DNA from: Trichormus sp. M33_DOE_039 | Lineage (GTDB): Bacteria > Cyanobacteriota > Cyanobacteriia > Cyanobacteriales > Nostocaceae | DNA length: 34,050 nucleotides | NCBI GenBank assembly: GCA_015296085.1 | Contig: DVDT01000029.1 | Location: 1-34,050, forward strand | Reading direction: 5' to 3' | In this document: piece by piece, positions 1-34,050 of the stretch | Numbering within the stretch: position 1 is the first letter of the stretch | Layout of the letters: each line of letters opens with the position of its first letter | Notes under the pieces: generated by a model | Databases searched by the model: none | Seen by the model: only the letters and a program-made list of their open reading frames with translations | What the model was told of the DNA's origin: nothing | Made by a program: the position numbers and the translations under genes

Positions 1-117
1 AATTTTTCCTATTCCTCAATTATTTCAGGGTTTTTCTAAACTCCAGTCTATTGTTTATAGCCTCACATCTCCAATTTTTATATTCCTGACTCACACTGAA
101 TTCTATTTTTCTTCTGC

Positions 118-708
118 CTAGAGTGACAAAACAGGGTTAAGGGAGTTAAGGGAAACCTTTCGCAGAATAATCATGCCACGGGAGCGATCGCAGGCTGAGT
201 CCTTATCAACACAGGCTTTATACATCCGGTCTATGGGACATTTCCAAAAGCGAGTATATCGCTTGGGATTGGTATCAGCGATCGTGATTTCCTGTGAACT
301 AGGGTTATAGTCTGCTAACAAGGAAAAGTGTCCGCCTTCTAAGTTGGGGTTATTATGGGCAATTTTGGTATTGAAATTGAGAATGTGAATGTCGTCAGCA
401 TCCACAACAGCCTTTTCGACAATCTCTGTAAACTTCTCCATCGTCATTGATGGATTGTCAAAATATTCCAAACTAACAGTAAGTGGTAAACTGGCATTCT
501 CGACATATCTCACGCAAGTATCGTAGGTTTCAGCCAAGGTCATACCATCATCTAGAACTGAAGCGATAGGTAGCTTCGTGACATAAAAAATATCATCAAC
601 TGTAGCTGTAAATCCTAAAGAAGTCATAGCATAAGCAAGTGCTGTGACATTACAACAACGAATTGGTTGTTGAAATTCTGCCAACTGAATATTATCGAAA
701 TCTTTCAT
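118..708 (-). CDS. Phytochelatin synthase-like cysteine peptidase-fold protein
   Basis: 196 residues, ATG start. The C-terminal half carries the family pattern GGHFSLLADYN followed by ADTNP, which would supply the His (about residue 127) and Asp (about 145) of a papain-like triad. A Cys-Cys-Asn near residue 18-20 sits where phytochelatin synthases have the nucleophilic Cys. The final stretch (residues 165-183, with SRGMIIL) also resembles the end of the catalytic domain. The family (PF05023) cleaves glutathione to gamma-Glu-Cys and, in eukaryotes, polymerises it to phytochelatin; short prokaryotic members mostly do the cleavage only. There is no signal peptide, and only the catalytic domain is present. 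The RCCN context differs from the usual YCG motif, so substrate and activity are uncertain. No operon partner is visible. Confidence 0.7.
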   Translation of the reverse strand: MKDFDNIQLAEFQQPIRCCNVTALAYAMTSLGFTATVDDIFYVTKLPIASVLDDGMTLAETYDTCVRYVENASLPLTVSLEYFDNPSMTMEKFTEIVEKAVVDADDIHILNFNTKIAHNNPNLEGGHFSLLADYNPSSQEITIADTNPKRYTRFWKCPIDRMYKACVDKDSACDRSRGMIILRKVSLNSLNPVLSL

Positions 709-1884
709 AATTTATTTTTTCTTCTAGATGTGTTTGCAACTGGTAAAAATCTAGTAAGTTATCGAAAACTATTAGTGCTGACTTACTGATATAGAAGAAT
801 AGACAAATCAGTTTAATTGTTGATTTATTCTCTCTTCTATAAATAGGTTTTCGTCCCCAAGCAGGCTTAGGGAACTGCAATTATTGAGTATTGAGTACTG
901 CCTCTATTGCCTATTTATTGAGCGTCGAGACTATACTCATGCAATGTTGATCAAAAATTTGCAATTAGAATTTTACACACTAAGACTTTTTCGTACAAAG
1001 GTGTTGCTAATTGCATTTTTATTGTTTGGTTATGATCAGGCAATTTGCTAAATTTGTAAACAGTTAAAATCGTATTTATTTTTACTTAATATACGAATTG
1101 ACAAATTAACAGAAATAATGCTTTTCAATTTAATAACTGCATATAAAGTCACAAAAAATCTTTAACTGTCTTAACTGTCCTGTTATTAATGGGAATTTGT
1201 AATTAAGTGTTCTATCTGTTTTTATATTTTTTTACAATAAATTTAAAGATTATTTTCTACACTCAAATACTATTTCCCTAAAAAGCACTTTTGGGTGTTT
1301 TTTATTCTTAAAAAACATATTCTGTAGCGTGAGAAAAAGAGATAAATTTTCAACCAAAAGCCTGAACTTTTTCCCTTAAAGCTATTGAGTATGGATTTTT
1401 GATGCTATTGCTGATCAGCATAAACTCCAGGATCTAATGACTGTCAGTCAACCAAAAACTTTTGCGATCGCTCTGAGTCAATGAATTACGTAAATATATT
1501 TGCTATTACTGTGTAATTTTTAATACATTTTTTTGCTAAAACACTTCAACATATTTTTATAGTTAAAGCTAATAAATAGGCTAAATGCAAAAAATAACTC
1601 TCACACTAAAACACAGCACCAGTCCTATGTTTTGGAATTCTTTTCCACAGGCAAACATCCGTTCGCGGTAACATTGCCTTGAGGCTAGGCAGAACAAAGG
1701 AGGTAATCCCAGTCAATAAATTATGGGTACGAGGGATGATTTAATATCACCCTTCCAATTCACCGTTCCAAGTCGGGGAAAAAACTACTAAGCTGGTAAA
1801 TAGCACATTAAAATCACAAACTTCTGAATCGCACTTGAACAGTGATTCGGACATCCCCATTGGCTCAATAACTGTAACTAAGAT
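709..1884. other. Long AT-rich intergenic region upstream of ffh
   Basis: About 1.2 kb without a convincing gene. It holds short 'attgagt' type repeats near 885-935, a HIP1-containing stretch near 1465, an imperfect hairpin at 1827-1850 (GAAT..CACT / AGTG..ATTC) just before ffh, and a purine-rich AAAGGAGG at 1696-1703 followed by a 22-codon reading frame (1723-1791). No tRNA or SRP RNA signature was seen. Confidence 0.5.
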
Positions 1885-3351
1885 ATGTTTGACGCATTAG
1901 CTGACCGTTTAGAATCCGCCTGGAAGAAACTGCGCGGGCAAGATAAAATTTCCGAATCTAATATCCAAGATGCTTTGCGGGAAGTGCGCCGCGCTCTTTT
2001 GGAAGCAGATGTTAACCTCCAGGTAGTCAAAGATTTTATTAGCGAAGTTGAAGCCAAGGCGCAGGGGGCCGAAGTCATTAGCGGCGTGCGACCTGACCAG
2101 CAATTTATCAAAATTGTTTACGATGAGCTAGTGCAGGTGATGGGGGAAGAGAATGTTCCCCTAGCAGAAACTGAACAAAAGCCGACTATCGTTTTAATGG
2201 CTGGTTTACAAGGTACTGGTAAAACCACTGCTACCGCCAAGTTAGCTTTACATTTACGCAAATTAGAGCGTAGTTGCTTGTTAGTAGCTACAGACGTTTA
2301 CCGCCCCGCCGCTATTGACCAGTTAATCACCCTAGGGAAACAAATTGATGTTCCCGTTTTTGAAATGGGAAGCGATGCAGATCCCGTAGAGATTGCCCGT
2401 CAAGGGGTGGAACGTGCTAAGGCTGAAGGCGTAAACACAGTAATTATCGATACGGCAGGTCGTCTGCAAATTGACGCGGATATGATGGCGGAATTAGCCC
2501 GCATCAAAACCACAGTTGAACCCCACGAAACGCTATTAGTTGTGGATTCAATGACGGGTCAAGAAGCCGCAAATCTCACCCGTACTTTCCATGAGCAAAT
2601 CGGTATCACTGGGGCAATTCTCACCAAGATGGACGGTGATAGCCGTGGTGGTGCAGCGTTATCAGTACGGCAAATTTCCGGCGCGCCGATTAAATTTGTG
2701 GGTGTGGGTGAAAAAGTCGAAGCACTACAACCATTTTACCCAGACCGCATGGCTTCCAGGATTCTGGGGATGGGTGACGTTCTCACTTTGGTAGAAAAAG
2801 CCCAGGAAGAAATTGACTTGGCGGATGCTGAACAAATGCAGGAGAAAATCCTGTCAGCGAAATTTGACTTTACCGATTTTGTCAAGCAACTACGCCTATT
2901 GAAAAATATGGGGTCATTGGGGGGTATCCTCAAGATGATTCCGGGGATGGGTAAACTCTCAGATGATCAGCTAAAACAAGGCGAAACCCAGCTAAAACGC
3001 TGTGAATCCATGATCAACTCCATGACCATCCAAGAACGCCGTGATCCAGATTTACTGGCTAGTTCACCCAGCCGACGACGGCGAATTGCCAAGGGTTCGG
3101 GCTATGGAGAAGCCGACGTGAGTAAATTAGTGGCTGATTTCCAAAAAATGCGATCGCTCATGCAGCAAATGGGTCAAGGTCGCTTCCCTGGCGGAATGCC
3201 AGGAATGCCTGGAATGTTTGGCGGTGGCGGCGGTAACGCCTACGCTGGTATGGGCAACCGTCCCGCTGCCCCCGGCTGGCGCGGCTATAGCGGCGGTGCA
3301 AAGAAGAAAAAACCCAAAGACAAGAAGAAAAAAGGGTTTGGGAATTTGTAA
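1885..3351 (+). CDS. ffh: Signal recognition particle GTPase Ffh (SRP54)
   Basis: 488 residues. Ffh binds signal sequences of nascent membrane and secreted proteins as part of the SRP and docks with FtsY in a GTP-dependent way. The helical N domain (1-95) is followed by the G domain with the P-loop GLQGTGKT (107-114), DTAGR (189-193) and TKMD (247-250, guanine specificity). The M domain from about residue 330 includes SPSRRRRIAKGSG, the conserved 4.5S RNA-binding helix-turn-helix, and a methionine-rich stretch. The tail is rich in Gly/Met (GGMPGMPGMFGGGGG) and ends in a Lys-rich segment, as in other cyanobacterial Ffh. It is followed by rpsP, a common ffh-rpsP order. Confidence 0.97.
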   Translation: MFDALADRLESAWKKLRGQDKISESNIQDALREVRRALLEADVNLQVVKDFISEVEAKAQGAEVISGVRPDQQFIKIVYDELVQVMGEENVPLAETEQKPTIVLMAGLQGTGKTTATAKLALHLRKLERSCLLVATDVYRPAAIDQLITLGKQIDVPVFEMGSDADPVEIARQGVERAKAEGVNTVIIDTAGRLQIDADMMAELARIKTTVEPHETLLVVDSMTGQEAANLTRTFHEQIGITGAILTKMDGDSRGGAALSVRQISGAPIKFVGVGEKVEALQPFYPDRMASRILGMGDVLTLVEKAQEEIDLADAEQMQEKILSAKFDFTDFVKQLRLLKNMGSLGGILKMIPGMGKLSDDQLKQGETQLKRCESMINSMTIQERRDPDLLASSPSRRRRIAKGSGYGEADVSKLVADFQKMRSLMQQMGQGRFPGGMPGMPGMFGGGGGNAYAGMGNRPAAPGWRGYSGGAKKKKPKDKKKKGFGNL

Positions 3352-3354
3352 AGC

Positions 3355-3465
3355 AGGGGGCAAGGGGAATAGGAAAACAGAAGCAGTCCCCAATTCCCAA
3401 TCCCCATTACCCCTGATCCCCAGAGGGGGCCCCGAGTTCCCCAGCCCCCAATCCCCAATATCTCC
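3355..3465. repeat. G/C-rich STRR-type repeats between ffh and rpsP
   Basis: Variants of a heptamer close to CCCCAAT / CCCCAGT recur from about 3390 to 3462, preceded by a purine-rich stretch. This is the short tandemly repeated repetitive sequence typical of heterocystous cyanobacterial spacers. The G-rich and C-rich halves could also base-pair in RNA. Confidence 0.6.
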
Positions 3466-3588
3466 ACCGAAATCATAGCCGTAAAGCCTGAGCAAGTGCT
3501 AAAATTAGCATTTCAGTATGGGAAGTCCTGAATTACAGAACAGGTGCTTCCTAAAATTATCCACAAACAGGAGAATGATTCCTCAACC

Positions 3589-3849
3589 ATGATCAAATTG
3601 CGCTTGAAGCGATACGGTAAAAAGCGGGAAGCGAGCTACCGCATTGTCGCTATGAATAGTCTCTCTCGCCGCGATGGTCGTCCTTTAGAAGAATTGGGAT
3701 TCTACAACCCCAGAACCGATGAAGTGCGGTTGGATGTTCCCGGCATCGTCAAGCGACTACAGCAAGGCGCACAACCTACTGACACAGTACGTCGCATCTT
3801 ACAAAAAGCCAATGTCTTTGAACAGGTCAGTGCCACAACCGCATCATAA
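3589..3849 (+). CDS. rpsP: 30S ribosomal protein S16
   Basis: 86 residues, start [20 protein letters not shown], the invariant S16 N-terminus; the reading frame is open 15 codons further upstream but this ATG fits the family. S16 is an early 16S rRNA-binding assembly protein of the small subunit. The conserved segments [16 protein letters not shown] and [10 protein letters not shown] are present. Its 3' end overlaps the start of the KH-domain gene by 20 nt, which suggests translational coupling. Confidence 0.97.
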
Positions 3850-4234
3850 TCCCACAGCAGCAACAGCTAGCCCTAACTATGCTGGGCTAGTAAAATTTTT
3901 GATGCAGCCATTTTTAGAATTTCCAGAGTCTTTAAGTGTTGATTGTGAAATTTCTCAAACCCTTAAACGGGTTTGGATTCGCATAGCCTTTGAAAGCACC
4001 GATAAAGGAAAAGTCTTTGGCCGAGGAGGACGGAATATTCAGGCGATTCGGACAGTCATTGCTGCTGCGGCACAGCTGTCTCAACAATCAGTTTATCTGG
4101 ATATCTATGGCAACACCAATCCTGGACGGGAAGGTTTGTCTGTTGAAGAAGATCAGCCAGAGCGATCGCCTACTCCCAGAACACGAGAACGGCGTAACTC
4201 ATCAAGACCTGTTGTTAAACCTCGCTCCCGTTAG
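3830..4234 (+). CDS. khpA: KH-domain RNA-binding protein (KhpA-like)
   Basis: 134 residues from a GTG start inside the end of rpsP; the reading frame has no nearer ATG until residue 25, and the GTG product has a plausible N-terminus (VPQPHHNP). A single type II KH domain spans about residues 18-95 with the RNA-contacting GxxG loop GRGG (64-67) followed by [13 protein letters not shown]. KhpA proteins are small cytoplasmic RNA binders, often encoded directly after rpsP as here. The family is usually about 75-80 residues, so this copy carries an N-terminal extension and a charged, probably disordered tail (about 105-134) rich in Arg, Ser and Pro. GTG start is inferred; an ATG at 3902 is the alternative. 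Confidence 0.82.
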
Positions 4235-4281
4235 GTTAAAAATAAATAAGAAGCCTGAGCGGCCGAAGTGAAAAACAACAA

Positions 4282-4306
4282 GTAAAAAGTAAAAAGTAAA
4301 AAGTAA
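4282..4306. repeat. Heptamer tandem repeat (GTAAAAA)
   Basis: Three and a half copies of GTAAAAA in the khpA-rpsU spacer, a typical STRR. The rest of this 259-base spacer shows nothing recognisable. Confidence 0.8.
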
Positions 4307-4493
4307 AGAATTTTTTGCCTTTGAATTTTTGCCTTGTTGGCTCGCTTCCGCTCAGAAACTTCCACACAAATACGGGAAACCATCAGAAGATGAGTTAATC
4401 TTTTGGCAATTTCCCCCAAAAGTTACCACTATAAACAGTTAGCGATGCTAATACACAACTCTGATAATCTCTGCCAGGGGGTGAAACCAGGGA

Positions 4494-4670
4494 GTGGCTG
4501 AAGTCCGTTTAGGTGAAAATGAGTCTATTGACTCGGCAATTAGACGTTTTAAGAAGAAAATTCAAAAAGCCGGGATCTTATCGGAAGTCAAACGTCGGGA
4601 AAGATACGAAAAACCCAGCTTGCGCCGTAAACGCAAAGCAGAAACAGCGCGTAAAGGTGGACGCTACTAA
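4494..4670 (+). CDS. rpsU: 30S ribosomal protein S21
   Basis: 58 residues, starting at GTG ([20 protein letters not shown]). An in-frame stop lies four codons upstream, so the GTG is the only sensible start. The protein has the S21 signature ([19 protein letters not shown]) and a very basic tail ending [12 protein letters not shown]21 joins the platform of the 30S subunit late and helps initiation. It sits after rpsP and khpA on the same strand but with a 259-base spacer, so it may have its own promoter. A purine stretch (CCAGGGA) directly before the GTG is too close for a standard Shine-Dalgarno site. Confidence 0.93.
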
Positions 4671-4692
4671 ATTGATGTAGTTAAAACCTTAA

Positions 4693-4750
4693 GCCAAGTG
4701 GAGATGCGATCGCCTACGGCGTAGCGTAGCCCATCGTATCTCTACTTGCC
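4693..4750. repeat. Palindromic repeat element after rpsU
   Basis: Imperfect inverted repeat: the left arm gccaagtggagatgcgat pairs with the right arm atcgtatctctacttgcc. The centre, cctacggcgtagcg, is itself palindromic. Such HIP1-containing palindromes are dispersed in Nostoc-type genomes. In RNA it forms a long hairpin that could protect or end the rpsU transcript, but it has no T-run. Nothing else is recognisable in 4751-5075. Confidence 0.75.
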
Positions 4751-5075
4751 AAAGTAAAAAAATTAATCAGCTGTCGCCCACTCAGAAAGCACATTTTTTC
4801 GTCTTGGCAGTAGACGGTTAACTGTGAGCCAACCTCACGAGTGATTGTAAAGTTAAAAGGTGTAATAGCTTTTTAAAAAAATTAAATACTTCCAAACTAA
4901 AAATAATTTACAAATACTGCAACTGAAATGAGACACGAGGTTGCTAAAACCAAGAGTTAGTCAGATTTTTGATTATAAGATAGTATAAAAATAAACCATA
5001 CTTAAATGAGATAAAAAACTCAGGAAAGTAATCAACTGTTGTTAAAAATTGCCCTTCACACACTAAAAAATAACT

Positions 5076-6029
5076 ATGGCAGATGCCTTAATAATTCAGC
5101 TGCCTAACATTCCCAGTGCGATCGCTTTAGCAGGTGATAGAGAGGAAAACCTGAAAATTCTATCTCGACAAACGGGAGCTAACTTGGCATTGCGTGGACA
5201 AGAATTATATATTTCTGGTACAGACACACAAAAAGACCTAGCTGCTAGATTAGTGCGATCGTTAGAAAGTATCTGGATTCATGGCAATAATATCTCCAGT
5301 GCCGATATTTTAACCGCTCGTCAAGCCTTAGACACCCATCGCCAAGGTGAACTGCAAGAATTGCAGCGAGATGTGTTGGCCAGAACTCGCCGAGGCGATG
5401 AAGTCCGCGCCAAAACCTTTAAACAACGCCAATACATTGAACAAATCCGTCAGCATGACCTGACCTTTTGCATCGGGCCAGCTGGAACTGGTAAAACATA
5501 CTTGGCTGTAGTGATTGCTGTGCAAGCACTCCTCACTAATCAAGTAGAAAAATTGATCTTAACTCGTCCAGCTGTGGAAGCTGGCGAAAGGCTGGGATTT
5601 TTACCAGGGGACTTACAGCAAAAAATTGATCCCTATCTCCGTCCCCTTTACGATGCTATTTATGAATTCGTCGATCAAGAAAAAGTATCTAACTTGATCG
5701 AACGGGGAATTATTGAAGTTGCGCCACTAGCTTATATGCGAGGACGAACTTTAAATCATGCTTTTGTCATTGTAGATGAAGCCCAAAATACGACCCCTGC
5801 TCAAATGAAAATGGTTTTAACTCGTTTGGGTTTCCGTTCGCGCATGGTAATTACAGGTGATACCACACAAACTGATTTACCCATAAATCAACAATCAGGT
5901 TTAACAGTGGCTTTGCAGGTTTTAAAGCACGTTGAAGGTATAGCTTTTTCGGAATTTACCCAAAAAGATGTCGTGCGTCATCCTTTGGTACAGCGCATTG
6001 TTGCCGCTTATGACGATTACGATAAATAG
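5076..6029 (+). CDS. phoH: PhoH family ATPase
   Basis: 317 residues, the usual length. The N-terminal ~75 residues form the KH-like segment typical of bacterial PhoH (ENLKILSRQTGANLALRGQELYISG). The ATPase core has a P-loop GPAGTGKT (134-141), the PhoH motif RPAVEAGERLGFLPGDL (164-180) and Walker B VIVDEAQN (231-238). PhoH proteins are cytoplasmic RNA-associated ATPases, linked in several bacteria to phosphate stress and to RNA processing together with YbeY. No ybeY follows here. A possible -10 (tagtataaaa) lies near 4980. No clear Shine-Dalgarno precedes the ATG. Confidence 0.95.
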   Translation: MADALIIQLPNIPSAIALAGDREENLKILSRQTGANLALRGQELYISGTDTQKDLAARLVRSLESIWIHGNNISSADILTARQALDTHRQGELQELQRDVLARTRRGDEVRAKTFKQRQYIEQIRQHDLTFCIGPAGTGKTYLAVVIAVQALLTNQVEKLILTRPAVEAGERLGFLPGDLQQKIDPYLRPLYDAIYEFVDQEKVSNLIERGIIEVAPLAYMRGRTLNHAFVIVDEAQNTTPAQMKMVLTRLGFRSRMVITGDTTQTDLPINQQSGLTVALQVLKHVEGIAFSEFTQKDVVRHPLVQRIVAAYDDYDK

Positions 6030-6483
6030 TTAGATTTATCACACTATTTTACCATCGAGTGGAGTACAGATATCTGACTATTTCTGACTATATTTTTGTT
6101 ATTTAAACCCAATACTCTTAGGGGTAGTCTTACACCCTTAGCGGTGTAATTCATTCAAACGAGAAAAGCTATACAAACTACCCATAATCTAGGATGATTA
6201 AATTTGTTGTGTTGAAAACAATTAAGAATTCAACTGTTTAGTCATGATTATTCTGAACAAAGTTGACAGCAAACTCCAAATTTGAGGATTAAGCAAAAAA
6301 ATTACTAATACTGATAAGTAGAACGACTTGACAAAACCAAACTATGTTAATTCATGTAAAAATAATAGGATTCAGTTCGTAGTCAGGACTTTAGTCCTTT
6401 TTTGAGAACCAAAGTTCTCGCTACAACCTTTAATTATTTACCCTATTCTACTTAATTTATAAATAATCATCTAAGATAAAAGT
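6030..6483. other. Intergenic region with three small hairpins
   Basis: Holds TACACC/GGTGTA (6131-6148), AGGACT-tt-AGTCCT followed by T6 (6385-6403, terminator-like), and GAGAAC-caaa-GTTCTC (6404-6419). The last two lie next to each other inside a repeat whose ends (cgtagtcagga ... ctcgctacaacc) look like a dispersed Nostoc-type palindromic element. No gene is visible. Confidence 0.6.
6385..6403. terminator. Possible Rho-independent terminator
   Basis: A 6-bp stem AGGACT/AGTCCT with a 2-nt centre (ttttt-run follows directly). It could end the phoH transcript, 360 bp downstream, but because it is part of a dispersed palindromic repeat the role is uncertain. Confidence 0.35.
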
Positions 6484-6891
6484 ATGAGTAATAACCTGCG
6501 AGAATTTTTAGAAGCTTGTGAAAATCTGGGAACACTGCGTTTAATTGTTACTAGCAGCGCAGCAGTTTTAGAAGCACGCGGAAAAATAGAAAAGCTATTT
6601 TATGCAGAGTTACCGAAGGGTAAATATGCCAACCTGCACACAGAAGGCTTTGAATTTCATTTGAATATGGACAAAATCACTCAAGTGAAATTTGAAACCG
6701 GGGAAGCAAAAAGAGGTAATTTTACAACTTACGCAATTCGATTTTTAGACGAAAAACAAGAACCCGCTTTAAGTGTATTTTTACAATGGGGTAAACCGGG
6801 AGAATACGAACCAGGACAAGTGGAAACTTGGCAAAGTTTAAAAGAAAAATATGGAGAAGTTAGGCATCCCGCATTTATTGAAACTTTGTGA
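6484..6891 (+). CDS. ChuX/HutX-like cytoplasmic heme-utilization fold protein
   Basis: 135 residues. The order of features fits the ChuX/HutX fold: an N-terminal helix, GTLRLIVTSSAAVLEARGKI, a central KYANLHTEGFEFHLNMDKITQVKF strand pair, TYAIRFLDEKQEPALSVFL, and a C-terminal helix starting around QVETWQSL. ChuX/HutX/HemS proteins bind or transfer heme in the cytoplasm. His residues at about 52 and 59 are the only internal candidates for heme contact, and no heme-transport genes are nearby, so the heme role is only inferred from fold resemblance. It stands alone, convergent with the Crp/Fnr gene 53 bp downstream. Confidence 0.5.
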   Translation: MSNNLREFLEACENLGTLRLIVTSSAAVLEARGKIEKLFYAELPKGKYANLHTEGFEFHLNMDKITQVKFETGEAKRGNFTTYAIRFLDEKQEPALSVFLQWGKPGEYEPGQVETWQSLKEKYGEVRHPAFIETL

Positions 6892-6944
6892 TGAGATGGG
6901 GTCTAAGATTTTAAGAGACAGCAGTACCATCAAAACTCCCTACT

Positions 6945-7622
6945 TTAATGTTTGCGTAATTGAGGAGACAATTTTATTTTTGTGCCGTTCATCTCAATAA
7001 TTCCCTCTTGCGAGAGTTTATAAAAGGCGCGGGAGAGGGTTTCAGGAATTGTCCCTAAGAGTGCAGCCAATTGTAACTTTGGTAAATCGAGTTCAACTAT
7101 ATCAGCATTGTTTTGGCGATCGCTCAACATTAATAAGTAGTTTACTAAACGTTCCGGGACTTCCTGAAACGAAAGCGTGTCAACTAAGTGTGCTAATCGG
7201 CGCAAATGTCGAGCGAAGGTTTTCAACATAGCGATCGCCAGTGTAGGATGTTGCTGTAAAACCATCAAAAATGCTGTCCTGGGAATAAACACCACTTCTG
7301 AATTTTCTAGGGCGGCTGCTGATGCGGGAAAATTTCCTCCGTCGAAGGCGGGTACTTCAGCGAAGTGTTCTTCTGCACCAAAAATATGCAGAATTTGTTC
7401 TTTACCACCGTTCGCTAGTTTAAAAACTTTAATCCTGCCAGATTTAACGATGAAAAATCCTGTTCCTGGGTCTCCTTCCCAAAAGAGGGTTTCTCCTTTT
7501 TTATAAGTCTGTGGAATCGCAATATTAGCTAGTGCTTGTAATTGTTCATCTAAGATATCTTGAAAAATCGGTGTCTTTCGTAAAAACTGTTTGACTTCCA
7601 AGACACGTTCAGTCAAAGTCAT
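6945..7622 (-). CDS. Crp/Fnr family transcriptional regulator
   Basis: 225 residues. The N-terminal cyclic-nucleotide-binding-type barrel (about 15-130) includes YKKGETLFWEGDPGTGFFIVKSGRIKVFK and FAEVPAFDGGNFPASAAAL. The dimer helix follows (130-160), then a winged helix-turn-helix with LAALLGTIPETLSRAFYKLSQEGII as the recognition region. The FNR-type cysteine cluster is absent, so it is not an oxygen-sensing FNR. The phosphate-binding loop lacks the classical RTA(S/T)V of cAMP receptors, so the ligand is unknown. It is neither NtcA by sequence nor part of the nitrate genes, though it lies near them. Confidence 0.88.
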   Translation of the reverse strand: MTLTERVLEVKQFLRKTPIFQDILDEQLQALANIAIPQTYKKGETLFWEGDPGTGFFIVKSGRIKVFKLANGGKEQILHIFGAEEHFAEVPAFDGGNFPASAAALENSEVVFIPRTAFLMVLQQHPTLAIAMLKTFARHLRRLAHLVDTLSFQEVPERLVNYLLMLSDRQNNADIVELDLPKLQLAALLGTIPETLSRAFYKLSQEGIIEMNGTKIKLSPQLRKH

Positions 7623-7652
7623 AAGTAATTCTCAAGGCTAGAGGTTGTTGGG

Positions 7653-7817
7653 CTACCGTGTACACACATCTCTAGGCTAGGCGCAGAATGTGGTTAGATC
7701 CCCCCTAACCCCCCTTAAAAAGGGGGGAATTAAAATTCAAGTCCCCCTTTTTAAGGGGGATTTAGGGGGATCAAAACGATGTGGAACAAGGTTATAAGAC
7801 TTGTGTGTACACGGTAG
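7653..7817. repeat. MITE-like element with 16-bp terminal inverted repeats
   Basis: Perfect ends CTACCGTGTACACACA (7653-7668) and TGTGTGTACACGGTAG (7802-7817) enclose about 133 bp with a second, nested inverted repeat. On the left this reads gatcccccctaacccccc, and on the right its mirrored counterpart ends ggatttagggggatc. The whole can fold into one long hairpin. No coding capacity. The outer TA on each side could be a target duplication of an IS630/mariner-type transposase. One arm recurs at 33801-33860. Confidence 0.85.
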
Positions 7818-7892
7818 GGTTGTCGGGAGGCAGTTGCGTGGGCAGGTTTCCCGACTTGAGCAAACTGCCGTGTGTGGGGGAAAAAGGAAATT

Positions 7893-9104
7893 TTAAGCCT
7901 TTGTTGTGCCTATTTTTGTGAGTGCGGCGATCGCATGGAGTCTAACAAATTCATCCGTATCTACCAGCATATCAGTTAATAGTGGGGTGGCTTCTTGACA
8001 ACCTAACTGCCCTAGAGATAGTGCGATCGCACTTTTAACGCTGGTGATTTTCGTCGCTGGATGTTGTAAGTCCAGCATTGCTAACAAAATGTTTGTGGCT
8101 TTTGTGATTAACTCTGGTTTCTGTACTCTACCTATAACGGTGACAATTTCTTGCCAAATTGTCGGGGAAGTGAGTTGATTGAGTGCTATTTGCAAACATT
8201 CCAAACCCAATGATGTCTCTACCCAAATCAAGGCGCGGATAATCTCTAGTTGTAGAGTGATTGGTGTATGGGGTGAAATTAAAACCTTAAATAGATGCTG
8301 AGTTGCGACATCACCACCCATTCGAGCCAAAGAGACGGCGGCGGTACAACAAACCTCAATATGAAAATCATATAGTCGAGGCTGTAGTTTAGCTACCAAA
8401 TCTAATTCTGTACATAAATCAGCACGATAACCTAAACTTTGCACAGCGATACGTCGAACATTGGGTGCAATATCATCTAAAGCACTCAATAGTATAGGGG
8501 GTACACGTTGATCGTGAAAACTGCTGAGTGCTTCTAGGGCGGCTGCACGTACAGCTACTTGGGAATCTTGTAATACACTCAATAGCGGTGGGATAGTTTC
8601 TGGCTTACGAATGTAGGAGAGCGATCGCGCTGCGAAAAGTCTGGTATCCTCTTGAGTGAGGAGTTCACAAAGTGCAGGAATCGCCGAATTTCCCATCTGT
8701 CCTAGTGCTGTAGCGGCGATCGCTTGCAGTTCTTCATCCTTACTACTTTTGAATAACTCTACTAAAGGCTGAATCACGTCTGGGTGCTGATACTCCCCCA
8801 AAATCCGCGCCACGAACCAGCGTAACTCATCATCTGCATCTTCATCCTCTAAGATGGCAATCAACGAAGGAATCGCTGTAGTTCCTAATTGAGTCAGCAC
8901 CTTGGCAATATCCCAACGCTGCTGAAAATCTCCCATCTCTAAAATTGTTAATGCTAATTCCAATAGATATTCTTGATTAGCTATCTCTGAATTTTGTGAG
9001 TTATTAGCCAAAATCAACTGTTGTAAATATTGAATTAGCGATGACCAATCAGCCGCATCATGCGCTGTCTGCGCCTGCACCAAAAGCTGCCCGATATTAT
9101 TCAC
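7893..9104 (-). CDS. nirB: HEAT-repeat protein, probable nitrite reductase partner NirB
   Basis: 403 residues, GTG start. Nearly the whole protein is helical repeats of the HEAT / PBS-lyase type. Examples are TAIPSLIAILEDEDADDELRW, NSAIPALCELLTQEDTRLFAA and QVAVRAAALEALSSF, continuing to the C-terminus. Such scaffolds mediate protein-protein contact (compare CpcE). In Anabaena and Synechococcus a gene called nirB, upstream of and divergent from nirA, encodes a protein needed for full nitrite reductase activity that interacts with NirA. Position and repeat type match, so the name is a position-supported inference; it is unrelated to the NADH-nitrite reductase also named NirB in enterics. It lies 139 bp beyond the Rieske gene on the same strand, with an STRR between them. 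Confidence 0.7.
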   Translation of the reverse strand: MNNIGQLLVQAQTAHDAADWSSLIQYLQQLILANNSQNSEIANQEYLLELALTILEMGDFQQRWDIAKVLTQLGTTAIPSLIAILEDEDADDELRWFVARILGEYQHPDVIQPLVELFKSSKDEELQAIAATALGQMGNSAIPALCELLTQEDTRLFAARSLSYIRKPETIPPLLSVLQDSQVAVRAAALEALSSFHDQRVPPILLSALDDIAPNVRRIAVQSLGYRADLCTELDLVAKLQPRLYDFHIEVCCTAAVSLARMGGDVATQHLFKVLISPHTPITLQLEIIRALIWVETSLGLECLQIALNQLTSPTIWQEIVTVIGRVQKPELITKATNILLAMLDLQHPATKITSVKSAIALSLGQLGCQEATPLLTDMLVDTDEFVRLHAIAALTKIGTTKA

Positions 9105-9133
9105 AACGCCTTGCTTGAATTCTCAAATTGAAG

Positions 9134-9175
9134 TTGGGGACTGGGGACTAGGGACTGGGGATTGGGGATTGGGGA
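9134..9175. repeat. Heptamer tandem repeat (TTGGGGA / CTGGGGA)
   Basis: Six consecutive 7-base units alternating between CTGGGGA, TTGGGGA and CTAGGGA, in the spacer between the Rieske and HEAT-repeat genes. Typical STRR. Confidence 0.85.
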
Positions 9176-9243
9176 CTATAACATAGTTTTTGTTTTGCTG
9201 CTCCCTCTGCTTCCCTACGTCCCTTACCTTCTGCTTTCTTTTA

Positions 9244-9654
9244 CTAACTTGGCTTAACTACAACTGAATTACCCTCAATCTTGGCGGCGTAAGTTTTGAG
9301 AGGTTTTGTAGCCGGCTCTTTTTGTACTGTACCATCAACTCCATATTCTGCACCATGACAAGGGCAGACAAATTTTTTAGTAGCAGCTTGCCATGCTACG
9401 ACACATCCTTTATGGGTACAAGTGGGATTGACGGCAATTAAATTGTCTCCCTTGGAAGTACCCACCACTAAAACAGAGCCAACAGGTGAATTTTCCGCCA
9501 GTAATTGACCAGTTTTATCTAATTCCGCAATAGTACCAACAGTTTGCCAATCTCCAGATGCAGTTGTTTGGCTAGAACAAGCTGCGATCGCTACAGGTAG
9601 GCTACTAGCTAGCCAACCCAAACCAACCCAATTAATAAAATCACGACGTTTCAT
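9244..9654 (-). CDS. Rieske [2Fe-2S] lipoprotein
   Basis: 136 residues. The N-terminus MKRRDFINWVGLGWLASSLP resembles a Tat signal (twin Arg 3-4) and ends in IAAC (Cys26), a lipobox-like site, so export and lipid anchoring are likely. Rieske box 1 is CTHKGC (Cys79, His81 as ligands, Cys84) and box 2 is CPCHGAEY (Cys97 and His100 as ligands, Cys99); Cys84-Cys99 would form the usual disulfide. The box 2 Ser that hydrogen-bonds the cluster in high-potential Rieske proteins is Ala here, which suggests a lower potential. It is shorter than PetC and has no membrane helix after the signal. It is divergent from nirA and upstream of the HEAT gene. The electron partner is unknown. Confidence 0.88.
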   Translation of the reverse strand: MKRRDFINWVGLGWLASSLPVAIAACSSQTTASGDWQTVGTIAELDKTGQLLAENSPVGSVLVVGTSKGDNLIAVNPTCTHKGCVVAWQAATKKFVCPCHGAEYGVDGTVQKEPATKPLKTYAAKIEGNSVVVKPS

Positions 9655-10160
9655 AGTTATTAGTCAATAGTCAATATTCAATAATCATTAGGTATCGGGT
9701 GTTGGGCATTAGTTACTCCCTACCTTGTCTTTCCTGTCACTGGTCACCTAACCATATGTTATGCAGAAAACGCATTATATTGATTTGTTTTAAGCATTAT
9801 TACTAAAATTCTGTAGCTGTTTATACGATTTTATCGTAAATCCCAACATAACCTGAGAAGTATCGAAATTGTTACATAAACATTGATGCCAACCTCTTGA
9901 CAAATGTTGCCCATGTAAAAAATTACAAATTCTTCTCTGGTCAAAAATCAAGTTGCGTTCAATGAAAATAGGCGGCCAGCGATTCATTGCAATAGCAACT
10001 AAATAACTTGAGAAAAATCTTGAGTAAAGGTAATCAGGCATAAATATATATACGTTTGCCATTATTTCGACCTCGTGGAGCTACCTACGAGTGAATTGAT
10101 ATTGGGTAACGCCTGATGAAGTTCTGATCTGGATTAACAATTTGCAAAGAGAGTCAGTTC
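9655..10160. other. Divergent regulatory region between Rieske gene and nirA
   Basis: 506 bases holding TAGTCAATA-type repeats next to the Rieske start (9658-9680), the NtcA-activated promoter (9813-9854), a leader of about 300 nt, and a hairpin CTCGT-GG/CC-ACGAG at 10072-10091 about 70 nt before the nirA ATG. A minus-strand open frame across the leader is not credible as a gene. Confidence 0.7.
9813..9854 (+). promoter_or_regulatory. NtcA-activated class II promoter of the nirA operon
   Basis: GTAGCTGTTTATAC at 9813-9826 fits the NtcA consensus GTA-N8-TAC exactly. A -10 box TAACCT (TAN3T) at 9849-9854 follows after 22 nt, the standard spacing for NtcA-activated promoters, and there is no -35 box. 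NtcA is the cyanobacterial nitrogen-control regulator active under ammonium limitation with 2-oxoglutarate. This places the whole nirA operon under nitrogen control. The site is palindromic, so it could also influence the leftward Rieske/HEAT genes. Confidence 0.88.
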
Positions 10161-11744
10161 ATGACGGATACAGCAACTATCACCAAAGGCAATCTAAATA
10201 AGTTCGAGAAATTTAAAGCTGAAAAAGATGGCTTAAAAATCAAGGAAGAAATAGAGCAAATTGCTTCCTTAGGATGGGAAGCAATAGATGAAACCGACCG
10301 AGATCATCGCCTCAAGTGGGTGGGTGTATTTTTCCGTCCAGTCACTCCCGGTAAGTTCATGATGCGGATGCGTCTGCCTAATGGGATTATTAACAGCGAG
10401 CAGATGCGGGTGTTGGCGGAGGTAGTGCAGCGTTATGGAGATGACGGTAACGCTGATATTACCACCAGACAAAATATTCAACTGCGAGGGATCAGAATTG
10501 AAGATTTACCAGATATTTTCAATCGGTTTCACGTCGTTGGTTTAACCAGCATCCAATCAGGGATGGATAACATCCGCAACATTACAGGTGATCCGGTGGC
10601 GGGTTTGGATGCAGATGAGTTGTATGACACCCGCGAGTTGGTGCAACAAATCCAAGATATGTTCACTAATAAAGGACAAGGCAATCCCGAATTTACCAAT
10701 CTGCCACGCAAATTTAATATAGCGATCGCAGGTGGTAGAGACAACTCCGTTCACGCTGAAATCAATGATTTGGCCTTCGTTCCAGCATTTAAAGAAGGGA
10801 CTGGGCAAGATTTTTCCCAATCCCCAACATTCGGCTTCAATATCCTAGTTGGTGGCTTCTTTTCAGCCAAACGTTGCGAAGCAGCGATTCCTCTTAACGC
10901 TTGGGTGACTCCAGAAGAAGTAGTCGCTGTTTGTCGTGCAGTTTTAGAAGTTTATCGAGATAACGGACTCAGAGCTAATCGCCTCAAATCGCGCTTGATG
11001 TGGCTACTGGATGAATGGGGTATAGATAAGTTTCGTCTAGAGGTGGAAAAACGTTTAGGTAAACCCTTGCTACCAGCCGCACCCAAAGACGAAATCGATT
11101 GGGAAAAGCGCGATCACATCGGAGTCTATAAACAAAAGCAACCAGGGTTAAACTACGTCGGCTTACACATTCCTGTAGGACGGTTGTATGCCGAGGATAT
11201 GTTTGAACTGGCGCGATTAGCAGATGTTTACGGCAGTAGTGAACTTCGGCTTACCGTTGAACAAAACGTAATTATTCCCAATATTCCTGACTCGCGGTTG
11301 AGTACATTTTTAACCGACCCTTTGCTGGAAAGGTTTGCAATTGACCCTGGTTTATTGGCGCGATCGCTAGTTTCCTGCACAGGCGCGCAATTTTGCAACT
11401 TCGCTCTTATCGAAACCAAAAACCGCGCCCTCAGCATGATTCAAGCCTTGGAGACTGAGCTAACATTCACTCGCCCAGTCCGCATTCACTGGACAGGTTG
11501 CCCCAACTCCTGCGGACAACCCCAAGTTGCAGACATCGGACTGATGGGAACTAAAGCCCGTAAAAACGGTAAAGCTGTAGAAGGCGTTGATATTTATATG
11601 GGTGGCAAAGTCGGTAAAGATGCACATCTAGGTAACTGCGTCCAAAAAGGCATACCCTGCGAAGACCTACAGCCACTTTTACGAGATTTACTCATCCAAC
11701 ACTTCGGGGCGAAAGCAAGAGAAGAAGCCTTAGTTACTAGCTAG
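10161..11744 (+). CDS. nirA: Ferredoxin-nitrite reductase
   Basis: 527 residues. Reduces nitrite to ammonium with six electrons from reduced ferredoxin, in the cytoplasm. It has two ferredoxin-like half domains. The siroheme/[4Fe-4S] ligands are CTGAQFC (Cys406, Cys412) and CPNSC (Cys447, Cys451), and the siroheme-binding segment DITTRQNIQLRGI (about 98-110) is present. There is no C-terminal ferredoxin domain as found in some Nostoc NirA variants, so it depends on free ferredoxin. An AGAGAG purine run precedes the ATG. First gene of the operon. Confidence 0.97.
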   Translation: MTDTATITKGNLNKFEKFKAEKDGLKIKEEIEQIASLGWEAIDETDRDHRLKWVGVFFRPVTPGKFMMRMRLPNGIINSEQMRVLAEVVQRYGDDGNADITTRQNIQLRGIRIEDLPDIFNRFHVVGLTSIQSGMDNIRNITGDPVAGLDADELYDTRELVQQIQDMFTNKGQGNPEFTNLPRKFNIAIAGGRDNSVHAEINDLAFVPAFKEGTGQDFSQSPTFGFNILVGGFFSAKRCEAAIPLNAWVTPEEVVAVCRAVLEVYRDNGLRANRLKSRLMWLLDEWGIDKFRLEVEKRLGKPLLPAAPKDEIDWEKRDHIGVYKQKQPGLNYVGLHIPVGRLYAEDMFELARLADVYGSSELRLTVEQNVIIPNIPDSRLSTFLTDPLLERFAIDPGLLARSLVSCTGAQFCNFALIETKNRALSMIQALETELTFTRPVRIHWTGCPNSCGQPQVADIGLMGTKARKNGKAVEGVDIYMGGKVGKDAHLGNCVQKGIPCEDLQPLLRDLLIQHFGAKAREEALVTS

Positions 11745-12032
11745 GAGTCCAGGGGTGTGGGGAAAATAACTATTCCCAATGCCCCATGACGGCAGTTGCT
11801 ACAAACGCAGAGTCTCCCAAACGCCACTGCCTCCCCAATTCCCAATAGCTATTAACCGAAGAAAAGAATAATACAAGCCCCTAAATTTATCTGTGGGAAT
11901 TGTAATTTTGTAGCTTGCTTTCCTTCTCTTTCAGAGACGCTACCGCATTCGCCAAAGGCGTTCTCAAAGAGTACCCGTAGAGTATTTTGAATTCCCCGCA
12001 GGGGTTGACGAATTAACAACATACTAAGAACA
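11745..12032. other. nirA-nrtA spacer with dispersed repeats
   Basis: 288 bases. Contains a 'caatgccccatgacggcagttgc' type repeat (about 11776-11850, interrupted by CCCCAATTCCCAAT units) and a second repeat at 11936-11975 with gcattcgccaaaggcgt. The palindromic centre cgccaaaggcg could fold. No promoter was identified, so nrtA is probably read from the nirA promoter. Confidence 0.5.
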
Positions 12033-13358
12033 ATGAGCAATTTTTCCAGAAGAAAATTCATTTTCACCACAGGTGCAGCAGCTGCGGCTTCTATTGTGAC
12101 TCATGCTTGCGCTGCTAATAATTCCAACTCAAATACCACAGGTGAACAAGCACCCTCAGCCAATCCAGCAGCCAACGTCTCAACAGTGGCTAACGCACCG
12201 AAGGTAGAAACAACTAAAGCCAAACTTGGATTTATCGCCCTTACTGATGCTGCACCCCTAATTATTGCCAAAGAAAAAGGCTTCTTTGCTAAATACGGGA
12301 TGACTGATGTTGAGGTAATAAAACAAAAATCTTGGCCAGTTACCCGTGACAACCTCAAAATTGGTTCATCTGGTGGCGGTATCGATGGCGCACACATCCT
12401 CAGCCCCATGCCTTACTTGATCACCATTAATGATCAAGTGCCGATGTATCTCTTAGCTAGATTAAATACTAACGGTCAGGCGATTTCCGTTGCTAATAAA
12501 TTTAAAGAACTTAAAGTCAATTTAGAAAGTAAGGCACTCAAAGAAGCTGCTGCTCAAGCTAAAGCTAATCAAAAATCATTCAAAGCTGGTATTACTTTTC
12601 CTGGCGGGACTCACGATTTATGGATGCGCTACTGGCTAGCGGCTGGTGGAATTAATCCTGATCAAGATGTGGTGTTAGAACCAGTTCCACCACCACAAAT
12701 GGTAGCCAACATGAAAGTTGGTACTGTTGATGCTTTCTGTGTAGGAGAACCTTGGAACGCGCAATTAGTTAGTCAAAAGCTGGGTTATTCTGCTTTAGTT
12801 ACTGGTGAGTTATGGAAAGACCATCCCGAAAAAGCCTTTGCGATGCGGAAGGATTGGGTTGATCAAAATCCTAATGCTACACAAGCATTGTTGATGGCAA
12901 TTCTAGAAGCTCAACAATGGTGTGAAAAGCAAGAAAACAAAGAAGAAATGTGTAAAATTTGCGCCGATCGCAAATACTTTAATGTTGCCGCAGCAGATAT
13001 TGTCGAAAGATCTAAAGGCAATATCGACTATGGTGATGGGCGTACTGAAAAAGAATTTGCTTATCGGATGAAGTTCTGGGCAGATAATGCTTCCTATCCA
13101 TATAAGAGTCATGATATTTGGTTTTTAACTGAAAATATTCGTTGGGGTTATCTACCAAAAGAAACCAAAATCAAAGAAATTGTTGATCAAGTCAACAAAG
13201 AAGATTTGTGGAAGAAAGCAGCCTTAGCACTGGGTGTACCTGAAGCAGAAATTCCTACTAGCGCATCTCGCGGTGTGGAAACTTTCTTTGATGGTGTAAA
13301 ATTTGACCCTGAAAAACCAGAAGTATATTTACAAGGTTTGAAAATCAAGAAAGTGTAA
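12033..13358 (+). CDS. nrtA: Nitrate/nitrite ABC transporter substrate-binding lipoprotein
   Basis: 441 residues. N-terminal Tat-like signal SRRKFIFTTGAAAAAS with a Cys at residue 26 (THAC) as probable lipid anchor, then a low-complexity Asn/Ala/Thr linker and the periplasmic binding domain beginning at KLGFIALTDAAPLIIAKEKGFF. It binds nitrate and nitrite and hands them to the NrtB channel. The same domain is repeated as the C-terminal half of NrtC. Second gene of the operon; a strong hairpin follows its stop codon. Confidence 0.96.
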   Translation: MSNFSRRKFIFTTGAAAAASIVTHACAANNSNSNTTGEQAPSANPAANVSTVANAPKVETTKAKLGFIALTDAAPLIIAKEKGFFAKYGMTDVEVIKQKSWPVTRDNLKIGSSGGGIDGAHILSPMPYLITINDQVPMYLLARLNTNGQAISVANKFKELKVNLESKALKEAAAQAKANQKSFKAGITFPGGTHDLWMRYWLAAGGINPDQDVVLEPVPPPQMVANMKVGTVDAFCVGEPWNAQLVSQKLGYSALVTGELWKDHPEKAFAMRKDWVDQNPNATQALLMAILEAQQWCEKQENKEEMCKICADRKYFNVAAADIVERSKGNIDYGDGRTEKEFAYRMKFWADNASYPYKSHDIWFLTENIRWGYLPKETKIKEIVDQVNKEDLWKKAALALGVPEAEIPTSASRGVETFFDGVKFDPEKPEVYLQGLKIKKV

Positions 13359-13369
13359 TGAGAAAAAAT

Positions 13370-13394
13370 CTGAGCGGAGTGAGTTACCGCTCAG
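13370..13394. promoter_or_regulatory. Intra-operon hairpin between nrtA and nrtB
   Basis: Perfect 8-bp stem CTGAGCGG / CCGCTCAG with a 9-nt loop, 12 nt after the nrtA stop and with no T-run. It is best read as a 3' stabilising structure that lets the binding protein be made in excess of the membrane subunits, as in other ABC operons; it is also part of a repeat common in Nostoc-type spacers. Confidence 0.55.
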
Positions 13395-13501
13395 AGATGC
13401 AAGCACTTAGGAGAAAACGGTGATATCTCTGCTTGAGAGAATCAGTTTCTGTACTCATTAAAATCCAAATTGCTGTAAAAATCACGGAAGAAATAGAGAA
13501 C

Positions 13502-14341
13502 ATGGCTGCTGTTTTAGGAAGTCGTAATTTCAGAAAAAAATCTCGCAAAAACATTGATAAATTTGTTGCAGAAAAAATCTTGCCACCTGTCCTAGCTTTA
13601 TTAATTTTTCTAGTAATTTGGCAACTACTTTGTCTTAATCCCAGCTTTGAGTTACCAGGGCCAATAGAGACTTTTAGAGAAACTTGGAACCCATTTATCA
13701 TCAATCCATTCTTTGATAATGGTGAAAGTGATAAGGGTTTAGGTTGGCAGATACTAAGTAGTTTAGGTAGAGTGGGAATAGGTTTTTCGTTAGCTGCGAT
13801 CGCTGGCATTATTTTAGGTATTCTCATCGGTGCAAATAAGTTAGTTTACAATGCTGTAGATCCCATATTTCAAGTCTTGCGGACTGTCCCGCCTCTGGCA
13901 TGGCTACCGATTTCCTTGGCAGCATTTCAACAAGCTAATCCCTCAGCAATTTTTGTGATTTTTATCACCTCAATTTGGCCAATTATTATTAATACTACTG
14001 TCGGTGTACAGCAAATTCCTCAAGACTATATAAATGTCGCCAGAGTGTTAAAACTCAAAGGTGCAAAGTATTTCTTAAAAATAGTCTTTCCGGCGACTGT
14101 GCCTTATATATTCACAGGTTTGAGAATTGGCATTGGCTTATCTTGGTTAGCAATTGTTGCCGCAGAAATGTTAGTTGGTGGTGTAGGAATTGGTTCATTT
14201 ATTTGGGATGCTTACAACACAACTACAGAAACTAATTTGAGTGAGATTATTTTGGCTCTCATTTATGTTGGTTTAGTTGGTTTGTTATTAGATAGATTGG
14301 TGGGTTTTGTGGCTAGCAAAGTTGTAGCAGAGCAAAAGTAG
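13502..14341 (+). CDS. nrtB: Nitrate/nitrite ABC transporter permease
   Basis: 279 residues from ATG at 13502; the frame is open to a TTG at 13433 but MAAVLGSRNFRKKSRKN fits the family start. Inner-membrane subunit with about six hydrophobic segments (about residues 30-48, 95-115, and four more). The cytoplasmic EAA-type loop that contacts the ATPases is ARVLKLKGAKYFLKIVFPAT. Works as the channel with NrtA, NrtC and NrtD. Confidence 0.95.
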   Translation: MAAVLGSRNFRKKSRKNIDKFVAEKILPPVLALLIFLVIWQLLCLNPSFELPGPIETFRETWNPFIINPFFDNGESDKGLGWQILSSLGRVGIGFSLAAIAGIILGILIGANKLVYNAVDPIFQVLRTVPPLAWLPISLAAFQQANPSAIFVIFITSIWPIIINTTVGVQQIPQDYINVARVLKLKGAKYFLKIVFPATVPYIFTGLRIGIGLSWLAIVAAEMLVGGVGIGSFIWDAYNTTTETNLSEIILALIYVGLVGLLLDRLVGFVASKVVAEQK

Positions 14342-14370
14342 TCCACATTTAAACAACAAGGACAATCTAT

Positions 14371-14398
14371 TGACTAATGACTAATGACTAATGACTAA
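14371..14398. repeat. Heptamer tandem repeat (TGACTAA)
   Basis: Four perfect TGACTAA units followed by degenerate ones up to the nrtC start, in the nrtB-nrtC spacer. The unit contains TGA and TAA stops in different frames. Confidence 0.9.
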
Positions 14399-14411
14399 GG
14401 ACTAATGAATA

Positions 14412-16388
14412 ATGCCTACTTTTGTTGAAGTTGACCACGTTGATCGTGTATTTGATTTACCGAATGGCGGTAGATATATCGCTCTGAAAAATATTGAATT
14501 GAAAATTGAACAAGGGGAATTTGTTTCTCTTATTGGACATTCTGGTTGTGGTAAATCTACGCTCTTGAATATCATTGCAGGGTTAGATAGGGCGAGTATT
14601 GGTGGTGTGACTTTGGAAGGACGGGAAGTGAGAGATCCTAGTCCCGATCGCATGGTAGTGTTTCAAAACTATTCGTTACTTCCTTGGTTAACTGTCAGAG
14701 ACAATATTGCTCTGGCTGTGGATGAGGTTTATCAAGGTAAACCTAAAGGCGAACGCCTCTTAATTATTGAAGAACATATTGACATGGTGGGACTGCGCCA
14801 TGCAGCTAATAAACGTCCCAGTGAGTTGTCTGGGGGGATGAAACAACGGGTGGCGATCGCGCGTGCTTTGGCTACTCGTCCCAAGTTGTTACTGTTAGAT
14901 GAACCGTTTGGAGCTTTGGATGCTTTGACACGCGGGAGTTTACAGGAACAATTGATGAAAATCTGCAATGAGCATAATGTTACCTGCGTGATGGTGACAC
15001 ATGACGTAGATGAAGCCTTATTGTTGAGCGATCGCGTCGTCATGCTCACCAACGGGCCAGAAGCACACATCGGACAAATCTTGGAAGTCCCAATTCCCCG
15101 TCCCCGTCAGCGTTTGGAAGTAGTCAAACATCCCAGCTACTACAATCTGCGGAATGAAATGATTTACTTCCTCAATCAGCAAAAGTTGGCGAAGAAACGC
15201 CAAAGTCAGCGTCTAGTAACATCAGAAAAAAGCGCAGCCCAATCTATCCTCGAAATTGGCTTTATGCCTTTAACTGACGCTGCACCTTTAATTGTCGCTA
15301 AAGAAAAAGGTTTCTTTGCTAAGTATGGCTTAGAAAATATTGTCCTCAGTAAAGCTAGTAGTTGGCAGGAAATCACCAAAGGTTTTGTTTCCGGGAGATT
15401 AGATGCAGCTCAAATGCTGGCAGGAATGCCCCTAGCACTTACATTAGGTGCGGGTGAAAATCCTTCGATTCCCGTAATTAATGCGCTCAATCTCTCGCGC
15501 AACGCTAACGCCATTACCTTCAGCAAAAGACTGTATAACCAAGGTGTGCGTAGTCTCAGTGACTTAAAATCAGTCATTAGCACCTCACCTGACCAAATTC
15601 TCACCTTGGGTGTAGTGCATCCCACATCCATGCTGAACTTAGTTTTGCGCTACTGGTTAGCGGCTGGTGGCATAGATCCTGATAGAGATATCAGCCTCAC
15701 AGTAATTCCACCATCACAAATGGTCGCCCAACTGGAAGCCGGATATATTGACGGTTACTGTGCGGGAGAACCTTGGAACTATCAAGCAGTACATCAAGAC
15801 GTGGGATTTGTGGCTGCTACTGCCTTAGAAATTTGGTCAGGACAGCCAAAGCAAGTTTTAGGAGTCCGAGAAGAATGGGTGCAAAAATACCCAGAAACCA
15901 ATTTAGCTTTAACTAAAGCACTTCTAGAAGCTTGCGAATACTGTGATGACATCCGCAACCGTCCAGAAATTCTTGAATTACTCTGCCGTCCTGAGTATTT
16001 AAACATAGATTCCGCATACATTCGACCTGGTTTCATTGACCCCTATGATCGCGGCGACGGTAAACCACCCCAAGAACTCACTGCATACAACCAGTTCTAC
16101 CTCAATAAAACCAACTACCCCAACCGCACAGAAATCTTGTGGATGCTCACCCAGCTAGCACGCTGGAGTATTACACCCTTTCCCAAAAACTGGGTAGAAG
16201 TCATCGAAAGGGTTTGTCGTGCAGACATATTTGGTGAAGCAGCCCGCGACCTCGGCTTACTTGACATCGGCGAAGACAACCCCATCCACCTATTTGACGG
16301 TAAAGTGTTCAACCCGTCAGAACCCCTAGACTACCTCAAAAGCCTAGAAATCAAACATCAAATCCGAGTCGAAGAAGTATTTATTTAG
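14412..16388 (+). CDS. nrtC: Nitrate transporter ATPase fused to NrtA-like domain
   Basis: 658 residues. The N-terminal ABC ATPase (1-250) has Walker A GHSGCGKST (42-50), the signature LSGGMKQR and Walker B LLLLDEPFGALDA. After a short linker, residues about 275-658 repeat the NrtA fold (IGFMPLTDAAPLIVAKEKGFF...), without a signal peptide, so this half stays in the cytoplasm. In Synechococcus this C-terminal domain mediates ammonium inhibition of uptake, so it acts as a regulatory sensor. This fusion is the normal cyanobacterial NrtC, not a sequencing artefact. Confidence 0.96.
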   Translation: MPTFVEVDHVDRVFDLPNGGRYIALKNIELKIEQGEFVSLIGHSGCGKSTLLNIIAGLDRASIGGVTLEGREVRDPSPDRMVVFQNYSLLPWLTVRDNIALAVDEVYQGKPKGERLLIIEEHIDMVGLRHAANKRPSELSGGMKQRVAIARALATRPKLLLLDEPFGALDALTRGSLQEQLMKICNEHNVTCVMVTHDVDEALLLSDRVVMLTNGPEAHIGQILEVPIPRPRQRLEVVKHPSYYNLRNEMIYFLNQQKLAKKRQSQRLVTSEKSAAQSILEIGFMPLTDAAPLIVAKEKGFFAKYGLENIVLSKASSWQEITKGFVSGRLDAAQMLAGMPLALTLGAGENPSIPVINALNLSRNANAITFSKRLYNQGVRSLSDLKSVISTSPDQILTLGVVHPTSMLNLVLRYWLAAGGIDPDRDISLTVIPPSQMVAQLEAGYIDGYCAGEPWNYQAVHQDVGFVAATALEIWSGQPKQVLGVREEWVQKYPETNLALTKALLEACEYCDDIRNRPEILELLCRPEYLNIDSAYIRPGFIDPYDRGDGKPPQELTAYNQFYLNKTNYPNRTEILWMLTQLARWSITPFPKNWVEVIERVCRADIFGEAARDLGLLDIGEDNPIHLFDGKVFNPSEPLDYLKSLEIKHQIRVEEVFI

Positions 16389-16460
16389 TCAACAATTCCT
16401 CTCATTCTCCCCCTCTCTGCGCCTCTGCGTGAGTAAATCCTAAATCCATTTAACAAAGCC

Positions 16461-17297
16461 ATGCAAATAGTCAATAAAAATACTCAACCCAAAAAACCCC
16501 CCACCCCCAAACTAGACAACTTCCTAGTAGTTGAAGGTGTCAGCAAAATTTACCCAACACCCGAAGGCCCTTACACAGTACTAGATGGAATCGACCTCAA
16601 AGTCCGCGAAGGCGAATTCGTCTGCTTAATCGGTCACTCAGGCTGCGGTAAATCCACCTTACTCAACATGATTTCCGGGTTCAACACCCCCACCGATGGC
16701 GTAGTCCTCCTACAAGATCAACCCATCACCGAACCAGGCCCAGACCGGATGATGGTCTTTCAAAACTACTGCTTACTACCGTGGCTGAGTGTATTCGACA
16801 ACGTTTATTTGGCTGTAGATGCAGTATTTCCCCACAAACCCCAAGCCGAAAAACGCGCCATCGTCAGAGAACACCTAGCAATGGTGGGACTGATGGAAGC
16901 AGCCGATAAAAAACCCAGCCAAATTTCCGGCGGGATGAAACAAAGAGTTGCGATCGCCCGTGCTTTATCCATCCGTCCAAAAGTCTTGATTCTCGATGAA
17001 CCCTTCGGTGCATTAGACGCAATCACCAAAGAAGAATTACAAGAAGAACTACTGCAAATCTGGAGTGATCATCAAGTCACTGTCCTGATGATTACCCATG
17101 ACATCGATGAAGCCCTCTTCCTAGCAGACAGAGTTGTGATGATGACTAACGGGCCAGCAGCACAAATCGGCGAAATTCTCGATATTCCCTTTTCTCGTCC
17201 CCGCAACCGTCGTCGCATCATGGAAGACCCAGAATACTACGACCTCCGCAACTACGCCCTAGATTTCTTATATCGCCGATTTGCTCATGATGAGTAA
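16461..17297 (+). CDS. nrtD: Nitrate/nitrite ABC transporter ATPase
   Basis: 278 residues, a stand-alone ABC ATPase with Walker A GHSGCGKST, signature ISGGMKQR and Walker B LILDEPFGALDA, closely resembling the first half of NrtC; the two are expected to form a heterodimer under NrtB. A Pro/Lys-rich N-terminal extension of about 22 residues precedes the domain. The spacer from nrtC carries the 'tctctgcgcctctgcgtg' repeat common in Nostoc-type spacers. Confidence 0.95.
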   Translation: MQIVNKNTQPKKPPTPKLDNFLVVEGVSKIYPTPEGPYTVLDGIDLKVREGEFVCLIGHSGCGKSTLLNMISGFNTPTDGVVLLQDQPITEPGPDRMMVFQNYCLLPWLSVFDNVYLAVDAVFPHKPQAEKRAIVREHLAMVGLMEAADKKPSQISGGMKQRVAIARALSIRPKVLILDEPFGALDAITKEELQEELLQIWSDHQVTVLMITHDIDEALFLADRVVMMTNGPAAQIGEILDIPFSRPRNRRRIMEDPEYYDLRNYALDFLYRRFAHDE

Positions 17298-17330
17298 GGA
17301 GTTATGGGTGCTGAGTTTTGCTCCCCTAAA

Positions 17331-17375
17331 CCCCTACACCCTTACACCCTTATACCCTTACACGCCTACACCCCC
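17331..17375. repeat. Octamer-like tandem repeat (TACACCCT)
   Basis: About five degenerate units of TACACCCT in the nrtD-NrtP spacer. It lies inside the open frame upstream of the transporter start, giving a repetitive Pro/Thr/Tyr peptide that argues against an earlier start. Confidence 0.75.
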
Positions 17376-17387
17376 AACATAATCGGA

Positions 17388-18890
17388 ATGCTGAAAGAAT
17401 TATTTTCTATCAGGGATCGTTATCGCATCTTACATCAGACTTGGTTTGCGTTCTTTCTCACCTTTGTCTGTTGGTTTAACTTTGCTCCCTTTGCTACTAC
17501 TATTGGTAAGCAGTTACAACTTGCACCAGAGCAAATTAAAACTTTGGGGATTTGTAACCTGGCTCTGACAATTCCAGCAAGACTAATTATTGGAATGTTG
17601 CTGGATCGATTTGGCCCTAGAAAAACTTACTCAATTCTATTAATATTTGCTGTCATTCCTTGTTTGGCGACGGCATTATCTCAAGACTTTAACCAACTGG
17701 TTATCAGTCGTTTATTAATGGGAATAGTTGGTTCTGGGTTTGTCGTTGGTATTCGCATGGTGGCGGAATGGTTTCCAGCCAAGGATATGGGAATTGCTCA
17801 AGGAATTTACGGTGGGTGGGGTAATTTTGGCGCATTTGGTGCAGAATTTGCTCTACCGATGATTGCTGTTTCTACAGGCTTTTTGGCTGGTGGTGCTTCT
17901 AATTGGCGATTGGCGATCGCACTCACTGGAATTATTGCTGCTATCTATGGCGTAATTTATTATCACAGCGTCCAAGACACACCCCCTGGCAAAATCTACA
18001 AACGACCTAAGAAAAACGGCGCGCTGGAAGTCACCAGTATTAAAAGTTTTTGGGCAATGATGCTCTCTAATTTCGGATTAATATTTGCCTTGGGTTTATT
18101 AGCTTGGCGTTTGGCTCAAAAAAATATTCACTTCATCACAATTAGCCAGATGTATTTAGTCTGGTTTTTATTAGTAGGATTGTTTGTTTATCAAACTTAT
18201 CAAGCCTATCAAGTTAACAAAGAATTACTCATTGGCAAGAAAACTTACTCCCCATCTCAACGCTATCAATTTCGTCAAGTTGCTCTACTGGAGTTTACCT
18301 ATGTCACTAATTTTGGTAGCGAACTAGCAGTAGTTTCGATGCTACCTGCATTCTTTGAAAAAACCTTTAGTTTAGAACACGTTGTAGCTGGCATGATTGC
18401 AGCTACATATCCTTTTCTGAACTTAATTTCTCGTCCTAGTGGTGGCTTAATTTCTGATAAATTTTGCTCACGTAAATGGACAATTACAATTATTAGTATT
18501 GGCATTGGAGCAACCTATTTAACAGCCCATTTTATTCATAGTAACTGGCCAATTCCTCTAGCGATCGCAGTCACTATGTTTGCTGCTTACTTTGCTCAAG
18601 CAGGCTGTGGTGCAACCTACGGTATTGTCCCCCTGATCAAAAAAGAAGTTACCGGACAGATTGCTGGCAATGTAGGAGCTTACGGTAATTTTGGCGGCGT
18701 GATTTATCTGACAATTTTTAGCCTTACTGATGCACCCACATTATTTACCACGATGGGTATAGCTGCTTTAATTTGTGCCTTTATGTGTGCCTTCTTCCTC
18801 AAAGAACCCCAAAACTCTTTTACTGATACTTCCACAAGTGAGTTACCAGATAATTCCGTGCAAAACTCTGCTGTCTTAGCTGAAGACTAA
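17388..18890 (+). CDS. nrtP: MFS nitrate/nitrite transporter (NrtP/NarK type)
   Basis: 500 residues from ATG at 17388. An upstream ATG at 17304 has AAGGAG only 2 nt away and would add 28 residues of tandem-repeat peptide, so it was not chosen. Twelve membrane segments are expected. The two nitrate signatures are GGWGNFGAFGAEFALPM and GNVGAYGNFGGVIYL, and the MFS loop motif is LLDRFGPRKTY after TM2. Such proteins import nitrate and nitrite driven by an ion gradient. It sits between nrtD and narB, so this operon encodes two uptake systems. A terminator-like hairpin follows its stop. Confidence 0.92.
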   Translation: MLKELFSIRDRYRILHQTWFAFFLTFVCWFNFAPFATTIGKQLQLAPEQIKTLGICNLALTIPARLIIGMLLDRFGPRKTYSILLIFAVIPCLATALSQDFNQLVISRLLMGIVGSGFVVGIRMVAEWFPAKDMGIAQGIYGGWGNFGAFGAEFALPMIAVSTGFLAGGASNWRLAIALTGIIAAIYGVIYYHSVQDTPPGKIYKRPKKNGALEVTSIKSFWAMMLSNFGLIFALGLLAWRLAQKNIHFITISQMYLVWFLLVGLFVYQTYQAYQVNKELLIGKKTYSPSQRYQFRQVALLEFTYVTNFGSELAVVSMLPAFFEKTFSLEHVVAGMIAATYPFLNLISRPSGGLISDKFCSRKWTITIISIGIGATYLTAHFIHSNWPIPLAIAVTMFAAYFAQAGCGATYGIVPLIKKEVTGQIAGNVGAYGNFGGVIYLTIFSLTDAPTLFTTMGIAALICAFMCAFFLKEPQNSFTDTSTSELPDNSVQNSAVLAED

Positions 18891-18896
18891 TAACCA

Positions 18897-18938
18897 TGAA
18901 GGGTGAAATATATTTCATCTTTTTAACTTTCATCCTTC
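18897..18938 (+). terminator. Terminator-like hairpin with an overlapping alternative stem
   Basis: GGTGAAA (18902-18908) pairs with TTTCATC (18913-18919), followed by T5: a weak intrinsic terminator between nrtP and narB. The same left arm, extended as GAAGGGTGAAA (from 18899), can instead pair with TTTCATCCTTC (18928-18938). The two folds exclude each other, as in an attenuator. Confidence 0.45.
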
Positions 18939-19006
18939 CTCCAATAAACTAATTTTTATTTTTAATCATCTCTGCGTCTTTGCGCTTTTGTGCAAAACAA
19001 AAAAAT

Positions 19007-21199
19007 ATGACCGAATTTACCAAAACTCTATGTCCTTACTGTGGTGTCGGCTGCGGCTTAGAAGTCTCCCCACCAGCACAACCAAATAAAGCTACTAATC
19101 GTGATAGCCAAGGGAATCCGATTTGGCGAGTACGTGGCGATAAAGCCCATCCATCTAGTCAGGGGATGGTTTGCGTTAAAGGTGCAACGATCGCCGAATC
19201 TTTAGATAAAAATAGACTACATTACCCAATGGTGCGCGACTCTTTAGATCAAGAGTTCCGCCGCGTCAGTTGGGATGAAGCTTTTGATATCATCACCCAA
19301 CGCATTCAAACTGTGCGCTTCACTCAAGGGCCAGAAGCTATCTGTATGTACGGTTCTGGCCAGTTCCAGACGGAGGACTACTATACCGCCCAAAAATTAA
19401 TGAAAGGTTGTTTGGGAACTAATAATTTTGATGCTAACTCCCGGTTATGTATGTCCAGTGCAGTGTCTGGGTACATTCAAAGTTTTGGCTCAGATGGGCC
19501 TCCCTGCTGTTATGAAGACTTGGAGTTAACTGACTGTGCATTTTTAATTGGAACAAATACCGCCGAATGTCATCCCATCGTTTTCAATCGGCTGGAGAAG
19601 TACCACAGAAAAAACCGTAAGGTGAAAATGATTGTGGTTGACCCCCGACACACACCCACAGCCGAAGCAGCCGACTTACATTTGGCAATTCGTCCTGGTA
19701 CAGATATCGACTTGTTAAATGGGATTGCCCATTTATTGATGCGTTGGCAGATGATAGATGTTAGCTTCATCGAAGACTGCACCAGCAACTTTTCCGCCTA
19801 TGCAGAAGTGATTCGTCACTATGCGCCGGAGGTAGTAGCCCGCCAATGTGGAATTAGTGTTGCTGATTTAGAAACCGCCGCCCGTTATTGGGGTCAATCG
19901 CAGCGTGTGTTGTCGTTGTGGTCGATGGGGATAAACCAATCAAGTGAAGGGACAGCAAAAGTTAGAACTATTATCAATCTCCACTTGATGACTGCACAAA
20001 TTGGTAAACCAGGGGCGGGGCCTTTTTCCCTGACTGGTCAACCCAATGCTATGGGAGGAAGAGAAGCTGGCGGTTTAGCCCATTTATTACCCGGTTATCG
20101 CTTGGTCAAAAATCCCCAACATCGGGCTGAGGTAGAAGAATTTTGGGGATTACAGCCTGGACAGATTTCACCTCATCCTGGTTTGACAGCCTGGGATATG
20201 ATTACAGGTTTAGAAGATGGGACTGTGGGGTTGTTGTGGATTGCAGCTACTAACCCAGCTGTAAGTATGCCAGATTTAGAACGGACAAAGAAAGCCTTAT
20301 TGCGATCGCCTTTCACAATTTACCAAGACGCATATTACCCCACAGAAACCTCAGCTTTTGCCCATGTCCTTTTACCGGCGGCGCAGTGGAGTGAGAAAAC
20401 TGGCGTAATGACCAATTCCGAACGCCGAGTCACTTTGTGTCAAGCATTCCGCCAACCACCACGGGAAGCTAAAGCTGATTGGGAAATATTTGCGGAAGTA
20501 GGGCGGCGTTTAGGCTTTGGGGATAAGTTCGCCTTTAATAATTCTGCGGAAGTTTACGCCGAATTTGTCCAACTTACCAAGAGTCGTACCTGCGATATGA
20601 CAGGTATTAGTCATGAACAGTTGCAGGTAGAAGGGGCGACGCAATGGCCTCATCCTCAAGAGAAGAGTGGGGAGAAAACCAAACCTGCTAAAAGACTTTA
20701 TACTGACTTACATTTTCCTACTCCTGATGGGCGAGCTAAATTTGGGGCTTATTATTCTAAAGGTTTGGCAGAACCTCCCGACCCGGATTATCCTTTTGTA
20801 TTAACGACTGGGCGACTGTACGGACATTGGCACACTCAAACCCGCACCGGACGGATTGAAAAAATTCGCTCTATGCACCCAGAACCATTTATAGAAATTC
20901 ATCCCCGTGATGCAGCGCAGTTGGAAATTATTGACAATCAAATAGTAGAAGTGCGATCGCGTCGGGGTCAAGCTCAGTTTAAAGCCAAAGTCACCAAGGC
21001 GATCGCGCCTGGTGCAGTTTTTGTCCCTATGCACTGGGGTTCACTCTGGGCTGACAACGCCGAAGCCAACGCCCTCACCCATCCCGAATCCTGTCCAGAT
21101 TCACTCCAACCAGAATTAAAAGCCTGTGCTGTACAACTAATACCTATCTCTTTAAAAACCACAGCTAAAACTGCTCAACTCCAGTCCACACAATGGTAA
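19007..21199 (+). CDS. narB: Ferredoxin-nitrate reductase
   Basis: 730 residues from ATG at 19007 ([20 protein letters not shown]); the frame is open 9 codons upstream through repeat sequence. Cytoplasmic molybdenum enzyme that reduces nitrate to nitrite with electrons from ferredoxin. N-terminal [4Fe-4S] cysteines are C9, C12, C16 and C56 (GMVCVKG). The Mo-coordinating Cys is C148 (SRLCMSSA), and bis-MGD binding regions follow. The molydopterin dinucleotide C-terminal domain starts near residue 590 ([15 protein letters not shown]). It lacks FAD/NADH domains, as expected for the cyanobacterial type. Confidence 0.97.
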
Positions 21200-21322
21200 G
21201 CTCCTGGGTAGTAATTTTATTCCTAGGTAATAGTCAATAGTTACCATTATTACTTTTGATGTACTAAGATTGACTATTACCAAGATAAGATAATTCTCAT
21301 ATGCCAATAAGATATCACTGAT

Positions 21323-21360
21323 AAATCCTCTAGAGTTATCTACAGGATTTTTATTTTATT
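21323..21360 (+). terminator. Intrinsic terminator after narB
   Basis: AAATCCT (21323-21329) pairs with AGGATTT (21344-21350), loop 14 nt with possible inner pairs, followed by TTATTTTATT. It lies 124 nt after narB and 50 nt before the PsiE gene, so psiE may be only partly co-transcribed with the operon. Confidence 0.6.
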
Positions 21361-21399
21361 TCGGCAATTCTTTAGCTTGCATGAAAGTGGGTGTAATCA

Positions 21400-21858
21400 A
21401 TGAGAAAGTTCATCAAAAAATTTTTAGGATTTACTAGTGATGAAAGTTTCATGCACGTAATTGAAAATGTAGAAGTAATAGTTTCCAAAGTTTTATCTCT
21501 GTTCATGGTAATAGTAATTTTTGTCGCAATTGCAGATTTAGCGATTTTTATTGTTAAAGAAGTTTTTACTGTTCCCTACGGCAAAATTAGTACCACACTA
21601 TTTAAAGTATTTGGCCTATTTTTAAATATTTTAATTGCTTTAGAAATATTAGAAAATATCACGGCTTATCTAAAAAAACATGTTTTTCAGGTAGAATTAG
21701 TAATTGTTACTTCATTAATAGCAGTAGCCAGAAAAATTATTATCCTTGACTTAGAGAAAGTCGGAGGTATTGATATTATAGGCTTAGGAACTGCTGTTTT
21801 GGCTCTATCAATTAGCTACTTAATAATTCGCTCTAGTAATTCGAGAGATAGACATTAA
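21400..21858 (+). CDS. PsiE-family membrane protein
   Basis: 152 residues, with four predicted membrane helices (about 28-52, 62-88, 100-118, 124-146). The pattern of the second half, LFKVFGLFLNILIALEILENITAYLKKHVFQVELVIVTSLIAVARKIIILD, is that of the PsiE family (PF06146), named after a phosphate-starvation-inducible E. coli gene of unknown function. The N-terminus is basic and cytoplasmic. It sits between narB and narM; in Anabaena a small gene of unknown function downstream of narB can be co-transcribed with the nirA operon, and this may be its counterpart (inference). No link to nitrate is shown by the sequence itself. Confidence 0.75.
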   Translation: MRKFIKKFLGFTSDESFMHVIENVEVIVSKVLSLFMVIVIFVAIADLAIFIVKEVFTVPYGKISTTLFKVFGLFLNILIALEILENITAYLKKHVFQVELVIVTSLIAVARKIIILDLEKVGGIDIIGLGTAVLALSISYLIIRSSNSRDRH

Positions 21859-21963
21859 AAATAATGTTCTGCGCTAGCTTCTGTGTTCCTTGTCCTTGAA
21901 AAATAAAATATTTACAGACTTGTTTTTATAAATAGAATCCTAATAATTTTGATAATGCAAAAT

Positions 21964-22431
21964 ATGACAAACTTCTTTGAATTTGAAGCTGATTTTGTTG
22001 ATTCTCTACGTTGTATACCTATGCAGGTACGCTATAACCTCGATACCTGCGGTATTAAACTAAAGTTATCCGATTGGAATCACATGACTCAAGCTGAACG
22101 CGAAGCTTTAGTTGCCTTACCTTGCACCACAGAAACCGAAATTCAAGCTTATCAAGAATATCTCCAGCAGTTGATTTTAGCGCGCACGAATACACCAGTA
22201 TCCACATTACCAATCGAACCTTATCCCGCGTGGTTAGATGGTAACAATCTGCCAACTAATCTTCAAGAGAAAGCCCAAGAAATAGGTATTACTATTACCC
22301 TGTCACAGTGGGCAAATTTAACTCCATTACAACGCTTTGCTTTAATTAAACTGAGTCGTCCTGGACATGAAAACAAAAATTTTTCCCGGGCGATCGCAGA
22401 ATTTAATTTAGTCAATAGTGAGGATATATAA
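21964..22431 (+). CDS. narM: Nitrate reductase maturation protein NarM
   Basis: 155 residues from ATG at 21964; an ATG three codons upstream (21955) is equally possible and no clear Shine-Dalgarno decides. The sequence (MTNFFEFEADFVDSLRCIPM ... KLKLSDWNHMTQAEREALVALPC) is the nitrate-reductase-associated family (PF09655). It has two similar halves, each with a '(I/L)xLxxWxxxTxxxRxAL' motif (around residues 34-50 and 113-131), suggesting an internal duplication. In Anabaena NarM is needed for active NarB and interacts with it. It follows narB and psiE on the same strand. Confidence 0.9.
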   Translation: MTNFFEFEADFVDSLRCIPMQVRYNLDTCGIKLKLSDWNHMTQAEREALVALPCTTETEIQAYQEYLQQLILARTNTPVSTLPIEPYPAWLDGNNLPTNLQEKAQEIGITITLSQWANLTPLQRFALIKLSRPGHENKNFSRAIAEFNLVNSEDI

Positions 22432-22558
22432 AAATTGCTGCTGTGTAAAAATTAGCAAATTAAATAAGTCTAAGGCATTTTTGTCGAATAATATTTACTT
22501 GAACTCAAGATGAATTAAATACTGAGATTTCACAAGTTAAGCGAGGATATCAATATAT

Positions 22559-23158
22559 ATGGCTGCGAAGAAAATTTTGATGCTGGTGGGTGACTATGTA
22601 GAAGACTACGAAGTCATGATTCCCTTCCAGGCTTTGCAAATGGTAGGACATACCGTTCACGCAGTTTGTCCAGACAAGCCAGCTGGCGATAAAGTACGAA
22701 CGGCAGTACATGATTTTGAGGGAGATCAAACTTACAGCGAAAAACCTGGACACAACTTTACCCTCAATGCCACCTTTGCGGATATCAAAGCCGAAGACTA
22801 CGATGCTTTAGTTATCCCTGGTGGACGCGCACCAGAATATATTCGTTTAAACCAAAGAGTCTTAGAAATCACCCGCCACTTTGCCCAAAGTAATAAACCA
22901 ATCGCTGCTATTTGTCACGGCTTACAATTATTAGCTGCAGCTGATGTTCTGCGCGGTAAAAACTGCACAGCCTACCCAGCCTGTGGCCCCGATGTGCAGA
23001 GTGCTGGCGGTAACTATGTACAAATTCCCGTAGACGAAGCCATAGTTGATGGTAACTTAGTCACTGCACCAGCGTGGCCTGCTCATCCCCGTTGGCTAGC
23101 AGAGTTTCTTAAAGTTTTGGGTACTAAAATTGAGCATCCAGAAGTAGCAAAAGTCTAA
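22559..23158 (+). CDS. DJ-1/PfpI family glutamine amidotransferase-like protein
   Basis: 199 residues. Flavodoxin-like fold with the nucleophile elbow AAICHG (Cys119, His120) and a conserved acidic residue early in the chain (GDYVEDYE, Glu15). [12 protein letters not shown] (86-96) is the typical oxyanion-side motif. Length and motif spacing fit the PfpI/YhbO class, linked to peptidase, chaperone or glyoxal-detoxifying (deglycase) activity; the exact reaction is not settled for this protein. It has its own 127-bp upstream region and a GTTGGGT/ACCCAAC hairpin (23197-23226) downstream. Confidence 0.92.
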
Positions 23159-23820
23159 TTAACATTAACTATCCTCTGAGAAAAATAGAGATGTAGGTTG
23201 GGTAGAGGCGCAAACCTTAACCCAACATCAAGTAATATTAAATGTAGGGAATAATTAAATATATACAAAAGTTTAATTATTAATTTTATGCTAGCAATTA
23301 AGAGATTTTTATAATTAAAGTATTTCCTTTTTTCTAGATAGTACTATGTTGGCTTAAACTAATTTCTACCCAACTTACAAGAGCAGGCGATCGCACTCAG
23401 AATTAATAACTCCGTTTTCGCTTTGCGACCTTCTAGATTAAAAAATCAAATCAAACGTTAACTCTTGCTTCTCTTTCCTACTCCCTGCCTCATCCCGACT
23501 GTTGCTAATAATACTATAAATTAGTTCATATCTGTACATATTATAAATATCAGGTTTGTCAAAATCCATAGGACAGATAATCTCATGGGGACATCTTATC
23601 AACAATGTACAAAAGATACTTTTTACAGTAAAAATCCTTGCCACAATTAAATGAAATCATTGATGGAAAGAATTTTAAATTTTGAGTGAGCTAATTTTGA
23701 ATTTATTCGCATAGAGTAAAGCTATAGTGTACTTAGCAATGCTGCTTTTCGTGTGGCTGAGGTTAAGTCCTACTGCCAAGGTATTTTGTGGATTAGTTTG
23801 GAAAGACACTCTCTAACTCG
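23159..23820. other. Intergenic region with a dispersed hairpin repeat
   Basis: Holds the GTTGGGT / ACCCAAC hairpin (23197-23226, 16-nt loop) within the 'atgtaggttgggt...aacccaacatc' sequence that is common in these genomes, and a HIP1-like site near 23388. A 68-codon minus-strand frame (23438-23644) is not credible. The last ~100 bp before the FHA-PrsW gene show no clear promoter. Confidence 0.5.
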
Positions 23821-25161
23821 ATGACAGGCAAAAACGCAAGACATCATGCTTTTCTGCGGCTAGTGTCTGGTAATGGTGAAGCATTTGGGACAGAATCTCG
23901 CTACTCCCTTACCAGTAAAGAAGCAGTAATTGGACGAGACCCCAGCTGCCAAGTTGTCTTGGATGCCATGATGTACCGGATGGTATCTCGTCGCCACGCT
24001 GTGGTACGTCCCGTTGCTTCCGCAGAAAATAGCAAATTTAGCTGGGTACTTTGTGATTTGAACAGTGCTAATGGCACTTACTTAAACGGACAACGCTTAT
24101 ATGGGTGTCAAGAACTGCACGCAGGCGATCGCATAGCCTTGGGTGCAGATGGGCCACAATTCCTATTTGAGTATGCAGTTGCACCTCAACCCACGGTAAT
24201 TACTAACCAAGTTGCACCGCTACCATCAGCTAAAAATCCTACTCAATCTAAGCCTGATGCTGTCAGCTTCACCCAACTGTTTCCGATTATTTCCACTGGT
24301 AAAGATTTAACTCGCAAGGCTTATCTGATACCGGGAATTCTCACGGTGATATTTGTGGTGTTGATGTTTGCTACCGTAGGTCAACCACAAGCTAATCAGG
24401 TAATTGTTGCCACTTACATAGCACTGGCTGCTTACTATTTTGTTTACCAGCTATGTGGTAAACCCAAACCTTGGTGGATGCTTGTAGGTGCAGCTTTGTC
24501 TACAGTCATCATCCTGCTCAGTCCCGTATTAAATTTATTTATTTTCATCTTTCGCGACCTGCTTCCTGGTAACGTACCCCCGATTGATCAGCCCATTAAT
24601 AGCTTGACGGAATTATTTGTGCGGTACTTTTTTGGTGCTGGGTTAATGGAGGAATTACTGAAAGCTTTGCCGATCTTAGGTGCATATCTTACAGCCTTAG
24701 CACTCCCTGCTCCTTGGCGTGAAAAGATCGGAGTTTGGGAACCTTTGGATGGTATTCTTTTGGGAACTGCTTCTGCTGTCGGCTTTACTTTGGTGGAAAC
24801 TTTAGGTCAATATGTCCCAGCAGCGTCTGTCCAAGCAGGTTCGGAGGTTGGTTTACAAGTGCTGATTGCCAGAATTCTTGGTTTACCAGCTGGACACATG
24901 GCTTACAGTGGTTATTTGGGATATTTTATCGGGTTAGCGGCACTCAAGCCCCGCCATGCTAAACAAATTCTAGCTGTTGGTTATCTAAGCGCGGCTGCAC
25001 TTCATGCTTTGTGGAATACCGCCGGACACAGTAATAATTTGCTCTTAGTTGTTGTGGGTGTCTTGTCTTATGCTTTCTTAATGGCGGCTATTCTTAAAGC
25101 AAGAGCATTATCACCAACGCGATCGCAAAATTTTGCGACTCGTTTTCTAGGCCCTAAATAG
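23821..25161 (+). CDS. FHA domain fused to PrsW-type intramembrane protease
   Basis: 446 residues. An N-terminal FHA phosphothreonine-binding domain (about 10-120) has GRD (38-40), SRRH (56-59), NSANGT (81-86) and LNG (88-90). After a linker (125-165), about eight membrane helices follow. The membrane part carries EELLK (Glu277, Glu278, Lys281), the EExxK motif of PrsW, plus His359 (AGHMAYSGYLGYFIG) and His395 (HALWNTAG), as in PrsW/CPBP-type glutamic intramembrane peptidases. In Bacillus PrsW starts cleavage of the anti-sigma factor RsiW. The FHA domain would tether or gate the protease by a phosphorylated partner (inference). It faces the CHAT/PP2C operon tail to tail, 486 bp away. Confidence 0.88.
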   Translation: MTGKNARHHAFLRLVSGNGEAFGTESRYSLTSKEAVIGRDPSCQVVLDAMMYRMVSRRHAVVRPVASAENSKFSWVLCDLNSANGTYLNGQRLYGCQELHAGDRIALGADGPQFLFEYAVAPQPTVITNQVAPLPSAKNPTQSKPDAVSFTQLFPIISTGKDLTRKAYLIPGILTVIFVVLMFATVGQPQANQVIVATYIALAAYYFVYQLCGKPKPWWMLVGAALSTVIILLSPVLNLFIFIFRDLLPGNVPPIDQPINSLTELFVRYFFGAGLMEELLKALPILGAYLTALALPAPWREKIGVWEPLDGILLGTASAVGFTLVETLGQYVPAASVQAGSEVGLQVLIARILGLPAGHMAYSGYLGYFIGLAALKPRHAKQILAVGYLSAAALHALWNTAGHSNNLLLVVVGVLSYAFLMAAILKARALSPTRSQNFATRFLGPK

Positions 25162-25647
25162 AGCTAGAGTTTAGAAGCTGCGACCTAGAGTTAGTATTAG
25201 GGACTCATACCAATTTTGGATTTGAGATTTGGAATTACAAAGCTTAATTCATGGTCTATTCCAGAAGGTGGTAACAAGGCTATCATTTACCATAGTCTGT
25301 TTTCTGTCTCAGGATAGATGTAAGAATTTGACAATTTATTTATTGTTAGCCTACTGCGGCATATTTTTACGCAGAACCATTGATAAGTAATTAAAAGCTC
25401 CAACGAGTGCTGCTACAGATTAGTAAAGTATCCAATCAAAACTTAAAACTCGCCTTCTCTCTTCACTGTCATCTGTAACTTGAGACCTATAGCTTTTATT
25501 AGCCAGCCAAATTCTACCAATCTGGAGATTGAGATTGGAGACATAGGTGAAAATTGTTGATTCATTGTCTGTGAGTGCAGAACTCAGACTAATGCTGTTG
25601 ACTTGGAATGCTAGTAAAAAATTGACAAGAGACAATCAAGATATCAA
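25162..25647. other. Convergent intergenic region
   Basis: 486 bases between two genes facing each other. No strong terminator hairpin was found on either strand. A minus-strand 71-codon frame with a TTG start (25420-25635), just after the 213-residue gene, has protein-like composition but no recognisable motif and no ribosome site. Confidence 0.4.
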
Positions 25648-26289
25648 TCAAACTTCTACGTCCGATGCGTTGAGTTGGGTGAGGGCGTAATATGCGATCG
25701 CCATACCCATTTTTGCCTGTTCTATTTCTGATAACGTTGTCCAGTCTTCCACAGGTTTGATCGCAGCACTAATGTTTTGTGATTCGTGACTACGCATTGC
25801 ATAAGCATAGGGACGGGCTAAAATTAACAGGTCATCTGCTTCCCAGGTAGGTAATACAGCCTGGACACACTCTACTAATTGCTCTCCTAACGTTTGTTGA
25901 GAAGCAACTATTTCTGTAGCTTTGGTGGCGATCGCATTTAACCAGTTTTGTGGGATGCCACCTGCAAAGACTTTCTGTAAACTTTCTTGAAGGCTGTTAA
26001 CAGCGGACGCAATTGTATTACACTTGTAATATGATGAATTTTCCACCTGCAACCACAGGTTATCTAATTGCTGATAAAAATTTTGCGATCGGCTAGTGAG
26101 TTCTTCCTCTAGCACATCTTGCATTGCGAACTGTTGTTCTAATTCATAAAAATATGTGTCTGATTCGTTATCTGTGGGATTCCACGGATAGGTAGCATCT
26201 TCTGGTTCTAATAAAGCGGCTAGTAATTCTAATTCCACTGGAGATGCTACAGAATGGTGATTATCTGAACCTTTAATTTGATGAGTCAT
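25648..26289 (-). CDS. Unrecognised acidic helical protein in the CHAT/PP2C operon
   Basis: 213 residues from ATG at 26289 (MTHQIKGSDNHHSVASPVEL); an upstream start adding six residues (MLRRQS) is possible but less likely. I do not recognise the family. The protein is soluble, strongly acidic in the first 75 residues (LLEPEDATYPW, EEELTS) and mostly helical after that. No signal peptide, membrane segment or catalytic motif is visible. It lies 76 bp after the CHAT-FHA gene on the same strand, so it is probably its co-transcribed partner, perhaps a substrate, adaptor or inhibitor of the peptidase (inference). Confidence 0.7.
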   Translation of the reverse strand: MTHQIKGSDNHHSVASPVELELLAALLEPEDATYPWNPTDNESDTYFYELEQQFAMQDVLEEELTSRSQNFYQQLDNLWLQVENSSYYKCNTIASAVNSLQESLQKVFAGGIPQNWLNAIATKATEIVASQQTLGEQLVECVQAVLPTWEADDLLILARPYAYAMRSHESQNISAAIKPVEDWTTLSEIEQAKMGMAIAYYALTQLNASDVEV

Positions 26290-26365
26290 TGATTGTCTCC
26301 GCAACAATTAATTTAGGGATATTGACTGCTACACTTCTGCCATGCAATTTTCCGCAAAAAGAATT

Positions 26366-27970
26366 TTATTGTGCCGTTCCTAAAATTTTTGAATCTTCAA
26401 TAATAAACTCCCAAGTTTCTCCTCTGGAACTACCAAACTTTAGTTGCATTCCTGATTGTAAGGGTACTTCCTCACGAAGTATTTGTTGCCAACCATTAGC
26501 TCCCAAATACCAAGTTGTGCCATAGGTCGAAAAATCTTGTAGATAATAAGTCCGTACTTGGGTAGTACCGTTAAAAGTATTACGACAGAGAATTTCGGCG
26601 TGTCGTTTAGAAACAGAAGGTTCAGAGATGACAATATCATTGTCTTTAGTGCGGCCAATACGAGTTACACCGATTCTCAATAACCAACTGCGACCACCAG
26701 GGGAAAGCGATCGCAAACAGGCCATAGGTACGGCACTATCTAAGTTAGGGATAACAGTATCCGGTAGTTCTGTCACACCTTCATCAATACCTTTAATCAG
26801 TTCACCATCAAAATCTGGATGTAGATACAGCACTGGCAAAGTCCAAGCTGGTTGATTGTATTTATAAAGTGTTAACAGTTCTTGCCTGGCTTCGGCTACA
26901 GCTTCGTCAATGGGTTTACGTGACCTTAAAGCTTTGGCAAACACTTGGATAAAACTGTGACTTTCATGATCAGCAATTTCATCCCGCATTCCTAAAACTG
27001 CCGGTACACCATGACGAATCAAAACTTCTGCCAAGCTACTAGCAGGAATAGCTTGATGATTAATGGCTGCTGGTTGCGCTCCCCAACAAGCATTTAAGAC
27101 AGCCAATTTAACAGCACTACGGGTTAAAACTTGGGCTAATTCTATCCCATTGATGCTCATACCCGGACGCAAAAATAATAGTCCCCCATCAGGGTTTGGT
27201 AAACCATGACCTGCGTAGAAAAAGACGTTATATGCTTTAGTTTCTAATTCTTGAATTAACTCTTGGGGAGTAGGTTGCAGCAATGTTTTGACTGTGCAAG
27301 CCGCATATCTTTGACCGTAACTACCTACCTGTCCACCACTGAGCAGGGTTTGTTCTAAGATAGCTGCTTCTTTTTGCAGTTGCAGATTTTGATCATAACC
27401 AAGCACCAGCAGGACTTTCAAGGCTTGATCAGTGCGTAAAGTAGGTAGGTGTTCAACTTCGCTGGTAGTGCGGCTAAAGAGCAAATCTGGGGAGAGAGAC
27501 ATGGCTGGCTGACCTGGTTCTCGCTGCATGATTTCCCAAGGAAGAGCAATCAAATCCGGGTCACGGATTTCCAAGCGAAATTGCAGTCGTTTATTTTGAC
27601 CCATGGCCATCCCACGACTGCGCTCTAGACTACCGAGAATTGATCCCTCAAATACCCACCGCCATAGACTAATGCCTAAATATTGCATCAAACGACTGCC
27701 GTAACCTGTATTTTGCCCACTAGGGGGTGCAACGATATTTATGGGGGGCAGTTGATTGACTGAGCGATGGTTTGAGCCTGTAGAAATATTGATACCACTG
27801 TGGCCAGCAAACATTTGCTGCCATTCTTGCCAAACTTGAGTGAGTTCAGCCTGCCACACACAGTCACGCAAAACGTAGCCACTGGGATAGGGAGCTTTAA
27901 CCACCCAAATGGCGAAGCTATCATTGCCAGTATTGATGAGACGGGCGATCGCCAAGTTCAGGGATGGCAT
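26366..27970 (-). CDS. CHAT (caspase-like) peptidase with C-terminal FHA domain
   Basis: 534 residues. The CHAT domain of clan CD peptidases spans about 130-390. It has LPWEIMQR (143-150), the catalytic His in FFYAGHG (His255), and the catalytic Cys in LAVLNACWG (Cys295), followed by LAEVLIRHGVPAVLGMRDEIAD. The C-terminal FHA domain (about 430-530) has RIGR (437-440), SVSKRHAEI (452-460) and YGTTW (483-487), and so should bind a phosphothreonine peptide. Residues 1-125 are a separate N-terminal region of unclear fold. CHAT peptidases act in programmed cell death and defence systems and in substrate-specific cleavage; none of their known partners (TPR-CHAT, gasdermin, effector) is seen here. 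Middle gene of a leftward set with the PP2C upstream. Confidence 0.9.
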   Translation of the reverse strand: MPSLNLAIARLINTGNDSFAIWVVKAPYPSGYVLRDCVWQAELTQVWQEWQQMFAGHSGINISTGSNHRSVNQLPPINIVAPPSGQNTGYGSRLMQYLGISLWRWVFEGSILGSLERSRGMAMGQNKRLQFRLEIRDPDLIALPWEIMQREPGQPAMSLSPDLLFSRTTSEVEHLPTLRTDQALKVLLVLGYDQNLQLQKEAAILEQTLLSGGQVGSYGQRYAACTVKTLLQPTPQELIQELETKAYNVFFYAGHGLPNPDGGLLFLRPGMSINGIELAQVLTRSAVKLAVLNACWGAQPAAINHQAIPASSLAEVLIRHGVPAVLGMRDEIADHESHSFIQVFAKALRSRKPIDEAVAEARQELLTLYKYNQPAWTLPVLYLHPDFDGELIKGIDEGVTELPDTVIPNLDSAVPMACLRSLSPGGRSWLLRIGVTRIGRTKDNDIVISEPSVSKRHAEILCRNTFNGTTQVRTYYLQDFSTYGTTWYLGANGWQQILREEVPLQSGMQLKFGSSRGETWEFIIEDSKILGTAQ

Positions 27971-28090
27971 GGATTCGTCAAACTAATAGGTAAACACAGA
28001 TAATTTCCACCAAAATTTTCCTATAGGAAAACTTTCACCTTATAAATTTAAGTGTAGTTATTATCTGTATTATTTCAGGTTTTTACCAGT

Positions 28091-30331
28091 TTACCGATTA
28101 TTTGTTGGTGTTGCACTAGGATTAATTGGTGCGGGGGGTAGGCTATATGTCTGAGGTGTATTACAAGGAGTCTCTTGATTAGATGGCAATATCTCTATTG
28201 GCCAGCTTTTTAGTTGAGATAGTTTAATTGAGATTGTTCTTTCTCCCAATGGTTGTGACTGACTTGAATTCCCACACACATCCAAAAACACTTCATAATC
28301 CTCAGCAGCAAGTTCACTATTAGGTTTTTTATCCAAAACTTCTAAAAATGTGTAGGACGGTAAATTACCCCCAGTTGACAAAGGAATTTCATTTTTGGTT
28401 CTAATTATCCATCCTGGAGCGATGTTATTGAGCGATCGCCTCTGCTGCTGTCTAGGTGGCTGGTCAACAGTTGGTAAATTTGTGTTGGGATTGGAATCCA
28501 CTACAGGTGGAAAGCTAAATCTCCCTCGAAATGAGGAGGTCAACCAGTAAGTCAATGAAAAGACGGCGATCGCCAAGAATAACGGCACTATGATAGTTAA
28601 GGGTAAATTGCTGATTTTCGTGGGGGATTTTTTTCGCAGAACTTTTGTTGGCTGTCCTAGATTAGTTGCTGGGGATGTTACTGGTGTGGGTCGTGCCGCA
28701 GCTGCCACTTGAATGGTAGCAGTATCAGGGATTACTAACTGAATCTTAGACTCTGGCTCAGTATATTTGACTTGATAGTGTACTAACGCAATGGTGACAT
28801 TATCATGACCATTTTTAGTGTTAGCAATTTCTATTAATCTATTGGCAACGTCGGTTAAATTCTTGCCATGATTGAGAATTGGTAAAATTTCTTTTTCCCA
28901 ATATTCTTCTACACGGTCAAAATCACTCAGTCCATCGGAGGTGAGGAGAAATACTGTATCCTCGTCGCAGATAAACCTCTGGGCTGTGGGATGTAAAGAA
29001 CTGCTTGGACTCATTCCCAACGCCTGGACTAGAGAGCCTGCACCACTTTGTTGTACTGCTTCTCGATAGATAGCGTAGCCTAATCTGACTTCCCGTGAAG
29101 CTACATCATCATCTAAGGTGACTTGATAACAACCTTGGCGAGTAATCCAGTAAGCCCGACTATCACCGACATGAGTAATATACATCTCATGGCCAAGAGG
29201 GAGTGCCATCACTAAGGTTGTCCCCATGCGTTTTCTACCTTGGCGATGTTCACTATCGTTGCGCTGGCTAATTTTGTCATTGGCGATCGCTACTGCCTTT
29301 TCTAAATCAGCTAGCACCATTGCGGGGTCTACATGATCAGCAGGTAGTCTGGTGAGTTGTTGTACTTGCTGCTGAATCGTTTCGATGGCTAAATTGGAAG
29401 CAACATTTCCTCCCTCATGTCCGCCAATCCCATCACAGACAATGGCTAAGGCGTTATTGGGTGGTTTACTCAACAGTGTGCCACTAGAGGGGTAACAGGC
29501 ATCTTCATTTCTTTCTCGTCTAGGGCCAGTATCCGTTTTAGTAATGATGTGGATGCTGGGGTTTTGTGTTTGTCCTAAATCTCTCAAGCCTTGGTCTAAT
29601 ACGGCAATGAGTAATTCTGGTGAGTTGATTTCCCCAGCGATTAATAAATTGCTAATTTGTTCAACAAACTCAGCGATCGCTGGCTTGGCACTGCTCACTA
29701 ATTGCTGCCAAAATTCACCCAACTGTGCTAATTCTGGGACTGTAGCTGGGTCAAACCGCAGTTCTAGTAATTGTACTAATGAGCCTTCTACCCGCAATAA
29801 GTCTGGGTCGAGTAAGCTAGATACTACACCTTCGCTCTTTAACGGTTGCCACAGCTGGGCAATTTGCCATAACCAGTTGAGTTGACGCATGGATGTGGCA
29901 TTGTGCCAAGCATCAGTTAACCTACTACACAAACTAATTTTTTGTTCTGTACCATCAAATATCAATGGCGGGTTTTCTAACAGGAGTAGTTCACTGGGGC
30001 TATGTCCTGGGGGAAGGTGAACGATTCCATAAATTTGGGGAATATTTAAACGATAAGGGATTAGCCTGAGATAAGGTCTAATCGCTTGGGTATTGTCTAA
30101 CTCTGGTGCTTGTGGCGGTAAACCAGGGGTAGTATCTAAAACAACGGACGGATTAATAATTAAATAGCGATCGGCTAATAATTCTCCCGGAGAGCCTACA
30201 CCTGAAACGTCTCCGACCACCCACAAGTAACGTTGAGGTAAGGGTGTGGAGCATTGCTGGCAAAACTTATTAGTCAGGGGGTTAACAGCCTGACAATTTG
30301 GACAGTAGAGCGTTGCCGCATCATTTTCCAT
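28091..30331 (-). CDS. Zinc-ribbon / pseudokinase-like / PP2C phosphatase / transmembrane protein
   Basis: 746 residues. A zinc ribbon (Cys10, Cys13, Cys24, Cys27) opens the protein. Residues about 50-250 look like a degenerate Ser/Thr kinase with no catalytic HRD or DFG. The PP2C domain (about 262-520) has RNEDA (274-278), VCDGIGGHEGG (298-308), MGTTL (369-373), THVGDSRAY (386-394), LLTSDGLSD (462-470) and GHDNVT (508-513), so all metal-binding Asp are present and the phosphatase should be active on Ser/Thr-P. A Pro/Thr linker leads to one membrane helix (577-598), and about 145 residues lie beyond it, probably outside the cytoplasm, with two Cys (686, 723). First gene of the set, 120 bp ahead of the CHAT-FHA gene. 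Confidence 0.9.
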   Translation of the reverse strand: MENDAATLYCPNCQAVNPLTNKFCQQCSTPLPQRYLWVVGDVSGVGSPGELLADRYLIINPSVVLDTTPGLPPQAPELDNTQAIRPYLRLIPYRLNIPQIYGIVHLPPGHSPSELLLLENPPLIFDGTEQKISLCSRLTDAWHNATSMRQLNWLWQIAQLWQPLKSEGVVSSLLDPDLLRVEGSLVQLLELRFDPATVPELAQLGEFWQQLVSSAKPAIAEFVEQISNLLIAGEINSPELLIAVLDQGLRDLGQTQNPSIHIITKTDTGPRRERNEDACYPSSGTLLSKPPNNALAIVCDGIGGHEGGNVASNLAIETIQQQVQQLTRLPADHVDPAMVLADLEKAVAIANDKISQRNDSEHRQGRKRMGTTLVMALPLGHEMYITHVGDSRAYWITRQGCYQVTLDDDVASREVRLGYAIYREAVQQSGAGSLVQALGMSPSSSLHPTAQRFICDEDTVFLLTSDGLSDFDRVEEYWEKEILPILNHGKNLTDVANRLIEIANTKNGHDNVTIALVHYQVKYTEPESKIQLVIPDTATIQVAAAARPTPVTSPATNLGQPTKVLRKKSPTKISNLPLTIIVPLFLAIAVFSLTYWLTSSFRGRFSFPPVVDSNPNTNLPTVDQPPRQQQRRSLNNIAPGWIIRTKNEIPLSTGGNLPSYTFLEVLDKKPNSELAAEDYEVFLDVCGNSSQSQPLGERTISIKLSQLKSWPIEILPSNQETPCNTPQTYSLPPAPINPSATPTNNR

Positions 30332-31702
30332 AGTGTTCGCACCGATCAGCGATTGGCAATTTCTTCAACAATCTAAACCGCTCATTTCTCTTGAATTGGA
30401 CGTATCCAACTAGGAATGATGATTTTAGCTGGTAGATACTAACTCAAATTGCTAGATTACGGAAGAAGTAGTCTCTGGGTTGGATAATTGCTAGCTTGGT
30501 AATTAAATCACCAGTTATCCATTATCTATTAACCATTACCAGTCCTCACGCTTTAACTTAGGCAACTTAAGTTACTAGAAAATAGTAATACTTAATCTAC
30601 AACCTATGCCAAGATTAGACTCCTTTGTCAACCATACAGCCTCATCATAGCTTCTATTCCTCTGTGATTCTCTAACTACTACAGCAACTCACTTCCACTC
30701 TGTTAATCAAGCATAACGACTACTGTATGTGTTATGTTTGCTAGCAATGGATTAGTTCATGACTAGTAAGCACCAGAGAAGGCAGGCATTTTTCTAGTTT
30801 ATATTTTGTTGCCTAGCTATGAACTTTAATTAAGAATTAAAATTGCTGCTGGCTAGAATCTTTGTCTTTCACCTGGCACAATGCAAAATCAGAAAATTTT
30901 CTGTGAGCTTTTCCCGCGATTGGTATAGACTAATACTAGTAATTTCGTCAAACCATTTATTGGTCATGTAATTACAGTTATTTTGCTTGAGTGATTAATG
31001 CCCAAAAAGTCAAATTAAGTATTAAGTGCAACCAAATAACTAAAAAATTTACGAAATTTAACTTGTTAAAGTTAACAATTGCCTACGAAAGATAGTTTTG
31101 GACTTTGCTGATGTCAATCGGGAACAAAATTTTTCTATAGTTAGGCAATCTGACAATTCCAGACCATAGTTTCCAGCTATAAAAACGAAAGTCAATTGTC
31201 TTGGATTGTAAAAGTATTATTGCTATTTTATTAAAAAGTTTTTGTATCAGAATCTACTATAATAGGCGGATTTGATATTTTGACCTGACTGTGTAGGGAA
31301 TAAGACAAGTATAGGTTTTGAAAAAAGGAATGAATGGGGACTGTAAAATCAAAGTCAAAATCATCATTATTTAACCTCTACACACGCCAATTTACGCCCT
31401 GTGGGTAGGCTTACGACCCGCATTCCTCCAGGGAAGCAAGCGACGGATACTGTTGGCGAAAGTGTTACAAACGCATAAACAAAGGTGTTACAACTAAAAG
31501 CCGCAACCACAGATTGAAGGTTTGAGCTTGCGTAATATTTTAAAATACAAAAATGTATTACATTCGCCAACAGTATCAGCGACGCGGAGCTTACCGTAGG
31601 GAAAGAGAGGAAAAGCAAGCTACAAGTCAGGAAATTTGTCCACGCAGCTTGCTCCCCTATAAACTTATGCCAAAACTATTTGGTTAAGATATTGATTGCA
31701 GA
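30332..31702. other. 1.4-kb intergenic region
   Basis: AT-rich and without a credible gene. It presumably holds the promoter of the PP2C operon at its left end and the transcript end of ndhM at its right end. A 132-bp palindrome-bounded repeat sits at 31446-31577. A self-complementary CAGAAAATTTTCTG occurs at about 30889. Nothing else was recognised. Confidence 0.5.
31446..31577. repeat. Inverted-repeat element
   Basis: GATACTGTTGGCGAA (31446-31460) and its exact complement TTCGCCAACAGTATC (31563-31577) enclose about 100 bp containing two direct copies of GTGTTACAA. Flanks contain agcgacgc / aagcaagc segments that recur in Nostoc-type repeats. No coding capacity is credible. Confidence 0.75.
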
Positions 31703-32053
31703 CTATTCAACTGCGACTTGAGGAAGTCCCATACTATAGTTAGTGACCCGTGCAGAGAGATTGTAGCTGATTTCCCCTAATTGCAGGAGCGATCGCAAAT
31801 AATGCTCTAAATCAGAACCAATCCGACGTAAGTTGTAGTCTGTCAGGTCTGCACCACTAGAAGCTTCGACTAATTCATCAAATTTTCGATAAATCTTTTG
31901 CAAAGCGTCTTCATTCCAGTTGAACTCATTGTCCGGGTCAACATCCAATGTTAAGACTTGATTACTGGGAATCATCTCGCCTGCCCGGTCAATTTCTGCT
32001 GCAAAAATGCGTATATGCCGGGTTGTAGACTTAAGCAGCGTCGGGTTGTCCAT
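31703..32053 (-). CDS. ndhM: NAD(P)H-quinone oxidoreductase subunit M (NdhM)
   Basis: 116 residues. The sequence LKSTTRHIRIFAAEIDRAGE, VLTLDVDPDNEFNWNEDAL and LTDYNLRRIGSDLEHYLRSLL is, from memory, the strongly conserved cyanobacterial/chloroplast NdhM. It is a hydrophilic subunit that helps attach the electron-input side of thylakoid NDH-1, which takes part in cyclic electron flow, respiration and CO2 uptake. No signal or membrane segment is present, as expected. It stands alone in its neighbourhood, as ndhM usually does. Confidence 0.85.
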   Translation of the reverse strand: MDNPTLLKSTTRHIRIFAAEIDRAGEMIPSNQVLTLDVDPDNEFNWNEDALQKIYRKFDELVEASSGADLTDYNLRRIGSDLEHYLRSLLQLGEISYNLSARVTNYSMGLPQVAVE

Positions 32054-32772
32054 AGCTAGGATGTGGGATTTTAGGTTGATTATACTGAAACCATTGTAAA
32101 CGCTACAGTTGTGACTAATAAAGGGAAGTGGGAATCGAGTTGAGAATCAGGAATAATTTATGGACAATGCCAATGCTCCATACTCAACCCCCCTTTATTG
32201 ATTGATTGCACTCACAAACTGAGGGGAAGAAATTCAGGTTAATTTAGTTGCTAGTCTATGCTATTGTTTAAAACCAAGATTTTACTCTTGATAAAATTGT
32301 TTATTTTCTTGTCCTGAATTTTATGCTGAAAAAAACGCACATCAAGTAATTTTACGTAGCCACGATAAAAATACCTCTAGCTCTAATTAAAGCTCCAAAA
32401 ACTAGCGAATTTACTTACGTGTAAACACGAAAAGTTCAGTAAAAACTCAAACTGTTATTGACTTAAAAATAAAGTTGATGTAAAAAGCTTTAAAAAGCTA
32501 GAACAACTTCTTACAGAAACTTTATTGTATAGAATCTCAAAAACTGAATAATAGTTATGGCTTGCTTGAAAAGCATCTGATATAGATAGATGACAAGGTA
32601 AAGGCTAACAGTCTGTCTAAAAACACACAGGAGAGTGCAATGGAATATAAATGCTATGACTTGACAAAACATTCTTAATCTATGCAGAGTAGATTCAAAA
32701 AAATATAAAGAACTTTTTCTGGAAATATCGCTCTTTACCTCGTAACCACCAAGTACAGGAATCCTCAAAACT
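32054..32772. other. Intergenic region, no recognised feature
   Basis: 719 AT-rich bases between divergent genes; it should carry the promoters of ndhM and of the 93-residue protein. No hairpin, repeat or NtcA-type site stood out. An 85-codon minus-strand frame is rejected. Confidence 0.4.
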
Positions 32773-33054
32773 ATGAACTCGAAAGCATTACCACGTCAGA
32801 TAAATAATATCGAAGTTGGGGTTTATGATTGCGAAATACATCTGAAATTCCGCCTGATTGAAGAGAAAAGTTTATTGGGTGATCGCGAACAACTTCTGCA
32901 AGTGCTTTTGGATGCTTTAACAGAAGGCTCTGATGATTTTTTGGAGATGCTACAAGCATCCGTCAAAGCGCAGGAAGTTTCGGAATTTAAAGCTTCACCT
33001 CAAATGCGTCGTCAACTCATGCGTTTACGTAATGCTGTTGATAATACTCAGTAG
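32773..33054 (+). CDS. Small unrecognised cytoplasmic protein
   Basis: 93 residues. I do not recognise the family. It begins MNSKALPRQINNIEVGVYDCEIHLKFRL and continues with a charged, helical region (EQLLQVLLDALTEGSDDFLEMLQASVKAQEV) and a basic end. One Cys, no signal or membrane segment. Codon use and protein-like composition argue for a real gene, and it has a moderate purine site (AGTACAGGAA) upstream. Confidence 0.65.
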   Translation: MNSKALPRQINNIEVGVYDCEIHLKFRLIEEKSLLGDREQLLQVLLDALTEGSDDFLEMLQASVKAQEVSEFKASPQMRRQLMRLRNAVDNTQ

Positions 33055-33800
33055 GTGAAAATCCAACTGCCGGAAGAGTAGTGTTAAAGTTAAAACTAGG
33101 CACAGTAACTAGGCAATTTTTATATCTTGATAATTTATTGCATTTGCCTATTTGCTCTCAGTAATTAAGCCAACAATTGTATAATCCAATTCTTTAGTTG
33201 GAAAATTAGAGCTACTCTTGAGAAAAGCTAAATTGAGCATCTACAAGTTGATTTTAACGTTGGCACTAAGTAAATAATTCAGTGCTAAATAATGCAAATA
33301 TACTTAACTTCCAGTAAGTTTCATAGTTTTGGAAGATGAGCATCTCTAATTCATTTATCTAACCAGGGTTTTACTTCATTTTGTAGGTATTAATTTAGTC
33401 AATTAACATACCAGCAATAATCTCTATCATTCAGATGTTTCTGAATGTAGCTTTTGAATGCAGTAATTGGGAGAGATTAGACACTCATTGAAAGACTTCC
33501 CAAAAAATGACCAATCACATGGTCAAAACCAATGAAAGAATAATGGCGGCGGATGGATGTACACCAACCAGATAAATAAGCTTTCACTTTAGAATCCATC
33601 TCATATCCAAAATTTGAAGAGTAGGGGAAGTTATACCAATTCTGTATGAATATAGGCATAAAAATACCCCTTCTGTAGTTCTTACTTGAGCGTCGGAGAA
33701 ATACAGGAGGGGTTAAATATATTGTGGCTTCACTAATAAATGGTAGTAAAGTATTACGCCTTTAACTTACACAATTAGGCATTCCTCTACACCTCTTGAG
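33055..33800. other. Intergenic region, possible decayed sequence
   Basis: About 750 bases before the MITE-like arm. A 60-codon minus-strand frame (33477-33659) is too short and unsupported. A 'tgaatgtagcttttgaatg' type repeat near 33436 was noted. Nothing else was recognised. Confidence 0.4.
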
Positions 33801-33866
33801 CTACGGTGTACACACAAGTCTCATAACCTAGCCCGACAACTTTTTGATCCCCCCTAACCCCTAGGG
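33801..33866. repeat. Arm of a second MITE-like element, interrupted by an insertion
   Basis: CTACGGTGTACACACAAGTC at 33801-33820 matches the complement of the right end of the element at 7653-7817 (ctaccgtgtacacacaagtc). The match resumes at ataacct and at gatccccc. The sequence is colinear up to taacccc near 33860, then changes to the insertion sequence end. The second arm, if it exists, lies beyond the window. Confidence 0.8.
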
Positions 33867-34050
33867 CTAATTCATTGTCAAAAGAGAAAAAAGTTTATTG
33901 AGATCATGACAGAAAAATCGAAGTGCTTTGGTCAATGAGCGATAACCCTGGATACGGAGTAGATTAATGACAAAAGTACGAATAATTGACCAGTTAGTAG
34001 CCGCATTATATGCACGAATTGGAGCAGTATCTTCACCAAAAACAACATCT
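33867..34050 (-). CDS. C-terminal fragment of a DDE transposase
   Basis: Partial; the gene continues beyond the window. The minus strand reads DVVFGEDTAPIRAYNAATNW, then SIIRTFVINLLRIQGYRS and LTKALRFFCHDLNKLFSLLT, then TAG at 33867-33869. The VxFGEDxxxIRxxNA...NxxxxRxxxINLLR pattern is the C-terminal end of DDE transposases of the ISAs1/H-repeat type, where the Glu of GED-flanking sequence precedes the final helices; family assignment is tentative. The stop is only about 6-10 nt from the start of the flanking MITE sequence, so the element end lies near 33857-33866. Confidence 0.75.
   Translation of the reverse strand, partial: DVVFGEDTAPIRAYNAATNWSIIRTFVINLLRIQGYRSLTKALRFFCHDLNKLFSLLTMN

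Follow-up and report, generated by a model that had tools for sequence, protein, structure and literature searches.

Four neighbouring genes of the cyanobacterium Trichormus sp. M33_DOE_039 encode two FHA-containing proteins of protease families, a phosphatase and a small acidic protein, raising the question of whether these proteins act together and on which target. The window, the whole stretch of DNA analysed, spans 34,050 nucleotides (assembly GCA_015296085.1, contig DVDT01000029.1, positions 1 to 34,050), with the four-gene block at 23821-30331. A preliminary description had read the block as a circuit in which phosphorylation directs two proteases and the phosphatase resets them.

Gene layout of the locus

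All four open reading frames lie where that description had placed them. The three leftward genes oppose the rightward FHA-PrsW gene, as it had also reported, and the acidic and FHA-PrsW genes are convergent:

23821-25161, forward strand: FHA-PrsW, with an N-terminal FHA domain (residues 36-108) and a PrsW-type intramembrane protease domain (216-424), both above Pfam cut-offs
25648-26289, reverse strand: PatU-like acidic protein, 213 aa, pI 4.2, with YPWNP at 34-38 and a C-terminal helical domain at about 112-209
25789-25794, reverse strand: codons of Arg166-Ser167, where the block AYAMR↓S is predicted to be cut, judged by Arg conservation and the helix end in the model
26366-27970, reverse strand: CHAT-FHA, 534 aa, with a HetF-like CHAT domain at about 97-396 (His255, Cys295) and a C-terminal FHA domain at 436-513 (Pfam)
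28091-30331, reverse strand: zinc ribbon, unnamed conserved region, PP2C domain and membrane segment, 746 aa, with Pfam PP2C_2 above its cut-off

The acidic gene yields 213 aa from an ATG start and 219 aa from a TTG start. Promoter and terminator scans of the locus gave signal no higher than shuffled sequence. The arrangement exceeds chance, being conserved in relatives, a check that had been proposed beforehand: in 72 of the best 80 of 422 candidate loci, the PP2C, CHAT-FHA and acidic genes share a strand and PrsW opposes them, while the remainder lack PrsW (6) or PP2C (2) within the stretch compared.

Protease and phosphatase domains

The domain calls made earlier for PrsW, both FHA domains, CHAT and PP2C_2 all exceed their Pfam cut-offs; the zinc ribbon falls just below (23.3 against 25). 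CHAT-FHA scores 67.6 bits for CHAT (cut-off 24) and carries the His/Cys dyad, which places it in the CHAT superfamily, and PrsW-protease (PF13367) reaches 131.3 bits (cut-off 23.5). The FHA domains of the two proteins that carry one score 63.3 and 52.9 bits (cut-off 20.7). Judged from residue conservation, the two proteases, their FHA domains and the phosphatase appear intact: His255 and Cys295 are kept in 34/34 CHAT-FHA sequences, the EE-x-x-K and FxxxE motifs, two His and the FHA residues of FHA-PrsW are invariant in 23/23, and the metal-binding Asp300, Asp466 and Asp510 of PP2C occur in 22/22. Each FHA domain retains the phosphate-site residues Arg, Ser and His. In CHAT-FHA the Asn that normally precedes Gly-Thr is missing, its place being taken mostly by Phe or Tyr. 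No sigma or anti-sigma factor was found by Pfam and NCBIfam among the nine neighbouring window proteins scanned.

The phosphatase reaches 50.6 bits for PP2C_2 (cut-off 24) and matches NCBIfam PRK14559 at E 1.4e-79, below the cut-off of that model; Foldseek relates its predicted structure to PP2C folds. A pseudokinase at residues 33-258, an idea formed by eye, was rejected, as seven segments yielded no kinase in Pfam at E values up to 10. None was found in PDB sequences, and the sole kinase among the best 50 Foldseek matches is elongation factor 2 kinase, a weak match (E 1.9 or worse) to a model of low confidence (pLDDT 58.8). Many genomes carry a second, more distant PP2C paralogue.

Gene order suggests that the window PP2C is probably PrpJ (all1731), with all1729 as the probable counterpart of the acidic protein. 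In the literature, PrpJ is a plasma-membrane PP2C phosphatase of heterocyst maturation and all1729 a hypothetical ‘filamentous-only’ core gene of PCC 7120. PrpJ likewise combines PP2C with a membrane segment, and the PCC 7120 numbers all1731 and all1729 match the window order of PP2C, CHAT-FHA and acidic protein; the probable orthology with all1731 is read from this order.

CHAT-FHA groups with HetF

The closest kin of CHAT-FHA is HetF, a CHAT protease that functions in cell division and in the formation of heterocysts. CHAT-FHA matches the NCBIfam HetF model (NF045509) with 147.1 bits (E 6.7e-43), below the 1200-bit cut-off, as do other HetF-like proteins outside the HetF family; the true HetF encoded in the same genome scores 1360 bits. 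A profile of the CHAT-FHA CHAT domain gives 447-565 bits for CHAT-FHA, 198-230 for HetF and 47-55 for other CHAT proteins. In the CHAT tree, from which three near-copies or partial rows were excluded, HetF and CHAT-FHA separate from 7/8 other CHAT rows with support of 100/100, and CHAT-FHA forms a group of its own with support of 65/73; the placement of one row (L241), which sits on a very long branch, is unsure. No TPR is matched in CHAT-FHA by Pfam or NCBIfam, and an FHA domain follows CHAT instead.

Remote homology of the acidic protein to PatU

The acidic protein had been called unrecognised, which missed its kinship with PatU as well as that of CHAT-FHA with HetF. Profile comparison identifies it as a remote homologue of PatU/PatU3 via its C-terminal helical domain: hhalign of the acidic profile against the PatU profile, built from 29 of 50 PatU ORFs, gives a probability of 92.1 and E 6.3e-7, at 20% identity across 96 columns, and two unrelated control profiles score only 0.1% and 0.4%. 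Searches in both directions agree. Across 3850 ORFs (3581 distinct, as loci overlap and rows repeat), all 31 non-acidic matches of the acidic profile with E <0.01 (29 distinct) are PatU, and every one of the top 86 matches of the PatU profile other than PatU itself belongs to the acidic family. In its own 7-Mb genome, the sole other match of the acidic profile with E <0.01 is PatU, an ORF downstream of HetZ; a further ORF (L206; acidic profile E 0.016, PatU profile E 0.11) was judged unrelated by eye. PatU ORFs adjoin HetZ in 50/50 cases examined (61 genomes have a PatU match). The acidic gene is not beside hetZ and sits on a different contig.

The aligned span stops at residue 209/213 of the acidic protein and 229/329 of PatU, a further C-terminal part of PatU of about 100 residues being absent. 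PatU carries a PPxFPWE motif; in the acidic family, residues 34-38 read YPWN(P) and lie outside this span. Confidence in the predicted model is moderate (pLDDT 70.5, pTM 0.47), and no fold in the PDB matches it at E <0.8; a sequence match to a designed binder (E 0.0096) was disregarded. Kinship with HetF and PatU suggests cell division or differentiation as the role of the pair.

Co-occurrence and linkage across genomes

Among 291 cyanobacterial genomes, counted with kinship ignored, 66 encode both CHAT-FHA and the acidic protein, 1 and 3 encode one of the two without the other, and 221 encode neither; one genome (G309) has CHAT-FHA and no detected acidic protein. The equivalent counts for HetF and PatU, kinship again ignored, are 60, 1 and 1, and 229. 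Each pair is also found without the other, with 8 of the 291 genomes holding only CHAT-FHA/acidic and 3 only HetF/PatU. In a set of 120 genomes of the order, with 80/81 CHAT matches kept and G005 omitted as HetF-like, both genes are shared by 78, out of 80 with CHAT-FHA and 87 with the acidic protein. The two are adjacent in 49/78, and another 29 genomes have both without detected adjacency, some at contig ends. Acidic genes persist without CHAT-FHA in G017, G067, G085, G102, G119, G024 and G080, which points to a role of their own.

PP2C and PrsW are looser members than this pair, and the earlier picture of four genes tied equally into one circuit does not hold: PP2C occurs in 116/120 genomes and PrsW in 71/120, including 13 that lack CHAT-FHA. 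The phosphatase gene is linked to ndhM in 61/103 cases versus 38/75 to CHAT-FHA (rows from 105 of 116 matching genomes), also where CHAT-FHA is absent, so its position may be inherited synteny. CHAT-FHA and the acidic gene are adjacent in 20 genomes whose best PP2C row lies elsewhere, beside ndhM in 16 of the 20. PrsW adjoins the acidic gene in 37/63 genomes having both, always convergently, and does so in 10 genomes without CHAT-FHA beside the acidic gene (5 lack CHAT-FHA; in G074 a contig ends). All four genes form one chain in 17/120 genomes, and linked loci are flanked by ndhM (19/20) and a peptide deformylase-like gene (14/20). The best-80 loci and the 120-genome set overlap in part, so these two linkage counts are not independent. 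The ndhM control weakens the case for a four-gene circuit from linkage alone.

A predicted cut site at Arg166

Arg166, within YAMR↓S/G, is present in 130/130 unique acidic sequences from genomes with CHAT-FHA (131 rows before removal of the duplicate G045; one partial row, G017 L062, was dropped), and Ser or Gly follows directly in 122/130. Where CHAT-FHA is absent, Arg166 is lost in 6/7 and Met165 and Tyr163 in 7/7, against a mean loss of 1.05 of 7 for the other 39 conserved positions. The exception, G017, retains Arg166. Two genomes were set aside: G051, in which an ORF resembling CHAT-FHA is represented by its FHA end at the edge of a contig, and G070, which is 77% complete; counting both as CHAT-less gives a loss of 6/9. 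In the CHAT-less family f18 further conserved positions are altered, namely 51 (6/7), 104 and 149 (5/7 each), so part of the Arg166 signal may be lineage drift. Leu104 and Trp149 are retained in two genomes outside that family, G024 and G080, which have lost 163, 165 and 166, together with Arg159.

In the predicted model, Arg166 closes a helix (151-166) and a low-confidence stretch comes next. PatU has an aligned Arg in 47/50 sequences, as Arg-Ser or Arg-Gly in 45/50. The HetF/PatU pair gives no matching signal of Arg loss: the three PatU without Arg (G003, G028, G072) have HetF, and in G157 PatU keeps the Arg although no HetF is detected. We infer that CHAT-FHA would cut the PatU-like protein after Arg166, its FHA domain serving as a phosphorylation input; the 213-residue protein is a likely protease target, in line with the earlier guess.

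Proposed mechanism and alternatives

The analysis shows the gene identities, intact active sites, HetF grouping, PatU homology, near-perfect co-occurrence and the disappearance of the Arg block where the protease is missing. These findings support a proposal that we regard as probable, in which CHAT-FHA and the acidic protein form a paralogous switch of the HetF/PatU3 type. CHAT-FHA, a caspase-like cysteine protease, would cut the PatU-like protein in the loop after the helix ending at 166, thereby removing or re-shaping a regulator that may act, like PatU3, on cell division and/or differentiation. Threonine phosphorylation, read by the FHA domain, would set the place or time of protease action, and PP2C (probably PrpJ) would reverse it. 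FHA-PrsW would be a looser membrane partner that may read the same mark. A fuller version, quite possible though short of probable, derives two parallel caspase-like switches from one ancestral protease and substrate, HetF/PatU3 being septal and CHAT-FHA/PatU-like phosphothreonine-gated, reset by PrpJ and cutting at YAMR↓S/G.

The same observations can be read in other ways. CHAT-FHA may contact the AYAMR segment without cutting, the acidic protein being an adaptor, inhibitor or activator and the substrate lying elsewhere; co-occurrence and block loss would fit any obligate contact, and the acidic gene survives in seven genomes without the protease. This is unlikely given that the closest kin, HetF, is reported to cleave PatU3 (PMC12288457), that Ser or Gly so regularly follows Arg166, and that a helix ending before a low-confidence stretch suits a cut there. 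The two-protease circuit first proposed, with CHAT-FHA and FHA-PrsW brought to a shared phosphorylated partner and PP2C resetting both, is doubtful: the separate occurrence of PrsW and PP2C, the ndhM linkage of PP2C with or without CHAT-FHA, and the 20 genomes with PP2C apart from the pair argue against it, while the phosphate-site residues kept by both FHA domains, the constant convergence of PrsW with the acidic gene even without CHAT-FHA alongside, and the 17 four-gene chains speak in its favour.

Neighbourhood through inherited synteny, with no joint work, would account for the flanking ndhM and peptide deformylase-like genes, which have no known tie to the block, and for the old PP2C-ndhM linkage. 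This reading is very improbable: CHAT-FHA and the acidic gene co-occur in the 29 genomes without detected adjacency (some at contig ends), stay adjacent in 20 genomes with PP2C elsewhere, and show an Arg block that tracks the protease. CHAT proteases act in some bacterial immune systems, and a role in cell death or defence had been entertained. Such a module is hardly credible here, as the best PADLOC matches reach E 0.0037 and 0.0059 and cover part of the sequence only, the genes are nearly always single-copy with ndhM and def as steady neighbours, and a transposase-like gene, identified by eye, is the only such neighbour cluster (4/61 loci).

The HetF/PatU3-type reading suggests, from sequence comparison, that filamentous cyanobacteria possess a second protease switch, not described before, which would serve cell division or the specialisation of cells; no description of the CHAT-FHA/PatU-like pair as a protease switch was found in open-licence PMC full text. 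With HetF/PatU3, one proteolytic switch of caspase-like type is already known in a multicellular bacterium, and the CHAT-FHA pair is equally strictly inherited. If correct, the switch would assign a function to all1729, a ‘filamentous-only’ gene annotated as hypothetical, suggest how the PrpJ phenotype arises by linking the phosphatase to proteolysis, and provide a bacterial counterpart to kinase-gated caspase signalling. With one predicted cut site, a phosphorylation input to filament or heterocyst development becomes directly testable.

Comparison with known systems

PrsW of Bacillus is an intramembrane protease that cleaves an anti-sigma factor. It shares the PrsW domain with its EE-x-x-K, FxxxE and His motifs, whereas the window protein adds an N-terminal FHA domain and scores 23.6 bits against the cut-off of 225 for the NCBIfam PrsW equivalog.

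The pathway genes of HetF/PatU3 in Anabaena are hetF (alr3546) and hetZ-patU5-patU3. In both pairs the CHAT cysteine proteases belong to one group with aligned His and Cys, the C-terminal domains of the partners are homologous, and protease and partner co-occur almost perfectly. HetF has a transmembrane segment and TPR after CHAT (PMC8406250, Fig. 4 legend), whereas in CHAT-FHA an FHA domain replaces this membrane and TPR part. Further sources are PMC12575086, PMC2821919, PMC11298460, PMC8195603, PMC7377430, PMC7065334, PMC6161253 and PMC8283722. The PatU-like protein is shorter than PatU, whose C-terminal part it does not have, and its gene does not adjoin HetZ. The CHAT-FHA and acidic genes, unlike HetF and PatU, are often adjacent, and the pair is also found in the 8 genomes without HetF and PatU.

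The gene block and its conservation

Four genes constitute the block, and their reading frames match the preliminary description, with the gene identities backed by Pfam for PrsW, both FHA domains, CHAT and PP2C.

23821-25161, forward strand: FHA-PrsW gene
25648-26289, reverse strand: acidic protein of 213 residues
26366-27970, reverse strand: CHAT-FHA gene
28091-30331, reverse strand: zinc ribbon/PP2C/membrane protein gene

The 213-residue acidic protein (predicted pI 4.2) matches no family above cut-off in Pfam or NCBIfam. The source genome is Nostocaceae-type (116 contigs, 7.0 Mb), and both HetF, a CHAT protease of cell division and heterocyst formation, and HetZ-PatU are encoded in it. Among the matches listed, in a set of loci from which records very near the window were possibly excluded, the closest CHAT-FHA proteins are those of Nostoc sp. 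CMAA1605 (94% identity) and Anabaena sp. 4-3 (90%). The block is adjoined by a nitrate reductase-like gene (18980-21199, forward) and narM (21949-22431, forward), with a DJ-1/PfpI gene beside them at 22559-23158; the nitrate reductase-like gene and narM lie close to the block in just four neighbour-cluster loci beyond the window.

Across 120 genomes of the order, CHAT-FHA is present in 80 (81 match at E 1e-40, one being dropped as solely HetF-like). The acidic protein was identified in 87 genomes, PrsW-FHA in 71 and PP2C in 116. CHAT-FHA and the acidic protein are shared by 78 genomes and lie no more than 3.5 kb apart in 49, invariably on the same strand. The acidic protein and PrsW are shared by 63 genomes and adjacent in 37, convergent every time, while PP2C and CHAT-FHA are shared by 75 and adjacent in 38, the PP2C linkage counts resting on rows from 105 genomes. 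A single chain of all four genes is found in 17 genomes; among the best 80 of 422 candidate loci, which partly overlap the 120 genomes, 72 retain the full order.

NdhM, searched in the same 120 genomes, provides a synteny control. The flanks of the linked loci carry ndhM in 19/20 and a peptide deformylase-like gene in 14/20. Of the 103 genomes with both rows, 61 show NdhM linked to PP2C, among them genomes that lack CHAT-FHA, so the place of PP2C says little. The linkage of PP2C (28091-30331) and ndhM (31703-32053) is old, and no reason for it is known. The adjacency of CHAT-FHA and the acidic gene survives in 20 genomes whose best PP2C row lies elsewhere (beside ndhM in 16), with PrsW alongside in 10; in another 29 genomes the two genes co-occur with no adjacency found, some of them at contig ends. 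The core of the set is CHAT-FHA plus the acidic protein. The proposed linkage of the four genes is seen in relatives, and is tightest for this pair.

The acidic protein is a remote relative of PatU

In the whole source genome, the acidic profile (A1, 42 proteins) has one extra match below E 0.01, a 329-residue ORF (E 0.0016). The gene upstream is HetZ (571 bits against an NCBIfam cut-off of 550), which identifies the ORF as PatU, the hetZ neighbour; a hetZ-patU5-patU3 cluster is described in an excerpt of PMC12288457. PatU matches were obtained in 61 genomes, and each of the 50 PatU ORFs examined has HetZ as its neighbour. PatU beside HetZ is broken by stops in several of the genomes (L209, L210, L213, L223 and other loci), comparable to the patU5/patU3 arrangement, and in others it is a single open frame.

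The profile matches are reciprocal. Profile-profile comparison of A1 with the PatU profile (A6) yields a probability of 92.1% (E 6.3e-7, 96 columns, 20% identity), against 0.1% for PP2C and 0.4% for CHAT-FHA as controls. Among 3850 ORFs (3581 distinct) from all collected loci, the non-acidic matches of the acidic profile below E 0.01 are all PatU (31/31, 29 distinct), and when the PatU profile is used, its top 86 non-PatU matches all belong to the acidic family. Each family has a Pro-Trp motif further upstream, YPWNP in the acidic family and FPWE in PatU, outside the span of the profile-profile alignment. The predicted structure of the acidic protein is all-helical, at moderate confidence, and its comparison with the PDB gives no match.

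CHAT-FHA is a relative of HetF

The CHAT part of CHAT-FHA matches the NCBIfam HetF model at E 6.7e-43 with 147 bits, far under the 1200-bit cut-off, and the same genome additionally carries a true HetF. The CHAT-domain profile of CHAT-FHA scores its own family at 447-565 bits, HetF at 198-230 and other CHAT proteins at 47-55. A tree of 53 CHAT domains separates HetF together with CHAT-FHA from seven of the eight remaining CHAT rows (support 100/100); L241, the eighth, sits on a very long branch and its position is uncertain. HetF forms a single group (93/98), as does CHAT-FHA with weak support (65/73), so either of the two may be the older form.

The sites of CHAT-FHA are intact: His255 and Cys295 are invariant in 34/34 sequences and align with their HetF counterparts, and Arg440, Ser454 and His457 of its FHA domain (residues 436-513) are likewise kept in 34/34. 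Mostly Phe or Tyr replaces the usual Asn before Gly-Thr in these 34 sequences, and the ligand preference of this domain may therefore be unusual. In the PrsW protein, the canonical FHA residues are conserved in 23/23.

Two co-inherited pairs and a candidate cut site

Among 291 cyanobacterial genomes, CHAT-FHA occurs in 67, the acidic protein in 69 and both in 66; HetF occurs in 61, PatU in 61 and both in 60. For cross pairs the agreement is poorer, with 57 or 58 genomes shared and 14 apart. CHAT-FHA with the acidic protein but without HetF or PatU is found in 8 genomes, the reverse in 3; these counts are raw, ignore kinship and depend on cut-offs. HetF is reported to cleave PatU3 (excerpt of PMC12288457). 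The simplest reading is that CHAT-FHA would cut the PatU-like protein.

Genomes with and without CHAT-FHA were contrasted at the segment 163-YAMR-166, using 139 unique acidic proteins (an initial 138, minus one truncated row, plus two new; another new one is a duplicate). With CHAT-FHA in the genome, Arg166 is present in 130/130, followed by Ser or Gly in 122/130. In the seven genomes whose lack of CHAT-FHA is verified by the family profile (G017, G119, G102, G085, G067, G024, G080), Arg166 gives way to His, Cys, Gln or Asp in 6/7, while Tyr163 and Met165 are both substituted in 7/7; the other 39 positions conserved at 88% or more change in a mean of 1.05/7. The Arg block is lost together with CHAT-FHA, and four distinct replacements of Arg166 across three families suggest several independent events. 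Positions 51, 104 and 149 also change in 5 or 6 of 7, almost all inside one genome family (f18), of which one member (G045) retains both the protease and YAMRS. Two genomes that retain the Arg (G051, G070) were excluded from the set as probable assembly gaps. At L084-L088, the loci of all five f18 genomes without CHAT-FHA, the PP2C, acidic and PrsW genes are still together, and CHAT-FHA is missing from its slot between PP2C and the acidic gene.

In PatU, an Arg aligns with Arg166 in 47/50 sequences, as Arg-Ser or Arg-Gly in 45/50, and its presence does not follow that of HetF. The predicted model of the acidic protein has a helix (151-166) terminating at Arg166. Cleavage after Arg would fit the caspase-like clan. 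Arg166 is a likely cut site.

Proposed mechanism and comparison with known systems

CHAT-FHA would act upon the PatU-like protein in the way that HetF acts upon PatU3, the FHA domain of CHAT-FHA would supply phosphothreonine control, PP2C would be the likely eraser of phosphorylation, and FHA-PrsW a looser partner. Residues 33-258 of the PP2C protein (29558-30235, reverse strand) contain 24 invariant columns across 22 sequences; Pfam yields no match above cut-off for this region, and its kinase-like appearance by eye was not confirmed.

PP2C, CHAT-FHA and the acidic protein follow one another in this order on one strand, and by gene order they probably correspond to all1731-all1730-all1729. 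According to an excerpt of PMC6161253, all1731 is prpJ and encodes a PP2C, whose mutant lacks the major heterocyst glycolipid and fixes no N2 under oxic conditions; the title of a reference places PrpJ in the plasma membrane. The hypothetical protein all1729 is one of ten core genes restricted to filamentous species, a list that also contains HetR, PatU3 and HetZ (excerpt of PMC2821919). Separate descriptions already exist for HetF/PatU3, for PrpJ and for the restriction of all1729 to filamentous species; among the papers listed by searches of open-licence full text, none deals with CHAT-FHA together with a PatU-like protein as its partner. In conclusion, the pair is proposed to work like HetF and PatU3, while CHAT-FHA and the PatU-like protein fall outside the HetF and PatU3 families by the defining features of those families.
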